From Luteimonas sp. JM171 (GTDB taxonomy: Bacteria; Pseudomonadota; Gammaproteobacteria; Xanthomonadales; Xanthomonadaceae), in NCBI RefSeq assembly GCF_001717465.1, contig NZ_CP017074.1:885642-949641 (forward strand): 64,000 nucleotides of DNA, given 5' to 3'. The notes under the pieces were generated by a model that did not search any database, had not been told where the DNA came from, and worked only from the letters and a program-made list of their open reading frames with translations. Positions 1 to 64,000 of the stretch are shown here, piece after piece; the first letter of the stretch is position 1, and every line of letters begins with the position of its first letter. The translations under genes were made by a program, and so were the position numbers.

Positions 1-505
1 CTAAGATCCGGACCAGGCGGGTGGAGTTGATCGACGTGTCGACCTCGATATGCAGTGCCTCGCGGTTGAAGTCGTCGACCACGTTGAAGGTCCGGAACCG
101 TCGCCCGCAGGCCAGCGCGTCGGACATGAAATCCGCCGACCAGACGGTGTCGGGGAGCCGCGGAACGTAGAGCGGTACCCGCTCGCGTTTGGGCAGCCGG
201 CGCCGGGCGGCGCGTCGCAGGTTGAGCTTCTTGGCCTTGTACACCCGATAGATCCGCTTGTGATTCCATTCCGGATGGCTGCGTCGAAGGAATGCGCGGC
301 ACTTCCAGAACCCACGGCTGGGGCGCTCCTGCACCAGCTGCGACAGGACAGCGATGATCTCCCCGTCGCGTACCGTCCAATCCAGCGGCGGGCGATACCA
401 GGCCGCCTCCGACAACCCAATCCATGCACAGGACCGACGCACCGACCGCGCGTGTACCTCGACCAGGTACCGCACCGCCTCGCGTTTACGCGCCGGCCCT
501 ACAGT
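1..505 (-). CDS. IS3-family transposase OrfB (integrase core, cut by window edge)
   Basis: Reading minus one from the end of orfA gives an open frame of 168 codons to base 1 without a stop. It contains the HTH_21 region (AVRYLVEVHARSVRRSC), the tract KRIYRVYKAKKL, and the start of the DDE catalytic core, VWSADFMSDAL followed by FNVVDDFNREAL. The rest, including the last D and E, lies outside the window. No independent start codon is obvious, so expression is expected through the frameshift. The competing minus-strand ORF at 1-429 in another frame has no such motifs. Confidence 0.85.
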
Positions 506-765
506 TTTTTTGCAATCAGATCCTTCATCGCGGCCGCGTCGAGTGCCAACTCCGCGTACATCCGCTTGAGCCGGCTGTTCTCGGCTTCCAGCTCCTTGAC
601 CCGCCGCAGCTCGGACGCTTCCAGGCCGCCGTACTTCGACTTCCACTTGTAGTAGGTCGGCACGCTGATGCCAGCTTGCCGGCAGATGTCCTTGACCGGG
701 ATACCGGCGTCAGCCTCCTTGAGGATGGCGACGATCTGGGTCTCGGTGAATCGGGATTTCTTCAT
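499..765 (-). CDS. IS3-family transposase OrfA (helix-turn-helix)
   Basis: This 88-residue protein begins MKKSRFTETQIVAILKEAD, a typical HTH_Tnp_1 start, with a helix-turn-helix around residues 10-45 and a leucine-zipper-like coiled coil at about 55-80. It binds the element ends and is the N-terminal part of the OrfAB transposase. The last codons read GCA AAA AAA CTG TAG; the run of seven A (plus-strand T tract 505-511) is a programmed -1 frameshift site that would fuse OrfA to OrfB. It resembles OrfA of the IS407-type group common in Xanthomonas. Confidence 0.9.
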   Translation of the reverse strand: MKKSRFTETQIVAILKEADAGIPVKDICRQAGISVPTYYKWKSKYGGLEASELRRVKELEAENSRLKRMYAELALDAAAMKDLIAKKL

Positions 766-830
766 GGAACCTCCTGGCTGGGAAATGTGCCAGAAAGTTC
801 TACTTCTGAGGACTCTATCTAGAGGGGAAG

Positions 831-1671
831 CTTACGCGGCAGGGACTGGAAGACGATGGGATCCAGGTTCCGGTCGCCAAGCTGTGCCGGTGGTTCGGCG
901 TGCCTCGGCGGACGGTGTATTACCGGGCCACCAAGGCCCCGCCGAAGGTGCGGCCGGAGTTGGCCGAGCCGATCAAGCAGTTGATCGAGGAGGAGCCGTC
1001 GTTCGGCTACCGCACCGTGGCCGGGTTGCTGGGCATGAACAAGAACACCGTGCAGCGCATCTTCCAGCTCAAGGGCTGGCAGGTCCGCAAACGGGCCGTG
1101 GGCCAGCGTCCGCGGATCCAGGCGCTGCCGTCGGTGGCAAGCGCACCCGATGAGCGCTGGGCGACCGACCTGTGCCGGATCTGGGGCGGCCGGGATGGCT
1201 GGCTGACACTGGCCCTGGTGGTGGACTGCCACACCCGGCAGCTGCTTGGCTGGCAGCTCTCGCGCAGCGGCAAGGCCAGCACCGCGGCATCTGCGCTGGA
1301 GCAAGCACTGATCACCCGTTATGGCTCGCTGGGGCGGGTTCCAACCCCCTTCCTGCTGCGCTCGGACAACGGTCTGGTCTTCACCAGTCGCCACTACACG
1401 CGACTGGTGCGCAGCTACGGCTTGAAACAGGAGTTCATCACCCCGCACTGCCCGCAGCAGAACGGCATGGTCGAACGGCTCATCCGCACCTTGAAGGAAC
1501 AATGTGCCCACCGACACCGCTTCGAGAGCCAGCAGCACGCAATGCGTGTGATCAGCGACTGGATCCAGTTCTACAACTTCCGGCGGCCCCACCAGGCGCT
1601 GGGCATGAAGACACCCGCTGAGGCTTATGCTTTAGCGGCCTGAGCTGTGCAGGAACCGCTGGGTCATTACA
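831..1671 (+). mobile_element. IS3-family insertion sequence lacking orfA
   Basis: The element carries an almost complete orfB but no orfA. Its right end is a plausible terminal repeat: read on the minus strand from 1671 it starts TGTAATGACCCAGCGG, and IS3 elements end in TG...CA. The 5' side stops abruptly where the minus-strand IS3 element begins, at roughly 831, so it was probably truncated when that neighbour inserted or by a later deletion. The right end abuts the last integron cassette directly. Confidence 0.75.
900..1643 (+). CDS. IS3-family transposase OrfB, orfA missing
   Basis: The frame from the GTG at 900 encodes 247 residues and is open back to about 810; the in-frame upstream residues (QGLEDDGIQVPVAKLCRWFG) are also OrfB-like, so the natural N-terminus is longer. 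The DDE core is intact: D in RWATDLCRI, D in LRSDNGLVF and E in NGMVERLIRTLKE, followed by the C-terminal FYNFRRPHQALG block. Without an orfA supplying the DNA-binding part and frameshift start, the element is probably not autonomous. Confidence 0.85.
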   Translation: MPRRTVYYRATKAPPKVRPELAEPIKQLIEEEPSFGYRTVAGLLGMNKNTVQRIFQLKGWQVRKRAVGQRPRIQALPSVASAPDERWATDLCRIWGGRDGWLTLALVVDCHTRQLLGWQLSRSGKASTAASALEQALITRYGSLGRVPTPFLLRSDNGLVFTSRHYTRLVRSYGLKQEFITPHCPQQNGMVERLIRTLKEQCAHRHRFESQQHAMRVISDWIQFYNFRRPHQALGMKTPAEAYALAA

Positions 1672-1683
1672 AGGGCGCGCACG

Positions 1684-2031
1684 CTAAGGGTCGCCAGCTT
1701 TCATGTTCTTTACTTCAAGAATCTCGTAAACATTCAGGATATAGCGGTAGGCACTAAGACTGCAGTAGGCCCCCGGAGGGCTTAGCTCGCCCCGGACAAT
1801 TACGTCAGCAGAACCCCAAGGGCCACCGAGGGGGCTGGGGGCTGCCTCCACAGGCAACCTGGCCTGCTCCATTTGAGATGCCCTCACGCACCAGGTTTCC
1901 TCGGATCCACTCGGCGTAAAGTTGGATGCTTCGAAGTGATAGAAGTACTTGCCACTATAGATCTGTCCCGGCGGATGAGTTGCACAACCGGCCAAGATGA
2001 GAAGTGCAGCGATGGCGAATACTTTGCTCAG
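1684..2031 (-). CDS. Cassette-encoded lipoprotein, unknown function
   Basis: From a CTG at 2031 the product is 115 residues with a short signal peptide and lipobox (KVFAIAALLILAGC), so a small lipoprotein is likely. I do not recognise a domain. No ATG, GTG or TTG occurs between the recombination core (GTTAGG, 2034-2040) and the signal peptide; the only further upstream in-frame ATG (2106) would translate the whole attC. The CTG sits exactly where other cassettes have ATG after the core, so either CTG is used or the start has decayed. The attC that should follow was lost at the IS junction (1671). Confidence 0.6.
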   Translation of the reverse strand: MSKVFAIAALLILAGCATHPPGQIYSGKYFYHFEASNFTPSGSEETWCVRASQMEQARLPVEAAPSPLGGPWGSADVIVRGELSPPGAYCSLSAYRYILNVYEILEVKNMKAGDP

Positions 2032-2033
2032 CG

Positions 2034-2093
2034 GCCTAACACCAGAATTAAGCCGTGGCGCGAAGCGGCATCGGCTTGAACGACTTGTTAGGC
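2034..2093 (-). repeat. attC site, 60 bp
   Basis: The site is bounded by GCCTAAC (2034-2040) and GTTAGGC (2087-2093), with inner arms TTAAGCCG and CGGCTTG and a short central GCGAAGC hairpin. It lies just downstream (minus strand) of the TonB-like cassette gene. Confidence 0.92.
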
Positions 2094-2095
2094 GG

Positions 2096-2422
2096 CTACG
2101 GATCACCGAACAGGAAGTCGAAGGGAACCTCCCGTGTGCGAGACCCCGAACCCGCCACGTAATGCCACTTTGCCACCGCCGCTTGAGCAGTACTAGCCCA
2201 AGCAGGGTGACCGGATGACGAAAGAACCTTGGACGAGCGGACGGAGCCGTCGGGGTCCACCTTGACCTCCAGCGTCACGTGCCCCTCGCGAAGCTCCGTA
2301 ATCCGAGGCGCCTCGGGCGCCGGACAGTGGATAAGTTCCGGGTCAAGCCTGGAGCAGAGCCCAGCGGCTGGTGGAGCAGTTGAAGTAGCTGCTAGTGCAA
2401 TGACGATCCAGAGTGCGCTCAT
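2096..2422 (-). CDS. Cassette-encoded secreted protein with TonB-C-like domain
   Basis: The 108-residue product has a signal peptide (MSALWIVIALAATSTAPPAAG) and a C-terminal domain at about residues 45-105 with the pattern of the TonB C-terminal fold: GHVTLEVKVDPDGSVRS, then VLSSSGHPAWASTAQAAVAKW. It lacks the long proline-rich spacer and membrane anchor of true TonB, so it is a free periplasmic domain of unknown role, not an energy transducer. The ATG follows the cassette core GTTAGGC by only four bases, and the stop precedes its attC. Structural call is by motif only. Confidence 0.65.
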   Translation of the reverse strand: MSALWIVIALAATSTAPPAAGLCSRLDPELIHCPAPEAPRITELREGHVTLEVKVDPDGSVRSSKVLSSSGHPAWASTAQAAVAKWHYVAGSGSRTREVPFDFLFGDP

Positions 2423-2426
2423 AGCC

Positions 2427-2486
2427 GCCTAACGCTGGACTTAAGCCGCGCCGCGAAACGGCGTCGGCTTGAAGGACTTGTTAGGC
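2427..2486 (-). repeat. attC site, 60 bp
   Basis: The site is bounded by GCCTAAC (2427-2433) and GTTAGGC (2480-2486), with inner arms TTAAGCCG/CGGCTTG. The 3' end of the upstream cassette gene (stop at 2441) lies inside it, so the site is partly translated. Confidence 0.92.
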
Positions 2487-3220
2487 CGCTGGTCCGCCAT
2501 GGTTACGCCTACATCCACAGACACGCGAACAACGACTGTCTTGTTCATGTAGTTAGAGCCGTACACCCGGAACACCTTGGGGAAGAATCCGACGCCTGAG
2601 CCAATCTCAATCTCATAGCAGTCTGGTAGGTCTAGAGTGACTGCGCCACAGTCAATTTTCTGAGCCGATTTAATCTCCCCTAGTCTCAGCCAAGACAACT
2701 CGGTCCGTTTGTCTGAGCAAGCGCCGGTGCAAGAGTACTGGAACTGTTGCTTTGCGAAGGGGCCTCTGCCCGCGATGGCTTCGACGTAACGAGCTATGTC
2801 TAGGGCAGATCCGTGATCAGGAGCAGGAAAATAGTTGCGTGTCGTTGTGACTGCGGAGCAAATTTCCCCGAACTCGTCATACGTCCACTCCCCAGGCGCT
2901 CTATGAATGTCTCCCTCCAGCCCGAAGCGGCGCTCTGATTGAAGAGAGTCGATGCGATCGTGTTCGTTAAAATCAACAGTAATCAGGTCTGACGCGCAGA
3001 CGCCGAAGTAGCTCCCCCAAGCAATTGCGTGACTATAGAAACGTATCGGCTCCAAGGTATCGAACCTAGGGCGATCTACATCAATCATGATTGACCCGGA
3101 TGCGCCAAGGAGTCTTGCTGCCAGCTCCCGCAATGGAAGGGTTTTCGCTTCGTGGACGGTCAGCGGCACCGAGTCGTTTGGCGTCGCCGCCAGCGCTGCT
3201 ACGAGAAAGATTGCGCGCAT
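2441..3220 (-). CDS. Cassette-encoded exported protein with attC-derived tail
   Basis: The start at 3220 is supported by a strong purine-rich ribosome site (AGGGGGG) six bases ahead; the frame is open to 3286 only because attC is read through. The 259-residue product has a short hydrophobic N-terminus (MRAIFLVAALAAT) and several cysteines (CASDL, EICSAV, SCTGACSD, DCGAVTLDLPDCYE) as expected for a secreted protein. Its final residues NKSFKPTPFRGAA are encoded by the attC site. I do not recognise a family; this tail form is a known hallmark of cassette proteins in xanthomonads. Confidence 0.7.
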   Translation of the reverse strand: MRAIFLVAALAATPNDSVPLTVHEAKTLPLRELAARLLGASGSIMIDVDRPRFDTLEPIRFYSHAIAWGSYFGVCASDLITVDFNEHDRIDSLQSERRFGLEGDIHRAPGEWTYDEFGEICSAVTTTRNYFPAPDHGSALDIARYVEAIAGRGPFAKQQFQYSCTGACSDKRTELSWLRLGEIKSAQKIDCGAVTLDLPDCYEIEIGSGVGFFPKVFRVYGSNYMNKTVVVRVSVDVGVTMADQRPNKSFKPTPFRGAA

Positions 3221-3234
3221 GCTGCCCCCCTGCG

Positions 3235-3346
3235 GCCTAACACCTAAGTTAAGCCGAGACGCGTAGTGGAGCCAACCACATGGCAAGCTTTACCTGCCAT
3301 GTGGTTGGTGGAACGAAGCGGCTTCGGCTTGAACGCATTGTTAGGC
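3235..3346 (-). repeat. attC site, 112 bp, with long internal palindrome
   Basis: Cores are GCCTAAC (3235-3241) and GTTAGGC (3340-3346). The variable terminal structure contains a 14-base palindrome, CCAACCACATGGCA and its complement, around an AGCTTTACC loop. It shares this insert with the attC at 4068-4179. Confidence 0.92.
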
Positions 3347-3358
3347 GGCTGCCGATCA

Positions 3359-3610
3359 CTATGCAGGATCACCAGAGGGCTCTACCAGCGACTCCATGCC
3401 ATCCTCTCGGATGATCCGCAGCAGCTCATCCAGGGCGAACTGGTCCGTGACGAATAGATCATCCCAAACGGTCGAAGTGTTGGATGCGTCGACTACTTCA
3501 AGCGTCCAGTCGGTGTCCGGCCCGCGATAGATCTCAACGCGCACGGTGTGCCCTTTGTCAGTGATCGACTGGCAGAGCGGGGACATTACAAGTTCGTAGT
3601 TGTCTTCCAT
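3359..3610 (-). CDS. Cassette-encoded small conserved hypothetical protein
   Basis: This 83-residue acidic protein has no signal peptide or membrane segment and is probably cytosolic. The blocks VRVEIYRG, DWTLEVVDASN, STVWDDLFVTDQFALDELL recall a small hypothetical family I have seen in Xanthomonas and Pseudomonas genomes, but no function is known to me. Unlike its neighbours the ATG (3610) lies about 35 bases from the cassette core (3644-3650), with a weak purine stretch (GAGACAACG) before it. The stop falls just before its attC. Confidence 0.65.
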   Translation of the reverse strand: MEDNYELVMSPLCQSITDKGHTVRVEIYRGPDTDWTLEVVDASNTSTVWDDLFVTDQFALDELLRIIREDGMESLVEPSGDPA

Positions 3611-3643
3611 CGTTGTCTCAGTTTGCGGTGTGGTTGCTCAGCC

Positions 3644-3704
3644 GCCTAACACCTTGAGTTAAGCCGAACCGCGAAGCGGTTTCGGCTTGAACGAACTGTT
3701 AGGC
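3644..3704 (-). repeat. attC site, 61 bp (copy 1 of duplicated cassette)
   Basis: The cores are GCCTAAC (3644-3650) and GTTAGGC (3698-3704), with a central CGAACCGCGAAGCGGTTTCG hairpin. It is identical to 4506-4566. Confidence 0.93.
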
Positions 3705-4063
3705 GCCTGGCCGGCGAGCCGCGCCTGCCGAAGAAGTTTGCCCGAAACCCAGAGGTTTTTGGCCGGGACCACGAGACCTGACTCAAAAGGCGTGAACAGC
3801 ACGGTCATGATGAGCATTGGGGCCAGTCCTATGGTCTTGGCTCGGGGATCGATGAATCGGCAGGTCCGGTGAACCGCAGTTGCGTACGCGATCACCGGTG
3901 GCACGGTGACCAGCGCCAGCAGGATTGCTGCGGCGATTGTGGTCTTGGATGCCTGGGTGACAGCGGTGACGATCATCGCAGTAAACCAAGCGACGTGTAT
4001 CACGTAGCTTTGAAGCAGACGTTTCCGTTGCTTTTGTAGCTTCGTGACCACGCAAGGTTCCAT
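3659..4063 (-). CDS. Cassette-encoded small membrane protein, copy 1
   Basis: The 134-residue product has a basic N-terminus and about three hydrophobic segments (roughly residues 20-37, 42-62 and 78-96), so it is an inner-membrane protein of unknown function. The last residues, SSFKPKPLRGSA, come from the attC site. The ATG at 4063 lies five bases after the cassette core GTTAGGC. The gene is repeated at 4521-4925 with an identical protein; in the 424-bp cassette I found one difference, A at 3983 against G at 4845, which is synonymous (Phe TTT/TTC). Confidence 0.75.
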   Translation of the reverse strand: MEPCVVTKLQKQRKRLLQSYVIHVAWFTAMIVTAVTQASKTTIAAAILLALVTVPPVIAYATAVHRTCRFIDPRAKTIGLAPMLIMTVLFTPFESGLVVPAKNLWVSGKLLRQARLAGQAPNSSFKPKPLRGSA

Positions 4064-4067
4064 AGGC

Positions 4068-4179
4068 GCCTAACACCTAAGTTAAGCCGCGCCGCAGCGG
4101 GGCGTGAAGCACATGGCAAGCTCTTCCTGCCATGTGGTTTGCGCCCCGATGCGGTGTCGGCTTGAACGCATTGTTAGGC
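4068..4179 (-). repeat. attC site, 112 bp, with long internal palindrome
   Basis: Cores are GCCTAAC (4068-4074) and GTTAGGC (4173-4179). The interior shares CACATGGCAAGCT and CCTGCCATGTGG with the attC at 3235-3346 but differs in the flanking GC arms, so the two are related and not identical. Confidence 0.92.
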
Positions 4180-4265
4180 GCCATGCCGGACGGTTACAAG
4201 TGCGGGCATGAGACTACTGACCCATGCACCAAGCGCCATTCCACCGAGCGCCCCGAATACTATTA

Positions 4266-4502
4266 CTACAACGTCCATTGCGTTCCGTCCAGCAGCAACG
4301 CTGCCGCAACAGCGGCCAGTAGGACTGCAACAGACACAATGGCTCCGGCTATACGCGATCGGCTATTCAGGGTGCTGGGCCTGTTGCAATGGTTACATAC
4401 GAACCTGGCTTTCTTGCTTCCAATCTGTAATGGCGCCAATGACCATGCTGATATGGTCATCGGTGATTTGCAGCTTGGGCAGCGGGTCGCGATGCGTTTC
4501 AT
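4266..4502 (-). CDS. Cassette-encoded zinc-ribbon membrane protein
   Basis: From ATG 4502 the product is 78 residues. Two CxxC pairs (C8/C11 in RCPSCKS and C36/C39 in VCNHCNR) form a zinc ribbon, followed by one transmembrane helix at about 51-72 and a very short tail. An in-frame GTG at 4514 would add four residues taken from the core site; I prefer 4502 because it lies four bases after GTTAGGC like other cassette starts. Function unknown; the fold suggests a membrane-tethered zinc-binding domain facing the cytoplasm. Confidence 0.65.
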   Translation of the reverse strand: MKRIATRCPSCKSPMTISAWSLAPLQIGSKKARFVCNHCNRPSTLNSRSRIAGAIVSVAVLLAAVAAALLLDGTQWTL

Positions 4503-4505
4503 GGC

Positions 4506-4566
4506 GCCTAACACCTTGAGTTAAGCCGAACCGCGAAGCGGTTTCGGCTTGAACGAACTGTTAGGC
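4506..4566 (-). repeat. attC site, 61 bp (copy 2 of duplicated cassette)
   Basis: The cores are GCCTAAC (4506-4512) and GTTAGGC (4560-4566). The sequence is identical to 3644-3704. Confidence 0.93.
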
Positions 4567-4925
4567 GCCTGGCCGGCGAGCCGCGCCTGCCGAAGAAGTT
4601 TGCCCGAAACCCAGAGGTTTTTGGCCGGGACCACGAGACCTGACTCAAAAGGCGTGAACAGCACGGTCATGATGAGCATTGGGGCCAGTCCTATGGTCTT
4701 GGCTCGGGGATCGATGAATCGGCAGGTCCGGTGAACCGCAGTTGCGTACGCGATCACCGGTGGCACGGTGACCAGCGCCAGCAGGATTGCTGCGGCGATT
4801 GTGGTCTTGGATGCCTGGGTGACAGCGGTGACGATCATCGCAGTGAACCAAGCGACGTGTATCACGTAGCTTTGAAGCAGACGTTTCCGTTGCTTTTGTA
4901 GCTTCGTGACCACGCAAGGTTCCAT
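4521..4925 (-). CDS. Cassette-encoded small membrane protein, copy 2
   Basis: This gene encodes the same 134-residue membrane protein as 3659-4063, including the attC-encoded SFKPKPLRGSA tail. The two cassettes are 862 bp apart and separated by the zinc-ribbon cassette. Identity ends exactly at cassette borders: the sequences beyond 4074 and 4936 belong to different attC sites. That pattern fits integrase-mediated copying or re-insertion and not unequal crossing-over of a larger block. No function is recognised. Confidence 0.75.
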   Translation of the reverse strand: MEPCVVTKLQKQRKRLLQSYVIHVAWFTAMIVTAVTQASKTTIAAAILLALVTVPPVIAYATAVHRTCRFIDPRAKTIGLAPMLIMTVLFTPFESGLVVPAKNLWVSGKLLRQARLAGQAPNSSFKPKPLRGSA

Positions 4926-4929
4926 AGGC

Positions 4930-5040
4930 GCCTAACGCCTGAGTTAAGCCGCGTGGCGCAGTTGCGCGGACGGCGTGGTAGCGTGAGCGTACCGCGCCGG
5001 CAAGCAACGAAGCAACGTCGGCTTGAACGAATTGTTAGAG
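4930..5040 (-). repeat. attC site, 111 bp, divergent interior
   Basis: The distal core is GCCTAAC (4930-4936) and the proximal core GTTAGAG (5034-5040), which pairs imperfectly. The inner TTAAGCCG and CGGCTTGAAC arms are conserved, but the interior (CGTGGTAGCGTGAGCGTACCGCG region) is unrelated to the other long sites. Confidence 0.88.
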
Positions 5041-5049
5041 TGCAGGTCG

Positions 5050-5454
5050 TTACTCTGAAATCCACGTTGACGCAAATGGCTCGCCACATTGTTGTGCAGC
5101 TACGGGATCAATATTGCGAGCGGTCGCACTATCCATGGCGCCGCCACCTACTCTCACAAAAGTTCCAATCAGATACGTTTTGCCAGTGACCTTGCTGTGT
5201 ACTCCCACTCCACGATTATTAGTTACCAGTTCAAACGCGGAGTGCCAGTAAGGCGTATGTAATGCGCCAGTTTCGGCTGATCTAATCCTAAGGCAGCCGT
5301 TATCGATGACAAGGTAACCGCTAGCTCCGCCGGTTAGCCATACTTCTTCGGTGCCTGAAGCGGGCGGTGGAAGTTGAGCGAACACAATCTTGTGTGCGGG
5401 GGCATGTGCGCAAGATGCCAAAAGAGCCAATATCAGGATTGCGAAAGTCTTCAT
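5050..5454 (-). CDS. First-cassette lipoprotein, unknown function
   Basis: The 134-residue product starts MKTFAILILALLASCAHAP, a short signal peptide with the lipobox LLASC (Cys15), so it should be a lipoprotein. The mature part contains two cysteines and no domain I recognise. It is the cassette nearest to the attI side. The ATG (5454) lies seven bases after the core GTTAGAG. Base composition is clearly more AT-rich than the flanking core genes, as for the whole cassette array. Confidence 0.65.
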   Translation of the reverse strand: MKTFAILILALLASCAHAPAHKIVFAQLPPPASGTEEVWLTGGASGYLVIDNGCLRIRSAETGALHTPYWHSAFELVTNNRGVGVHSKVTGKTYLIGTFVRVGGGAMDSATARNIDPVAAQQCGEPFASTWISE

Positions 5455-5490
5455 TACTGCACTCTAACACCTATTCGGCGGCAAAAATGA

Positions 5491-5518
5491 AGAATAATCC
5501 CGCCGCGTAACACGGCAA
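5491..5518 (-). promoter_or_regulatory. Possible promoter for the cassette array
   Basis: On the minus strand TTGCCG (5513-5518) and TATTCT (5491-5496) are spaced by 16 bases, about 37 bases before the first cassette ATG (5454). It is in the position expected of an integron Pc promoter, but the match is only moderate. Confidence 0.3.
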
Positions 5519-5534
5519 TCGCTCCGAATCAGTC

Positions 5535-5595
5535 GCATAACCCCCCTCCATAGGACGCAACGCGTCAGCTTTGCCGCATAACTCCCCAGTTATGC
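5535..5595. repeat. Degenerate attC-like element or nested palindrome
   Basis: The segment is bounded by GCATAAC (5535-5541) and GTTATGC (5589-5595), 61 bp apart, the same length as the true 61-bp attC sites, and has a near-central GACGC-AAC-GCGTC hairpin (5554-5566). Inside it, 5573-5583 and 5588-5598 form a perfect 11-base inverted repeat around CCCC. The cores differ from the attC consensus by one base. It may be a decayed attC/attI remnant or an unrelated hairpin; no T tract follows, so it is not a good terminator. Confidence 0.35.
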
Positions 5596-5705
5596 GGCTC
5601 CCCAAATCGAACCTAGCAGCAGGCGGCCACCGGCACAAGGCTCGGCGTACGACCACTGCCGGACCCGGCAGGCGAATTTCCCAGGCCAGCGGCTACTGCC
5701 GCCCC

Positions 5706-6617
5706 TCACCCAATCCGCTCAAACTCCATCAACGCCATCGGCGCCAGCCACGGCTGCAACCAGTGGTCGAGCAGCAGGAACGCAAACAGCGCCATCAGAT
5801 ACACCACGGAGTAGTTGAACGTCCGCATGGCGAAGAATTCATCCGGCGGATCCAGCATTTTCCAGGCGTACCAGAGGAACACCGCGCCCAGCACCAGCGC
5901 GCCGCCCAGATAGAACAGGCCGCTCATGCCGGTGGCCCAGGGCAGTACCGTCGCCACCACCAGCAGCACGGTGTAGAACAGGATCTGCCAGCGGGTGTAG
6001 GTGACGCCGTGGGTGACGGGCAGCATCGGGATCAGGGCGCGGGCATAGTCCTCGCGGCGGAAGATGGCCAGGGCCCAGAAATGCGGCGGGGTCCAGACGA
6101 AGATGATCAGCACCAGCAGCAGGGCGAAGGGGTCGAGCTCGCCGGTGATGGCGGCCCAGCCCAGCGCGGGCGGCGCGGCGCCGGCGATGCCACCGATCAC
6201 GATGTTCTGCGGCGTGGCGCGCTTGAGGTAGCCGGTATAGACGATGGCGTAGCCGATCAGCGAGGCGAAGGTGAGCACCGCGGTCAGGGGGTTCACCAGC
6301 AGCACCAGCACCAGCATGGAGGCCACGCCCAGGATGATGGCGAACACCAGCACCTGCATCGGGCGCAGGGTGCCGGTGGCCAGCGGGCGCTGGGAGGTGC
6401 GCACCATGACCTTGTCGATGCGCTGGTCGATGAGGTGGTTGATGGCGGCGGCGGACGCCGAGGCCAGCCAGATGCCGAGCATGCCGAACACCACCAGGTC
6501 CAGCGGCGGCAGCCCGGGCACGGCCAGGAACATGCCCACCAGGGCGGTGAACACGATCAGCGCCACCACCCGCGGCTTGGTCAGCTCCCAGTACTGGCCA
6601 ACGAGGTTCTTGGGCAT
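5706..6617 (-). CDS. cyoE: Heme O synthase (protoheme IX farnesyltransferase)
   Basis: This polytopic inner-membrane enzyme adds a farnesyl group to protoheme to give heme O, the precursor of heme A for the oxidase encoded alongside. The 303-residue length is normal. The UbiA-family motif [20 protein letters not shown] (about residues 81-100) supplies the aspartates that bind prenyl pyrophosphate, and [10 protein letters not shown] is the second family signature. The ATG overlaps the ctaA stop by one base, which fits translational coupling at the end of the cytochrome oxidase operon. Confidence 0.95.
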
Positions 6618-7819
6618 CAGTCCGGCTCCTGTACCCGCGCCAGCAGCGAGACCAGCACGAACAGCAGCAGCGCGGCGCCGGCGTTGTGCATCACCGCCAG
6701 CCACAGCGGCAGCGCCAGTTTGACGTTGAGGATGCCCAGCGCCACCTGGGTGACGGTGAGGGCGGCCAGCGTGCTGCCCCACCCGCGCATGCCCGGCAGG
6801 CGCAGCAGTTTGACCGCCAGCGCGATCAGCACCGCGAACGCGGCCACGGCGCCGATCCGGTGCGCCAGCTGGATGGCGATGCGCGATTGCCCATCGAGGA
6901 TGCCGCCCTCGTAGTCCACCCCCACCCCGCGCCACAGCACAAAACCTTCGCGGAAATCCGCCTGTGGCCACCACTGGCCCACGCACCTGGGGAAGTCGAG
7001 GTAATGGTGGCTGCCGGTGGTCCAGCCGCCGCCGCCGCAGGCCAGCGCCGCGTAGTTGGCGCTCACCCATCCGCCCAGGGCAATCTGCAGGCCCAGCACC
7101 GCCAGCGCGGCGTACAGCCAGCGGCGCACCGTGGCCGCATTGGCCAGCCGGATCGGCAGGTGGGTGGCGCGCCAGGCCATCCAGGTGATCAGCGAGAAGG
7201 TCAGCAGCCCGCCCATCAGGTGGGCCATCACGATCACCGGCTTGAGCAGCAGGGTCACCGTCCATTTGCCAAGGAGCGCCTGGAAGATGATCACCGCCAG
7301 GGTGAGCACGGCGGCGCGGGCCAGGTCGATGTTGGACCAGCGCAGCGCCGCCAGCAGCAGGATTGCCTCCCCTGCCCCCGCCAGCCCGAATGCCAGCCCG
7401 ATGTGCCCGTACATGTAGGCGGGGATGGCGGCGGCCACCAGCGCGGATGCGCCGATGATCTGCAGCGCGCCGTGCCTGCGCTTGCGCACCGCCATCAGCG
7501 CCATCAGCAGCACCAGCACGCCGAGCCCGGCGGCGATGTGGCGGTGCACCTGCTCGCGCCAGGCCTTGTGGGTCTCGAACGGGCGGATCTGGCTGGCGGC
7601 GTGGTCGGCCACTTCGGCGGGGGCCTGCGGCCACGCGGCGCGCCCGTAGCAGGTGGGCCAGTCCGGGCAGCTCAGGCCGGCGTCGGACAGGCGCACGAAG
7701 GCGCCAAACACTACCACGCACAGGGTCAGCACCACGGCTGCCCAGGCAATGCGGTGGAAGTGGCGGTGCACGGCGGGCCGCGAAGGCGCGGCGCCGGGCT
7801 TGGCTGCGGCACCGGCCAT
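6617..7819 (-). CDS. ctaA: Heme A synthase
   Basis: CtaA oxidises the methyl group of heme O to the formyl group of heme A. The 400-residue protein starts at the ATG that overlaps the previous stop and has eight hydrophobic helices. Conserved heme-ligand regions are visible: [42 protein letters not shown] and LAVMHNAGA, each centred on a histidine. The cysteine pair in the periplasmic loop (ALACGGGG and FPRCVGQW) is present, as in Type-2 CtaA of proteobacteria. It sits between the Sco-like gene and cyoE. Confidence 0.93.
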
Positions 7820-8388
7820 CAATCGAGTCTCAGCAGGCGCGACATATCGCTGCGCAGGTCCCCAACATCGAACCCGGGAGCGTAGCGCAGAATGACGAAG
7901 CCGTTTGGATCGATCACGTACACCGGCACGCCGGCGGGGTCGTTGCTGCGCGGCAGCGCGGCCTGCAGGGCCGGGTCCGGCGCGATCTCGCGGATGGAGC
8001 GGTTGCGCACCGCGTCTTCGGGCATCCCGCCCACCCACAGGGTGTGCACGCGGTCGGCGCGGCGGGCAAACAGGCGCCACGCGGTGTCCAGGCCTTCGGA
8101 GAGTTCCACGCACGGCTGGCCGCAGTTGGCCGGCGCCGGCACCACGATGCGCCAGATGCGCGCCTCCGGATCCCACGGGTACTCGCCGCCATCCTGCAGG
8201 CGCAGGGTGGTCTCGCGCAGGTCCACCGGCGGCTGCAGCAGCTCGCCGTGGCTGCGCGTGCCCTCGGGCATCCAGCCGGCAAAGCGCAGCACGCCGGCCA
8301 CGATGGCCGAGCCCAGGAACAGCACCACGATCAGGATCAGCATCCCGCGGTTCTTGTTGCGCACGGAATCAGGGACTTGTTGGTTCAT
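7819..8388 (-). CDS. Membrane-anchored thioredoxin-like (Sco-like) protein of the oxidase cluster
   Basis: The 189-residue product has one N-terminal transmembrane helix (about 16-36) and a periplasmic domain. A CxxxC motif (Cys89/Cys93, NCGQPC) at the start of a helix and the strand [16 protein letters not shown] near the C-terminus resemble the Sco/thioredoxin fold. The conserved His of Sco copper chaperones just before that strand is not evident (SNDPAGVP). Pseudomonas carries a hypothetical gene at the same place between surf1 and ctaA. A role in oxidase copper or heme assembly is inference from context. Confidence 0.75.
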
Positions 8389-9125
8389 GACGACGGGGGG
8401 ACTCTGCGGGTGCCGCGCGGGCGGCGGAAGGTGAGGATGAGGGCGGTGGCCAACACGGCCAGCGCCAGGCCGTACCACTGCACGGCGTAGCCCAGGTGCT
8501 GCTCGGGCGGCAGGGTGTTGGGAAGGATCTCGAGGTCGCGGGCGTAGCCGCCGGGCGCGTCTGGATCCAGCCGCAGCACCCGCGGCGCGATCCGCTCGCG
8601 GCCCAGCGCCTGGGCCAGCGCGTCCAGGTCGAGCGCCATCAGCAGCAGGCTGCCGTCGGCCTGGGGCTGGATGGCGGCATTGGCCAGGCCGGCGGAAGGC
8701 GGCGCCAGCAGCAGGCCCTCCAGAGGGGGCGCGGGCAGTTCACCACCGATGGCGGGGATGCTGCGGTCGGGCGGCACCGGCAGCCAGCCGAGCTCCACCA
8801 GCATGGGCTCGCCAGCGGCAGGATCAAACAGCCGGTACACCCGCACGCCTGGGCGGCCGTTGCGCTGCTGGTTGTCGAGCAGCACCGCCGGCGCGTCCGC
8901 CCAGATGCCTTCTCCGGCGGCCCAGGCGAAGCCGTCCGCGGCGTCGGCGCTGGCGGCGGCGGCCAGCGGCTGCGGGTCGCGCTCGGCCAGCACCTGTGCG
9001 GCCTGGTCAAGCATTGCCTGCTTCTGGTCCTTGCGCCCGTACTGCCAGCTCCCCAGTGCGCTGAACAGCGCGATGGCGGCCAGCGCCAGGGCCCAGCCGA
9101 ACACCAATGTCGTGCGGCGGCTCAC
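8385..9125 (-). CDS. SURF1-family cytochrome oxidase assembly protein
   Basis: SURF1 proteins help heme A insertion into subunit I. This 246-residue protein has the family layout: an N-terminal transmembrane helix (about 8-26) followed by GSWQYGRKDQKQ, a periplasmic domain with the VYRLF and LVELGWLPVPPDR motifs, and a C-terminal helix preceded by HLGYAVQWYGLALAVLA. The start is the GTG at 9125, just after a CGGGC-rich stretch; no ATG suits better. Its stop overlaps the following ATG by four bases. Confidence 0.9.
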   Translation of the reverse strand: MSRRTTLVFGWALALAAIALFSALGSWQYGRKDQKQAMLDQAAQVLAERDPQPLAAAASADAADGFAWAAGEGIWADAPAVLLDNQQRNGRPGVRVYRLFDPAAGEPMLVELGWLPVPPDRSIPAIGGELPAPPLEGLLLAPPSAGLANAAIQPQADGSLLLMALDLDALAQALGRERIAPRVLRLDPDAPGGYARDLEILPNTLPPEQHLGYAVQWYGLALAVLATALILTFRRPRGTRRVPPSS

Positions 9126-9185
9126 ACCCGGCGCCCGTGGGGCTGCGATAATGACCGGCAGTGCCTTGGGGCCCCGGAGCCGTTG

Positions 9186-9404
9186 ATGAATGACACCGTA
9201 AAAGTCCTGCTGATCGTGGGTTTCCTGCTGGTCATCCTGTGGAACCTGGGCTCGGCCCTGTACTACATGATGGTCGACAAGGGGACGACCAAGCGCACGG
9301 TCAATGCGCTGACCCGGCGCATCGCGCTCTCGGTGGCCCTGATCCTGATCGTGCTGCTGTCGATCTGGATGGGCTGGATCACCCCGCACGGGGTGGGTGG
9401 GTAG
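9186..9404 (+). CDS. DUF2909 twin transmembrane protein
   Basis: The 72-residue protein has two transmembrane helices (about 5-27 and 44-66) separated by a basic loop (TTKRTVNALTRRIALS). DUF2909 genes lie opposite in strand to the oxidase genes next to surf1 in many gammaproteobacteria including Pseudomonas, exactly as here, so a role connected with cytochrome oxidase assembly is plausible but unproven. It is transcribed from the short divergent region shared with surf1 and converges with coxC. Confidence 0.85.
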   Translation: MNDTVKVLLIVGFLLVILWNLGSALYYMMVDKGTTKRTVNALTRRIALSVALILIVLLSIWMGWITPHGVGG

Positions 9405-9416
9405 GCCGATGCGCCT

Positions 9417-9441
9417 GGCCGATGCCCAGCCGGCATCGGCC
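9417..9441. terminator. Hairpin between convergent DUF2909 and coxC genes
   Basis: A perfect 9-base stem, GGCCGATGC (9417-9425) and GCATCGGCC (9433-9441), with a 7-base loop lies just past the DUF2909 stop and before the coxC stop. No U tract follows on either strand, so terminator function is uncertain. Confidence 0.4.
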
Positions 9442-9461
9442 ACATTGGCGAACGCGCCGCG

Positions 9462-10352
9462 CTAGACCACGTAGACGAACAGGAACAGCGCCAGCCACAC
9501 CACGTCGACGAAGTGCCAGTACCACGCGGCCGCTTCGAACGCGAAGTGGTTCTCGCCGGTGAAGTGGCCCTTGAAGCAGCGCCACCACACCACCGCCAGG
9601 ATGATCGCACCCAGGGTCACGTGCACCCCGTGGATGCCGGTGAGCATGTAGAAGGTGGAGCCGTAGATCCCCGACCCCATGGTGAGGTTGAGGTCGCGGT
9701 AGGCGTGCACGTACTCCATCGCCTGCGAGACCAGGAAGATCGCGCCCAGGATGATGGTGACGCCCAGCCAGATCAGCAGCTGGCGGCGGTTCTCGGCCTT
9801 GAGCGCGTGGTGGGCGATGGTGAGGGTCACGCCCGAAGTCAGCAGGATCAGGGTGTTGAGCAGCGGCAGGCCCCATGCCGAGACCAGCTCGAAGCCGCCA
9901 CCCACTTCCATCGGCCCGGCGCTCGGCCACGAGGAGCTGAAGCCCTGCCAGAGGAAGTCGTTGGTGGCTACGCCCTTGACGCCTTCGCCGCCCAGCCACG
10001 GCACCGACAGCATGCGGGTGTAGAACAGCGCGCCGAAGAACGCCGCGAACAGCATGATCTCGGAGAAGATGAACCAGATCATCCCCATCCGGAACGAGGT
10101 GTCGACCTGCTTGTTGTAGTAGCCCGACACCGACTCCAGGATCACGTCGGCAAACCACTTCATCAGCACCAGGGCCAGGCCGGCCACGCCGATGCCGAAC
10201 ACCGTCGGCCCCCAGCTGACGTCGTTGAACCAGCTGGCCAGGCCGAACATGGCGATGAATAACGCCACGGAGGCGAACAGCGGCCACTTGCTGTGGGTCG
10301 GCACGAAGTACGGCTGCTGCTCGGACGTGTGCTGGGCTTGGGCTTGGGCCAT
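9462..10352 (-). CDS. ctaE: Cytochrome c oxidase subunit III
   Basis: Subunit III stabilises the aa3 oxidase and supports its proton uptake. The 296-residue protein has seven predicted helices and the family signatures MGMIWFIFSEIMLFAAFFGALFY, with the buried Glu, and YGSTFYMLTGIHGVHVTLG, and ends WHFVDVVWLALFLFVYVV. Its N-terminal hydrophilic stretch (PYFVPTHSKWPLFAS) is typical. It follows ctaG with 35 bases between and is preceded by no strong hairpin, so it is probably cotranscribed. Confidence 0.96.
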   Translation of the reverse strand: MAQAQAQHTSEQQPYFVPTHSKWPLFASVALFIAMFGLASWFNDVSWGPTVFGIGVAGLALVLMKWFADVILESVSGYYNKQVDTSFRMGMIWFIFSEIMLFAAFFGALFYTRMLSVPWLGGEGVKGVATNDFLWQGFSSSWPSAGPMEVGGGFELVSAWGLPLLNTLILLTSGVTLTIAHHALKAENRRQLLIWLGVTIILGAIFLVSQAMEYVHAYRDLNLTMGSGIYGSTFYMLTGIHGVHVTLGAIILAVVWWRCFKGHFTGENHFAFEAAAWYWHFVDVVWLALFLFVYVV

Positions 10353-10387
10353 GGCTCTGGGCTTCCGGTTCTGTTTGCTTTGGTGTG

Positions 10388-10978
10388 TCAGCGCGCGGCG
10401 AGGGGCTGCGCGTGGTTGGTTTGCGACCGCTCTGCCAGCCGTTCGGTCGCGTAGTCGTTCTTGTAGAAGGTGTACGACAGGGTCACGGTATCGACGTTCT
10501 CGGGCAGTGAGGGGTCGATGATGAAGCGCACCGGCATGTCGCGCACTTCACCGGCCTGCAGGGTTTGGGCGGTGAAGCAGAAGCATTCGGTCTTGAGGAA
10601 GAACGCCGAGGCCCGCGCCGGCGCCACCGACGGCGTAGCGCTGCCGACGATCGGGTTGCCGCTGTCGTTCTGGGCAAAGTACGTGGTCTCGTAGACCTCG
10701 CCCAGCTTCACCTGCATGCGCACCTGGTTGGGGCGGAACGACCACGGCAGCTTGGAGTTCACCGTGCCGTCGAACTCCACCGTCACCACCCGGTCCGGGT
10801 CACCCGACGCCATGGCCTCGGCCGGTTCGGCGGCCGCGGTGTTGTCCAGGCGGATGCCGAACACCTTCTGGCACGCGATCCGGTAGATCGGCACCAGGGA
10901 GAAGGTGAAGGCGAAAGCCACCGCCGAGATGGCCAGCAGCTTCAGGATCTCACCCTTGCGCGTGCGCGGGCGGCTCAT
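10388..10978 (-). CDS. ctaG: Cytochrome c oxidase assembly protein CtaG/Cox11
   Basis: Cox11 delivers copper to the CuB site of subunit I. The 196-residue protein has one transmembrane helix (about 13-31), the Cys in [11 protein letters not shown], and the copper-binding CFCF motif in [12 protein letters not shown], followed by [24 protein letters not shown]. Length is normal for bacterial CtaG. The ATG overlaps the stop of the small upstream gene, and it lies in the usual place between coxA and coxC. Confidence 0.95.
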
Positions 10979-11124
10979 CGGTTCAGCACCCCCGAGAAGA
11001 TGAAGGCGACATACACGCCCACCGCCACCAGGGCGACGATGAGCGCGGTGCGCCGGGCGCGGCGGCGGGCAGCATCAACCTGCTGCTGGTCGCGGCGCGG
11101 CGGCTGGTCACGACTGGCGGACAT
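10975..11124 (-). CDS. Small single-span membrane protein of the oxidase operon
   Basis: This 49-residue protein has a charged, arginine-rich N-terminus ([16 protein letters not shown]) and one transmembrane helix (about 28-46). It overlaps the end of coxA by 17 bases and the start of ctaG by four, which supports cotranslation. Small proteins of this shape are found at this place in other oxidase operons and are often annotated as small assembly proteins. The function is unknown; the call rests on context and topology. Confidence 0.75.
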
Positions 11125-12787
11125 TGGAGTCGGGCGATTCGTCCAGCTTGGAGCTGGAGTGGTCGTAGTCCAGGTGTTCGAAGTCGCCGTGGGCCAGGTC
11201 GCCATCGCGGATCACCGGCGGCACCGCGAAGGTGTGGTGCGGCGCCGGCGAGGGCACGGTCCACTCCAGGCCGCGCGCGCCTTCCCAGGCGCGCGCCTCG
11301 GCCTTCTCGCCGTGCTTGAGCGAGTGCCAGAGGATGCCGATCATCATGAACGGCGTCAGGAACATGCCGAAGGCGCCGATCGAGCTGATCAGGTTCCAGT
11401 CCGCGAACACCACGTTGTAATCCGGGATGCGGCGCGGCATGCCGGCCAGGCCCAGGAAGTGCTGCGGGAAGAACAGCAGGTTGACGAACACGATCGTCCA
11501 CCAGAACTGGAACGCGGCCCAGCGCTGGCTGTACATGCGGCCGGTCCACTTGGGCCACCAGTAGTAGATGGCCGCGATGATGCCGAAGATGGCGCCGGTC
11601 ACCAGCACGTAGTGGAAGTGCGCAACCACGAAGTAGGTGTCGTGGTACTGGAACGTGGCCGGCACGATCGCCAGCATCAGGCCCGAGAAGCCGCCGATGG
11701 AGAACAGGATCACGAAAGCGATCGACCACAGCATCGGCGCCTCGAAGGTCAGCGAGCCCTTCCACATCGTCGACACCCAGTTGAACACCTTCACCCCGGT
11801 GGGGATGGCGATGAGCATGGTGGCGAACATGAAGTAGATCTCGCCGCCCAGCGGCATGCCCACGGTGAACATGTGGTGGGCCCAGACGATGAAGCTCAGG
11901 AAGGCGATGGCGGCGGTGGCGTACACCATCGCCTGGTAGCCGAACAGCGGCTTGCGGCTGAAGGTCGGGATGATCTCTGACACCACGCCGAAGGCGGGCA
12001 GGATCATGATGTAGACCTCGGGGTGGCCGAAGAACCAGAAGATGTGCTGGTACATCACCGGGTCGCCGCCGCCGGCAGCGTTGAAGAAGCTGGTGGCGAA
12101 GAACTTGTCGGTGAGCAGCATGGTCACCGCGCCGGCCAGCACCGGCATCACCGCGATCAGCAGGAACGCGGTGATCAGCCAGGTCCAGCAGAAGATCGGC
12201 ATCTTCAGCAGGTCGATGCCCGGCGCGCGCATGTTGAGCACGGTGGCGATGACGTTGATGGCGCCCATGATCGAGCTGATGCCCATCATGTGGATGGCCA
12301 GGATGGTGAAGGCGATCGAGTTGCTGCCCTGCAGGCTCAGCGGCGGGTAGAGGGTCCAGCCGGTGGCCGGCGCGCCGCCGGGCATGAACAGCGTGGACAG
12401 CAGCATCAGGAACGCGAACGGCAGGATCCAGAACGACCAGTTGTTCATGCGTGGCAGCGCCATGTCCGGCGCGCCGATCTGCAGCGGGATCATCCAGTTG
12501 GCCAGGCCCACGAAGGCCGGCATGACCGCGCCGAAGATCATCACCAGCGCGTGCATGGTGGTCATCTGGTTGAAGAAATCCGGGCTCACGTGCTGCAGCC
12601 CCGGCACCGCCAGCTCCAGGCGGATGATGACGCTCATCGCCGCGCCGATGATCACCATCGTGAAGGAGAACAGCAGGTACAGCGTGCCGATGTCCTTGTG
12701 GTTGGTGGAGAACAGCCACCTGTCCACGAAGCTCTGGTCACGCGGATCGGTGTGGTGGAGGTCTGCAGTGGTCGGTGTGCTGGACAT
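11108..12787 (-). CDS. ctaD: Cytochrome c oxidase subunit I
   Basis: Subunit I holds heme a and the heme a3-CuB centre and reduces oxygen. The 559-residue protein has twelve hydrophobic helices. Visible signatures are the CuB region WFFGHPEVYIMILPAFG with the cross-linked His-Tyr pair, the HHMFTVGM double histidine, and TYFVVAHFHYVLVTGA with the heme a3 and heme a histidines. MNNWSFWILP is the D-channel-type region of A1 oxidases, and the glutamate of the A1 family (HPEVY) is present. It is an aa3-type oxidase gene. Confidence 0.97.
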   Translation of the reverse strand: MSSTPTTADLHHTDPRDQSFVDRWLFSTNHKDIGTLYLLFSFTMVIIGAAMSVIIRLELAVPGLQHVSPDFFNQMTTMHALVMIFGAVMPAFVGLANWMIPLQIGAPDMALPRMNNWSFWILPFAFLMLLSTLFMPGGAPATGWTLYPPLSLQGSNSIAFTILAIHMMGISSIMGAINVIATVLNMRAPGIDLLKMPIFCWTWLITAFLLIAVMPVLAGAVTMLLTDKFFATSFFNAAGGGDPVMYQHIFWFFGHPEVYIMILPAFGVVSEIIPTFSRKPLFGYQAMVYATAAIAFLSFIVWAHHMFTVGMPLGGEIYFMFATMLIAIPTGVKVFNWVSTMWKGSLTFEAPMLWSIAFVILFSIGGFSGLMLAIVPATFQYHDTYFVVAHFHYVLVTGAIFGIIAAIYYWWPKWTGRMYSQRWAAFQFWWTIVFVNLLFFPQHFLGLAGMPRRIPDYNVVFADWNLISSIGAFGMFLTPFMMIGILWHSLKHGEKAEARAWEGARGLEWTVPSPAPHHTFAVPPVIRDGDLAHGDFEHLDYDHSSSKLDESPDSNVRQS

Positions 12788-12822
12788 GGCGTCTGCCTGG
12801 AAGGTCGCGTGGGTGTCGTCGC

Positions 12823-13734
12823 TCAGCCCGCGGAGGGGGCCGGGACGTCAATCTGGGCGGTTGCAGCATCGTCGGCCGGCGCTTCCGCCGCCGGCGCGGC
12901 GATCGGCGGCGGCGCTTCACCGCCGCGCTGGTCCGCCAGCCACTGGTCGAACGCGGCGCGCGGCACCGCGCGCACCACGATCGGCATGAACGCGTGGTCC
13001 TTGCCGCACAGCTCCGCGCACTGGCCGCGGTAGATGCCCGGTTCGCGGATCTCGGTCCAGGCCTCGTTGACGATCCCGGGGATCGCGTCCTGCTTGAAGC
13101 CCAGCGCCGGCACCCACCAGGAGTGGATGACGTCGTCGGCGGTGATCACGAAGCGGATCTTGGTATCGGTGGGCAGCACCAGCTCGCGGTCCACCTCGAG
13201 CAGGTAGGCGCCGTGGGCGTCCAGCTCGGCGCGGGTGGTGTTGCGGTTCTGGCGCAGGCGGTCGCTCTCGCGGTCCATGCGGCTGACGAACTCCACGTCC
13301 TCGCCGATGTACTCGTAGCCCCACATCCACTGGTAGCCGGTGACCTTGACGGTCATTTCCGAATCGCGGACGTCGTACATCTCGATCAGCTTGGTGGTGG
13401 CCGGGAACGCCATCACCACCAGGATGATCACCGGGATCACCGTCCAGATGATCTCGGCGGTGGTGTTGTGGCTGAACTGCGAGGCCACCGCGCCCTTGGA
13501 CTTGCGGAACTTGAAGATCGCATAGCCCATCGCGCCGAACACAAGCACGCCGATCACCACGCACACCCAGAGCACGAACATGTGCGCCTCGTAGGCGTTC
13601 TGGGCGGTGGGGGTGACGCCCCGGCCCATGTTCAACTGCCACGGCTTGGGATCGGCCGACTGGGCAAAGGCGCTGGCGGAAATGGCCCACAGAGCGAGGC
13701 CGGCGCCCCATTGCTTGATACGAGCTGCTTGCAT
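12823..13734 (-). CDS. ctaC: Cytochrome c oxidase subunit II
   Basis: Subunit II takes electrons from cytochrome c through the CuA centre. The 303-residue form from ATG 13734 has a signal peptide (ending ASAFAQ), two transmembrane helices (about 53-75 and 95-115) and a periplasmic cupredoxin domain. The CuA ligands are complete: His204 (HSWW), Cys239, Glu241, Cys243, His247 and Met250 in GQCAELCGKDHAFM. There is no C-terminal cytochrome c domain; instead an Ala/Pro-rich tail follows. It is the first gene of the oxidase cluster. Confidence 0.96.
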   Translation of the reverse strand: MQAARIKQWGAGLALWAISASAFAQSADPKPWQLNMGRGVTPTAQNAYEAHMFVLWVCVVIGVLVFGAMGYAIFKFRKSKGAVASQFSHNTTAEIIWTVIPVIILVVMAFPATTKLIEMYDVRDSEMTVKVTGYQWMWGYEYIGEDVEFVSRMDRESDRLRQNRNTTRAELDAHGAYLLEVDRELVLPTDTKIRFVITADDVIHSWWVPALGFKQDAIPGIVNEAWTEIREPGIYRGQCAELCGKDHAFMPIVVRAVPRAAFDQWLADQRGGEAPPPIAAPAAEAPADDAATAQIDVPAPSAG

Positions 13735-13968
13735 CTGTTCGAACCCCGATTGCCTGGCGTCGCCGGGCGTGTTGGATGTCGGTAACGCCCGGATACCCGG
13801 CTCCCGTGGCCAGGGGCCGGCGGGCGTCCGCGTACGCGCTGGGCGATCGCAAAGCGACCCGATGGTAGCGGCGGCGGTCATGGACGGGCAAGCGCAACGC
13901 AACAATGCGTTCCGGGCGGCGGTGTGCAGGCAGGCCCAAAAGCACATCACCATCAACACCGGACCGCA

Positions 13969-13974
13969 TAGAAT
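13969..13974 (+). promoter_or_regulatory. Possible -10 element of putA
   Basis: TAGAAT lies 19 bases before the putA GTG. No convincing -35 hexamer is visible 17 bases upstream. The 13735-13992 region separates divergent coxB and putA. Confidence 0.35.
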
Positions 13975-13992
13975 CAGGCCCCCTCCCCAACT

Positions 13993-16900
13993 GTGCCTGC
14001 CGTGTCCGCGAGCCTTCTTTCCGTGTCCCCCCTGGCCTCGGCGCCCTCCCGCGCCGGGGTGACCGCCGCATGGAGCCGCGACGAATCCACCCACCTGCGC
14101 GAGCTGCTGGAGCAGGCGCGCATGCCCGATGCCGACCGCGAGGCGGTGCAGGTGGCCGCCACCGACCTGGTGCGCCGGGTGCGCGCGCGCGCGCTCGACC
14201 AGGGCGCGATCGAGGCGTTCATGCAGCAATACGACCTGGCCAGCGAGGAAGGCGTGCTGCTGATGTCGGTGGCCGAGGCGCTGCTGCGCATCCCCGATCC
14301 GGACACCACCGATGCGCTGATCCGCGACAAGCTGGGCGAGGCCGACTGGCGCCGGCACATGGGCAAGTCCGAGTCGATCCTGGTCAACGCCTCCACCTGG
14401 GGGCTGATGCTCACCGGCGAGCTGGTGGAGCTGGCCGACGAGACCCGGCGCGACGTGCGCGGCGCGTTCCGGCGCCTGATCAGCCGCGTGGGCGAGCCGG
14501 TGATCCGGCTGGCGGTGCGCCAGGCGATGCGGATCATGGGCCACCAGTTCGTGATGGGGCGCACGATCGGCGACGCGCTGGCGCGCAGCCGCAAGGGCAG
14601 CAACGCGAATTTCCGCTACTCCTTCGACATGCTCGGCGAGGCCGCGATGACCGCGCCCGACGCGGCCCGCTACATGGAGGCCTATCGGCGCGCGATCGAC
14701 GCCATCGGCGCCGGCGGGCCGTTCAAGGACGAGATCTCCGCGCCTTCCATCTCGGTCAAGCTCTCGGCCCTGCACCCGCGCTATGAATACGCCAAGCGCG
14801 AGCGCCTGCTCGAGGAGCTGGTGCCGCGGCTGCTGGAGCTGGCGCAGCTGGCGAAGCAGCGCGGCATCGGCCTGACCGTGGACGCCGAGGAGGCCGACCG
14901 CCTGGAACTGTCGATGGACGTGTTCGCCAAGGCCTGGATGGACCCATCGCTGGAGGGCTGGCACGGCTTTGGCATCGTGGTGCAGGCCTACCAGAAGCGC
15001 GCGCCGCGGGTGATCGACTGGACCGTTGAACTGGCCCGCGCGCACGGGCGCCGGATCCCGGTGCGGCTGGTCAAGGGCGCCTACTGGGACACCGAGATCA
15101 AGCGCTCGCAGGTGGATGGCCACCGCGGCTACCCGGTGTTCACGCGCAAGCCGAACACCGATGTCAGCTACCTCGCCTGCGCCCGCAAGCTGCTGGAGGC
15201 GGCCGACGCGGTGTACCCGATGTTCGCCACCCACAACGCGCACACCATCGCCGCGGTGCACCGGATGGCCAGGCTGTGGCTGCCGGCGGACGCGCCGCGC
15301 TCGGACGGCCACGCCTGGGAATTCCAGAAGCTGCACGGCATGGGCGACGACCTCTACGCCGAGGTGATGCCGGAAGACCGGCTCAACGTGCCGTGCCGGG
15401 TGTACGCGCCGGTGGGCCAGCACGAGGACCTGCTGCCGTACCTGGTGCGGCGCCTGCTCGAGAACGGGGCCAACTCCAGCTTCGTCAACCGCATCAGCGA
15501 TGAAGCGGTCTCGATCGAGGAGCTGGTGCGCGACCCGATCGAGACCGTCGAGGCCTACGCGGCCTCCCCCCACCCACACATTCCGCTGCCGGTCGACCTG
15601 TACCGCAGCCAGGGCGTCAACAGGAGCAATTCAATGGGCATCAACCTCAACCACGACGAGGACCTGCGCAAGCTGGCGGACGAGATGGCCGCCACCCCGG
15701 CGACCTGGTCGGCGCGGCCGCTGGTGCCGGGCGCGGACCCGTCGGGCGAGGCCATCAAGGTGACCAGCCCGGCCGACCGCCGCGTGGAGGTGGGCAGCTG
15801 GATCCCCGCCGACGAGGCGACCGTGCAGCGCGCGCTGGCCAACGCCGTGGCCGCTCATCCGGGCTGGGATGCCACCCCGGCCGCCTCGCGCGCCGCCATC
15901 CTCGAGCACGCCGCCGACCAGCTGGAGGCGCAGATTGGCAAGTTCATCGCCATGTGCACCCGCGAGGCCGGCAAGACCATCCCCGATGGCGTGGCCGAGG
16001 TGCGCGAGGCCGTGGACTTCCTGCGCTACTACGCCGCCCAGGCGCGGACCCTGTTCTCCCCCGCGGCGCTGCCCGGCCCGACCGGGGAATCCAACTCGCT
16101 GCACCTGGGCGGGCGCGGGGTGTTCGTGTGCATCAGTCCGTGGAACTTCCCGCTGGCCATCTTCATCGGCCAGGTGGCGGCGGCGCTGGCGGCCGGCAAC
16201 GCGGTGATCGCCAAGCCGGCCGAGCAGACCACCCTGGTGGGCTTTGAGGCGGTGAAGGTGCTGCACGAGGCGGGCGTGCCGCAGGACGTGCTGCAGTTCG
16301 TGCCCGGCGACGGCGCCACCGTGGGCACGGCGCTGACGAAGGACCCGCGCGTGGACGGCGTGGCCTTTACCGGCTCCACCTTCACCGCGCGCGCCATCAA
16401 CCGCGCCCTGGCCGCGCGCGACGCGGCGATCGGCATCCTGGTGGCCGAGACCGGCGGCCAGAACGCGCTCATCGCCGACTCCTCGGCCCTGCCCGAGCAG
16501 CTGGTGCGCGACGTGCTGGCCTCGGCCTTCACCTCGGCCGGCCAGCGCTGCTCGGCCGCGCGCATCCTGTTCGTGCAGGAAGACATCGCCGACAAGGTGA
16601 TCACCATGCTCGCCGGCGCCATGGCCGAGCTGCAGGTGGGCGATCCGGGCCTGCTCTCCACTGACGTGGGCCCGGTGATCGACGACGAGGCGCTGAAGAT
16701 GCTCGACGAGCACGCCGCGCGCATGGACAAGGAGGCGAAGCTGATCGCCCAGGCGCCGGCCCGGGACGGGCTGGAGCATGGCAGCTATTTCCTGCCCAGG
16801 GCCTGGGAGCTGAAGTCGCTCGACCAGCTCGACCACGAGAAGTTCGGCCCGGCCCTGCACGTGATCCGCTGGAAGTCGAGCCAGCTCGACCAGGTGATCG

Positions 16901-17187
16901 ATGCCATCACCGCCACCGGCTACGGCCTGACCCTGGGCATCCACTCGCGCATCGACGAGACCGTGGAGCACATCGTGTCGCGGGCGCGGGTGGGCAACGT
17001 CTACGTCAACCGCAACCAGATCGGCGCGGTGGTGGGCGTGCAGCCGTTCGGCGGCCGCGGCCTGTCCGGCACCGGCCCCAAGGCCGGCGGCCCGCACTAC
17101 CTGCCGCGCTTTGCCACCGAGAAGACGGTGACCATCGACACCACCGCCGCCGGCGGCAACGCCACGCTGCTGACGATGGACGAGTAA
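13993..17187 (+). CDS. putA: Bifunctional proline dehydrogenase / P5C dehydrogenase
   Basis: PutA oxidises proline to glutamate in two steps. This 1064-residue protein has the FAD-binding proline dehydrogenase barrel at about 165-470 (KLSALHPRYEYAKRERL, LVKGAYWDTEIKRSQ, FATHNAHT) and the NAD-dependent aldehyde dehydrogenase at about 570-1040, with catalytic Glu819 (AETGGQNA) and Cys853 (AGQRCSAA). The N-terminal ribbon-helix-helix repressor domain of E. coli PutA is absent, so it should not autoregulate. The start is a GTG at 13993; an earlier start is not supported by the family. Confidence 0.96.
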   Translation: MPAVSASLLSVSPLASAPSRAGVTAAWSRDESTHLRELLEQARMPDADREAVQVAATDLVRRVRARALDQGAIEAFMQQYDLASEEGVLLMSVAEALLRIPDPDTTDALIRDKLGEADWRRHMGKSESILVNASTWGLMLTGELVELADETRRDVRGAFRRLISRVGEPVIRLAVRQAMRIMGHQFVMGRTIGDALARSRKGSNANFRYSFDMLGEAAMTAPDAARYMEAYRRAIDAIGAGGPFKDEISAPSISVKLSALHPRYEYAKRERLLEELVPRLLELAQLAKQRGIGLTVDAEEADRLELSMDVFAKAWMDPSLEGWHGFGIVVQAYQKRAPRVIDWTVELARAHGRRIPVRLVKGAYWDTEIKRSQVDGHRGYPVFTRKPNTDVSYLACARKLLEAADAVYPMFATHNAHTIAAVHRMARLWLPADAPRSDGHAWEFQKLHGMGDDLYAEVMPEDRLNVPCRVYAPVGQHEDLLPYLVRRLLENGANSSFVNRISDEAVSIEELVRDPIETVEAYAASPHPHIPLPVDLYRSQGVNRSNSMGINLNHDEDLRKLADEMAATPATWSARPLVPGADPSGEAIKVTSPADRRVEVGSWIPADEATVQRALANAVAAHPGWDATPAASRAAILEHAADQLEAQIGKFIAMCTREAGKTIPDGVAEVREAVDFLRYYAAQARTLFSPAALPGPTGESNSLHLGGRGVFVCISPWNFPLAIFIGQVAAALAAGNAVIAKPAEQTTLVGFEAVKVLHEAGVPQDVLQFVPGDGATVGTALTKDPRVDGVAFTGSTFTARAINRALAARDAAIGILVAETGGQNALIADSSALPEQLVRDVLASAFTSAGQRCSAARILFVQEDIADKVITMLAGAMAELQVGDPGLLSTDVGPVIDDEALKMLDEHAARMDKEAKLIAQAPARDGLEHGSYFLPRAWELKSLDQLDHEKFGPALHVIRWKSSQLDQVIDAITATGYGLTLGIHSRIDETVEHIVSRARVGNVYVNRNQIGAVVGVQPFGGRGLSGTGPKAGGPHYLPRFATEKTVTIDTTAAGGNATLLTMDE

Positions 17188-17210
17188 CGGCACCGGTTAC
17201 CGTTTGGCGC

Positions 17211-17245
17211 ACAAAAAAAAGGCCCCGCCGGAGCGGGGCCTTTTT
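17211..17245. terminator. Bidirectional rho-independent terminator, putA / fadL
   Basis: The perfect stem GGCCCCGC (17221-17228) and GCGGGGCC (17233-17240) with a CGGA loop is flanked by A8 on one side and T5 on the other. It can therefore stop both putA (plus) and the convergent fadL-type gene (minus). Confidence 0.92.
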
Positions 17246-17264
17246 CATTGCGGTTGACCGCGGC

Positions 17265-18647
17265 TCAGAACCGGTACTGGGCCGAGACGCCGAACAGGTT
17301 GGCACCGCCGTCGTAGGCACCGGTCAGGCGCGCGCCGCCGCCGACGATGTCCAGCTCCGGGTCATCGCCAATGTGGATGCGCGTGTAGGCGCCGGTGATG
17401 TCCCAGTTCTCGGTGGCCTGCCAGGTGGCACCGATCGCGAACCAGGTGCGGTCTTCGTCCGGCATCCGCGGGGTGCGGTGCTGGAAGGCGACCGGCGACT
17501 CGTCGCGGCCGACGCCGCCGCGCAGGGTCCAGCGGTCGTTGAGCGCGTACTCGGCGCCGATGCTGTAGAACCAGCTGTCGTGCCAGTTGTAGTTCTCGAC
17601 CGAGTCGGGCTGCAGCGGGTTGCCGAACTGGATGCGCACCTCTTCCATCGAGCGCCACTTGGTCAGCCGGGCCTCGCCCATCAGCGACAGGCGGTCGGTG
17701 GCCTGCCAGGTTGCGCTGAAGGTGTGGGTGGCCGGCAGCACCAGCGTGGCGCCGCCCTCGGTATCGACGAACTGGCCGGTGGCGGCCAGGATCGGCGCGA
17801 CCTCCGACGGCACGGTGAAGTCGGCATCGCCCTCCACCTCGTGCTTGACCTCCGAGCGGTAGGCGTAGCCCAGCGACAGGGTGTCGATCGGGCGCATGTT
17901 CAGGCCGATCGTCCAGCCGATGCTGGTGTCGGTGCCGCTGACTTCAGCGAAGCCGTCGTTCTTCTGCGGTCCGTACGGGCCGGTGACCGGGTCGGGCTGG
18001 AAGCACAGCGGCTGGGTGGCCGGGTTGGCGCACAGCGAGCTGCCGAAGTCGATGGCGTTGGACAGGGTGACGTCCGAATGCTGGACGATCAGGCCGAAGC
18101 CGGCCGACACGCGCTCGGTGAGTTCCAGCGAGGCGGCCAGGGTCAGGTCGATCACGCGCACGTCGGACTCGACGGCGTGGTAGCGGCCCATCCAGTCCGG
18201 GTCGTACTCGGTGGCCAGGCCGAACGGCACGCTCACCATCGCGCCCAGGGTCAGGTACTCGAAGTCGCCGCTGAGCGGCACGATCAGCGACATCGCCGGC
18301 ACCGGGGTCAGGTCGCCGGCGTTGCCGCCGTCGCCGCCGGTGAGCGGCTGCTGCAGCGGGCTGCCCGCAGCCGCGGTGCCGCTGCCTTCGAACTCGAAGG
18401 ACAGGTCGATGGCGGTGACGTCGAACTGGAAGGTGCGCGCGTCGAAGGTCGACATCATGGCCGGGTTGTTGGCCACGACCGAGGCGTCGCCGATGGCCGA
18501 AGCGGAGCCAGCCATCGCGCGGCCCTGGGCCTTGACGCTGTTCTCGCGCAGCTCGAAGGCCGAGCCGTGGGCGGCGCCGGCGGCGGCGATGCCGGCGATG
18601 GCCAGGGCCAGCGCCGACAGCATGTGTTTGCGGGGTTGGGTGTTCAT
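17265..18647 (-). CDS. FadL/OmpP1-family outer membrane fatty-acid transporter
   Basis: FadL-type 14-strand barrels let long-chain fatty acids and other hydrophobic compounds through the outer membrane. The 460-residue protein has a signal peptide (cleavage after GAAHG) and the typical mature start SAFELRENSVKAQGRAMAGSAS with the plug-forming NPA motif (VANNPAMMS). It ends in the C-terminal aromatic YRF recognised by the outer-membrane assembly machinery. Substrate is not deducible. It faces putA over the shared terminator. Confidence 0.9.
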   Translation of the reverse strand: MNTQPRKHMLSALALAIAGIAAAGAAHGSAFELRENSVKAQGRAMAGSASAIGDASVVANNPAMMSTFDARTFQFDVTAIDLSFEFEGSGTAAAGSPLQQPLTGGDGGNAGDLTPVPAMSLIVPLSGDFEYLTLGAMVSVPFGLATEYDPDWMGRYHAVESDVRVIDLTLAASLELTERVSAGFGLIVQHSDVTLSNAIDFGSSLCANPATQPLCFQPDPVTGPYGPQKNDGFAEVSGTDTSIGWTIGLNMRPIDTLSLGYAYRSEVKHEVEGDADFTVPSEVAPILAATGQFVDTEGGATLVLPATHTFSATWQATDRLSLMGEARLTKWRSMEEVRIQFGNPLQPDSVENYNWHDSWFYSIGAEYALNDRWTLRGGVGRDESPVAFQHRTPRMPDEDRTWFAIGATWQATENWDITGAYTRIHIGDDPELDIVGGGARLTGAYDGGANLFGVSAQYRF

Positions 18648-18801
18648 TCTCTCTCCGTTGCTCGTGCGTTTTTCTGTTGTAGCGCGGCGGCGGCGCGCAC
18701 TATACCGTACCGCTGCGTGTGGTCACGCAATTTGCGACGCGGATCACCCAACCCGTTGGCTGAACAGGTATCTTGGCGCTCCCGCGCCCGCGTACGCCCG
18801 C

Positions 18802-19491
18802 ATGTTCGTCTCCATCCCGACCCACGCGCGCCCGACCCTGCGCTGGGCCACCCCGGCCCTGTTCGGGCTGCTGTGGCTGGCCTACCTGTGGGCCAGCGTG
18901 TACCCCGACAGCGTGCGCCACGACCTGCTGCTGGAGTGGGGCACGCTCAGCGGCGGGCTGGCGCCGGGCAGTGTGCTGCACTGGTCGCAGCCGGAGAACT
19001 GGCTGCGGCTGCTGAGCGCGCTGTTCCTGCATGCCGACTGGGCCCACCTGCTGGGCAACCTGGTGTTCCTGCTGATCTTCGGCCTGCCGGCCGAGCGGGT
19101 GATGGGGCCGTGGCGCTTTTTGGCCCTGTTCCTGGTGGGCGGGGCGTTTGCCAACTTTGCCGCGGCGCTGGCCATCGGCACGCCCGACCGGCTGATCATC
19201 GGCGCCAGCGGGGCGGTCTCGGCCATCATCGGCGCCTACCTGGCCCTGTTCCCGCGGGCGCGGCTGGGGGTGGTGCTGCCGCTGGGGCTGTTCCTGGAGT
19301 TCGTGCGCGCCCCGGCCTCGCTGCTGATCGGCATCTGGGCGCTGCTGCAGGTGGTGTTTGCCTACGTGGGGCCGGCCTTCGGCACGGTGGCGTGGGCGGC
19401 GCACGTGGCGGGGTTCGTGTTTGGCGCCGTTTTCGCCCTGGCCTCGCGCCGCGCCATCGCCCGGCGGCTGCGCCGGCTGCAAGGTTACTGA
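18802..19491 (+). CDS. Rhomboid-family intramembrane serine protease
   Basis: The 229-residue protein has about six to seven transmembrane helices. The rhomboid Ser-His dyad is present: Ser136 in GASGAVSA and His201 in AAHVAGFVFG. The loop motif HADWAHLLGN (His82, Asn86) supplies the usual oxyanion residues. It should cleave membrane protein segments; the substrate is unknown. An ATG at 18802 gives a standard start; the frame is open upstream but without family residues. The DUF1820 gene follows after 26 bases. Confidence 0.9.
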   Translation: MFVSIPTHARPTLRWATPALFGLLWLAYLWASVYPDSVRHDLLLEWGTLSGGLAPGSVLHWSQPENWLRLLSALFLHADWAHLLGNLVFLLIFGLPAERVMGPWRFLALFLVGGAFANFAAALAIGTPDRLIIGASGAVSAIIGAYLALFPRARLGVVLPLGLFLEFVRAPASLLIGIWALLQVVFAYVGPAFGTVAWAAHVAGFVFGAVFALASRRAIARRLRRLQGY

Positions 19492-19504
19492 GCCGGGCCG
19501 GCCC

Positions 19505-19510
19505 TATAAT
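19505..19510 (+). promoter_or_regulatory. -10 element directly before the DUF1820 gene
   Basis: A perfect TATAAT ends eight bases before the ATG at 19518. Transcription from it would begin about one base before the start codon, giving a leaderless or nearly leaderless message. No clear -35 is seen. Confidence 0.45.
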
Positions 19511-19517
19511 GCCGGCC

Positions 19518-19838
19518 ATGTCCAGACCGCTTTACAAAGTCACCTTCCTCAGCCTCGGCAAGGTCTACGAGCTGTACGCGCGCCAGGTCAGCAGCGGCAG
19601 CCTGTGGGGCTTCACCGAGGTGGGCGAACTGGTGTTCGACGTGCACGACGGGATCGTGGTGGATCCCACCGAGGAGCGCCTGCGCGACGAGTTCGGCAAC
19701 ACCAAGGTGCTGCACCTGCCGATGCAGAGCGTGCTGCGGATCGAGGAAGTGGAGAAGAAGGGGCAGTCGGCGATCCGCGACGCCGCCAGCGGCGAGAAGG
19801 TGATCACGCCCTTCCCCATGCCCGCCAAGCCGCGCTGA
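19518..19838 (+). CDS. DUF1820 family protein
   Basis: The 106-residue cytosolic protein matches the DUF1820 family by its start SRPLYKVTFLSLGKVYELYARQV and the block GELVFD.H.GIVVDPTEERLRDEF, ending in HLPMQSVLRIEEVEKKG. The family is widespread in gamma- and betaproteobacteria with no established function. No ribosome site is evident; the perfect TATAAT just upstream suggests a leaderless transcript. Confidence 0.88.
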   Translation: MSRPLYKVTFLSLGKVYELYARQVSSGSLWGFTEVGELVFDVHDGIVVDPTEERLRDEFGNTKVLHLPMQSVLRIEEVEKKGQSAIRDAASGEKVITPFPMPAKPR

Positions 19839-19859
19839 GCGCGGCCGGGCAGGGGCGGG

Positions 19860-21455
19860 TCAGGGTGCCGGCTCGGGCTCGGGTTCCGACTCGGATTCCG
19901 GCTCGGATTCCGGCTCCGGCTCCGGGTCTGACGCGGGTTCGGGGCCGGCTTCCTGTTCCGCTTCGGTGACTGCTTCCGGTTCGGTGCCTGCTTCACTGTC
20001 GCCATCGGCCCCCGCGTCAGGGGCGGCCGGCGCGGGCTGCGGGCGCGGCGGCGCGCCGGGCTGCATGTATTTCAGCTCCTCCAGCGCGGCCTCGATGGGG
20101 CCGTCGCCGGGAAGCACGTCGCCGGCACCGGCGCCCGGCAGGCCTTCCTCCTCGCCCTCCAGGTGGCCCGGCAGCGAAGCCTCGGAGCGGTCCATCGCCA
20201 GCGTGGGGCCCTGGGAATCCGGCTGCAGCACCACGTCCGGGTCGATGCCGCGGGCCTGGATCGAGCGGCCGCTGGGCGTGTAGTAGCGCGCGGTGGTGAG
20301 CTTGACCGAGTCGCCGTTGTCCAGCGGCAGCACGGTCTGCACCGAGCCCTTGCCGAAGGTGCGGCTGCCGATGATGCGGGCCCGGCCGTGGTCGCCCAAC
20401 GCGCCGGCCAGCACCTCGGACGCGCTGGCCGAGCCGGCGTCCACGATCACCACCACCGGCGCGCCGTTGAGCAGGTCGCCAGCCGTGGCCGAGAACTCGG
20501 TTTCGCTGATCGGGTGGCGCCCGCGGGTGCTGACGATGCGGCCCTCGTCCAGCAGCTCGTCGGCGATCTGCACCGCCGGGGTGAGCAGCCCGCCGGGGTT
20601 GCTGCGCAGGTCGAGCACCAGCCCGCGCAGCGGCCCGTCCTGCTGGAGCTCGGCGACCTGGCGCTGGAAGTCGTTGGCCGTTTCCACCTGGAACGCGCTT
20701 ACCCGCACGTAGGCGTAGCCGGGCTCGAGCATGCGCCCGCGCACGCTGGTGATGCGGATCTCCTCGCGCTCCACCGTGACCTCGATCGGCCCGGCCTCGT
20801 CTTCGCGCATGATGGTCATGGAAACGCTGGTCCCGGCCGCGCCCCGCAAGGGCCCCGCCCCGTCGTGGCTGGCGGGGGTGAGCGGCTCGCCGTCGACGGC
20901 GATGATGACGTCGCCCGAGCGGATGCCGGCGCGCGCGGCCGGGGTGTCGTCGATCGGCGCCACCACCCGCATCGAGCCATCGGGCAGGCGCACCACCTCC
21001 ACGCCGATGCCGCCATAGGCGCCGGTGGTGCTTTCATCAAACGCGCGGGCGTCGTCGCCGGAGAGGTAGGCGCTGTGCGGGTCCAGGTCCAGCAGCAGCC
21101 CGCGGATCGCCGACTGCATCAGCTCCGCATCCTCGACCGGGTCCACGTAGGCCTCCTTGACCGCGTTGTAAACGGCGACGAAGCGGTGGATCTCGCGCAG
21201 CGGCACGCGGCTGTCGCTGCCCTCCGCGCCGGCGTCGGCTTCGGCTTCCAGCCCGGCGTCAGGATCTTCCCCGGGCGCGGTTTCTTCTTCGGCCGCGTCC
21301 GCAGGCCCGGGCGTGTCTTCCTCCGGCTGCGCAGGCGGCTGGTCGGGCGGCGCGGTAGCGGGTTCGGTCTCCTGCACCCGCTGCGCCGGCGGCTCCCCGG
21401 CGTGCAGCGGCGCCAGCAGCAGGCAGGCAATGGCGATGGGGAACAGACGACGCAT
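19860..21455 (-). CDS. S41 carboxy-terminal processing protease with acidic tail
   Basis: CtpA-type proteases trim periplasmic proteins from the C-terminus. The 531-residue form from ATG 21455 has a signal peptide, a Pro/Glu-rich linker (about 20-75), a PDZ domain (about 135-225, GIGVEV...DDTPAARAGIRSGDVIIAVDG) and the peptidase core with Ser in DAGSASASEVLAGAL and Lys in SRTFGKGSVQT. The last 110 residues are low complexity, ending in alternating PEPE/SESE. It is the third gene after gpmI and envC, a common gammaproteobacterial order. Confidence 0.93.
   Translation of the reverse strand: MRRLFPIAIACLLLAPLHAGEPPAQRVQETEPATAPPDQPPAQPEEDTPGPADAAEEETAPGEDPDAGLEAEADAGAEGSDSRVPLREIHRFVAVYNAVKEAYVDPVEDAELMQSAIRGLLLDLDPHSAYLSGDDARAFDESTTGAYGGIGVEVVRLPDGSMRVVAPIDDTPAARAGIRSGDVIIAVDGEPLTPASHDGAGPLRGAAGTSVSMTIMREDEAGPIEVTVEREEIRITSVRGRMLEPGYAYVRVSAFQVETANDFQRQVAELQQDGPLRGLVLDLRSNPGGLLTPAVQIADELLDEGRIVSTRGRHPISETEFSATAGDLLNGAPVVVIVDAGSASASEVLAGALGDHGRARIIGSRTFGKGSVQTVLPLDNGDSVKLTTARYYTPSGRSIQARGIDPDVVLQPDSQGPTLAMDRSEASLPGHLEGEEEGLPGAGAGDVLPGDGPIEAALEELKYMQPGAPPRPQPAPAAPDAGADGDSEAGTEPEAVTEAEQEAGPEPASDPEPEPESEPESESEPEPEPAP
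19866..19940 (-). repeat. Low-complexity Glu-Pro/Glu-Ser coding repeat
   Basis: Near-perfect hexamer units (GGCTCGGATTCC-like on the plus strand) encode the EPEPESEPES tail of the S41 protease. The tract could vary in length by slippage. Confidence 0.7.
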
Positions 21456-21549
21456 GCACACGGCTCCGGAAGGACTGGGCGCGCGGCCGCACGGCGGTCG
21501 CGGACGGGCCTGATTATGCACGCGGGGCGATCGGCGCCGCAGCGCCGGG

Positions 21550-22791
21550 TCAGCGCCGCTGCAGCCAGCTGGAGGGATCGATCGGCTTGCCGTCGCGGCG
21601 CAGCTCGAAGTACAGCGCCGGCTGGCCCTGGCCACCGGAGTTGCCGACGCTGGCCACCGCATCACCGCGCGACACCCGGTCGCCGACCTCGCGCAGCAGC
21701 GCATCGTTGTGCGCATACAGGCTCATGTGGCCGTTGCCATGGTCGATGATGACGATCAGGCCATAGCCGGTCATCCATTCGCTGAAGACCACGGTGCCAT
21801 CGGCCACCGCCTGCACCGGGGTGCCGGCCGGCGCCCCGATCAGCACGCCCGAGCTCTTGCGCCCGTCGGGCATGGTGGCGTTGAAGCCCGCCAGCAGGCT
21901 GCCGGCCACCGGCCAGCCCAGGCCGCCGACCTGGATCGGCGCGCCGCGCGCAACCTGCGCCGGCGCGCGCCGGGGCGCGCGGATGCGGCCGTCGCCCGCC
22001 TCGTGGGCCGCGCGCTCGGCGCGGGCGCGCTCTTCGGCTTCGCGGGCCGCGGCCCGGGCAGCGGCGGCACGCAGCTGTTCGATGACGTTCTCCAGCGCGC
22101 CCGCATCCCGGCCCAGCCGCTTTTCCCGCTCCTGGCGGTCGCCGTACTGCGCCTCGAGCTCGGCCAGCTGGCTGGCACGCTCGCCGCGCTCGCGCTCCAG
22201 GCCGGCAAGCTGGGCGGCCTGGCGCTCACGCTCGGTTTCCAGCGCCGCGGTGCGCTCGGCAATCTCGGTTTCTACCGCGTCCAGCTCCTCCAGTTCATGC
22301 GCCAGCGCCTGGATGCGGCCGGCGTGCTCCGCCTGCAGGTAGCGGTGGTAGGCGAGCATGCGGTTGGCATCGCCCACCCGGTCCTGGGCCAGCAGCAGCT
22401 TGAGCGCGGCATGATCGCCAATGGCATAGGCGGCGCGCAGCAGCACCGCGAGTTCCTCGCGCTGGCTGCCCAGGCGCGCGGCCAGTTCGCCGCGCCGCGC
22501 GCCCAGCTCCGCCAGCGCCAGTTCCTCGGCCTCGATCCGGGCCCGGGTTTCGTGCAGGGCGCGGGTGGACGCGGCCACCCGCTCATCCGCCTCGCGCAGC
22601 GCGCGCGCGGCCTCGCCGCGCCGGCCTTCCAGCCGGCGGCGCTCTGCCGCAACTTCCTCAAGCTCCTTCTTGACCCGCTGCAGGCGCTGCTCGGCCTGGC
22701 GCTGGTCGTCCTGGGCCGGCGCGGGCATGGCGGCGAGCGCCAGCGCGGCGGCCAGGAGCAGCAGCGCGTGGCGCAGGCCGGCCACGGGCAT
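21550..22791 (-). CDS. envC: EnvC-like amidase activator (degenerate M23/LytM domain)
   Basis: EnvC activates the cell-division amidases AmiA/AmiB from the periplasm. The 413-residue protein has a signal peptide (to APAQ), a long coiled coil (about 28-260) and a C-terminal LytM domain (about 290-410). The zinc ligands of active M23 peptidases are missing: the HxGxD position reads SSGVLIG and the HLHFE position reads ALYFE. That loss is typical of EnvC and indicates a regulator, not an enzyme. Its ATG overlaps the gpmI stop, as in the gpmM-envC arrangement of E. coli. Confidence 0.9.
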   Translation of the reverse strand: MPVAGLRHALLLLAAALALAAMPAPAQDDQRQAEQRLQRVKKELEEVAAERRRLEGRRGEAARALREADERVAASTRALHETRARIEAEELALAELGARRGELAARLGSQREELAVLLRAAYAIGDHAALKLLLAQDRVGDANRMLAYHRYLQAEHAGRIQALAHELEELDAVETEIAERTAALETERERQAAQLAGLERERGERASQLAELEAQYGDRQEREKRLGRDAGALENVIEQLRAAAARAAAREAEERARAERAAHEAGDGRIRAPRRAPAQVARGAPIQVGGLGWPVAGSLLAGFNATMPDGRKSSGVLIGAPAGTPVQAVADGTVVFSEWMTGYGLIVIIDHGNGHMSLYAHNDALLREVGDRVSRGDAVASVGNSGGQGQPALYFELRRDGKPIDPSSWLQRR

Positions 22792-24356
22792 CAGGCCGGC
22801 TGCAGCAGGCTGCGGCCGGTCATCTCCTCCGGCACCGGGATGCCCGCCATGTCGAGCAGGGTCGGTGCCAGGTCGCGCAGCGAGCCGCCTTCGCGCAGGC
22901 TGGCCTGGCGCGATCCCACGTAGATCAGCCCCACCGGGCCCACGGTGTGCGCGGTGTGCGGCTGGCCGGTTTCAGGATCGCGCATCATCTCCACGTTGCC
23001 GTGGTCGGCGGTGACCAGCAGCTCGCCGCCGCGGGCAAGCGTGGCCTCCACCACCCGGCCGACCGCGGCATCGACCGCCTCCACCGCCTTGATCGCGGCC
23101 TGCAGGTCGCCCGAGTGACCCACCATGTCCGGGTTGGCGTAGTTGCAGATGATCGCGTCGAAGCGGCCGGACCCGATGGCCTCCACCAGGCGGTCGGTGA
23201 CCTCGGGGCAGCTCATCTCCGGCTGCAGGTCGTAGGTCGCGACCTTGGGGCTGGGCACCAGGATCCGCTCCTCGCCCTCGAACGGCTCCTCGCGCCCGCC
23301 GTTGAGGAAGAAGGTGACGTGCGCGTACTTCTCGGTCTCGGCGATGCGCAGCTGGCGCATGCCGTGCGTGGCGAGCACCTCGCCCAGGGTATTGCGCAGG
23401 TCGTCGGGCTCGAACGCCACCGGCACCTCGAACGCGGCGTCGTAGCGGGTCAGGCAGACGAAGCTGCCCAGGCGCAGCCGGCGCCGCGCGAAGCCGTCGA
23501 AATCCTCCTGCACGAACGCGGCGGTGAGCTGGCGGGCGCGGTCGGCACGGAAGTTCATGAACACCACCGAGGTGCCGTCGCTCATCGGCTGGGCGCCGTC
23601 GATCACGGTGGGCAGCACGAACTCGTCGTCCTCGCCGCGCGCATAGGCGGCCTCCAGCGCGGCCAGCGGATCGGCGGCGCGCTCGCCCTGGGCGTTGACG
23701 ATCGCGTCCCAGGCCAGGGTGACGCGCTCCCAGCGCCGGTCGCGGTCCATGGCGTAGTAGCGCCCGCTGACGCTGGCCACACGGGCGTTGCCGAGTTCCG
23801 CGCATTTGGCCACCAGCGCCTCCAGGCTCGCGCGCGCCGAGCGCGGCGGCATGTCGCGCCCGTCCAGGAACGCGTGCACCGCCACGCGCGGCACCCCGCG
23901 CCGGTGCGCCAGCTCAAGCATGGCGAAGATGTGGCGCTCGTGGCTGTGGACGCCGCCGGGCGAGAGCAGACCCATGATGTGCAGCACGCGGTCGTTGGCA
24001 ATCGCCTCCTCGCAGGCGGCCACCAGCGCCGGGTTCTCGAAGAAAGCGCCGCTTTCGATCGCGGCGTCGATCCGGGTCAGCTCCTGGTACACCACCCGGC
24101 CGGCGCCGATGTTCATGTGGCCCACCTCGGAATTGCCCATCTGCCCGTCAGGCAGGCCCACGAAGCCGCCCTCGGTGTGGACCAGGGTGGTCGGTCGCGA
24201 GTCCCACAGGCGGCGCCAGTTGGGCACGTTGGCCTGGGCGATGGCGTTGTCGCGCGGGTCCTCGCGGTGGCCCCATCCGTCCAGGATCAACAGGACCACG
24301 GGTTTGGGGCGGTTTGCAGCGTCTGGCACGTCGTTGGGCCCTGTGAACAATGGCAT
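22791..24356 (-). CDS. gpmI: 2,3-bisphosphoglycerate-independent phosphoglycerate mutase
   Basis: This manganese enzyme interconverts 3- and 2-phosphoglycerate in glycolysis and gluconeogenesis. It is 521 residues from ATG 24356. The alkaline-phosphatase-type metal site is complete: LILDGWG, the catalytic Ser76 in [10 protein letters not shown], and the HGN motif in [11 protein letters not shown]. The start is open to doubt: family homology begins at [14 protein letters not shown], and an in-frame GTG at 24329 would also serve. If the ATG is right, the -10 hexamer just ahead makes the message leaderless. Confidence 0.95.
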
Positions 24357-24362
24357 GTGCGA

Positions 24363-24368
24363 TTGTAG
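24363..24368 (-). promoter_or_regulatory. -10 element of gpmI
   Basis: TACAAT on the minus strand ends seven bases before the ATG at 24356. Either the transcript starts at the ATG itself, or the true start codon is the downstream GTG (24329). Confidence 0.45.
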
Positions 24369-24418
24369 CTGCGCGGGTGCATGCTTGAGGCGTGACCAGC
24401 CAGCAAAGGACCCATGCC

Positions 24419-25147
24419 ATGCTTCGTCGCGCTTTCCCCTTCCCGCTTTTCCTCGGCCTCGCCCTCGCCGCCACGCCGGCCCTGGCCGCCGAGGACATCA
24501 GCCGCGTCAACGGCGGCATCGAGGTTGATGCCGGCAGCCAGGTCGGCGACCTGAGCACTGTCAACGGCGGCATCCGCATCGGCGACGGCGCCGTGTTCGG
24601 CGACGCCACCACCGTCAACGGCGGCATCCGCGCCGGCAGCCGCATCCAGGGCGGCGAGCTGACCACCGTCAACGGTGCGATCCGGCTGGGCGAGCAGGCC
24701 CAGGTGGAATCGCTCACCACCGTCAACGGCGGGATCGAGGCCGGGCCCGGCCTGCGCGCCAGCGACGACGTGGATTCGGTGAGCGGCAGCATCTACATCG
24801 ATCGCGGCGGCCGCGTGGACGGCGACGTCAGCACGGTCAGCGGCGGCATCGGCCTGGTGGGCACGGAAGTGACCGGCAGCGTGCACACCGTCTCCGGCGA
24901 CATCACCGTGGGCATCGGCTCGCACGTGCGCGGCGACGTCCGGGTGCGCAAGCCGTCGGGAGGCAGCTGGATCCGGTTCGGCACCAGCCGTCCGCCGCGG
25001 ATCGTGATCGGGCCCGACGCGGTGGTGGACGGCGCGCTGGAGTTCGAGCGCGAGGTCAAGCTCTACGTGCACGAATCCGCAACCACCGGCCCGATCTCCG
25101 GAGCCACCGCGGTCCCGTTCTCCACCCCCCGCGCCCCGCGCGACTGA
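24419..25147 (+). CDS. Secreted repeat protein with predicted parallel beta fold
   Basis: From ATG 24419 (eight bases after AAAGGA) the product is 242 residues with a signal peptide ending PALAAE. The mature part is built of about eight imperfect repeats of 20-25 residues around TVNGGI, later TVSGGI/TVSGDI, each followed by a glycine-rich turn ([21 protein letters not shown]). Such spacing fits a beta-helix like that of bactofilins and related polymer-forming domains. The C-terminal 55 residues differ. Function is unknown; a periplasmic or surface scaffold is only a guess. Confidence 0.75.
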
Positions 25148-25212
25148 TGCCTGCCGCGGCCCCCGCGCATCGCGCGGCGGGGCCCGGCGGGTGGCAGGCC
25201 GGTGATCGGGGC

Positions 25213-25218
25213 TAGAAT
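25213..25218 (+). promoter_or_regulatory. Possible -10 element of the M28 lipoprotein gene
   Basis: TAGAAT lies 31 bases before the ATG at 25250, a normal leader length. No good -35 is visible. Confidence 0.35.
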
Positions 25219-25249
25219 CGGGGGTTTCGTCCCTTCGGAGAAATTCCGC

Positions 25250-26950
25250 ATGCAACGACTCCTCCTGCCGGCCGCCCTGGCTTCCGCCCTGGCGCTGGCC
25301 GCCTGCGGCGGCGACCGCCCCGCAGCCGACACCGACTCCGCTCCCGCCACCTCGGGTGCCGCGACGGCGTCGGACCACCAGTTCTCCCCGGAGATCAGCG
25401 AGGCGGACTTCCGCGAGATGGTGCGCACGCTGGCCTCGGATGAATTCGAAGGCCGCGCGCCGGGCTCGCCGGGCGGCGAGAAGACGGTTGAATACATCAG
25501 CGCCCAGTTCGAGCGCATCGGCCTGCAGCCGGCCGGCGAGAACGGCGGCTGGTACCAGACCGTGCCGATGGTGCAGACCACTGCGTCCGATTCCACCGTG
25601 CTCAGGCTCTCGGGCCCCAATGGCGAGCGCGAGCTGGCGTTTGGCACCGACATGATGCTCGGCACCCGCACCGGCCAGGAGAAGGTCAGCGTCCAGGACA
25701 GCGAGCTGGTGTTCGTCGGCTACGGCGTGGACGCGCCCGAGCGCGACTGGAACGATTACGAGGGCCTGGACGTCAAGGGCAAGACCGTGGTCATCCTGGT
25801 CAACGACCCCGGCTTCCACGTTGACGACGAGGAGCTGTTCGACGGCAACCGGATGACCTACTACGGCCGCTGGACCTACAAGTTCGAAGAAGCCGCGCGC
25901 AAGGGCGCGGACGCGGCGATCATCATCCACGACACCCCGGGCGCGTCCTACGGCTGGGACGTGGTGCGCACCTCCTGGTCGGGCGCCCAGTTCGACCTGC
26001 GCGCCGAGGACGATCCGGCGCCGCGCCTGCCGGCGCAGGGCTGGATCACCAACGACGTGGCGCGCGAGCTGTTCGCCGACGCCGGCCTGGACCTGGACGA
26101 GCAGATCCGCGCCGCCAGCAGCGCCGACTTCAAGCCGGTGCCGCTCAATGCCACGGTCTCCTTCGACCTTGAGAGCGAAGTGGTGGAAGGCTCCTCGCGC
26201 AACGTGATCGGCGTGCTGCCGGGTACCGAGCGGCCGGAGGAAGTGGTGGTCTACATGGGCCACTGGGACCACCTGGGCATCCATGAGGACGGCGAGATCT
26301 ACAACGGCGCCATCGACAACGCCACCGGCATCGCCGGCATCATCGAGATCGCCGAGCGCTTCGCCACGACCGAGCCGGCGCCCGAGCGTTCGGTCGCGTT
26401 CCTGGCGGTGACCCTGGAGGAATCCGGCCTGCTCGGCTCGCAGTACTACGTGGCCCACCCGGCGTTCCCGCTGGAGAACACCGTGGGCGTGGTGAACCTG
26501 GACGCGATGAGCGTGGCCGGGCCGTCGCGCGACTTCGTGGTGACCGGCATGGGCAACTCCGAGCTTGAGGACATCCTCAAGCCGATCGCCGAGGCCCAGG
26601 GCCGCACCCTGGTGGAGGAAGGCAACCCGGCCGGCGGCTTCTACTTCCGCTCCGACCACTTCAACTTCGCCAAGGCCGGCGTGCCTGCGCTGTACGCCAA
26701 GGGCGGCAACGACCTGGTCGAGGGCGGCACCGAGGCCGGCCGGCAGGCCAGCGAGGACTACGCCACCCGCTACCACCAGCCCAGCGACGTGTACCGGGAA
26801 GAGTGGAACCTGGACGGCCTGATCCAGGACCTGGAGGCGCTCTACGAAGTGGGCCGGGTGCTGGCCGACGACGTGGACCAGTGGCCGAACTGGTACGAAG
26901 GCAATCCCTTCAAGGCCGCGCGCGACGGGATGCTCCAGGCGCGCGAGTAA
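25250..26950 (+). CDS. M28-family zinc aminopeptidase, lipoprotein
   Basis: The 566-residue protein starts with a lipoprotein signal (lipobox ALAAC) and a Ser/Thr/Ala-rich linker. A protease-associated domain (about 140-290) interrupts the sequence as in other M28 peptidases. The two-zinc site is visible: His-Asp in YMGHWDHLGI, Asp in GAIDNATGIA, Glu-Glu in TLEESGLLG, Asp in VNLDAMS and a late His in YHQPSDVY. It should remove N-terminal residues from peptides in the periplasm. It stands alone, between the repeat protein and convergent tyrS. Confidence 0.93.
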   Translation: MQRLLLPAALASALALAACGGDRPAADTDSAPATSGAATASDHQFSPEISEADFREMVRTLASDEFEGRAPGSPGGEKTVEYISAQFERIGLQPAGENGGWYQTVPMVQTTASDSTVLRLSGPNGERELAFGTDMMLGTRTGQEKVSVQDSELVFVGYGVDAPERDWNDYEGLDVKGKTVVILVNDPGFHVDDEELFDGNRMTYYGRWTYKFEEAARKGADAAIIIHDTPGASYGWDVVRTSWSGAQFDLRAEDDPAPRLPAQGWITNDVARELFADAGLDLDEQIRAASSADFKPVPLNATVSFDLESEVVEGSSRNVIGVLPGTERPEEVVVYMGHWDHLGIHEDGEIYNGAIDNATGIAGIIEIAERFATTEPAPERSVAFLAVTLEESGLLGSQYYVAHPAFPLENTVGVVNLDAMSVAGPSRDFVVTGMGNSELEDILKPIAEAQGRTLVEEGNPAGGFYFRSDHFNFAKAGVPALYAKGGNDLVEGGTEAGRQASEDYATRYHQPSDVYREEWNLDGLIQDLEALYEVGRVLADDVDQWPNWYEGNPFKAARDGMLQARE

Positions 26951-26973
26951 CCGGCATCAGCAGGCAGTACGCG

Positions 26974-26999
26974 GACGGCGCCTTCGGGCGCCGTCTTCG
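26974..26999. terminator. Terminator between the M28 gene and tyrS
   Basis: A 9-base stem, GACGGCGCC (26974-26982) and GGCGCCGTC (26987-26995), has a stable TTCG loop and is followed by TTCGTTTC on the plus strand. It lies between convergent genes. Confidence 0.75.
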
Positions 27000-27001
27000 T
27001 T

Positions 27002-28222
27002 TCAGGCGGCCACCAGCCGCACCCGGGCGAAGTTGCGCTTGCCCACCTGCAGCACGCCCTCGAAGCCGGGCTGGAAGGTCAGGCCGGCGTCTTCCACCAC
27101 CTCGCCGTCCACGCGCACGGCGCGCTCGCGCAGCTTGCGGTTGGCTTCCGAATTGCTCGGCGTGATCCCGGCCGCGGTCAGCAGCGGCGCGATGCGCAGG
27201 CCTTCGGCCGGCACCGCGACCTCCTTGAGCGGCAGCTGCGAAGTGTCGCCCTTGCCGGTCACCGCCGCATGCCAGCCGGCGATCGCCTTCTCCGCCGCGG
27301 CGGCGTCGTGGAAGCGCGTGGCCAGCTCGCGTGCCAGGCGCAGCTTCACCTCACGCGGGTTGAGCACGCCCGCGGCCACCTCGGCCTTCAGCTTCGCCGC
27401 CTCGTCGATCCCGATGTCGAAGCTCAGCAGCTCGATCCAGTCCCACATCAGCTCATCGCCGATCTTCATGGTCTTGTTGACGAACTCGATCGCCGGATCG
27501 GTGACGCCGATGTAGTTGTCCAGCGACTTGGACATCTTGTTGACGCCATCCAGGCCCACCAGCAGCGGCATGGTCAGCACCACCTGCGGCTTCTGGCCGT
27601 GGTGCTCCTGCAGCGCGCGGCCCATCAGCAGGTTGAACTTCTGGTCGGTGCCGCCCAGCTCCACGTCGGCCTTGAGCGCGACCGAGTCATAGCCCTGCAC
27701 CAGCGGGTAGAGGAACTCGTGGATGGCGATCGGCTGTTGGGCGCCGTAGCGCTTGGCGAAATCATCGCGCTCCAGCATCCGTGCCACGGTGTGGGTGGAG
27801 GCCAGCCGGATCATGTCGGCCGCGCCCATGGTGCCGAACCACTCGGAGTTGAAGCGCACTTCGGTGCGCTCCGGATCCAGCACCTTGAACACCTGCGCCT
27901 TGTAGGTCTCGGCGTTGGCCAGCACCTCCTCGCGGGTCAGCGGCGGGCGGGTGGCGCTCTTGCCCGAAGGGTCGCCGATCATTCCGGTGAAATCGCCGAT
28001 CAGGAACACCACCGTGTGCCCCAGGTCCTGGAACTGGCGCATCTTGTTGAGCAGCACGGTGTGACCCAGATGCAGGTCGGGCGCGGTGGGGTCAAAGCCG
28101 GTCTTGATGCGCAGCGGGCGGCCCTGGCCAAGGCGCGCGGCCAGTTCTTCGGGCTTGAGGATTTCATCGGCGCCGCGGGCGATCAGGTCCAGGGCCTCGC
28201 GGGGGCTGTCGGCATGGGTCAC
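27002..28222 (-). CDS. tyrS: Tyrosyl-tRNA synthetase
   Basis: This class I synthetase charges tRNA-Tyr. The 406-residue protein is of the TyrZ-like short-insert type. The nucleotide signatures are HLGH (51-54, in [11 protein letters not shown]) and KMSKS (229-233), and the tyrosine pocket includes [22 protein letters not shown]-terminal S4 RNA-binding domain runs from about 340 ([25 protein letters not shown]). It is divergent from the M23 peptidase gene, sharing the 28223-28399 promoter region. Confidence 0.97.
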
Positions 28223-28290
28223 GGGTGGGTATCCAGTGCTTGGGCGGCACGCGGAACGAGACCGCCATCAAATGGGGTTAATGCAATTCT

Positions 28291-28332
28291 AACGATTGAG
28301 GCGTGTGAAAAATGCTTGTCCGGTCAATCGTT
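28291..28332. promoter_or_regulatory. Spaced inverted repeat in the tyrS/M23 divergent promoter region
   Basis: AACGATTGA (28291-28299) and TCAATCGTT (28324-28332) are perfect inverted arms with centres 33 bases apart, about three helical turns. The second arm touches a TTGACG hexamer (28332-28337) that, with TATCGT 17 bases on (28355-28360), may be the promoter of the M23 gene. An operator is possible. Confidence 0.35.
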
Positions 28333-28399
28333 TGACGCAACCATCTCACGTCTTTATCGTACCCCGCTGACGAGTCCTTCACTCGACACCGGAACCCCA

Positions 28400-29866
28400 A
28401 TGGCGCATCAGGACCCGGCCTCCGCAACGGAGCGCAACCGTCTCGTCCGTCTCTCCAACCTTGACCACGTCGCTGCCGGCGAAGCGCGGGCGGCCCAGGC
28501 CGCTGCGGGCGCGCCGCGCGGTTTCAAGGGCCGATGGACCCGGCGCCAGTGGCTGCAGGCGAGCCTGCTGGGCACCACCGCGGCGCTGGTGTGCGCGCTG
28601 GTCCCGGGTTTCTCCAGCGCCCTGCAGGTGCACGAGGGCGAGGCCCACATGGCCACCATGGCCCTGGCGCTGCCGCCCGCGCCCGAGCGCAGCGAAGCCA
28701 TTCCTTCCAGCCACTGGGAGCTGGTGACCGTGGAATCCGGCCAGACCCTGGGCGAGATCTTCGCCGAGCGCGGGGTGCCGGTCGCCACCCTGCACCGGAT
28801 CCTGGAAACCGAATCCGCCAGCACCACGCTGGCGCGCATCCGCCCCGGCACCGAGCTGGGGTTTGAATTCGACACCGCCGACGGCAGCCTGCGCGGGTTC
28901 CGCTTCGACCGCAGCCAGACCGAGCGCATCGAGCTGGCGGTGGCCGGCGATGCAATCACCGAACATGTGATCGAGCGCCCGGTGGAAGTGCACACCTCGG
29001 TGGTGACCGGTGAGATCCGCAACTCGCTGTACGGCTCGGCGCGCCAGGCCGGCCTGACCCCGGGCGCCATCGCCACCCTCACCGACCGCATCTTCCAGTA
29101 CGACATCGACTTCGCCCGCCAGATCCAGCCGGGCGACCGATACAGCGTGCTGATCGAGGAGCTGTGGCGCGAGGGCGAGCGCGTGGGCAGCGGCGAGGTG
29201 GTGGCTGCCACCTTCACCACCGGCGGGCGCACGTTCACCGGCTTCCGCTTCGAGCACGACGGCAAGGTGGAGTACTACGACGCCGATGGCCGGCCGCTCA
29301 AGCGCAGCTTCATCCGCTCGCCGATCGAGTTCGCCCGCCTGAGCTCGCGCTTCGGCAACCGCCGCCACCCGATCCGCGGCACCATGCGCATGCACAACGG
29401 CGTGGATTACGCCGCCCGCACCGGCACCCCGATCATGGCCGCCGGCGACGCGCGGGTGCAGTTCCGCGGCCGCCAGCGCGGCTACGGCAACACCATCATC
29501 CTCGACCACGGCAAGGGCCACACGACCCTGTACGCGCACATGTCGCGCTTTGCCAACGTGCGCCAGGGCGAGCGGGTGAAGCAGGGCCAGGTGATCGGCT
29601 ACGTGGGCGCCACCGGCCTGGCCACCGGCCCGCACCTGCACTACGAATTCCGCGTCAACGGCAAGCACCGCGATCCGCTGAAGGTCACGATGCCGCCGCC
29701 CGAGCCGCTCAAGGGCGAAGCGCTGGCCCGGTTCAAGGCGGAGACCGCGCCGACCCTGGCCCGGATCCAGCAGTACGAGCAGCTGCACTACGCGCGCCAG
29801 CAGGCCGCCGAAGCACCGGCGATCGCCTCGGCCGGCGAGCCCGCGACGGCCGCCGACCGCGGCTGA
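28400..29866 (+). CDS. M23-family murein endopeptidase (MepM/OapA-like)
   Basis: The enzyme should cut peptidoglycan cross-links during growth. The 488-residue protein has a basic cytoplasmic N-terminus, one transmembrane anchor (about 54-75), a LysM-like region (about 112-160, VTVESGQTLGEIFAERGV), a second N-terminal domain and a C-terminal LytM domain. The zinc motifs are intact: His and Asp in MHNGVDYAA and the HLHYE motif, in contrast to the degenerate EnvC in this window. The anmK gene follows, linking wall cleavage with wall recycling. Confidence 0.92.
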   Translation: MAHQDPASATERNRLVRLSNLDHVAAGEARAAQAAAGAPRGFKGRWTRRQWLQASLLGTTAALVCALVPGFSSALQVHEGEAHMATMALALPPAPERSEAIPSSHWELVTVESGQTLGEIFAERGVPVATLHRILETESASTTLARIRPGTELGFEFDTADGSLRGFRFDRSQTERIELAVAGDAITEHVIERPVEVHTSVVTGEIRNSLYGSARQAGLTPGAIATLTDRIFQYDIDFARQIQPGDRYSVLIEELWREGERVGSGEVVAATFTTGGRTFTGFRFEHDGKVEYYDADGRPLKRSFIRSPIEFARLSSRFGNRRHPIRGTMRMHNGVDYAARTGTPIMAAGDARVQFRGRQRGYGNTIILDHGKGHTTLYAHMSRFANVRQGERVKQGQVIGYVGATGLATGPHLHYEFRVNGKHRDPLKVTMPPPEPLKGEALARFKAETAPTLARIQQYEQLHYARQQAAEAPAIASAGEPATAADRG

Positions 29867-29893
29867 CCCGCGCCCCGGCGTGCGGCGGGTGCC

Positions 29894-29920
29894 GGCGCCG
29901 GCTACATTCAAGCCGGCGCC
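29894..29920. terminator. Perfect hairpin between M23 gene and anmK
   Basis: A 10-base stem, GGCGCCGGCT (29894-29903) and AGCCGGCGCC (29911-29920), encloses ACATTCA. No U tract follows. The loop contains a TACATT hexamer that could be the anmK -10, so it may be a terminator, an operator or both. Confidence 0.4.
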
Positions 29921-29947
29921 CCGTCCCGCGGGCCCCGGTCCTGCACC

Positions 29948-31099
29948 ATGTTCTATCCGGTTCCCACCGAGCGCAGCCTGTATGTCGGCCTGATGTCGGG
30001 CACCAGCGCTGACGGCATCGATGCCGCGCTGGTGGACTTCGCCGATCCCGTTCGACCGCGGCTGGTGGCCGCGCGCACGCTGCCCTGGCCGGAGCGGCTG
30101 CGCGAGCGCCTGGTGGTGCTGGGCCAGGCCGATGTGGCGCTGGCCCTGGACGAGGTGGGCGAGCTGGATGCACGCATCGCGGCAGGCTTCGCCGACGCCG
30201 TGGCCGGCCTGCTGGACCACGCCGGCGTGGGCGCGGACCAGGTGGCCGCCATCGGCAGCCACGGCCAGACCCTGCGCCACCGCCCGCTTGGTCGCGCCGG
30301 CGACGGGCGCGACCCGTTCACCCTGCAGCTGGGCGATCCCTCGCTGCTGGCCGAGCGCTCGGGCATCGCGGTAGTGGCTGATTTCCGGCGCCGCGACGCG
30401 GCCGCCGGCGGCCATGGCGCGCCGCTGCTGCCGGCGCTGCACGCCGCCCTGCTGGCCCACCCCGGCCAGGACCGGGCGGTGCTCAACCTGGGCGGGATCG
30501 CCAACCTCACCCTGCTGCCGGCCGGCGTGGACGCTGGCTCACCGGTCAGGGGGTTTGATACCGGCCCGGCCAACGGCCTGATGGACGCCTGGTGCCAGCG
30601 CCATACCGGCCAGCGGTTTGACCGTGGCGGGGCGTTCGCGGCCGCGGGCAAGGTGGATCAGGCGCTGCTGCAGCGCCTGCTGGCCGAGCCGTTCTTCGCC
30701 CAGCCGCCGCCCCGCTCCACCGGCCGCGACCAGTTCAACCTGGCCTGGGTGGAGGCCCGGCTTGCCGGCAGCGAAGCGCCCGCGGATGTGCAGGCCACCC
30801 TGCTGGCGCTGACCGTGCGCACCGTGGCCGACGCGCTGCGCGCCACCCAGCCACAAACCACGCGACTGATTGCGTGCGGCGGCGGCGTGCACAACCCGGT
30901 GCTGATGGAGGGCCTTGCCGCCGCCCTGCCAGGCTGCGCGCTGGAGACCACCGCCGCCCACGGGCTGGACCCCGACTGCGTGGAAGCGATGGGGTTTGCC
31001 TGGCTGGCATGGCGGACCGCGCATGGGCTGGCGGGCAACCTGCCTTCGGTGACCGGTGCCAGGGGGCCTCGCGTGCTGGGCGGGATCTATCCCGCTTGA
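29948..31099 (+). CDS. anmK: Anhydro-N-acetylmuramic acid kinase
   Basis: AnmK phosphorylates 1,6-anhydro-MurNAc during recycling of the cell wall. The 383-residue protein shows the family start [21 protein letters not shown] (ATP and metal binding), the middle signatures [29 protein letters not shown] and [10 protein letters not shown], and the C-terminal [11 protein letters not shown]. Length is normal. The ampG-type permease gene lies 350 bases downstream on the other strand, so import and phosphorylation of the recycled sugar are encoded together. Confidence 0.96.
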
Positions 31100-31112
31100 A
31101 GGGCCGCCAGGT

Positions 31113-31370
31113 TCAGCTCGCGGCCGCGGTGCGTCCGATCATCGCGAAGCCCGGGTCGTCGGGCACGCTGGCCAAAGCTTCCAGGGCCGCCTGCAGGGCG
31201 GCCGCTTCGCTGCCTTCGAAGCGCACCTCGGCGGCGCCGTCGTAGGCGGCCAGGCCTTTTTCCAGCAGGTGGGTGATGGCGCTGGACATGTCCCAGCCGC
31301 TGCGCGCGGCGATCCGGCCGATGCGGTCGATCAGCGTGTCGTCGATATCACTGAGCATGATGTCGGCCAT
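31113..31370 (-). CDS. Small hypothetical protein, possibly ribbon-helix-helix
   Basis: The 85-residue product starts MADIMLSDIDDTLIDRIGRIAARSGWDMSSAITHLLEKGL. One strand followed by two helices in this stretch resembles ribbon-helix-helix DNA-binding proteins such as antitoxins, but the match is by eye only. The remainder is Ala-rich and ends at GRTAAAS. No toxin-like partner is adjacent: the flanks are anmK and ampG. An upstream in-frame ATG would add six residues; the chosen ATG (31370) follows GGGGGAGTGCCGC, a suitable ribosome site. Confidence 0.55.
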   Translation of the reverse strand: MADIMLSDIDDTLIDRIGRIAARSGWDMSSAITHLLEKGLAAYDGAAEVRFEGSEAAALQAALEALASVPDDPGFAMIGRTAAAS

Positions 31371-31440
31371 GCGGCACTCCCCCTGCATTTGCTCGCGATA
31401 AGCTGCCACGCGCCTTTGGCCCGGACAAGAAGGGAAAACC

Positions 31441-32766
31441 CTAGCTTGCAGGCGCATCCTGGCTTGCGGCAGGCGTGGCCGGGTCGGCGTCGCCGGCCAG
31501 GCGCACCCGCGGATACAGCCAGAAGAACAGCAGTACCGCCGGTACCGCCACCGCCGCGGTGATGATGAAGTAGACCGCGTAGCCTTCGGTCACTTCCACG
31601 ATCCAGCCGGAGAAGAACCCGAGCACCTTGCCCGGCAGCATGATCAGCGACGAGAACAGTGCGTACTGGGTGGCCGTATAGCGCTGGTTGACCAGCGCCG
31701 ACATGTAGGCCACGGCGGTGGTGCCGAAGTAGCCCTGGGCAAGGTTCTCCCCGGAGATCACCACCGTCAGCCGGGCCAGGCTGCCGTCGGCGCCGATCAG
31801 GCTCAGGTACAGCAGGTTGCTGGCCGCGCCCAGGATGATCGCCACCAGCAGCGGCCAGCGGATGCCCCAGCGCGCCACCGCCACCCCGCCCAGGAACGCG
31901 CCTGCGATGCCCACCCAGATGCCGTACACCTTGGTCACCGCCGCGATCTCGGTCAGGGTGTAGCCCTGGTCGAGGTAGAACGGGCCGATGATGCCGCCCA
32001 CCAGCGCCTGGTCGGAGATCTTCATCGACAGGATGAACACCAGGATCACCAGCGCCATGCCGATGCCGAAGCGGCGGAAGAAGTCGGCGAACGGCTCCAC
32101 CACGCCTTCCCTGAGGCCGGCCACCCAGCCCTGCACGCGCACCCGCACCACCTCGGGCTCGGCGGCGAACAGGCACACGACCACCGGGATCGCCATGAAC
32201 GCGGCCATGATCCGGTACACGTTGGCCCAGCTGGTCTGGTCGGCCAGCAGCAGCGCCACCGCGCCGGAGATGATCAGCGCGATCCGGTAGCCCAGCGAAT
32301 AGGTGGCCACCAGCGCGCCCTGCGCCGAGGGCGGCGCGATCTCCACCCGGTAGGCGTCCACCGCGATGTCGAGCGTGGCCCCGGAGAACGCCACCAGCAG
32401 GGTCAGCCAGACGAACGGCACCAGCTGGCCCGGGGTGAGCATGGCCATCGACAGCAACCCCACGATCACCAGGCCCATGGCCAGCAGCAGCCAGCCGCGG
32501 CGCTGGCCGAAGCGGCCCAGCAGCGGCAGCCGCCAGCGGTCTACCAGCGGCGCCCACAGGAACTTGAACGAATAGGCCATGCCGGCGCTGGCGATCATGG
32601 TGATCTCACGCAGCTGGATGCCGCCCTCGCGCAGCCAGTAGGCCAGGGTGCCGGCCACCAGCAGGAACGGCAGGCCCGAGGCAAAGCCGAAGAAGAACAG
32701 CGTGACCGCCGAGGGCTGCGCGAACGCCTTCCAGACCGAAGGCTTCGCGGCTTGGGTGGCGCTCAC
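31441..32766 (-). CDS. ampG: AmpG-type muropeptide permease (MFS)
   Basis: AmpG imports anhydro-muropeptides from the periplasm for recycling. The 441-residue protein has twelve predicted transmembrane segments. Family signatures are visible near the N-terminus, GFASGLPFLLVAGTLAYWLRE and KFLWAPLVDRW, and in the fourth segment, FSGATLDIAVDAYRVE. The nearby anmK supports the substrate assignment. Its ATG overlaps the stop of xthA by four bases, so the two are cotranscribed. The C-terminal tail is an Ala/Pro/Asp stretch. Confidence 0.92.
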   Translation of the reverse strand: MSATQAAKPSVWKAFAQPSAVTLFFFGFASGLPFLLVAGTLAYWLREGGIQLREITMIASAGMAYSFKFLWAPLVDRWRLPLLGRFGQRRGWLLLAMGLVIVGLLSMAMLTPGQLVPFVWLTLLVAFSGATLDIAVDAYRVEIAPPSAQGALVATYSLGYRIALIISGAVALLLADQTSWANVYRIMAAFMAIPVVVCLFAAEPEVVRVRVQGWVAGLREGVVEPFADFFRRFGIGMALVILVFILSMKISDQALVGGIIGPFYLDQGYTLTEIAAVTKVYGIWVGIAGAFLGGVAVARWGIRWPLLVAIILGAASNLLYLSLIGADGSLARLTVVISGENLAQGYFGTTAVAYMSALVNQRYTATQYALFSSLIMLPGKVLGFFSGWIVEVTEGYAVYFIITAAVAVPAVLLFFWLYPRVRLAGDADPATPAASQDAPAS

Positions 32767-33563
32767 CCGGCGTAGTCCACGGTGTAGGGGGCGTGGTCGG
32801 AGAAGCGCGGCTCACGGGCGATCGAACAGCCCGTCAGGCGCTCGCGCAGCGAGGGAGTGGCCAGCTGGTAGTCGATCCGCCAGCCCACGTTGTTGGCACG
32901 GGCCCGGCCGCGGTTGGACCACCAGGTGTATTCCACCGCATCGGGCTTGAGCGCGCGGAAGGTGTCCACCCAGCCGTGGTCGGGCTGCGGGGAGCCGTCG
33001 CCGCAGGCGTCGGCGATCTGGCCGTTGAGCCAGGCGCGCTCTGGCGGCAGGCAGCCGGAGTTCTTCTGGTTGGAGGTCCAGTTCTTGATGTCGTTGCGCG
33101 AGCGCACGATGTTCCAGTCGCCGCACAGCACGTAGTCGCGGCCGTTGGCCAGCCACTCGTCCAGGATCGGCTTGAGCCAGTCCATGACCTGGAACTTGAA
33201 GCCCTGGCGCAGCTCCCCGGAGGAGCCGGAGGGGATGTAGAACGACACCACCGAGAGGTTGCCGAAGCGCGCCTCGATGTAGCGCCCCTCGTCGTCGAAC
33301 GGATCCCAGCCCAGGCCGGTGCGCAGTTCATCGGGCTCGCGGCGGCTGTAGATGGCCACGCCGCTGTAGCCCTTCTTCGTGGTCGCGTCGCGGAAGGCGA
33401 CGTGATAGCCCGGCGGCCGGAACTCCTCGCCGGTGAGCTGGTGCTCCTGGGCCTTGGTTTCCTGGACGCACAGGATGTCGGCGTCCTGTTCGGCGAACCA
33501 GTCGAAAAATCCCTTGTTGGCCGCCGAACGGATGCCGTTGGCGTTGAAGCTGATGATGCGCAT
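32763..33563 (-). CDS. xthA: Exodeoxyribonuclease III (AP endonuclease family)
   Basis: The enzyme cuts DNA at abasic sites and degrades 3' ends during base excision repair. The 266-residue length is normal for the exonuclease III family. Catalytic motifs are present: FNANGIRSA (Asn), LCVQETKAQ (metal-binding Glu), GDWNIVRSRNDI (Asp/Asn pair), the VDTFRAL and GWRIDYQLAT (Asp) blocks, and the terminal SDHAPYTVDY (Asp-His). It is followed on the same strand by ampG with a four-base overlap. Confidence 0.95.
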   Translation of the reverse strand: MRIISFNANGIRSAANKGFFDWFAEQDADILCVQETKAQEHQLTGEEFRPPGYHVAFRDATTKKGYSGVAIYSRREPDELRTGLGWDPFDDEGRYIEARFGNLSVVSFYIPSGSSGELRQGFKFQVMDWLKPILDEWLANGRDYVLCGDWNIVRSRNDIKNWTSNQKNSGCLPPERAWLNGQIADACGDGSPQPDHGWVDTFRALKPDAVEYTWWSNRGRARANNVGWRIDYQLATPSLRERLTGCSIAREPRFSDHAPYTVDYAG

Positions 33564-33644
33564 GCAGGACCGGAAAAGCGGACGGCGCGGAAAGGGTACC
33601 TCACCGCGCCGTCCTGCTCCCAGCCGATGGTTGGCCGCCTGCCG

Positions 33645-34865
33645 TCAGCGCTCCGGACGCGGCGTGTCGGGGGTGCTCGGCGGCAGGATCGGGTACACCA
33701 CCTCCGGCTGGCGGCCGGTGAGCGTGCGCAGGAAGTCGGCGATCTTCCCGGCTTCCTCCTCATTGATGTCCCGGCCCAGCTGGGCGGTACCCATGATCGC
33801 AACCGCCTCCTCCAGGCTCCAGACCTGGCCGGAGTGGAAGTACGGCGCGGTCAGCGCCACGTTGCGCAGCGGCGAGGCGCGGAACACGTACTCGTCGGTG
33901 GCGGTGGAGGTGACCTCGAAGCGTCCCTTGTCGCCCACCGGCAGGATCTCCGCGCCCGGGCGCTCCAGCACGCCGAACGGGAAGTAGCTCTGGCCGCCGA
34001 AGTTGACGCCGTTGTGGCACGAGGCGCAGCCGGTTTCGAAGAACAGCTGCAGGCCCTCGATCTCGTTGGCGGTCATCGCGCTGTCGTCGCCCTGGACCCA
34101 GCGGTCGAACGGGGCATCAGGCGTAACCAGGGTGGTCTCGAAGGCCTCCAGGGCCACGGTCACGTCCTCAAACGTGATGCCCTCCGATTCCGGGAACGCT
34201 TCGGCGAACAGCTCCACGTACTGCGGGATGCTCGCGAGCGTCTCCTCCACCAGCTCCGGCGTGCTGTTCATCTCGACGCTGGCCTGCACCGGGCCGGCGG
34301 CCTGTTCGGCGAGGTCGGAGGCGCGGCCGTCCCAGAACTGGGCGGCGTTGAACACGGCGTTGAAGACCGTGGGCGAGTTGCGCGGGCCGCGCTGCCAGCC
34401 GTGGCCGATCGACGCGGGCACGTTGTCCGCGCCGCCGGTGCCGATGCTGTGGCAGGTGTTGCAGGTGATCACGTGGCTGCGCGACAGGCGCGGCTCGAAG
34501 AACAGCATCCGGCCCAGCTCCACCCGCTCCGGGGTCACCGTGCGGCCGCTGACCTCGGTGGGCGCCTCGGGGATCACGCCGAACAGCGAGGCCGCGGTCT
34601 GTCGCAGGTTGTCGTGCTCGCCGCCGGCCGGCGGCTCGACGTCCGGCGCCGTGGCGGCGGCTTCGCGCGCGCTGTCGACCTCGCCGGTGGCAGGATCGAC
34701 GCCGGGGGTGGCGCTGCCATCGGCCTGCGGCTGCACGCTGGCTTCCGTGGCCTCGCCCGGGGTGCGTGCGCCATCGCGCCCGCCATCGTCGGGAGCACAC
34801 GCCACGCCGCCCAGCGCCAATGCCAGCGCGCTTGCCATCAGTCCGGTCTTCCACTGCATGCCCAT
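33645..34865 (-). CDS. Di-heme cytochrome c peroxidase (MauG/CCP family)
   Basis: The periplasmic enzyme reduces hydrogen peroxide with electrons from cytochrome c. The product is 406 residues from ATG 34865; a second ATG six bases on (34859) is also possible. After a signal peptide, perhaps a lipoprotein type (GGVACAP), comes a 60-residue Pro/Asp/Ala-rich linker, then the two heme sites CNTCH and CASCH. Other CCP motifs are FFEPRLSRS, RNSPTVFNAVFN, FWDGRA and LRNVALTAPYFHSG. The gene is divergent from pyrE. Confidence 0.92.
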   Translation of the reverse strand: MGMQWKTGLMASALALALGGVACAPDDGGRDGARTPGEATEASVQPQADGSATPGVDPATGEVDSAREAAATAPDVEPPAGGEHDNLRQTAASLFGVIPEAPTEVSGRTVTPERVELGRMLFFEPRLSRSHVITCNTCHSIGTGGADNVPASIGHGWQRGPRNSPTVFNAVFNAAQFWDGRASDLAEQAAGPVQASVEMNSTPELVEETLASIPQYVELFAEAFPESEGITFEDVTVALEAFETTLVTPDAPFDRWVQGDDSAMTANEIEGLQLFFETGCASCHNGVNFGGQSYFPFGVLERPGAEILPVGDKGRFEVTSTATDEYVFRASPLRNVALTAPYFHSGQVWSLEEAVAIMGTAQLGRDINEEEAGKIADFLRTLTGRQPEVVYPILPPSTPDTPRPER

Positions 34866-35042
34866 CGCTTCACTCGTGCCTGTGCTGTGTCCCATGTTGG
34901 GCGCCGGGGCCGCGTGCTGCATTGCGCACGATCAATCCCCGGCATCGGGCCCACCCTACCCGGCTTGCGGGTCAAGGCCACGCGTAGACGGCCGGCCGCG
35001 CCGGTGCCGTAACATGCACGGTCCCCACCCGTGCCCCATGCA

Positions 35043-35699
35043 ATGACCGACCACCGCTCCCGTTTCCTCCGCCTGGCCATCGAGGCCCGGGCGCTGCGCT
35101 TTGGCGAGTTCGTGCTCAAGTCCGGCCGCGCCAGCCCGTACTTCTTCAATGCCGGCCGGTTTGACTCGGGCGCACTGCTCGAGGGCCTGGCCAACTGCTA
35201 TGCAGATGCGCTGGAGGACGCGGGCACGACGTTCGACATGCTGTTCGGCCCGGCCTACAAGGGCATTCCTCTGGCCACCGCGCTGGCCTGCGCCTTCGCC
35301 CGGCGCGGCCGCGACCTGCCGGTGGCCTTCGACCGCAAGGAGGCCAAGGCCCACGGCGAGGGCGGCAACCTGATCGGCGCGCCGATGCAGGGGCGCCGGG
35401 TGCTGGTGGTGGATGACGTGATCACCGCCGGCACCGCTGTGCGGCATGCGCTGGGGCTGATCAGCCAGGCGGGTGGGACGCCGGCGGGCATCGTGATCGC
35501 GCTGGACCGCCAGGAGGTGGCCGACGAGACCGCCACGCCGCGGCGCTCGGCGGCGCAGGCCGTGGCCGACGCGCACGGCGTTCCGGTGGTGGCGGTGGCC
35601 AGCCTCGACGACCTGCTTGCGTTCACCTCGGAAAACGTGAAACTGTCGGATGAGCAGGCCCGCCTGCGCGAGTACCGCGAGCGCTTTGGAGCCGGCTGA
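35043..35699 (+). CDS. pyrE: Orotate phosphoribosyltransferase
   Basis: PyrE joins orotate and PRPP to make orotidine 5'-phosphate in pyrimidine synthesis. The 218-residue protein has the PRPP-binding motif RVLVVDDVITAGTAVRHAL, the flexible catalytic loop FDRKEAKAHGEGG and the N-terminal block FGEFVLKSGRASPYFFNAGRF. The ATG at 35043 is preferred over the one at 35031 because family proteins start close to this point. A small secreted coiled-coil protein gene follows after 34 bases. Confidence 0.96.
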   Translation: MTDHRSRFLRLAIEARALRFGEFVLKSGRASPYFFNAGRFDSGALLEGLANCYADALEDAGTTFDMLFGPAYKGIPLATALACAFARRGRDLPVAFDRKEAKAHGEGGNLIGAPMQGRRVLVVDDVITAGTAVRHALGLISQAGGTPAGIVIALDRQEVADETATPRRSAAQAVADAHGVPVVAVASLDDLLAFTSENVKLSDEQARLREYRERFGAG

Positions 35700-35733
35700 G
35701 CCATTCATTCGCCCGGCCGGGGGGACGGGAGCA

Positions 35734-36375
35734 ATGACCAAGACCATCGCCAGGATCGCTTGCATCGCCCTGCTGCTGGCGCCCGCGCTGGCGTCGGCCC
35801 AGCGCGACGGCGAGCGCCGGCTGTACTGCTGGGAAGAGAACGGCCGCAAGATCTGCGGCGACGCCCTGCCCGCCTCCGCGGTGGACGCCCCGCGCACCGA
35901 GATCAACCCCAGCACCGGGCTGGTGCGCGCGCGGGTGGGCCGGGCCCTCACCGACGAGGAGCGCGCCGCCGCCGAAGCCGAGGCCAGGCGCGCGGCGCAG
36001 CAGGCCGAGGCCGAAGCCGCCGCCCGCCGCCGCGACATCGCCATGGTTGAGTCCTACGCCACCGAGGCCGACCTCGAGCGCGCCTACGACAACCGCATCA
36101 TCCTCATCGACGAGTCGATCAAGACCTCGCGGATGGGCGTGGCCAACCTGCGCATGAGCCTGCTGACCCAGCTGCGCCAGGCGGCGGAAGCCGAACTGCA
36201 CGGGCGCGCGGTGGGCAAGCCGCTGCTGCAGAACATCACCCGCCAGCATGCCGACCTGATGCGCCAGCAGGAAATCCTGGAGCAGCAGCTGCGCGAGCGC
36301 GAGGAGCTGGACGCCAGCCTGCAGCAGGCGCGCGAACGCTACCGCAGCCTCACCAGCGCGCGCCGCGGCGGCTGA
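35734..36375 (+). CDS. Periplasmic coiled-coil protein, unknown function
   Basis: The 213-residue protein has a signal peptide (ending ALASAQ), a short cysteine-containing head (LYCWEENGRKICGDALPASA) that resembles DUF4124-type domains, then a long Ala/Glu/Arg-rich coiled coil from about residue 75 to the end. No catalytic motif is seen. It follows pyrE closely and has a fair ribosome site (GGGACGGGAG). A structural or envelope-associated role is a guess from the coiled coil and export signal. Confidence 0.7.
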   Translation: MTKTIARIACIALLLAPALASAQRDGERRLYCWEENGRKICGDALPASAVDAPRTEINPSTGLVRARVGRALTDEERAAAEAEARRAAQQAEAEAAARRRDIAMVESYATEADLERAYDNRIILIDESIKTSRMGVANLRMSLLTQLRQAAEAELHGRAVGKPLLQNITRQHADLMRQQEILEQQLREREELDASLQQARERYRSLTSARRGG

Positions 36376-36478
36376 CGCGACCACTGTTCACCCCCTGCCC
36401 ACCCCGGATGCGCTATGACTGGGGCGGAGCGGGGCGCAACGGAGGTCCCGCCATCCATCACAGGAGGAGGGGGACCCA

Positions 36479-38077
36479 ATGGACCCGAGCACGTTCTCGC
36501 GCCAGCTTGAAACAAGCCTTGGCCAGTACCTGCCCATGGTGCTGGCCGCCATCGGCATCCTTGTCGTCGGCCTGCTCATCGCCCTGGTGGTGCGCGCGCT
36601 GATCCGCAACGGCCTGGGCCGGCTGCGGTTGAACGAGCGCATCAACAGCCAGGCCGGCGGCCAGGCGGTAAGCAAGCTCGACGTGGTGAGCATCGCGGCG
36701 TCGATCGGCTTCTGGTTCATCATCATCATCACCCTGATCGGGGTCTTCAGCGTGCTCCGCTTCGACGGCCTGTACGCGCCGTTCTCGGCGCTGGTGGCCG
36801 AGGTGATGCTGTACCTGCCGCGGATCGTGCTGGCCGGGATCCTGGCGCTGGTGGCGTGGCTGCTGGCCACGGTGCTGCGGGCCGGGATGAACCGGATCAT
36901 GGCCGCCGGGCACTGGGACGAGAAGCTGTCCGACTCGGCCGGGGTCAAACCGATCTCCTCGGTGCTGGGCAACGTCGTCTACTGGCTGGTGCTGCTGCTG
37001 TTCCTGCCGGCCATCGTCGGCGCGCTGCGCATCGACGGGCTGATGGCACCGCTGACCACGATGACCAGCCAGTTCGCCGCGGCCCTGCCCAACATCTTCG
37101 CGGCGGTGGTGATCGGCGTGGTGGGCTGGCTGATCGCCAAGGTCCTGCGCGGGCTGGTGACCAACCTGCTGGAAGCCGCCGGCGTCGACCGCTTCAGCAA
37201 CCGCGAGCACCTGACCGAAGGGGTCAGGCTGTCGAAGCTGGGCGGCACCCTGGTGTTCATCCTGGTGATCGTGCCGACCCTGATTGCGGCGCTGGACGCG
37301 CTGGCGATCCGGGCGATCTCGGACCCGGCCAGGAACATGCTCGACATGTTCCTGGCGGCGGTGCCGAACATCCTGGCGGCCGCGCTGATCCTGCTGCTGG
37401 CCTGGTTCGTGGGCCGCTTCGTGTCCGGCCTGATCTCCAAGCTGCTGGCCAACCTGGGCTTCGACCGGGTGCCGGAGCGGCTGGGCATGGGCCACGTGTT
37501 CGAACGCCCCGGGGCCGCGGCATTGCCGGACGCGCCCACGGGCACCGAGCCCGGTGGCGACGCCCTGGCGCCCGGCCCCGGCCCGGCGGTAGTCGCGCCG
37601 CGGCCAGGCGGCACCAGCCTGTCGGCGTTCGCCGGCCAGGTGGCGCTGTTCTTCATCATGCTCTTCGCCACCGTGGAGGCCGCGCACCGGCTCGGCTTCA
37701 CCGGCGTGCGCGACCTGCTGACGACCTTCATCGCCTTCGGCGCCGACGTGCTGCTGGGCGCGGCGATCCTGGTGATCGGCTACTGGCTGGCCGACCTGGC
37801 GGCGCGCGCGATCCAGCGCGCCAACCCGGAGGGGCGCGCCGGCCTGGCCCGGATCGCACGGGTGGCGATCCTGGGCCTGGTGCTGGCCATGGGCCTGCGC
37901 GCGATGGGCATCGCCGACGACATCGTCAACCTGGCGTTCGGGCTGGTGCTGGGCGCGGTGGCGGTGGCCACCGCCCTGGCCTTCGGCCTGGGCGGGCGCG
38001 AAGCCGCGGGCCGGGTCACGGACCGCTGGGCCCGCGAGTACCTGGAGCGCCGCGACCGGGGCGGCCCGGGGGCGTAG
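36479..38077 (+). CDS. CmpX-like membrane protein with repeated TM-helix (MscS-related) modules
   Basis: The 532-residue inner-membrane protein contains several copies of the conserved TM-helix module (PF05552-like), with the pattern LP.I..A......GWL(I/L)A hinting at repeats near 115, 195 and 300, and about ten hydrophobic segments. The beta domain and C-terminal cage of true MscS channels are not evident, so it is a relative such as the Pseudomonas CmpX protein and not a classic channel. A very strong ribosome site (AGGAGGAGG, 36462-36470) lies eight bases before the ATG. Confidence 0.75.
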   Translation: MDPSTFSRQLETSLGQYLPMVLAAIGILVVGLLIALVVRALIRNGLGRLRLNERINSQAGGQAVSKLDVVSIAASIGFWFIIIITLIGVFSVLRFDGLYAPFSALVAEVMLYLPRIVLAGILALVAWLLATVLRAGMNRIMAAGHWDEKLSDSAGVKPISSVLGNVVYWLVLLLFLPAIVGALRIDGLMAPLTTMTSQFAAALPNIFAAVVIGVVGWLIAKVLRGLVTNLLEAAGVDRFSNREHLTEGVRLSKLGGTLVFILVIVPTLIAALDALAIRAISDPARNMLDMFLAAVPNILAAALILLLAWFVGRFVSGLISKLLANLGFDRVPERLGMGHVFERPGAAALPDAPTGTEPGGDALAPGPGPAVVAPRPGGTSLSAFAGQVALFFIMLFATVEAAHRLGFTGVRDLLTTFIAFGADVLLGAAILVIGYWLADLAARAIQRANPEGRAGLARIARVAILGLVLAMGLRAMGIADDIVNLAFGLVLGAVAVATALAFGLGGREAAGRVTDRWAREYLERRDRGGPGA

Positions 38078-38100
38078 CCACGCCAACCCGCGGTGAACGC

Positions 38101-38124
38101 AACGGCCCGCTTCGGCGGGCCGTT
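38101..38124. terminator. Hairpin between convergent cmpX-like and phnA-like genes
   Basis: The perfect 10-base stem AACGGCCCGC (38101-38110) and GCGGGCCGTT (38115-38124) has a TTCG tetraloop. It is not followed by a long U tract but stands exactly between two converging genes. Confidence 0.65.
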
Positions 38125-38141
38125 GCCATTGCGGTCGCGGC

Positions 38142-38492
38142 TCAGGCCTTGCGCACGAACTCCGACTTCAGCCCCATGGCGCCGATCCCGTCGACCTTGC
38201 AGTCGATGTCATGGTCGCCGTCGACCAGGCGGATGTTGCGCACCTTTGTGCCGGCCTTCACCACCGTGGAGGATCCCTTGACCTTCAGGTCCTTGATGAC
38301 GATGACGTCGTCGCCATCCGCCAGCGGGTTGCCGTTGGCATCGCGCACGACTGCCGCAGCTTCGGCCTCGGCGGCGGCGGCGGCCGCTTCCTGCGGAGAC
38401 CACTCGTGGCCGCATTCGGGGCAGACCAGCAGGTTGCGGTCCTCATAGGCGTAGCTGGAGCCGCACTGCGGGCAGTCTGGGAGGGCACTCAT
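38142..38492 (-). CDS. PhnA/YjdM-family zinc-ribbon protein
   Basis: The 116-residue protein has an N-terminal four-cysteine zinc ribbon, [14 protein letters not shown] and CPECGHEW, followed by an Ala/Glu linker and the SH3-like PhnA domain (about 50-116, [22 protein letters not shown], then [16 protein letters not shown]). Despite the name PhnA the family is not shown to act in phosphonate use; its role is unclear. The spacing of domains and ending ([10 protein letters not shown]) are as in E. coli YjdM. Confidence 0.92.
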
Positions 38493-38542
38493 CGGATGTT
38501 CCGTGCAGATGATCAGGCCCCATTGTCCCACCGTGGCGAAAA

Positions 38543-39388
38543 TCAGTCCGGGTCCGGCGGCGGCAGCTCGTGGCGCACCCGCAGGAAGCGCGGAAAGCGC
38601 GGCAACCCGCTGCCAGTGAACCCGTTGAAGCGGTAGGTGACCCAGGTGCCGACCGCCGGCGGCTGTGCGCGCAGCGCATCGGTGAGCCCGCTGCCGATCC
38701 GGAAACGCAGGCCGTCGGGCCGTTCCACCACCAGCGCGCCGGTCATCCCGGCGTACTTGCCGCGGCCGGGGGTGTGCCCGACCACCCGCGCCTCGGCATC
38801 GTCGAAAGGCTTGAGCTTGAGCAGCCGGTCAGAGCGCCCGGCGCGGTAGCGGGCGTCGCGGTGATGCAGCATCAGCCCCTCGCCGCCCGCCCTCACCACC
38901 GCGCGCATGCGCGCTTCCAGATCGGCCCGGCCGGCCAGGCGATGCTGTTCCACCGGCCGCAGCCACGCCACGTTGGCCTCCGCCAGCATCGAGCGCATGG
39001 CGGCCACCCGCTGCGCGAATGGCCCCCGGTGCGTGGGCAGGTCGAAGACCATGAAGCGCATGTCGCGCCAGCCAGAATGCGCGCCACCTGCTGACCGGAC
39101 GATGCCGCTGGCCTCCTCGAAGCGCCCGCGCCCCAGCCAGAGCTCGCCGTCCATGGGCACCGCCGGCCAGCCGGCGGTGAACCACTGCGGCGCCGCGATG
39201 CGGTGGCCGCCGCGCGTGTACAGGGCGCGCCCGTCCCAGTACCCGCGCACCCCGTCGAGCTTCTCGCTGGCGAACCACCCGGCCACCTCGATCCCGTCGT
39301 GGTAGCCGGTGGCCAGCATGAGCCGTGGCGGCGCGGCGAGCGCAGGCGCCAGCAGCAGCGCCGCAAGCAAGGCGATGAAGACACGCAT
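38543..39388 (-). CDS. Periplasmic-type ATP-dependent DNA ligase (LigE-like)
   Basis: The 281-residue protein begins with a signal peptide ([19 protein letters not shown]), unusual for a ligase. The nucleotidyl-transfer motif I is [13 protein letters not shown] with the AMP-accepting Lys43, motif III-like MVFDLP, motif IV EGLMLHH and motif V KLKPF are present, and an OB-fold domain follows (about 195-281). Small exported ligases of this kind, called LigE, occur in competent gammaproteobacteria and are thought to act on incoming DNA in the periplasm. comM in this window fits a transformation link, but that is inference. Confidence 0.88.
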
Positions 39389-39501
39389 GACCCGTCCCTG
39401 GGCGATGGATGAGCGGCCCCAGCATCACCCGGGCGGCCATGCGCCGCCATCGGCAAGTGCAGGGGCGGCGGGTAGGAAAACCCCGCGCCGCCCGCCAGGC
39501 A

Positions 39502-41814
39502 TCAGAACGGCAGTTCGAGCTCCGGCTCGATCGCGTGGATCTGCTCGCGGAACACGCCCTGGATCCGCTCCAGCGCGGCCTGGTCGTCGGCGTCAAAGCG
39601 CAGCACCAGCACCGGGGTGGTATTGGACGCGCGCACCAGGCCCCAGCCATCGTTCCAGTCCGCGCGCACGCCGTCGATCGTCGACAGGCGGGCTCCGTCC
39701 AGTTGCGCCGCCGCCTGGAAGCGCTCGATGAAGGCGTGCGGATCGCCGCCCGGCGCCGGCACCTTGATCTCCGGGGTGGCCACACCCGTGGGCAGGGCGG
39801 AGAGGATCTCGCTGGGCGCCTCGTCGCGCGCGGCCAGGATCTCCAGCAGCCGCGCCGCGGAGTAGATGCCGTCGTCAAACCCGTACCAGCGCTCGGCGAA
39901 GAAGAAGTGCCCGCTCATCTCGCCCGCCAGCTCGGCCTCCACCTCGCGCATCTTGGCCTTGATCAGCGAATGGCCCGTCTTCCACATCAGCGGGCTGCCG
40001 CCGTGGCGCAGGATGTGGCCGGGCAGGCGGCCGGTGCACTTGACGTCGTAGACGATCACTGCGCCCGGGTTGCGCTCGAGCACGTCGGCGGCAAACAGCA
40101 TCAGCAGGCGGTCGGGGAAGATGTTCTCCCCGTCCCTGGTCACCACGCCCAGGCGGTCGCCGTCGCCGTCGAAGGCCAGGCCCAGGTCCGCGTCCAGGCG
40201 CTGGACCATGTTGATGAGGTCCTCGAGGTTCTCCGGCTCGCTGGGATCGGGATGGTGGTTGGGGAATTCGCCGTCGATCTCGCAGTACAGCGGCACCACC
40301 TCGGCGCCGATCGCCTCCAGCACCCGCGGGCCGATCTCGCCGGCCACGCCGTTGCCCGCGTCCACCACCACCTTCAGCGGCCGCTCGGTCTGCACGTCGC
40401 TGGCGATGCGCTCCACGTACTCGTCGCTGATGTCGCGCTCGCTGTGCCCGCCGGGGGCATCGGCGGCATGCAGCCGGCCCTCGGCGATGCGCGCGTGCAG
40501 GTCGGTGATGGCATCGCCCGACAGGGTCTCGCCCCCCACCACGATCTTGAAGCCGTTGTAGTCGGGCGGGTTGTGGCTGCCGGTGACCGAGACGCAGCAG
40601 CCGGTGCGCAGGTGGAAGGCGCCGAAGTACACCACCGGGGTGGGCACCATGCCGATGTCGATCACGTTGCGCCCGGCCTTGCGCAGGCCGGCGGTGAGGC
40701 CGGCCACCATGTCCGGCCCGGACAGGCGCCCGTCGCGGCCGATGACGATGTCGGCCAGGTCCTGCTCGCGCATCAGCGAGCCGATCGCCTGCCCGATCAG
40801 TTCGGCAACGCCGGCGTCGAGCGTCTGACCGACGATGCCGCGGATGTCGTAGGCGCGGAAGATGCCGGGATCGATCTTGACCGCCGGAGCCTTCGGCGCG
40901 GCCACTGCGGGCGCCGGCGCGTCCGCCTTGGATTCGGGCTCGGCTTCCAGCGCCTGGCTCAGGGTGGGGGATTCATCAACCACGGGGTTCTCCATCTGCA
41001 TGAATTTGGGCAACACCCGCCAGCACAGCCATGCCACGAACAGCAGCACCAGGGCCGCGACGAAGGGCGCAAACCCGCGCAGGCCGAAGGGTGCCACCGG
41101 CGCCGTGGGCATGGCGGCAACAACCCGCAGGCCGGTGCCGGGCACGCGCGCCGACATGCGCTCGGCGGCCTCCACGTACTCCGTGTTGCCGCGCTCGAGC
41201 AAGGTCACGCCGCCCTGGCGCAGGGCCAGGTACATCGCGGACGGATCGATCGGGGCCTGTTCGGTGGCCATGGTCGCGCGCGAAATCGGCAGGCGCACGA
41301 AAGCGGCGCCCACCAGCACGCCGTCCGCGCGCGCGGGCGCGGCCAGCGCAAGCCGCGGGCCGTCGCCCTCGCGGATCACCCAGGCCACGGGCGCGTCCTC
41401 CACCATGGAGGCTTCCAGCACGGCGGCCCGGCCGTAGCCACTCTCGCCCAGTCCCGCGTACACGCTTTCCAGGCTGGCCCCGTAGACCGCGACCTCCTCC
41501 AGGTTGGGCCACTCCGCGGCCAGCGCGGCGGAGGCGCTCTCCAGGTCGCCTTCGGCAAGCGCCGAGCGCACCTGCGCCGAGGCCAGCCGCTCGGACAGGC
41601 GCTCGAGCTCGCTGCTGACGCTGCGCGCCGTGCCCTGGACCGCGCCGTCGCGGGCCTGCTCCAGCGCGCTGCGGCGGCTCCCGTCTTGCAGCTGCTGCCA
41701 GCCGCTCCAGGCCATCCAGGCCGCCAGCAGCACCAGCGCGACCGCCAGCAACGGCATCGCCGGGCGCGCCTGCGCCAGCGCTTGCCGTGCCCTGTCTCCC
41801 CGCGTCTCTTCCAT
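39502..41814 (-). CDS. algC: Phosphomannomutase/phosphoglucomutase with membrane sensor-like extension
   Basis: The C-terminal 455 residues (from about 315, DPGIFRAYDIRGI) are a complete alpha-D-phosphohexomutase making mannose-1-P and glucose-1-P for exopolysaccharide and LPS. Ser413 in TGSHNPPDYNG is the phosphoserine, and the metal loop is FDGDGDRLG. The first 275 residues are extra compared with Pseudomonas AlgC: transmembrane helices at about 21-39 and 250-270 flank a periplasmic domain with a coiled-coil start. A 40-residue Pro/Ala/Glu linker joins the parts. Long forms of this type occur in Xanthomonadaceae. Confidence 0.9.
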   Translation of the reverse strand: MEETRGDRARQALAQARPAMPLLAVALVLLAAWMAWSGWQQLQDGSRRSALEQARDGAVQGTARSVSSELERLSERLASAQVRSALAEGDLESASAALAAEWPNLEEVAVYGASLESVYAGLGESGYGRAAVLEASMVEDAPVAWVIREGDGPRLALAAPARADGVLVGAAFVRLPISRATMATEQAPIDPSAMYLALRQGGVTLLERGNTEYVEAAERMSARVPGTGLRVVAAMPTAPVAPFGLRGFAPFVAALVLLFVAWLCWRVLPKFMQMENPVVDESPTLSQALEAEPESKADAPAPAVAAPKAPAVKIDPGIFRAYDIRGIVGQTLDAGVAELIGQAIGSLMREQDLADIVIGRDGRLSGPDMVAGLTAGLRKAGRNVIDIGMVPTPVVYFGAFHLRTGCCVSVTGSHNPPDYNGFKIVVGGETLSGDAITDLHARIAEGRLHAADAPGGHSERDISDEYVERIASDVQTERPLKVVVDAGNGVAGEIGPRVLEAIGAEVVPLYCEIDGEFPNHHPDPSEPENLEDLINMVQRLDADLGLAFDGDGDRLGVVTRDGENIFPDRLLMLFAADVLERNPGAVIVYDVKCTGRLPGHILRHGGSPLMWKTGHSLIKAKMREVEAELAGEMSGHFFFAERWYGFDDGIYSAARLLEILAARDEAPSEILSALPTGVATPEIKVPAPGGDPHAFIERFQAAAQLDGARLSTIDGVRADWNDGWGLVRASNTTPVLVLRFDADDQAALERIQGVFREQIHAIEPELELPF

Positions 41815-41833
41815 GCCTGCTCCCCTCCCCCTG

Positions 41834-42292
41834 TCAGCTGCGCCCGGTATGGCCGAAGCCTCCGGCCCCGCGCCCGCTCTCGACGAAAGTATCCACCACT
41901 TCCAGCCGCGCCCGCACGACCGGCAGCAGCACCAGCTGCGCGATACGCTCCCCCGGCTCGATGGTGTACGCCTGGCTGCCGCGGTTCCAGGCGCTGATCA
42001 TCAGCGGCCCCTGGTAATCGGCGTCGATCAGCCCGGTGCCGTTGCCAAGCACGATCCCGTGCCTGTGCCCCAGGCCCGAACGCGGCAGCACCACCGCGCA
42101 CAGGCCCGGGTCCTGGATGTGGATGGCCAGCCCCGAGGGGACCAGCGCTGCATCGCCGGGCGCCATCACCAGCGCTTCGTCCACGGCGGCGCGCAGGTCC
42201 AGCCCGGCGCTGCTCTCGGTGGCGTACGCGGGCAGCGGCCAGTCCGCGTGGTAGCGCGGATCGAGGATCTTGACCTGCAGGGCGTGGTGCAT
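41834..42292 (-). CDS. dut: Deoxyuridine 5'-triphosphate nucleotidohydrolase
   Basis: dUTPase hydrolyses dUTP to keep uracil out of DNA and supplies dUMP. The 152-residue trimeric-type protein has all five motifs: [39 protein letters not shown] and the C-terminal arm [12 protein letters not shown]. The start at 42292 ([13 protein letters not shown]) matches the family. It lies 13 bases from coaB on the same strand; the coaBC-dut-algC order is common in gammaproteobacteria. Confidence 0.96.
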
Positions 42293-42305
42293 GCGAAGCG
42301 CGCTC

Positions 42306-42956
42306 CTATGCGAGGCGTTGGGCAACCAGGTCGAGCAGCTCGCCGGCCAGCCGGGCCTTGGGACCGGGGCCGAGCTCGCGCGCGCCGCCGGGCCAGTACA
42401 CCGACAGCGCGTTGTCATCGCTTTCAAACCCGCTGCCCGGCACGCCCACGCGGTTGGCGGCGATCATGTCCAGGCGCTTGGCTTCCAGCTTGCCGCGCGC
42501 GTGGCGCGCGACGTCCGAGGTCTCGGCCGCGAACCCGACCACGATCTGCGGCCGCCGCGCGTGGGCGGCGACCTCGGCCAGGATGTCGACGGTGGGCACC
42601 AGCTCGATCGTCATTGCACCGGCCCCCTTCTTGATCTTCTCCGCGGCCGTGGCGACGGGCGTGTAGTCGGCGACGGCGGCGGCGGAGATGTACACGTCGG
42701 CGGGCAGTGCGGACAGCACCGCCTGGTGCATCTGCGCGGCCGAGCGCACGTCCACCCGGTCAACACCAGCGGGCGTGGCCAGCGACACCGGCCCGGTCAC
42801 CAGGGTGACGTGGGCACCTCGCGCGGCAGCCGCGGCGGCAATCGCGAATCCCATCTTGCCGCTGCTGCGGTTGCCGATGAAGCGCACCGGGTCGATGTCT
42901 TCATAGGTGGGGCCGGCGGTGACCAGCACCCGCCGGTTTGCCAGCGCGCCGGTCAC
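42306..42956 (-). CDS. coaB: Phosphopantothenate-cysteine ligase domain (CoaB part of a split coaBC)
   Basis: The 216-residue frame from the GTG at 42956 carries the CoaB domain: [44 protein letters not shown], and the Lys-rich loop KIKKGAG. It joins cysteine to phosphopantothenate in CoA synthesis. In relatives it is the C-terminal half of one CoaBC protein. Here the CoaC frame ends TGA within the bases GTGA that also hold this GTG. One extra C in the CTGGGCCGG stretch would join the frames, so a frameshift or sequencing error is as likely as a true split. Confidence 0.85.
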
Positions 42957-43504
42957 CGGCCCAGCGCCGCGACGATGGCGGCGGGCTCGGCCAGGCGGCC
43001 CGGGCCGGATTCGCCTTCCGCCAGCGGGCCGTCGTCCGGGCCCACCACCTGCACGCCGCGCGCCTGGAGCATGGAAACGTTGGCGCGGGTGGCGGCATGG
43101 CGCCACATCCGGTGGTTCATGGCCGGGGCGATGGTCAGCGGCGCTTCGCTGGCCAGGCACAGGGTGGTGACCAGGTCGTCGGCAAACCCGTGCGCCAGGC
43201 GCGCGATGAGGTTGGCCGTGGCCGGGGCGACCACGATGCGATCGGCCCAGCCCGCCAGCTCCAGGTGGCCCATGGCCGCTTCAGCCGCCGGGTCCCACAG
43301 CGACGTGCGCACCGCTTCGGCGGACAGCGCCTGGAAGCTGGTGGCGCTGACGAAACGCTGCGCGTTGTCGGTCATCGCCACCCGCACCGACGCGCCTGCG
43401 TCGCGCAGGCGGCGCACGAGTTCGCAGGCCTTGTACGCGGCGATGCCGCCGCCCACGCACACCAGGATGCGCGCGTCGCGGAGGTTGCTGGCCGGCTGCT
43501 GCAT
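42953..43504 (-). CDS. coaC: Phosphopantothenoylcysteine decarboxylase domain (CoaC part of a split coaBC)
   Basis: The 183-residue flavoprotein domain decarboxylates phosphopantothenoylcysteine. Visible signatures are VCVGGGIAAYKACELVRRL (with the FMN site), VAPATANLIARLAHGFADDL, APAMNHRMW (substrate and catalytic Asn-His region) and, just before the stop, the linker PGRLAEPAAIVAALG. A normal CoaBC would continue from here into the CoaB domain. The single-base offset is near 42957-42965. The ATG at 43504 is a typical family start. Confidence 0.88.
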   Translation of the reverse strand: MQQPASNLRDARILVCVGGGIAAYKACELVRRLRDAGASVRVAMTDNAQRFVSATSFQALSAEAVRTSLWDPAAEAAMGHLELAGWADRIVVAPATANLIARLAHGFADDLVTTLCLASEAPLTIAPAMNHRMWRHAATRANVSMLQARGVQVVGPDDGPLAEGESGPGRLAEPAAIVAALGR

Positions 43505-43715
43505 CGGTTCGGAATAGTCCTACGTCGGATCCGTCCCACAGCTTACCTGAAGGGGCGGGCTTGCCCGGCTGCTTCGGCGCCGCGGATGGCCGTCAATAGG
43601 GGCTGACGGCACGGCGGCCGCCTGCACCCACCGGCCGCGGTTCTCCCCTGACCTCACCGGCCCGGCCGAAGCGCGGCCGCCGTCCGTCACCTCCCATCTG
43701 CAAAGGAATGCAAGC

Positions 43716-44390
43716 GTGCGTATCCGCGATTGGCCCAGCGGCGAACGGCCGCGCGAAAAACTCTTTGCCCGCGGGCCGGGGGTGCTGTCGGACGCCGAGC
43801 TGCTGGCGATCTTCCTGGGCTCCGGGGTCCGCGGCCAGGACGCGGTGGCCAGCGCCCGGCAGCTGCTGGTCGAACACGGGCCGCTGCGCGCCCTGCTCGA
43901 GCGCAGCCCGTCGGAGCTGGCCAAGCTGCCCGGCCTGGGGCCTGCCCGCGCCTCACGCCTGGCATCGGCGCTGGAGCTGTGCAACCGCTACCTGGCCGCC
44001 GGCCTCGAGCGCGGCGAGGCATTGACCGACCCCAAGGCGGCGGGGATGTATTTCGCCCAGCGCCTGCGCAGCCACCCGCACGAGGTGTTCGCCGCGCTGT
44101 TCCTTGATACCCGCCACCGCGCGCTGGCCTTCGAGGAGCTGTTCCGCGGCACCATCGATGGGGCCGAGGTGCATCCACGCGAGGTGGTGCGGCGGGCGCT
44201 CAAGCACAACGCGGCGGCGCTGATCGTGGGCCACAACCACCCCAGCGGCTGCAGTGAACCGTCCGCGGCCGACCGGGCCGTCACCGCCCAGCTCAAGCAG
44301 GCGCTGGCGCTGGTGGACGTGCGGCTGCTGGACCACTTCGTGGTCGGCGACGGCGCGCCGGTGTCACTGGCGATGCGCGGCTGGGTCTAG
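43716..44390 (+). CDS. radC: RadC-family JAB1/MPN domain protein
   Basis: The 224-residue protein has an N-terminal helix-hairpin-helix region (about 60-90, [16 protein letters not shown]) and a C-terminal JAMM metalloprotease-like domain with His173, His175 and Asp186 ([16 protein letters not shown]). The former role in DNA repair is not supported by later work, so the function is open. The start is a GTG at 43716 that gives the conserved [16 protein letters not shown]. Its stop shares the palindrome CTAG with the convergent ABC-ATPase gene. Confidence 0.93.
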
Positions 44391-45190
44391 CGCGCGGCCG
44401 CGGCCGGGCCGGCCGGCATCGCCGCGGCATCGGGATCGTAGAACAGGCACACGCGGCGGCCGTTGATCCGGGCCACCTGGATCGGGGTGTCGTACAGGTC
44501 GGTGAGCAGGCCGTCGCGGACGATTTCGTCCGGCGAACCTTCACTGTGCACGCGGCCCTGCTTCATCGCCACGATCTTGTCGGAATACCAGGACGCGAAA
44601 TTGATGTCGTGCAGCACCACCACCACGGTCCGGCCCAGCTCGTCGGCGGCGCGGCGCAGCAGCGCCATCATCCGGCTGGCGTGCTTGATGTCGAGGTTGT
44701 TGAGCGGCTCGTCGAGCAGCAGGTAGTCGGTGTCCTGGGCCAGCGCCATGGCCACGAACGCGCGCTGGCGCTGGCCGCCGGAAAGCTCGTCCAGGTAACG
44801 GTGGCGCAGGTCCGCCAGCCCCAGGTAATCCAGCGCGCGGTCGATGTGCGGCTGGTCCTCGGGGCGCGGGCGGCCCTGGTTGTGCGGATAGCGCCCGAAA
44901 GCCACCAGGTCGCCCACCGTCAGCCGCACCGCCACGTGGTTGTCCTGGCGCAGGATCGCCAGGCGCCTCGCCAGGTCGCGGGTGGGCGTGGCGGCCACGT
45001 CCATGCCGTCCACCAGCACGCTCCCATCGTCCATGGGCAGCAGCCGGCTGATCATCGAGAGCAGGGTGGACTTGCCGGCGCCGTTGGGGCCGATGATCGA
45101 AGTCACCCCGCGCGCCGGCAGGGTGACCGACACGCCGTTGACGACGACGCTGTCGCCGTAGGCCTTGGAGACCGAGCGGGTGACGATCAT
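44387..45190 (-). CDS. Siderophore ABC transporter ATP-binding protein
   Basis: The 267-residue ATPase has Walker [12 protein letters not shown], the signature [16 protein letters not shown], Walker [13 protein letters not shown] and the switch LHDIN. It is of the FepC/FhuC class, close to the ATPases of the FatB/CeuE catecholate systems. It powers uptake of iron-siderophore through the two permeases upstream, whose last gene it overlaps by four bases. The Ala/Pro-rich tail ends at TAG (44387-44389), overlapping the radC stop. Confidence 0.93.
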
Positions 45191-46137
45191 CGCGCCGCGC
45201 CCCTGAGGATGAGGCCGATGAACACCAGGCCGCCGAGGAATTCGATGATGATCGACAGCGCGGTGCCGAACGAGAACACCCGCTCCATCAGGGTCTGCCC
45301 GCCCACCAGGCAGATCACCGCGATCAGGATCGAAGCCGGCAGGATGTGGCGGTGGCGCCCGTCTCCGGCGAGCGCGTGGGCCAGACTCACCACCAGCAGG
45401 CCGAAGAACGTCACCGGCCCCACCAGCGCGGTGGACACCGACACCAGCACCGCCATGATCACCAGCAGCTTCAGCACCGTGGCCTTGTAGTCCACGCCCA
45501 GTCCGATGGCGGTGGCGCGGCCCAGCGAGACCACGTCCAGGCTGCGGTGCAGCCGCCACAGCGCCAGCGAGGCCAGCGCCACGACCACCACCGAGGTGGC
45601 CAGCAGGGTGCGGTCGATGGTGTTGAAGCTGGCGAAGAAGCTGTCCTGCAGGACGAGGAATTCGTTGGGATCCATCATCCGCTGCATCAGGTTGGCGACG
45701 CTGCGGAAGAACACCCCGAACACGATCCCCACCAGCACCAGCAGGTGCAGGCTGCGCTCGCCGCCGGCGAACAGCCAGCGGAACAGCAGCAGGCTGAAGC
45801 CCACCATCACCGCGACCTGCAGCAGGAACTGCAGCCGTGGATCCACCGTCGCCAGCGCGCGCGAGGTGAAAAAGAAGATCACCACCGTCTGGATCAGGAT
45901 GAACAGCGTGTCGAAGCCCATGATCGCCGGGGTCAGGATCCGGTTGTTGGTCACGGTCTGGAACAGCACCGTGGACACCGCGATCGAGTAGGCCACCAGC
46001 ACCAGCCCCAGCAGCTTGGTGGCGCGGAAGGGCAGCACGAACGCCCAGTTCCCGCGCACGCCCAGCAGCATGAAACAGGCCACCGCCGCCAGCGCCAGCA
46101 GCCCCAGCCCGGCCAGCACCAGGCGCTGCCGGTCCAT
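45187..46137 (-). CDS. Siderophore ABC transporter permease (FecCD family, second)
   Basis: This 316-residue inner-membrane protein has eight to ten helices and belongs to the FecCD permeases of the CeuC/FatC branch: NRILTPAIMGFDTLFILIQT and the coupling region GPVTFFGLLVVSLAHALAG. The start ATG 46137 (MDRQRLVLAG) is 22 bases after the stop of the first permease, with GCATGG-type sequence but no strong ribosome site; upstream GTG or ATG codons give only non-family residues. It pairs with the permease at 46160-47191. Confidence 0.9.
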   Translation of the reverse strand: MDRQRLVLAGLGLLALAAVACFMLLGVRGNWAFVLPFRATKLLGLVLVAYSIAVSTVLFQTVTNNRILTPAIMGFDTLFILIQTVVIFFFTSRALATVDPRLQFLLQVAVMVGFSLLLFRWLFAGGERSLHLLVLVGIVFGVFFRSVANLMQRMMDPNEFLVLQDSFFASFNTIDRTLLATSVVVVALASLALWRLHRSLDVVSLGRATAIGLGVDYKATVLKLLVIMAVLVSVSTALVGPVTFFGLLVVSLAHALAGDGRHRHILPASILIAVICLVGGQTLMERVFSFGTALSIIIEFLGGLVFIGLILRGAAR

Positions 46138-46159
46138 GCCCGCGCCCGTGGCCAGCAGG

Positions 46160-47191
46160 TCAGCTGCCCGCGCCACGCCGTTTCCGCAGCAGCAGGTACA
46201 GGAAGATGCCGGCGCCGGCCACCCCGACCACCACGCTGATCGGGATCTCATAGGGCGCGCGCACCATGCGTCCGAAGATGTCGCAGGCCAGCACGAAGCC
46301 GGCACCGCCAATGGCCACCCACGGCACGGCCCGGCGCATGTTGTCGCCCACCAGCAGGCTGACCACGTTGGGCACCACCAGCCCCAGGAAGGGGATGATC
46401 CCCACCGTCACCAGCACCACCGCGCTGATCGCCGCGACGATCACCAGCCCCACCATCATCACCCGGCGGTAGTTCAGCCCGAGGTTGGTGGCCAGGTCCC
46501 GCCCCAGGCCGGCCACCGTGAACCGGTCCGCCGCCAGCCATGCCAGCACCAGGCCGGCGAAGCCGATCCACAGCAACTCGTAGCGCCCGCTCAGCACGCC
46601 GGAAAAATCACCCACCCGCCACGCCAGCATCGTGCCCATCAGCTCGAAGCGGTAGGCGAAGAAGGTGGTGACCGCGCCGATCACCCCGCCCAGCATCACC
46701 CCCACCAGGGGCGGCAGGAACACGTCGCGCAGCGGCACGAAGCGCAGGATGCGCACGAACAGCGCGGTGCCGGCCAGCGCGAACAGGGCCGACACGCCCA
46801 TCTTGGCCATCACCGGCCAGCCCGGTACGAAGATCGTGGCGGCCAGGAAACCCAGCGCTGCCGAATCCGCCGTGCCCACGGTGGTGGGCTCGACGAAACG
46901 GTTGCGCACGATCATCTGCATCACCAGGCCCGCGATCGCCATCGACGCGCCGGCCAGCATCGCCGCCAGGGTGCGCGGGATGCGGCTGGCCAGCAGGACC
47001 TGCAGCTCCTGGTCGGCGGCCGCCCCCGACAGCACCGCGCCCAGCCGCAGCGGGCTGACGCCCACCGTGAGGCTGCCCACCGCCAGCAGGGCGAGCACCA
47101 CCAGTGCCGCCGGCATCGCCGGGACCTTCAGCCACGCATGCGCGGGCGCACCGGCCGCGGCGCCCGCGCTGGCCATGGGCGCGCCGCGCAT
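46160..47191 (-). CDS. Siderophore ABC transporter permease (FecCD family, first)
   Basis: The 343-residue permease has the FecCD signatures SRIPRTLAAMLAGASMAIAGLVMQ near the N-terminus and the coupling helix IPFLGLVVPNVVSLLVGDNMRRAVP. The ATG at 47191 overlaps the stop of the binding-protein gene; a second ATG at 47176 is also possible. It belongs to the CeuB/FatD branch, which matches the CeuE/FatB-like binding protein upstream and the second permease downstream. Confidence 0.92.
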   Translation of the reverse strand: MRGAPMASAGAAAGAPAHAWLKVPAMPAALVVLALLAVGSLTVGVSPLRLGAVLSGAAADQELQVLLASRIPRTLAAMLAGASMAIAGLVMQMIVRNRFVEPTTVGTADSAALGFLAATIFVPGWPVMAKMGVSALFALAGTALFVRILRFVPLRDVFLPPLVGVMLGGVIGAVTTFFAYRFELMGTMLAWRVGDFSGVLSGRYELLWIGFAGLVLAWLAADRFTVAGLGRDLATNLGLNYRRVMMVGLVIVAAISAVVLVTVGIIPFLGLVVPNVVSLLVGDNMRRAVPWVAIGGAGFVLACDIFGRMVRAPYEIPISVVVGVAGAGIFLYLLLRKRRGAGS

Positions 47192-48144
47192 CACGCCTGT
47201 TCGTCGACCGCCCCGAGCACCTGGTCGACCAGGCGGGTGACTGCGGTGTAGCCGTGCATCACCACGTAGGCGGGCACCGGATCCAGGTACACCACCTGGT
47301 CCTGCTGCCACGCGGAGGTCTGGTTGACCAGGGCGTTGTCGAGCAGGGCGCGGGCGGCGCCGGCGTCCTCTCCCGACACGCCCGCGTCGCGGTCAACCAC
47401 GAACAGCCAGTCCGGGTTAGCCTGGAGGATGAATTCAAACGACACCGAGTCGCCGCCGTGGAAGCGGTCGTCGACGTCTTCCGTCACCGGCTTGAAGCCG
47501 GCCTCGGTGAAGATCCAGCTCAGGCGCGAGTTGGCGCCATACACCCCCACCCGGCCGGCGTTGGTCACCAGCACCATGGCGGTGCCGGCATCGGCGCTGC
47601 GATCGCGCAGGGCGGCGAAGCGGGCATCCAGCTCCGCCGACAGCTCGGCGGCGCGCGCCTCCTTCCCGAAGATCCGGCCCAGCGTGGCGATGTTCTGCTT
47701 GACCCCTTCCACGAGGCTGTCGTTGTCGACCGACAGGTCGATGGTCGGGGCGATCGCGGACAGGTCGGGCAGCGCGGTGCGGGAGCGGCTGGCCACGATC
47801 ACCAGGTCGGGCGCAGCCGCGGCGATGGTCTCGTAGTCGGGCTCCTGCAGCGTCCCCGTCTTCAGGTAGGCATCGCTGCGGTACTGCTGCAGGTAGTCAG
47901 GCACGCCGGCCGAAGGCACGCCGATCACCGCCTCCACGCCCAGGGCGTCGAGGATGTCGAGCACGGCGATGTCCTGCACGATCACCCGTCCGGGCACCGC
48001 CTCCAGGGTCAGCTCGCCCTGCTGGTGGACCACATGGATGCCTTCGCCGGCGGCGGGGGCGGTCGCTGGCGCGGGTGCATCTTCGGGGCTGGTGCAGCCC
48101 GCCAGGGCGAGCACGAAAGCGGCAATGGCAAGGATTTTCTTCAT
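47191..48144 (-). CDS. Siderophore-binding lipoprotein (FatB/CeuE-like)
   Basis: The 317-residue protein has a lipoprotein signal (lipobox ALAGC, Cys17) and the class III binding-protein fold: the N-lobe motif PGRVIVQDIAVLDILDALGVE, EPDYETIAAAAPDLVIVA, and a C-lobe with NALVNQTSAWQQDQVVYLDP. The pattern resembles the FatB/CeuE/VctP group that binds catechol siderophores. It is the first gene of a four-gene operon (binding protein, two permeases, ATPase) downstream of a Fur box. No outer-membrane receptor or siderophore synthesis gene is in the window. Confidence 0.92.
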   Translation of the reverse strand: MKKILAIAAFVLALAGCTSPEDAPAPATAPAAGEGIHVVHQQGELTLEAVPGRVIVQDIAVLDILDALGVEAVIGVPSAGVPDYLQQYRSDAYLKTGTLQEPDYETIAAAAPDLVIVASRSRTALPDLSAIAPTIDLSVDNDSLVEGVKQNIATLGRIFGKEARAAELSAELDARFAALRDRSADAGTAMVLVTNAGRVGVYGANSRLSWIFTEAGFKPVTEDVDDRFHGGDSVSFEFILQANPDWLFVVDRDAGVSGEDAGAARALLDNALVNQTSAWQQDQVVYLDPVPAYVVMHGYTAVTRLVDQVLGAVDEQA

Positions 48145-48195
48145 CAGTGGGTGTTCCAGACCCGGGGTCCGGACGGCGGATGTGGGGAAGTGAAT

Positions 48196-48220
48196 GACAA
48201 TGATAATGCGAATCATTGTC
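48196..48220. promoter_or_regulatory. Fur box upstream of the siderophore importer operon
   Basis: GACAATGAT (48196-48204) and ATCATTGTC (48212-48220) are perfect inverted arms with a 7-base spacer, very close to the GATAATGATAATCATTATC Fur consensus. It lies 52 bases before the binding-protein ATG and between it and divergent argS, so iron-dependent repression of the operon is expected. Confidence 0.88.
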
Positions 48221-48341
48221 AATGTGTATTGGAGCGATGAATATTTCCGACCGCTTGCCGTGCCGCAGCGCGCCAGCTTCCGGGCCGCCGGGCATGGCTC
48301 GGCTACACTATCCGGCCCCCCCGGAACCCGCCCCGCACCCA

Positions 48342-50045
48342 GTGAAATCCCAGCTCCGCGCGCTTGTTGCGCAAGCCATCGATGCGCTCCGCGCGGACGG
48401 CCGGCTGCCGGCCGGCGCCGACGCTCCCGCCTACGTGATCGAGCGTCCCAAGGATCGCAGCCACGGCGATTTCTCAACCAACGCCGCAATGCTGCTGGCC
48501 AAGCAGGCCAACCAGGCCGGCGCCCGCACCAATCCGCGCGCGTTGGCGCAGGCGCTGGTCGAGGCCCTGCCGGCCAGCGAGCTTGTCGCTGACACCGGCA
48601 TCGCCGGGCCGGGCTTCATCAACTTCCGGCTTGCTCCCGGCGCCTGGCAGGAGCAGCTGCGCCAGGTCCATGCCCAGGGCGCGGCGTACGGGCGCAACGA
48701 CAGCGGCGGCGGGCGCGTGGCCGGCGTGGAGTACGTGTCGGCCAATCCCACCGGCCCGCTGCACGTGGGGCATGGCCGCGCCGGGGTGATCGGCGACTGC
48801 ATCTCCCGGGTCCTGGCGGCCAACGGATGGGAGGTGAAGCGCGAGTTCTACTACAACGACGCCGGGGTGCAGATCGACAATCTCGCGCGCTCGGTCCAGG
48901 CCCGCGCGCAGGGCCTCAAGCCGGATGACGCCGGCTGGCCCGAGGACGGCTATCGCGGCGATTACATCGCCGACGTGGCCCGGGCCTTCCTGGACAAGGC
49001 CACGGTGGAGGTCGAAGGCCAGGCGGTCACTGCCGGCGGCGACGTGTCGGACCTGGATGACATTCGCCGCTTCGCAGTGGCATGGCTGCGCAACGAGCAG
49101 AACCAGGACCTGGCCGCGTTCGGGGTTGGCTTCGACGTGTACTTCCTGGAGTCCTCGCTGTATGCCGACGGCAAGGTGGAGCAGACCGTCAAGCGCCTGG
49201 TGGACGCCGGCCACGCCTACGAGGAGGGCGGCGCGCTGTGGCTGCGCACCACCGACTTCGGCGACGACAAGGACCGGGTGATGCGCAAGTCCGACGGCAC
49301 CTACACGTACTTCGTGCCGGACGTGGCCTACCACCTGTCCAAGTGGGAGCGCGGCTACGAGCGCGCCATCACCGAACTGGGCGCCGACCACCACGGCTCG
49401 CTGGCACGGGTGAAGGCGGGCCTGCAGGCGCTGGATGCAGGCATCCCGCAGGGCTATCCCGAGTACGTGCTGCACCAGATGGTGACGGTGATGCGCGGCG
49501 GCGAGGAGGTGAAGCTCTCCAAGCGCGCCGGCAGCTACCTCACCCTGCGCGATTTGATCGAGGAAGCCGGCCGCGATGCGACGCGCTGGTTCCTGGTGGC
49601 GCGCAACCCCAATTCGCAGCTGGTGTTCGACATCGACCTGGCGCGCAGCCAGTCGCTGGACAACCCGGTGTACTACGTGCAGCTCTCGCATGCGCGCATC
49701 TGCGGGCTGCTGCGGCAGCTCGACGAGCGCGGGCTCGGCTTCGACCTGGAAGACGGCCTGGCGCAGGCGCCGGACGTGGACAATGCGGCCGCGCGCGAAC
49801 TGCTCGATGCGATTTCGCGCTGGCCGGAAACCGTGCGCGCGGCCGGCGACCAGCTCGAGCCGCACCTGGTGACCACTTACCTGCTGGAACTGGCACAGTC
49901 GTTCCAGACGTATTACAACGATCACCAGTTCCTGGTTGACGACGCCCGCGTGCGCAACGCGCGGCTGGCCATGGCGCTGGCCACGCGCCAGGTGCTGGCC
50001 AATGGGCTGGAACTTGTGGGCGTGGCGGCCCCGGAGAGGATGTAA
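48342..50045 (+). CDS. argS: Arginyl-tRNA synthetase
   Basis: ArgS charges tRNA-Arg. From the GTG at 48342 the product is 567 residues, normal for the family; the frame is open upstream to 48216, but those residues are not family-like. The class I motif is HVGHGR (141-146, in [12 protein letters not shown]). Instead of KMSKS it has [10 protein letters not shown], as in most ArgS. The DALR anticodon-binding domain forms the last 120 residues ([23 protein letters not shown]). A TACACT hexamer (48304-48309) may be the -10. Confidence 0.95.
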
Positions 50046-50050
50046 CTGAA

Positions 50051-50764
50051 ATGGCGGTGAGGAAGGGCAAGTCGCAGGCGCGACGCAACAGTGGCAACAG
50101 CGGCGGGCTTCCCGGCTGGGCCTGGATGGTGCTGGGCATCGTGATCACGCTGGTGGTGGTGCTGGCCGCGCCGCGGCTGCTGCGCTCCGATGGCGACGAG
50201 GGCTTCTACCGGCCCCGGCCCAACCCCGACGCCACCCCGGCGCCGGCCACCGGCACCGCGGACGAGGACGCGCCGCTGCCCGCGCCGGTCGCGCCGGCGG
50301 AATCCACGGATCCGGACTACGACTTCTACACCCTGCTGCCCGGGCAGGAAGTGCCGATGACCGACGCCGAGCTGGAAGCCAGCGCCAAGGCCGAGCAGGC
50401 GCGCGAGCTGCGCCAGGCGCAGCAGCGCGAACAGGATGCGGCCCGCCTGGGCGAACCGGATGCGCAGCTGCCCGCGCCCACCCCGGAATCCGCCGCGGCG
50501 CCGGCGGCCGCGCAGGCGTCGGCCGATACCTCGGCGCGCTACCTGCTGCAGGCCGGCTCGTTCAGCGCCTCCGGCGATGCCGAAGCGTTGAAGGCGCGCA
50601 TCGCCCTGCTGGGCCTGGGCGCGCGGGTGGAGTCGGCCCAGGTTGATGGCCGCACCGTGTACCGGGTGCGCATGGGTCCCTACGGCACCGCCTCGGAACT
50701 GGCCGACGCCAAGGGCAAGCTGGAGCGCGGTGGCCTGGATCCACTGGCCATCAAGGTGCAATAA
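50051..50764 (+). CDS. SPOR-domain cell-division-type membrane protein (FtsN-like)
   Basis: The 237-residue protein has a basic N-terminus, one transmembrane helix (about 22-41), a Pro/Ala/Glu-rich linker with a coiled-coil-prone stretch, and a C-terminal SPOR domain (about 163-237, RYLLQAGSFSASGDAEALKARIALLG, then VYRVRMGPYG). SPOR domains bind glycan strands lacking stem peptides at the division site. FtsN genes follow argS in many gammaproteobacteria, as here with five bases between, so an FtsN-like role is likely. Confidence 0.88.
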   Translation: MAVRKGKSQARRNSGNSGGLPGWAWMVLGIVITLVVVLAAPRLLRSDGDEGFYRPRPNPDATPAPATGTADEDAPLPAPVAPAESTDPDYDFYTLLPGQEVPMTDAELEASAKAEQARELRQAQQREQDAARLGEPDAQLPAPTPESAAAPAAAQASADTSARYLLQAGSFSASGDAEALKARIALLGLGARVESAQVDGRTVYRVRMGPYGTASELADAKGKLERGGLDPLAIKVQ

Positions 50765-50792
50765 CCCTCATTTCGGCGAAGGAGCGCTGGCC

Positions 50793-51419
50793 ATGGGCAA
50801 CTTTATCTTCCGCGCGCTGCTGCTGGGCCTGGGCCTGGCCACGGCGCTGCCGGCTGCGGCCGGGATCGACTGCAATGCGCCGGCCAACTGGGCGCAGGAC
50901 ACGATCTGCCGGAGCAAGGCACTGTCGGAAATGCAGCGTGAGATGGAGACGCTGGCGGCCGATGCGCGCGCCCGCAGCCAGGATCCGGAGGCGTTCGACG
51001 CCAGCCAGCGGCAGTGGGCGGCCGAGCGCCGCGATGCCTGCAACACCGCCCGCTGCCTGCACACCAGCTATCACAGCCGCAGGGATGAGCTGCAGTTGCA
51101 GATCACGAGCGGCCGACCGCCGCTGGTGACGCCGGGCACCTATCACCGCCACGGTGCCCCGGACGACGCCGAAGCGGGGATCGCGCTGTGGATCGGCCTG
51201 GCCGACGGCGGCCGCTATCGCCTGCGCGTGCTGTCCAGCGGCGAGGACGTGGTGCCGGTGGAAGGCGAATTCACCGGGCGCGTGGGCAGCGCGCGCTTCA
51301 CCGCCCCGGGCTGTGCGTTCGAACTGGCCTTCGCCCCCGACGTGATCGCGCTGTCCGGCGCCGCCGGGGAGCTGTGCGGCGAGGCGCTGGAAGGCAGCTA
51401 CCTGCTGGGCACGGATTGA
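50793..51419 (+). CDS. Secreted LprI-like cysteine-rich protein
   Basis: The 208-residue protein has a signal peptide (ending LPAAAG) and a domain at about 24-90 with the LprI pattern: IDCNAPANWAQDTICRSKALSEMQREME and RRDACNTARCLHTSYHSR, four paired cysteines in a helical hairpin. LprI of Mycobacterium inhibits lysozyme, but most relatives have no tested role. The C-terminal 110 residues form an unrecognised beta-rich domain with two cysteines (GCAFELAF and ELCGEAL). Function unknown. Confidence 0.75.
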   Translation: MGNFIFRALLLGLGLATALPAAAGIDCNAPANWAQDTICRSKALSEMQREMETLAADARARSQDPEAFDASQRQWAAERRDACNTARCLHTSYHSRRDELQLQITSGRPPLVTPGTYHRHGAPDDAEAGIALWIGLADGGRYRLRVLSSGEDVVPVEGEFTGRVGSARFTAPGCAFELAFAPDVIALSGAAGELCGEALEGSYLLGTD

Positions 51420-51430
51420 ACCGCCGGCGT

Positions 51431-51436
51431 TAGACT
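51431..51436 (+). promoter_or_regulatory. -10 element directly before the SDR gene
   Basis: TAGACT ends seven bases before the ATG at 51443, so a transcript from it would start at the ATG. No -35 is clear. Confidence 0.35.
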
Positions 51437-51442
51437 CCGCGC

Positions 51443-52195
51443 ATGGAAAAAACCATCCTCATCACCGGCGCGACCGCGGGCTTTGGCGCCGCAGCGGTTG
51501 CGCGCTTCATCGATTCCGGCTGGCGCGTGATCGCCACCGGCCGGCGCGCGGAGCGGCTGCAGGCGCTGGTGGACCGGCACGGCGGCGAACGCCTGCACGT
51601 GGCCGCGTTCGACATCCGCGACGCGGACGCGATGGAGGCCGCGCTCGCGTCCATCCCCGGGCCGTTCCGCGCCATCGATGTGCTGGTCAACAACGCCGGG
51701 CTGGCCCTGGGCACGGCCCCTGCACAGCAGGCGGACCTGGCGCAGTGGCGGCAGATGATCGATACCAACGTCACCGCCCTGGCGACGCTGACCCACGCGC
51801 TGCTGCCCACCCTGATCGAGCGGCGCGGCGTGATCATCAACATCAGTTCGATCGCCGGGACCTATCCATACCCCGGCGGCAACGTGTACGGCGGCACCAA
51901 GGCCTTCGTCAGCCAGTTCTCGCTGGGGCTGCGCTCGGACCTGCACGGCACCGGGGTGCGGGTGACCAGCATCGAGCCGGGGATGGCCGAAACCGAGTTC
52001 ACCCTGGTCCGCACCGGCGGCGACCAGGCGGCCTCGGACACCCTGTACGAAGGCGCCCGGCCGATGACCGCCGACGACATCGCCGGCGTCATCCATTACG
52101 TCGCCACCCTGCCGCCGCACCTCAACATCAACCGGCTCGAGATCATGCCCGTGAGCCAGTCGTTCGCGGGCTTCCAGGTGCACCGGGAGCGCTGA
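51443..52195 (+). CDS. Short-chain dehydrogenase (YdfG-like)
   Basis: The 250-residue protein is a classical SDR: TGATAGFGAAAVARF for NADP binding (with RR at 35-36 favouring NADPH), DVLVNNAGLALG, and the catalytic Ser-Tyr-Lys in NISSIAGTYPYPGGNVYGGTKAFV. Similarity of the C-terminal end (LPPHLNINRLEIMPVSQSFAG) to E. coli YdfG suggests an NADP-dependent 3-hydroxy acid (serine/3-hydroxypropionate type) dehydrogenase. The exact substrate is not proven by sequence. Confidence 0.92.
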   Translation: MEKTILITGATAGFGAAAVARFIDSGWRVIATGRRAERLQALVDRHGGERLHVAAFDIRDADAMEAALASIPGPFRAIDVLVNNAGLALGTAPAQQADLAQWRQMIDTNVTALATLTHALLPTLIERRGVIINISSIAGTYPYPGGNVYGGTKAFVSQFSLGLRSDLHGTGVRVTSIEPGMAETEFTLVRTGGDQAASDTLYEGARPMTADDIAGVIHYVATLPPHLNINRLEIMPVSQSFAGFQVHRER

Positions 52196-52252
52196 GGGGC
52201 GGCGGGACCCGCGCGGCCGGCCGCCGCGCAGGATCCTTTCGGCGGAGGGCGT

Positions 52253-52660
52253 TTACTGCTCGGTCGGCTTGCCGTCGTAGTGGTCGGCCTCGTGCTGCTC
52301 GTCGGCGATCTTCTTGGTCGCGTGCACGGTGCCGTCGCGGTGCTCGGGCGGGGCATAGAGGGTGTAGAGCCGCAGCGGCTCGTCGCCGGCGTTGATGACG
52401 TTGTGCTCGGCACCGGCCGGCACGATGGCGATCTCGTCATGCTCCAGGGTGTGCTCGGCGCCATCGAGCACCAGCTTGGCCTTGCCCTGCTCCACGCGGA
52501 AGAACTGGTCGGTGTCCGGGTGCACCTCGGTGCCGATCTCGTCGCCCGGCTGCAGGCACATCACCACCAGCTGCATCTGCGGGCCGGTGTAGAGCACGCG
52601 GCGGAAGTCGTTGTTCTCGAGGGTGCGCTCCTCGATGTTGGCGAAGTAGCCCTTTTTCAT
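52253..52660 (-). CDS. Cupin-domain protein
   Basis: The 135-residue protein is a single cupin barrel: the metal motif 1 is GTEVHPDTDQFFRVEQG (His, Asp/Gln region, Glu) and motif 2 is VPAGAEHNVINAG. It probably binds a metal ion and a small ligand; relatives in proteobacteria are annotated only as cupins. The C-terminal 30 residues (HATKKIADEQHEADHYDG) are charged and histidine-rich. A strong ribosome site (GAGGAG) precedes ATG 52660. It converges with the SDR gene and follows speA on the same strand. Confidence 0.85.
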   Translation of the reverse strand: MKKGYFANIEERTLENNDFRRVLYTGPQMQLVVMCLQPGDEIGTEVHPDTDQFFRVEQGKAKLVLDGAEHTLEHDEIAIVPAGAEHNVINAGDEPLRLYTLYAPPEHRDGTVHATKKIADEQHEADHYDGKPTEQ

Positions 52661-52706
52661 CTCATTTCTCCTCTTCGGGGGGGATGGATCCGGGGGGCCG
52701 GGCGGT

Positions 52707-54599
52707 TCAGTCAAGCGGCGCATCGTCCAGGTAGGTATAGCCGGTCAGCCCCGCTTCCAGCGCTTCGTTCAGGCGCGCGGCCTCGGATTTGGTCAGGTCG
52801 GCTGCACCCACCTTGGCGCGGTAGATGCGACGCAGGTCGTCCACTTTGTAGCCCACGTAGTCGAGCATGACATCCGTGGTGTCTCCGCGGCGTTGCTGCG
52901 TGATGGCATAGCCGCCCTCCCCGTCGAGCTTCACCTCGATCGCGTCGGTATCGCCGAACAGGTTGTGGATGTCGCCCAGGATCTCCTGGTAGGCGCCAAC
53001 CAGGAAGAACCCCAGCCGGTAGCTTTCGCCCGGTCGCAGCGGGTGCAGCGGCAGCGAGCTGTCCAGGTCCTCGTTCTCCACGTAGGTGTCGATCTTGCCG
53101 TCCGAATCGCAGGTGAGGTCGGCGATGGTGCCGCGGCGCGTGGGCGCTTCATCGAGCCGCTCGATGGGGACGATCGGAAACACCTGGTCGATCGCCCATA
53201 CGTCAGGAATGGACTCGAACACGCTGAAATTGACGAAGTACTTGTCCACCAGGCGCTCGTTGAGCTCGTCCAGCAGCGGCCGGTGGCTCTTCTCGTCATA
53301 GGTCAGGCGCGCCTTCACCGCGTGGGCGATGGCGTAGAACAGGTCGTCGATGCGGGCGCGGTGCACCAGGTCGAGCTGGCCCAGCGCGTACAGGCCCAGG
53401 CCCTCGCCGTGGTAGTGCACGGCCTCGTGGTAGAGCTCCACCGCCGGCCGCTGGTCGATGTCGGCGTGGATCTCGCGCAGCTGGCGCACCACCGTGGGCT
53501 CGTCGTCGTGGGGATCGGGCACGCGTCCTTCGGGGGCGGCTTCCACCTCGGACACATTGGCCACCAGCACCGCGTGGTGGGCGGTCATGGCGCGCCCGCA
53601 TTCGGTGACGATGCGCGGCTGGCGCAGGCCGGCTTCCGAACACGCCTGCGCCAGTGCCTGGACGATGGTCGAGGCGTACTGCGCCACGCCGTAGTTGACC
53701 GAGTTGTAGCTGCGCGAGCGGGTGCCCTCGTAATCGATGCCCAGGCCGCCGCCGACGTCGACGTAGTCGATGTCCGCGCCCAGCTTCGACAGCTCCACGA
53801 AATAGCGCGTGGCCTCGCGCATCCCGCGCGCGATGTCGCGCACGTTGGAGATCTGCGAGCCCATGTGGAAGTGCAGCAGCTTGAGCGCGCCGCCCATACC
53901 GGCGTCGCGCAGCGACTTCCACAGGTCCAGCAGCTGGCGCGGCGAGAGCCCGAACTTGGCCTTGTCGCCGCCGGAGTTCTGCCACTTGCCCGCGCCCAGG
54001 GTGGCCAGGCGCATGCGCACGCCCAGCACCGGTTCCACGCCGAGGGCGCTGGATTCCTCCAGCACCAGCCGCAGCTCGGAGGGCTTTTCCACCACGATGA
54101 AGACATTCATGCCCAGCTTGCGGCCAATCAGCGCCAGGCGGATGTATTCGCGGTCCTTGTAGCCGTTGCAGATCACCAGGCCGCCCGGGCGCGAGAGTGC
54201 CAGCACCGCCATCAGCTCGGGCTTGCTGCCGGCTTCCAGGCCGAACCCCTCGCCCGCATGCGCGGCCAGGGTGCCCGCCACGCCGCGGTGCTGGTTGACC
54301 TTGATCGGGTAGACCGCCGTGTAGCCGCCCTCGAAGCCGGCGTCGGCCTGGGCCTGGGCGAAGGCTTCCTGCAGCGCGCGCAGGCGATCGCCAAGGATGT
54401 CGGGGAAGCGCACCAGCAGCGGCAGGTGGGCGCCGGAATCCAGCGCGCGGTCGACCACCTCGGGCAGCACCACCGACGGCCCCGCCGGCCCGCGCGGCTG
54501 CACGATCACCCGCCCGTCCGCGCCGACGTCGAAATAGCCCGACGCCCAGTGCGGGATGGAATAGGTCTTGCGGGCGCGGTCGATGGACCAGGCGGTCAT
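52707..54599 (-). CDS. speA: Biosynthetic arginine decarboxylase
   Basis: SpeA turns arginine into agmatine for polyamine synthesis and uses PLP. The 630-residue protein is of normal length. The PLP lysine is Lys100 in AVYPIKVNQHRG; other fold-III signatures are EAGSKPELM, KFGLSPRQLLDL, HFHMGSQISNV and YVDVGGGLGIDYEG. It is divergent from speE across about 160 bases, so arginine decarboxylation and spermidine synthesis are encoded back to back. Confidence 0.96.
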   Translation of the reverse strand: MTAWSIDRARKTYSIPHWASGYFDVGADGRVIVQPRGPAGPSVVLPEVVDRALDSGAHLPLLVRFPDILGDRLRALQEAFAQAQADAGFEGGYTAVYPIKVNQHRGVAGTLAAHAGEGFGLEAGSKPELMAVLALSRPGGLVICNGYKDREYIRLALIGRKLGMNVFIVVEKPSELRLVLEESSALGVEPVLGVRMRLATLGAGKWQNSGGDKAKFGLSPRQLLDLWKSLRDAGMGGALKLLHFHMGSQISNVRDIARGMREATRYFVELSKLGADIDYVDVGGGLGIDYEGTRSRSYNSVNYGVAQYASTIVQALAQACSEAGLRQPRIVTECGRAMTAHHAVLVANVSEVEAAPEGRVPDPHDDEPTVVRQLREIHADIDQRPAVELYHEAVHYHGEGLGLYALGQLDLVHRARIDDLFYAIAHAVKARLTYDEKSHRPLLDELNERLVDKYFVNFSVFESIPDVWAIDQVFPIVPIERLDEAPTRRGTIADLTCDSDGKIDTYVENEDLDSSLPLHPLRPGESYRLGFFLVGAYQEILGDIHNLFGDTDAIEVKLDGEGGYAITQQRRGDTTDVMLDYVGYKVDDLRRIYRAKVGAADLTKSEAARLNEALEAGLTGYTYLDDAPLD

Positions 54600-54625
54600 G
54601 GCGGGGCCTTCGTGTAGGGCATTTG

Positions 54626-54631
54626 ATTGTA
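54626..54631 (-). promoter_or_regulatory. Possible -10 element of speA
   Basis: TACAAT on the minus strand, 27 bases before the speA ATG (54599). Confidence 0.4.
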
Positions 54632-54725
54632 GGCCGGGGGCTGGAAAGGCACACGCCGGCCGCCGCGGGCCGGCCAGCGCCCAGGCGCCGGCGCCGCGCT
54701 GCAGCCGCCACCACGCCCCAGGTCC

Positions 54726-54731
54726 TACAAT
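54726..54731 (+). promoter_or_regulatory. Possible -10 element of speE
   Basis: TACAAT lies 29 bases before the speE ATG (54761), exactly 100 bases from the speA element on the other strand. Confidence 0.4.
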
Positions 54732-54760
54732 GCCCCGTTTCCGCGCCGCAGGCCCCCCGC

Positions 54761-55612
54761 ATGAGCGAACCCACCTGGCTGTACGAGAACTTCAAACCCA
54801 CCGGCTCGGCCATCGGCTTTCGCGTGACCCGCAAGCTGGACGAGGTGGAGTCGCCGTTCCAGAAGATCGAGGTGTACGAATCGACCGACTGGGGCAACGT
54901 CATGCTGATCGACGGCGCGATGATGGTGACCAGCCGCGACAACTTCCTCTACCACGAGATGATGTCGCACCCGGCGCTGTTCACCCATCCGGACCCCAGG
55001 CGCGTGGTGATCATCGGCGGCGGCGACTGCGGCACCCTGCGCGAAGTGCTCAAGCATCCGGGCGTGGAAACGGCCGTGCAGTGCGACATCGACGAGCAGG
55101 TCACGCGCATGGCGGAGAAGCATTTCCCGGAACTGTGCGAGTCCAACGGCGACGCGCGCGCCGAGATCCTGTTCGACGACGGCATCGCGTACATGAAGAA
55201 GTGCGCGCCGGGCAGCGTCGACGTGGTGATCGTCGACTCGACCGATCCGGTCGGGCCGGCGGAGGGGCTGTTCAACAAGGCGTTCTTTGAAAGCTGCCAC
55301 CGCGCGCTCCGCGACGACGGCATCCTGGTGCAGCAGTCGGAGTCGCCGCTGGTGCTGGTGGACCTGATCCGCGAGATGCGCGCGGAAATGGGCAAGGCCG
55401 GATTCGACAGCTTCCAGACCCTGCCCTTCCCGCAGCCCTGCTATCCGAGCGGCTGGTGGAGCTGCACCCTGGCCCGCAAGGGCGGGCGCGGATTCGGCTT
55501 CCGCGAAGACGCCGCCGCGGGCAAGGCGTTTGAAACGAAGTATTACAGCGCCGACATCCACCGGGCGGCACAGGTGGTGCCGCCCTTCCTGCGAAAAGCG
55601 CTGGCCGGATAG
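54761..55612 (+). CDS. speE: Spermidine synthase
   Basis: SpeE transfers an aminopropyl group from decarboxylated SAM to putrescine. The 283-residue protein contains the SAM-binding block VVIIGGGDCGTLREVLKH, the catalytic Asp region VVIVDSTDPVGPAEGLF, and the N-terminal strand VMLIDGAMMVTSRDNFLYHEMMSH. The Gly-Gly-Gly-Asp motif is complete. A codon for decarboxylated-SAM specificity cannot be judged further by eye. Divergent speA supplies agmatine-derived putrescine through enzymes outside this window. Confidence 0.95.
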   Translation: MSEPTWLYENFKPTGSAIGFRVTRKLDEVESPFQKIEVYESTDWGNVMLIDGAMMVTSRDNFLYHEMMSHPALFTHPDPRRVVIIGGGDCGTLREVLKHPGVETAVQCDIDEQVTRMAEKHFPELCESNGDARAEILFDDGIAYMKKCAPGSVDVVIVDSTDPVGPAEGLFNKAFFESCHRALRDDGILVQQSESPLVLVDLIREMRAEMGKAGFDSFQTLPFPQPCYPSGWWSCTLARKGGRGFGFREDAAAGKAFETKYYSADIHRAAQVVPPFLRKALAG

Positions 55613-55629
55613 CCGGCCAGCAGCCGCGC

Positions 55630-56136
55630 TCAGTTCCAGCCTTCGGCGTTTCCTTGCCCGGCGTCGCCACATGCCGTGCCGCAGCGGCTGTTGCGCGTCT
55701 GGACCGCGTCCATCGACTGCTGTGACCTCCGCGCCGCCTCGCGCCGCTGGGCCACGGTCATGCACACGCGCTCGGCGCGGTTGCTGCCAGTCGGACGCAC
55801 CCGCTCACACACCATGCGCTCGTCCTCGGCCTGGTTCACGATCGCCGAGATCGACTCCAGCGAATTGAACAGGGCGGTCTGGTCGATCTGCGACAGCTCG
55901 GTGGAGCGCTCCTTGCCTTCAAGCAGGGCCAGGACCTTGTCCTGCTCGGCCATCAGCCGTCGGCGGTCCCTCTCGGAGAGATCGCCGTACACACCCTTGC
56001 CGGCCACGGCATCTTCACGGATCTCCTGCTGCTGGGCGACGATCGCCCGGGCATCGGTGTTCACCACGATCTGTGGCGCGTCACTGGCGGCCACGGCGCC
56101 AGGCAAAAGCAGCGCTGCAAGCGCCGCGCCCATCAT
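55630..56136 (-). CDS. Exported hypothetical protein
   Basis: From ATG 56136 the product is 168 residues with a signal peptide (MMGAALAALLLPGAVAAS). A TTG at 56145 close to GAGAGGG is an alternative start. The mature part is helical and charged, with SELDLSERDRRRLMAEQDKVLALLEGK-like stretches and late cysteines (MVCERVRPTGSNRAERVCMTV and SRCGTACG). I do not recognise a domain. It lies between speE (convergent) and glnB and may be a periplasmic protein stabilised by two disulfides. Confidence 0.6.
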   Translation of the reverse strand: MMGAALAALLLPGAVAASDAPQIVVNTDARAIVAQQQEIREDAVAGKGVYGDLSERDRRRLMAEQDKVLALLEGKERSTELSQIDQTALFNSLESISAIVNQAEDERMVCERVRPTGSNRAERVCMTVAQRREAARRSQQSMDAVQTRNSRCGTACGDAGQGNAEGWN

Positions 56137-56279
56137 GAACTTCAACTGCCCTCTCCCATGGCTGTCTGATATCGCAGCGTATCGCGATTGCCGGACCACC
56201 TCCAGCAGGGACCACCGGAAAATTATGAACAGCCGCAACCACTGGACTGGCGTCGCGTGACGATCACTCGAGAGGGCGG

Positions 56280-56705
<426 letters not shown>

Positions 56706-56799
56706 TCAGGGTTTTCCTACCGAACCCGAAGGCCGGCGCCGACGGTTTTCGCCCACGCCCGGCGACATGCTGTCCCCCTCCCCCGGAGAGTTTGAATCC

Positions 56800-57090
56800 A
56801 TGATTGAAATGGGCCATATCGATGACCTGGCGCGCCGCCTGAGCAGCCTGGTGCCGGCTTCGGTGCGCGAAAGCCGCGAGGAAATGCAGGAGAACTTCAA
56901 GGCCGTGCTGCAGGGCGGCCTGGCCAAGCTGGACCTGGTCACCCGCGAAGAGTTCGAGGTGCAGCGCGCGGTGCTGCTGCGCACCCGCGAGAAGCTGGAG
57001 GCGCTCGAGCAGGCCGTGCAGTGGCTGGAGGCCGAGCTGGACGGCAAGGCTTCGCAGGCTGGTACCACGCCCGCACCGCCCGCCCACTGA
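56800..57090 (+). CDS. ubiK: Ubiquinone biosynthesis accessory factor UbiK
   Basis: UbiK helps organise the late steps of aerobic ubiquinone synthesis with UbiJ. The 96-residue protein from ATG 56800 starts MIEMGHIDDLARRLSSLVPASVRESREEMQ in the family pattern and ends in a coiled coil (EFEVQRAVLLRTREKLEALEQAVQWLEAEL) that trimerises, plus an Ala/Pro tail. CCGGAGAG serves as the ribosome site. An earlier in-frame ATG at 56767 is less likely. The comM gene follows nine bases after the stop. Confidence 0.9.
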   Translation: MIEMGHIDDLARRLSSLVPASVRESREEMQENFKAVLQGGLAKLDLVTREEFEVQRAVLLRTREKLEALEQAVQWLEAELDGKASQAGTTPAPPAH

Positions 57091-57099
57091 CGCTCCCCG

Positions 57100-58608
57100 A
57101 TGGCGCTCGCACTCGTGCATGGACGCGCGCGTGCGGGGGTATCCGCCCCCGCGGTTGCGATCGAGGTGCATCTGGCCGGCGGCTTGCCCGGCATGTCGAT
57201 CGTCGGTTTGCCCGAGGCCGCGGTGCGCGAAGCCAAGGACCGGGTACGCGCGGCCATTCACAGCACCCAGCTGGAATTTCCGCAGCGCCGGATCACCGTC
57301 AACCTCGCGCCCGCCGATCTCCCCAAGCACGGCGGCCGGTTTGACCTGCCAATCGCACTGGGAATCCTGGCCGCGAGCGGGCAGGTGCCGCTGGAGTCCC
57401 TGCGCGAGACCGAGTTCATCGGCGAGCTTGGCCTGACCGGAGAGCTGCGACCGGTCGACGCCGTCCTCCCCGCGGCGATGGCAGCCGCTTCGGCAGGGCG
57501 CCGGCTGGTGGTGCCGGCGCCGTGCGCCGCCGAAGCGGCGCTTGCCACGAGCGCCCGGGTGTTCGCCGCGCGCACGCTGGGCGAAGTCTGCGCGCTGCTA
57601 CGCGGTGAAAAGCCCCTGCCCGAAGCGGCACCCGCTCCTGCCGCCACCCGGGCCACGGCCGACATGCGCGACGTGCGCGGGCAGCTGCAGGCGCGCCGGG
57701 CCCTGGAGATCGCGGCTGCTGGCGGACACCACCTGCTTCTTTGCGGCCCGCCGGGCTGCGGCAAGACGCTGCTGGCTTCGCGGCTGCCGGGCCTGCTGCC
57801 GTCGATGACGGAAGCGCAGGCACTGGAGGCGGCAGCGGTCGCCTCGGCCGCGGGGCGCGACATGGACGCCAGCCGGTGGCGCCAGCGGCCGTTCCGGGCG
57901 CCACACCATACGGCCAGCGCGGTGGCCCTGGCAGGCGGCGGCAGCGAGCCGCGGCCGGGTGAGATCTCGCTGGCCCACCACGGGGTGCTGTTTCTGGATG
58001 AGTTGCCGGAGTGGAGCCGGTACGCCCTGGAAGTGCTGCGCCAGCCGCTGGAATCCGGCACGGTCACCGTTTCGCGCGCCTCCCGGCAGTGCGAATTCCC
58101 GGCCCGCTTCCAGCTGGTCGCTGCCATGAACCCATGCCCGTGCGGGTGGGCCGGAGATCCTTCCGGCCGCTGCCGCTGCAGCCCAGATGTGGTCAACCGC
58201 TATCGCACCCGCGTTTCCGGTCCACTGATGGACCGCATCGACCTGCACGTGGACGTACGCCGCCTGCCCGCCGCGCAGCTGCGGCCCGACGCGCCCGAGG
58301 GCGAGGCCAGCGCGCCGATCCGGGCCCGGGTGGAGGCCGCGCGGGCGCGCCAGATCGAGCGGGCCGGCGTGCCCAACGCCCGGCTGGACCACGCGGCCAC
58401 CCGCGAAGGCTGCCGGCTGGGCAGCACTGACCAGGCGCTGCTGGAGCGCGCGATCGAATCCATGCAGCTGTCGGCCCGTGCCATGCACCGGATCCTGCGC
58501 GTGGCGCGCACCATCGCGGACCTGGATGGAAGCGAAAGCATTGCCACGCCCCATCTGACCGAGGCGCTGGGGTATCGCGGGTTCGAACCGCAGGCACTTG
58601 CCGCGTAA
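57100..58608 (+). CDS. comM: ComM-type Mg-chelatase-like AAA+ ATPase
   Basis: ComM is a helicase that extends branch migration during natural transformation. The 502-residue protein has the N-terminal ChlI domain (about 20-140), the Walker A site GPPGCGKTLLASRLPG (near residue 216), Walker B VLFLDELPEW and the C-terminal Mg_chelatase_C domain with the zinc-binding CPCGWAGDPSGRCRCS. It follows ubiK, and comM after ubiK is usual in this group. Together with the LigE-like ligase it suggests natural competence. Confidence 0.93.
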   Translation: MALALVHGRARAGVSAPAVAIEVHLAGGLPGMSIVGLPEAAVREAKDRVRAAIHSTQLEFPQRRITVNLAPADLPKHGGRFDLPIALGILAASGQVPLESLRETEFIGELGLTGELRPVDAVLPAAMAAASAGRRLVVPAPCAAEAALATSARVFAARTLGEVCALLRGEKPLPEAAPAPAATRATADMRDVRGQLQARRALEIAAAGGHHLLLCGPPGCGKTLLASRLPGLLPSMTEAQALEAAAVASAAGRDMDASRWRQRPFRAPHHTASAVALAGGGSEPRPGEISLAHHGVLFLDELPEWSRYALEVLRQPLESGTVTVSRASRQCEFPARFQLVAAMNPCPCGWAGDPSGRCRCSPDVVNRYRTRVSGPLMDRIDLHVDVRRLPAAQLRPDAPEGEASAPIRARVEAARARQIERAGVPNARLDHAATREGCRLGSTDQALLERAIESMQLSARAMHRILRVARTIADLDGSESIATPHLTEALGYRGFEPQALAA

Positions 58609-58717
58609 GGCACCCGCCATCGGTCACGGCCCGGATTTAACGCACGCGAAACACCGCGCCCGGCAATTCCGGTAGCTTTCACGCTGCCTGAATACATCTC
58701 CCGGGGAGAACCAACGA

Positions 58718-60796
58718 ATGCGTCACCAGACCCTGCTGCTCGCCAGCTGCATCGCGCTGTCGCTGTCCGCCTGTGGCCCGCGCGGCGACAATGGCGATGC
58801 CGACACCACCGCCCGCACCGGTCCGTCGTCGATCGACGAGGTTGACCTGATCCCGCGCCAAGCCCTGTTCGGCAACCCCGAGCGCGCCAACGTGCAGATC
58901 AGCCCCGACGGCGCGTACCTGAGCTGGATCGCCCCGGTCAACGGCGTGCTCAACGTCTGGATCGCACCGGCCGACGACCTCAATGGCGCCCGCCCGGTGA
59001 CCCGCGACGAGGGCCGCGGCATCCGCGGCTACTTCTGGTCGTACCAGCCCGGCACCCTCCTCTACGTTCGCGACAGCGGCGGCGACGAGGACTTCCACCT
59101 CTATGCGCTGGACCTGGAGGGCGGCGAGGCGCGCGACCTGACGCCATTCGAGAAGACCACCGCCACGGTGGTCAGTGTGAGCCCGAGGCACCCGGATTCG
59201 ATCCTGGTGGGCATGAACGACCGCGACCCGCAGTGGCACGACCTGTACCGGGTCGACCTGGGCAGCGGCGAGCGCACCCTGGTGGAGGAAAACACCGGCA
59301 TGATCGCCGGCTACATGGCCGACGCCGACTACACCCTGCGCTTCGCCATGCGCTCGCGCGCGGATGGCGGCATGGACATCCTGCGCCGCGAAGGCGACGG
59401 CTGGGTGGAGCACGACGCGATCCCGTTCGAGGACTCGATGACCACCTCACCCGGCGGCCTCACCCTCGACGGCAAGACCCTGTACATGCGCGATTCGCGC
59501 GACCGCAACACCTCGGCCCTGTACGCCATCGACACCGCCACCGGCGAGCGCACGCTGGTGCATGAGGACCAGCGCGCGGACGTGGGCGGCGGCCTGTCCG
59601 ACCCCGCCACCGGCGAGATCCAGGCGGTCTCGGTCAACTACCTGCGCCGGGAGTGGAAGGTGCTGGACGAGGACATCGCTGCGGACCTGGAAAAGCTGCA
59701 GGAGATGAGCCCGGGCGAAGTGAGCATCGGCTCGCGCACCCTCGACGACAGCACCTGGATCGTCACCTACTCGGCGGCCGAGGCGCCGGCCAAGTATTAC
59801 CGTTATGACCGCGCCAGCGGCGAGCTCACCGAGCTGTTCTCGGCCCGCCCCGCGCTCGACGGCGCCCCGCTGGTTCCGATGTGGCCACAGGAACTGACCT
59901 CGCGCGACGGACTCAACCTGGTGAGCTACCTCACCCTGCCGCCGCACGCCGACCCGGACGGCGACGGCAAGCCCGACCAGGCGGTGCCGATGGTGCTGCT
60001 CGTGCACGGCGGGCCGTGGGCGCGCGACTATTACGGCTACAGCAGCTACGACCAGTGGCTGGCCAACCGCGGCTACGCGGTGCTGAGCGTCAACTTCCGC
60101 GGCTCCACCGGGTTCGGCAAGGAGTTCACCAACGCCGGCGACGGCGAGTGGGGCGCCAAGATGCACGACGACCTGATCGACGCCGTGCAGTGGGCGGTCA
60201 GCGAGGGCGTCACCACCGAGGACAAGGTCGCGATCATGGGCGGCAGCTACGGCGGTTACGCCACGCTGGCCGGCCTGACCTTCACCCCGGACACCTTCGC
60301 CTGTGGCGTGGACATCGTCGGCCCGTCCAACCTCAACACCCTGCTCGAGACCGTGCCGCCGTACTGGGCCAGCTTCTTCGAGCAGCTCGCGCGGCGCATG
60401 GGCGATCCACGCACCGAGGAAGGCCGGGCCTGGCTCACCGAGCGCTCCCCGCTCACCCACGTCGACAACATCAGCAAGCCGCTGCTGATCGGCCAGGGCG
60501 CCAACGACCCGCGCGTGAAGCAGGCCGAGAGCGACCAGATCGTGGACGCGATGACGGAGAAGGACATCCCCGTCACCTACGTGCTGTTCCCCGACGAGGG
60601 CCACGGGTTTGCCCGGCCGGAGAACGACCTGGCCTTCAACGCCGTGGCGGAGGGCTTTCTGGGCCAGTGTCTGGGCGGGCGCACGCAGCCGATCGGCGAC
60701 CTCACCGGTTCCAGCATCCAGGTGCCGGTCGGCGCCGACATCGTGCCGGGGCTGGCCAAGGCGCTGGAGTCGCACACACCCGAAGAGCGCAACTAG
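58718..60796 (+). CDS. S9-family prolyl oligopeptidase-like lipoprotein
   Basis: The 692-residue protein has a lipoprotein signal (SLSAC, Cys19) and the two-domain form of S9 peptidases: an N-terminal propeller (about 60-400) and a C-terminal alpha/beta hydrolase. The triad is Ser510 in GGSYGGYA, Asp597 in GANDPRV and His629 in DEGHGF, with HGGPWARD as the oxyanion region. It probably degrades peptides as an exported acylaminoacyl- or dipeptidyl-type enzyme; substrate specificity is not certain. The start is the first ATG after CGGGGAGAACC. Confidence 0.93.
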   Translation: MRHQTLLLASCIALSLSACGPRGDNGDADTTARTGPSSIDEVDLIPRQALFGNPERANVQISPDGAYLSWIAPVNGVLNVWIAPADDLNGARPVTRDEGRGIRGYFWSYQPGTLLYVRDSGGDEDFHLYALDLEGGEARDLTPFEKTTATVVSVSPRHPDSILVGMNDRDPQWHDLYRVDLGSGERTLVEENTGMIAGYMADADYTLRFAMRSRADGGMDILRREGDGWVEHDAIPFEDSMTTSPGGLTLDGKTLYMRDSRDRNTSALYAIDTATGERTLVHEDQRADVGGGLSDPATGEIQAVSVNYLRREWKVLDEDIAADLEKLQEMSPGEVSIGSRTLDDSTWIVTYSAAEAPAKYYRYDRASGELTELFSARPALDGAPLVPMWPQELTSRDGLNLVSYLTLPPHADPDGDGKPDQAVPMVLLVHGGPWARDYYGYSSYDQWLANRGYAVLSVNFRGSTGFGKEFTNAGDGEWGAKMHDDLIDAVQWAVSEGVTTEDKVAIMGGSYGGYATLAGLTFTPDTFACGVDIVGPSNLNTLLETVPPYWASFFEQLARRMGDPRTEEGRAWLTERSPLTHVDNISKPLLIGQGANDPRVKQAESDQIVDAMTEKDIPVTYVLFPDEGHGFARPENDLAFNAVAEGFLGQCLGGRTQPIGDLTGSSIQVPVGADIVPGLAKALESHTPEERN

Positions 60797-60949
60797 GCGG
60801 GCCCTGCGCTGCTGGGCCGGGATGCCTGATTCCCGGCCAACGTCCGCCCGCGTGACTCACCGGGTGCCGCGGGCGCAGCCGCGGCGTGTGGACCCGCGCC
60901 AACCGTCATCCGTCCCGGCCACCCGGCCGGGGCGGCATCATGTGCGCCC

Positions 60950-62287
60950 ATGACCGCTGACTCCACTGCCCCGCTCACCCGCCTTGCCGTCGCCCGCCAG
61001 GCCTGGCCGATCATCCTGGCCAATGCGGCGGTGCCCGCGCTCGGGCTGGTGGACACCGCGGTCATCGGCCATTTCGGCACCGCGACCGGACTCGGCGGGC
61101 TGGCGCTGGGCGCGCTGCTGTTCAACTTCGTCTACTGGAGCTTCGGCTTCCTGCGCATGGGCACCACGGGTTTCGTCGCCCAGGCATTGGGGGCGGGCGA
61201 CGAGGTGGAAGTGCGCGCGGCGCTGGGCCGGGCGGTGCTGATGGCGGTGGCGCTGGGCGCGGCGCTGGTGGCGCTGCAGTGGCCCATCGTCACCGTGTAC
61301 CTGGCGCTGATGGACGGCAGCGCGGCGGTGGAGGACGCCACCGCCGGCTACTTCCAGACCCGGATCTGGGGCGCGCCCGCGGCGCTCACCCTGTTTGCCT
61401 GCAGCGGGCTGCTGATCGGCTTGGGGCGCAGCCGCGAGCTGCTCTTCGTGCAGCTGCTGCTCAACGGCCTCAACGCGGGCCTGGACATCTGGTTCGCGGG
61501 CTACCTGGGCATGGGCGTGCGCGGCATCGGCTTGGGCACCGCGATCGCCGAGTGGAGCACCTGCGCGGTGGCGCTGGTGGTGGTGGGGCGCGTGCTGCGC
61601 GCGCGGCACGACGGTCGCGAACCCTTCCTGTCCTGGGGGCGCATCGCGGACGGCGCGCGCATCCGCCAATCGTTGGCCGCCAACGGCGACATCCTCATCC
61701 GCACCCTGTGCCTGCTGTTCGCCTTCGCCTGGTTCGCCAACGCCGGCGCACGCTTTGGCGACGTGACCCTGGCCGCCAACCACATCCTGCTGCAGCTGGT
61801 GTCGTTCAGCGCGTTCTTCCTGGACGGCTTCGCCTTCGTCGCCGAGGCCCGGGTGGGCGCGGCCTGGGGCGCGCGCAGCCGCAGCCGCTTCCGCCGCGCG
61901 GTGCGCCTGACCAGCGAGCTGGCGGTGGGCACCGCGCTGGTGCTGGCGCTGCTCATCTTCCTGTCCGGCGAGGCCGCGATCAGCGTGCTCACCACCCTGC
62001 CCGGCGTGCGTGAGGCCGCGTTTACCTACCTGCCCTGGGCGGCGCTGTACGTGCTGGTGTCGGTGGCGGCGTTCCAGCTTGATGGCGTGTTCATCGGCAC
62101 CACGCGCACCCGCGAGATGCGCAACGCCGGGGTGATCTCGCTGGCGGTGTTCCTGCTCGCCGCGTGGGCGTTGGCCGGCCCCTGGGGCAACCACGGGCTG
62201 TGGGTGGCCTTCATCATCTACGTCATTGCCAGGGCCGGGGCCCTGTGGCCTTACTTCCGGCGGATGGAAGCGGAGCTGGCGGCCTGA
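60950..62287 (+). CDS. MATE-family efflux transporter (DinF-like)
   Basis: The 445-residue protein has twelve transmembrane helices in the MATE fold: the N-terminal VLILANAAVPALGLVDTAVIGHFG-type motif (here IILANAAVPALGLVDTA) and the middle repeat LAANHILLQLVSF. These are DinF-branch features. MATE carriers export cationic drugs or metabolites in exchange for sodium or protons; the substrate cannot be deduced. No lexA gene or clear SOS box is adjacent, so SOS regulation is not indicated. Confidence 0.92.
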   Translation: MTADSTAPLTRLAVARQAWPIILANAAVPALGLVDTAVIGHFGTATGLGGLALGALLFNFVYWSFGFLRMGTTGFVAQALGAGDEVEVRAALGRAVLMAVALGAALVALQWPIVTVYLALMDGSAAVEDATAGYFQTRIWGAPAALTLFACSGLLIGLGRSRELLFVQLLLNGLNAGLDIWFAGYLGMGVRGIGLGTAIAEWSTCAVALVVVGRVLRARHDGREPFLSWGRIADGARIRQSLAANGDILIRTLCLLFAFAWFANAGARFGDVTLAANHILLQLVSFSAFFLDGFAFVAEARVGAAWGARSRSRFRRAVRLTSELAVGTALVLALLIFLSGEAAISVLTTLPGVREAAFTYLPWAALYVLVSVAAFQLDGVFIGTTRTREMRNAGVISLAVFLLAAWALAGPWGNHGLWVAFIIYVIARAGALWPYFRRMEAELAA

Positions 62288-62335
62288 GCCCTGGCCGCTT
62301 GCGCCGGTTCACCCTGGCCAGACGCGCGCTGGCCG

Positions 62336-62680
62336 ATGCTGGAGACCCGCGTTCATATGTTGGCCAGCGCGATGCACCTGATCGAACTGTTCCTGCCCCT
62401 GCGCGATGGAACCGGCACGGCGTTCCCCAAGGAGTTGTTCGACGCTGTCCGCGACGACCTGGCGGAGGTCTTTGGCGGCGTCACCGCGTTCACCCGTACG
62501 CCCGCCACGGGACTGTGGGAGGACGATGGCGGGGAGGTGCGTCGTGACGAAGTGGTGCTGTTCGAAGTGATGTCCGACCAGCTCGACCACGGCTGGTGGA
62601 AGCACTACCGCGCCCAGCTTGAGCAGCGATTCCGCCAGGACGAGGTGCTGGTGCGCGCATCCGCGGTCCAGCGGCTCTGA
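62336..62680 (+). CDS. Small hypothetical protein
   Basis: The frame from ATG 62336 encodes 114 residues; ATGs at 62357 and 62372 are other candidates, and the last gives the more natural start MHLIELFLPLRDGTG. The product is acidic and soluble, with FPKELFDAVRDDLAEVFGGVTAF and HGWWKHYRAQLEQRFRQDEV, a mix of strand and helix that recalls small alpha/beta dimers. I do not recognise a family or function. It lies 50 bases after the MATE gene on the same strand and may be cotranscribed. Confidence 0.65.
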   Translation: MLETRVHMLASAMHLIELFLPLRDGTGTAFPKELFDAVRDDLAEVFGGVTAFTRTPATGLWEDDGGEVRRDEVVLFEVMSDQLDHGWWKHYRAQLEQRFRQDEVLVRASAVQRL

Positions 62681-62696
62681 TCCCGGCGCCGGCCGA

Positions 62697-62912
62697 TCAG
62701 CGGGCAGTGCCGGCGGTAGCCGCATCCTGGAGCGAAGCCTGCAGGGCGGTGGCAAGGGCGGCGTCGCCGCTGACCAGGTCACGCCATTTCAGCACCAGGC
62801 CCTTGCGGCGCCCCTTGGGCACGAGCTTCAACTCCTCGGGCGTGAGGGTGAGGGTGTAGAGCGCATCGCCGATTTCCAGCTCGCGCTTCAGTGGTTTGTC
62901 GAGCGGCGTCAT
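62697..62912 (-). CDS. Small conserved hypothetical protein
   Basis: The 71-residue protein from ATG 62912 starts MTPLDKPLKRELEIGDALYTLTLTP, with the basic block VPKGRRKGLVLKWRDLV and an Ala-rich end. It is probably a short beta-hairpin-like cytosolic protein. Similar small genes of unknown role occur in Xanthomonadaceae. A GCCAATGCG stretch with AGGAG slightly upstream (62915-62935) can serve as ribosome site. Confidence 0.6.
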   Translation of the reverse strand: MTPLDKPLKRELEIGDALYTLTLTPEELKLVPKGRRKGLVLKWRDLVSGDAALATALQASLQDAATAGTAR

Positions 62913-63002
62913 CGCATTGGCTCCTGTGGGAAGCGCGCGCCCCATCCGGGTCTTTCACGCGCAGGGCCGTAGCCTCGGCCCTCCCGCGTGAAGGAGCCGG
63001 CC

Positions 63003-63212
63003 ATGTCCAGGCCCGAAGACCGGAACGACGACACCCGCCCGCGTGACGACAAGACGGACCAGCGACCGGCAACGGCCGACCCGTTGGATCAGGCCGCAAA
63101 GCCCGACCCGAAGGCCGGGCTCGATCGCGAGGTGGGCGACCTTGAAGACCCTGACGCGGAAGCCGATGGCGCCGTGCCGGGCCGGGCTGGCGGCGGCCTG
63201 GCCGGCGGCTGA
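63003..63212 (+). CDS. Short charged low-complexity protein
   Basis: The ATG at 63003 follows GAAGGAG by seven bases, a good ribosome site. The 69-residue product is almost entirely Asp, Arg, Pro, Ala and Gly (start MSRPEDRNDDTRPRDDKTD, end PGRAGGGLAGG), with no hydrophobic core, so it should be disordered. No function is recognised. Coding status rests on the ribosome site, the codon bias and the clean ending before aceA. Confidence 0.5.
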   Translation: MSRPEDRNDDTRPRDDKTDQRPATADPLDQAAKPDPKAGLDREVGDLEDPDAEADGAVPGRAGGGLAGG

Positions 63213-63227
63213 GCGCAGGTCCCCGGC

Positions 63228-64000
63228 CTAGGCAACCGCGCGCGCGAGCTCCTGGAACTGCGCCTCCTCGGTGGATCCGGTGAGCGCGGTCACCGATGAC
63301 GCGCCGCCCTGGATCACGGTGGTGACGTCGTCGAAGTAGCCGGCGCCCACTTCCTGCTGGTGCGAGACGAAGGTGTAGCCCTTCTCGCGCGCGGCGAACT
63401 CCGGCTCCTGCACCTGCTCCACGTAGTGGCGCATGCCCTCGCCGCGGGCGTAGTCGTGGGCGAAGCGGAAGCTGTTGAACCAGTTGATGTGGATGCCGGC
63501 CAGGGTGATGAACTGGAAGCGGTAGCCCAGCGCGGCCAGGTCATCCTGGAAGCTGGCGATCTGGCGGTCGTCGAGGTTCTTCTTCCAGTTGAAGCTGGGC
63601 GAGCAGTTGTAGGCCAGCAGCTTGTCCGGATGCCTGGCGTGCACGGCCTGGGCGAACTCGCGGGCGAAGCCGATGTCCGGCGTGCCGGTCTCGCACCACA
63701 CCAGGTCGGCGTAGGGCGCGTAGGCCACGCCCCGGCTGATCGACTGCTCCAGGCCGTTGCGCACCTTGAAGAAGCCCTCCGCGGTGCGCTCACCGGTGAG
63801 GAAGGGCGCGTCGTTGGGATCGTGATCGGAAGTCACCAGGGTCGCCGCCTCGGCGTCGGTGCGGGCAAGCACGATGGTCGGCACGCCGGCCACGTCCGCC
63901 GCCAGGCGTGCGGCCACGAGCTTCTGCACCGCCTCGGCGGTGGGCACCAGGACCTTGCCGCCCATGTGGCCGCACTTCTTCACCGCCGCCAGCTGGTCCT
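63228..64000 (-). CDS. aceA: Isocitrate lyase, 3' part (continues beyond the window)
   Basis: AceA splits isocitrate into glyoxylate and succinate in the glyoxylate shunt. The visible 257 codons are the C-terminal half. The catalytic cysteine loop [14 protein letters not shown] lies at the right end; further family blocks are [34 protein letters not shown] and the late [14 protein letters not shown]. The gene continues past base 64000 toward its start. Together with the FadL-type porin it fits growth on fatty acids or acetate. Confidence 0.95.

What the first reader, a model, noticed from the sequence alone, without database searches (positions are those of the whole stretch)
1672..5467. Integron cassette array with no integrase on the attI side
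Seven full attC sites and eight minus-strand cassettes are visible, but the gene that should lie next to the first cassette (attI/intI side, above 5467) is cyoE of the cytochrome oxidase operon, and no integrase appears in the following 58 kb. Either the platform lost intI, or the cassettes were placed here at a secondary site by an integrase acting in trans. The chromosomal integron of Xanthomonas is usually described near ilvD, which is not seen here.
Basis: partly seen in the sequence, partly recalled or inferred. Interest (0 to 1): 0.7.

Follow-up and report, generated by a model that had tools for sequence, protein, structure and literature searches.

The report
Cassette-capture array without its integrase
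Beside a respiration gene, this bacterium carries a row of swappable gene cassettes that seems to have kept its docking site (attI) but has no integrase beside it; the only intact integron integrase found in the genome lies a million bases away, and similar docking sites with cassette rows but no integrase turn up in many relatives.

Summary
Window 1672-5467 (minus strand) contains seven exact integron cassettes and one truncated by an IS. No intI was found in the window or the 40 kb to its left. The only intI over the family cut-off lies 1.08 Mb away beside comEC, with its own array. By definition this is a CALIN, a known kind of element.

Two things look new. First, the array starts at an attI-like site (crossover 5468|5467). 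A model trained only on intI-linked attI sites finds two sites in the 3-Mb genome: the integrase's attI and this one (E 0.011, a modest score). Second, it is a pattern. Of 53 attI-like sites away from a full intI (47 in the genus), 44 have attC downstream in the right orientation, none has attC upstream, and two keep a detectable intI remnant. Genomes of other genera in the family, four of them single-contig, show the same.

Best reading: an integron platform without intI (attI plus array), probably served in trans. Trans service is inferred. A secondary-site (attG) insertion remains the main rival for this locus. The ilvD comparison does not apply.

The parts
5464..5512 (-). attI-like head of the array; crossover G(5468)|TT(5467)
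   Evidence: Model R2, trained on 17 intI-linked attI sites: 17.4 bits, E 0.0108 genome-wide, one of only two R2 hits at E<=10 in the genome. 24-nt matrix: best of 30,912 G|TT sites
5468..5705 (-). cyoE-to-array spacer; its last 44 nt align with the intI-linked attI of relative G017
   Evidence: Local alignment score 41, 0 of 1000 dinucleotide shuffles reach it; no intI remnant
4936..5467 (-). cassette 1 (532 bp); ORF 5050-5454, no Pfam match; attC 4930-5040
   Evidence: start TTAGAG = reverse complement of own R'' CTCTAA; Pfam
4512..4935 (-). cassette 2 (424 bp); ORF 4521-4925; attC 4506-4566
   Evidence: exact unit; one mismatch in 424 to cassette 4
4074..4511 (-). cassette 3 (438 bp); ORF within 4266-4514 (start uncertain), weak zinc-ribbon resemblance below cut-off; attC 4068-4179
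   Evidence: attC 99% identical over 112 nt to one in the intI-linked array
3650..4073 (-). cassette 4 (424 bp), near-identical copy of cassette 2; ORF 3659-4063, no Pfam match; attC 3644-3704
3241..3649 (-). cassette 5 (409 bp); ORF 3359-3610, no Pfam match; attC 3235-3346
2433..3240 (-). cassette 6 (808 bp); ORF within 2441-3286 (start uncertain), no Pfam match; attC 2427-2486
2040..2432 (-). cassette 7 (393 bp); ORF 2096-2422, TonB C-terminal domain; attC 2034-2093
   Evidence: PF03544 E 1.4e-10
1672..2039 (-). cassette 8, truncated; ORF within 1684-2106 (start uncertain); no attC at its distal end
   Evidence: starts TTAGGC; no attC match there
816..1671 (+). IS3-family transposase region abutting cassette 8; limits approximate; a related copy elsewhere
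   Evidence: NF033516 188.9 bits over cut-off 160; 86% match over 581 bases at C1:2733600
1..815 (-). second IS-like element running off the window (HTH_Tnp_1 and integrase core pieces); near-identical copies elsewhere
   Evidence: PF01527, PF00665 (weak), PF13276 (weak); 98% copy at C1:1533060
5706..6617 (-). cyoE, host gene upstream of the array and codirectional with it
   Evidence: TIGR01473 over cut-off; used as the comparison gene

Best explanation
The window holds an integron platform without an integrase gene: an attI-like site (crossover 5468|5467) followed by seven intact cassettes and one truncated by an IS, placed just downstream of cyoE. It is one of many attI-headed, intI-less arrays in this genus and family. 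The single intact IntI encoded at the comEC locus, 1.08 Mb away, most likely inserts and removes cassettes here in trans, by attI x attC and attC x attC recombination. Shown: cassette boundaries, attI-like head, absence of intI nearby, an intact intI elsewhere, recurrence in relatives. Inferred: that the head is an attI by descent, and that IntI acts on it in trans.
For: (1) Seven exact R'/R'' units. (2) Head: best of 30,912 G|TT sites with a 24-nt attI matrix and third or better with 12 nt. With the own and G018 attI left out of training it is still the best at 24 nt, but only p 2.2e-3 at 12 nt. R2 finds two sites at E<=10 in the genome and none in 1.48 Mb of cyoE flanks of 80 other records. 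Alignment to the G017 intI-linked attI: 0 of 1000 shuffles. (3) Recurrence: of 53 attI-like sites away from a full intI, 44 have attC within 3 kb downstream in the right orientation and none has attC upstream; 33 of these 44 show an exact start-hexamer match to the first attC. (4) Six further genomes of the family carry both a full integron and an attI-like site with attC downstream and no intI; four of the six are single-contig. (5) Features kept in such sites: hairpin 26 of 32 examined (intI-linked 13 of 17, background 987 of 6147); promoter-like boxes 20 of 32 (9 of 17; background 130 of 4245). (6) IntI of this genome is full length; residues 27-338 of 339 align with 2a3v (IntI4 in the record), E 1.5e-98. 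(7) Cassettes 2 and 4 differ by 1 nt in 424, which suggests recent movement or duplication.
Against: The window head scores modestly (17.4 bits, E 0.011). It lacks the hairpin at the usual place (a 5-bp stem exists only with a 19-nt loop) and the promoter boxes (6 of 12). Against this genome's own intI-linked attI the local alignment is not significant (124 of 1000 shuffles), against G018's it is borderline (14 of 1000), and its 24-nt identity to its own attI is 15 of 24, rank 5 of 17. No intI remnant is present here. No cassette body is shared with the intI-linked array of this genome. Several intI-less attC clusters in G017, G018 and G023 have no attI-like head. No activity was measured.
Confidence: 0.68

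Rival explanations
1. Secondary-site insertion: the distant IntI placed a first cassette at a chance genomic site (attG) downstream of cyoE that happens to resemble attI, and further cassettes followed by attC x attC recombination.
For: No intI remnant; weak score of the head; head differs from the genome's own attI. Some other intI-less attC clusters in relatives have no attI-like head. Insertion at attG sites is published for E. coli (cited in PMC12444791, passages read; the primary paper is not held).
Against: The match extends 44 nt upstream to the intI-linked attI of G017, more than the few bases around G|TT that secondary sites are known to need (recalled). Heads of other intI-less arrays can be exact attI copies, for example G023, 24 of 24 identical to its own attI.
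Confidence: 0.22
2. IS- or recombination-driven rearrangement moved a piece of the intI-linked array here.
For: Two IS elements abut the distal end. A gene X adjacent to cyoE in G017, G018 and NML91-0213 lies 9.8 kb from it here.
Against: The proximal (cyoE) side has no IS and starts at an exact cassette boundary with an attI-like head. No cassette body is shared with the intI-linked array.
Confidence: 0.06
3. Assembly artefact: the array is misplaced next to cyoE.
For: A single N sits at G000:C1:885641, directly left of the window inside an IS.
Against: The cyoE-to-array junction and the array itself contain no N. Gene X (881 kb) and cyoE (891 kb) are neighbours in relatives, so both flanks belong together.
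Confidence: 0.03

Closest known systems
[quoted passage not shown]
   Same: Two or more attC, cassettes in one orientation, no intI nearby; reported away from the canonical locus in about 50% of Xanthomonas genomes (PMC12444791, passages read).
   Different: The definition says nothing of attI, and IntegronFinder 2.0 does not detect attI outside class 1 (PMC9024848, passages read). Here the array has an attI-like head.
CALIN with its own attI in Shewanella prophage M16-3
   Same: A CALIN headed by the same attI as a complete integron in the same prophage (PMC9892861, passages read). This is the one prior case found.
   Different: Single case in a prophage; here the pattern recurs in chromosomes across a genus and family.
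Sedentary chromosomal integron of Xanthomonas at ilvD
   Same: Integron at a conserved chromosomal position with arrays of mostly unknown genes (PMC12444791, passages read).
   Different: Here intI lies beside comEC and the window array has no intI.
Delta-attI-type cassettes of class 1 and 2 integrons
   Same: attI pieces found away from the intI-proximal position (PMC12901181, passages read).
   Different: There a partial attI replaces attC downstream of the ORF within an array; here it lies upstream of the first cassette.
attG insertions
   Same: Cassettes outside attI and attC, integrase in trans.
   Different: attG is by definition not attI; the head here is attI-like.

Membership tests
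[quoted passage not shown]
   7 attC, exact cassette units
CALIN | no integron integrase nearby | tested here: met
   none in the 64-kb window or 40 kb left of it; intI 1.08 Mb away
Complete integron | intI adjacent to attI | tested here: not met
   cyoE lies there; no remnant
Complete integron | attI at the head of the array | tested here: inconclusive
   attI-like by model, matrix and alignment but modest score; function not testable here
Complete integron | array of attC-bearing cassettes | tested here: met
Complete integron | functional integrase acting on the array | not testable with these tools
   IntI is intact by sequence and aligns with 2a3v; activity unknown
attG insertion | insertion site unrelated to attI or attC | tested here: inconclusive
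   head resembles the attI of G017 over 44 nt, not significantly its own genome's attI
Xanthomonas ilvD integron | intI downstream of ilvD | tested here: not met
   intI is directly followed by comEC (TIGR00361 over cut-off); ilvD itself was not searched for

The most novel reading that the evidence does not exclude
In this bacterial family one integrase serves several capture platforms. Modules of attI, often with a cassette promoter, are set at several chromosomal loci behind conserved genes and are kept there without intI, so the integron is a distributed, multi-locus system. Many CALINs would then not be debris but working satellite platforms, and attI itself would be the unit that spreads or is selectively retained.
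Probability: 0.35. Interest if true: 0.75.

Novelty: new variant of a known kind. Interest (0 to 1): 0.58.

Why it matters
About as many CALINs as complete integrons are recorded in genomes (2961 against 2760 in PMC9024848, passages read). They have been proposed to be degraded integrons, and scattered insertion at attG sites has also been considered (PMC12444791, passages read). If many keep attI, the origin of CALINs becomes directly testable, current software misses a defining part, and a single integrase may control several cassette platforms in one chromosome. For the window itself the point is narrower: it explains how a cassette array can sit beside cyoE with no integrase.

Tried and rejected
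Recent cassette exchange between a satellite array and the intI-linked array: the best within-genome match (G018, 1141 nt, 99.9%) contains an IS30-family transposase, so it was dropped. Of 13 genomes compared, G005, G010, G017 and G018 share other stretches of 180-502 nt at about 81-91%, and G023 shares stretches up to 1534 nt at 80-91% that I did not identify; these are not recent copies.

intI remnants: a first test used stop-to-stop ORFs whose ends run over attI and gave false hits. With trimmed queries 2 of 53 sites keep a remnant. A further site, in G026, lies beside an 87-residue intI fragment and was left out of the 53.

Own-genome attI similarity as a sign of co-evolution: 346 of 456 positions, reached by 0 of 20,000 random assignments (19 of the 53 sites, those whose genome's attI was in hand, with four sites of unclear array or crossover left out). 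In a second set of 10 sites the total was 173 of 240, reached by 162 of 20,000, after a run with a misplaced crossover gave 1351 of 20,000. Relatedness is not controlled, several sites fit other genomes better, and this window's own head ranks 5 of 17. It is only weak support.

Hairpin and promoter counts cover 32 of the 53 sites; 21 were left out (contig ends, no clear crossover, or not entered).

An orthologous array beside cyoE: none of 80 named cyoE loci and 1 of 20 unnamed ones has an attC there (G010, opposite orientation).

Rfam found nothing at its gathering scores and there are no tRNAs in the window. The primary papers on CALINs (2016) and attG (2024) are not held; what I say of them beyond the citing papers is recalled.
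Full report
1. What is in the window. Seven attC sites on the minus strand bound seven cassettes between 5467 and 2040, and an eighth cassette (2039 to about 1672) ends without attC where an IS3-family transposase region begins. In every complete cassette the first six bases equal the reverse complement of the R'' box of its own attC, including cassette 1, whose box is the less common TTAGAG. The proximal crossover is therefore fixed at 5468|5467. Cassettes 2 and 4 are copies with one mismatch in 424. Of seven cassette ORFs scanned (the copy in cassette 2 was not scanned apart), one has a TonB C-terminal domain over cut-off and none of the others has a Pfam match over cut-off.

2. Where the integrase is. 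The window is C1:885642-949641 of a single-contig genome of 2,992,253 bases. With TIGR02249 the genome has one match over the curated cut-off, at 1970509-1971447 (494 bits). It has a full open frame, and residues 27-338 of 339 align with the solved integron integrase 2a3v. It heads its own array of 13 attC on the same strand as the window array, with one degenerate attC further out, and is followed by comEC. The attC of the two arrays are alike (up to 99% over 112 nt) but no cassette body is shared. R1, the attC model, finds attC in this genome only in these two clusters (E<=0.01; 150 of 2397 first-look candidates were scored). The window and the 40 kb to its left hold no intI.

3. The site in relatives. 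In G017, G018 and NML91-0213 a gene here called X follows cyoE within a few tens of bases, and in G023 within about 320. In this genome X and cyoE are 9.8 kb apart, with yajQ, a class C beta-lactamase gene, a small unknown gene, a GFA-family gene, two IS elements and the array between them. Of the 20 unnamed relatives whose cyoE flank was read, one (G010) has a solo attC there, in the opposite orientation; of 80 named cyoE loci none has one. No IntI match at E<=0.01 lies in any of these 100 flanks.

4. The head of the array. The intI-linked attI of this genome reads CGAATAGTTG|TTAG and the head of the window array CGAATAGGTG|TTAG. A 24-nt matrix from 16 intI-linked attI sites ranks the head first among 30,912 G|TT sites (the background includes the window itself); without the own and the G018 sites it is still first at 24 nt, but only p 2.2e-3 at 12 nt. 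R2, a 56-position sequence model trained on 17 intI-linked sites and no CALIN head, gives two matches at E<=10 in the genome: the intI-linked attI (5.7e-9) and this head (0.0108) (repeated on this genome alone, 150 of 365 candidates scored). In 1.48 Mb of cyoE flanks of 80 other records it gives none. The head aligns over 44 nt with the intI-linked attI of G017 (0 of 1000 shuffles), weakly with that of G018 (14 of 1000), and not significantly with that of its own genome (124 of 1000). So it is attI-like of the G017 type, while the genome's own integrase is closer to that of G023 (71% against 64%). It lacks the short hairpin and the promoter boxes found in most sites, as do the other sites of this type.

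5. It is a pattern. One search covered 61 genomes (37 of the genus) with R2, under filters that lose some weak matches. It gave 76 matches with E<=0.02: 25 lie beside an intI over the cut-off, one (G026) beside an intI fragment, and 50 lie away from any; I examined these 50 plus 3 weaker ones, 53 sites, 47 of them in the genus and 6 in two genomes of other families. 44 of 53 have attC within 3 kb downstream in the right orientation. Of the 9 without, 6 have under 550 nt before the contig ends. None of 53 has attC within 3 kb upstream. Among the 44, the first attC matches the start hexamer exactly in 33, with one mismatch in 6, and not in 5; the commonest hexamer, TTAGGC, makes part of this unremarkable. 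IntI remnants occur at 2 of 53. By a frame-length and GC3 score, 38 of 53 lie behind a codirectional long frame, and several loci are shared between species: behind genes resembling a B12-dependent ribonucleotide reductase, a PfkB-type nucleoside kinase, peptidyl-dipeptidase Dcp, a PPi-phosphofructokinase and a dipeptidyl-peptidase (Dcp and the phosphofructokinase over their cut-offs, the others below). At comEC, which follows intI in G000, G010, G012, G017, G018 and G023, one genome (G029) has attI and attC but no intI there, a likely in-place loss. Not every intI-less attC cluster is attI-headed: in G017, G018 and G023 four of the cluster heads examined were, and the clusters at 2095 kb and 548 kb (G017), 55 kb (G018), and 2979/2986, 2359 and 3472 kb (G023) were not.

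6. Beyond the genus. R2 at E<=0.001 has matches in 69 of 149 genomes of the family, in 31 of 54 genera; 30 of these 69 have two or more. Of 20 such sites fetched, chosen for large contigs, 10 have a full intI, 2 a remnant and 8 none; of the 8, 7 have at least one attC downstream in the right orientation. Six genomes hold both kinds: G096, G124, G141 and G145 (single-contig), and G072 and G180 (G180 is of the window's own genus). Draft assembly does not explain that.

7. How it works. The reaction steps are those established for integrons: IntI joins a folded attC to attI, and attC to attC, at G|TT (recalled). For this array the enzyme would have to come from the comEC locus in trans. That is inferred. 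The hairpin (26 of 32 sites examined of 53; intI-linked 13 of 17; background 987 of 6147) and the promoter boxes (at least 8 of 12 letters in 20 of 32, 18 of these 63-65 nt before the crossover; intI-linked 9 of 17; background 130 of 4245) suggest that sites without intI are kept for use. Own-genome similarity of attI points the same way but weakly.

8. What is known. CALINs away from the main integron are described in about half of Xanthomonas genomes, at seven loci, without mention of attI heads in the passages read (PMC12444791). IntegronFinder 2.0 does not detect attI outside class 1, and its paper cites CALINs as proposed degraded integrons (PMC9024848, passages). One prophage of Shewanella has a CALIN with its own attI (PMC9892861, passages). 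Passages of PMC11089894, PMC9229058 and PMC12901181 gave no further case of a CALIN with attI. I found no report of the pattern across a genus in the searches; the library lacks many papers. The window array is thus a CALIN by definition and, if the head is accepted, an integron platform lacking intI.

Noticed in passing
G000:C1:885641 (base before window position 1; L024:19642): A single N lies inside an IS directly left of the window, probably an assembly join.
   Followed up: partly
L024:16796-17983 (minus), about 1.7 kb left of the window: A class C beta-lactamase gene (NF033085 over cut-off; best model IDC family, below its cut-off) lies on the cassette strand beyond the IS pair, without attC. 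IDC-1 was described from integron cassettes, with its closest relatives chromosomal in Lysobacter and Luteimonas (PMC7148499, passages read), so this neighbourhood may bear on where such cassettes come from.
   Followed up: partly
L024:18001-18594 (minus): A small unknown gene beside a GFA-family gene (PF04828) is 49% identical to an ORF inside the intI-linked array of G017 (L079:4985-5515); it may be a former cassette gene without attC.
   Followed up: partly
L024:15583-16065: yajQ sits next to gene X here; 9 of 13 genus relatives searched have it, the four without being G014, G017, G018 and G023, and it was not seen in the 20 cyoE flanks.
   Followed up: partly
window 5573-5598 (plus): Perfect inverted repeat GCCGCATAACT-CCCC-AGTTATGCGGC between cyoE and the array; possible terminator or distal attI element.
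   Followed up: no
L069:12679-14004: In relative G010 a weak attI-like site (E 0.2 genome-wide) and one attC lie beside cyoE, pointing towards it; apparently a separate array in the same intergenic region.
   Followed up: partly
L087: In G023 two blocks 6983 bases apart carry the same three attC positions and scores, which looks like a segmental duplication.
   Followed up: no
L084:8572-9712 and L083:10011-11151: Nearly identical IS30-family elements at attC sites of two separate arrays of G018.
   Followed up: partly
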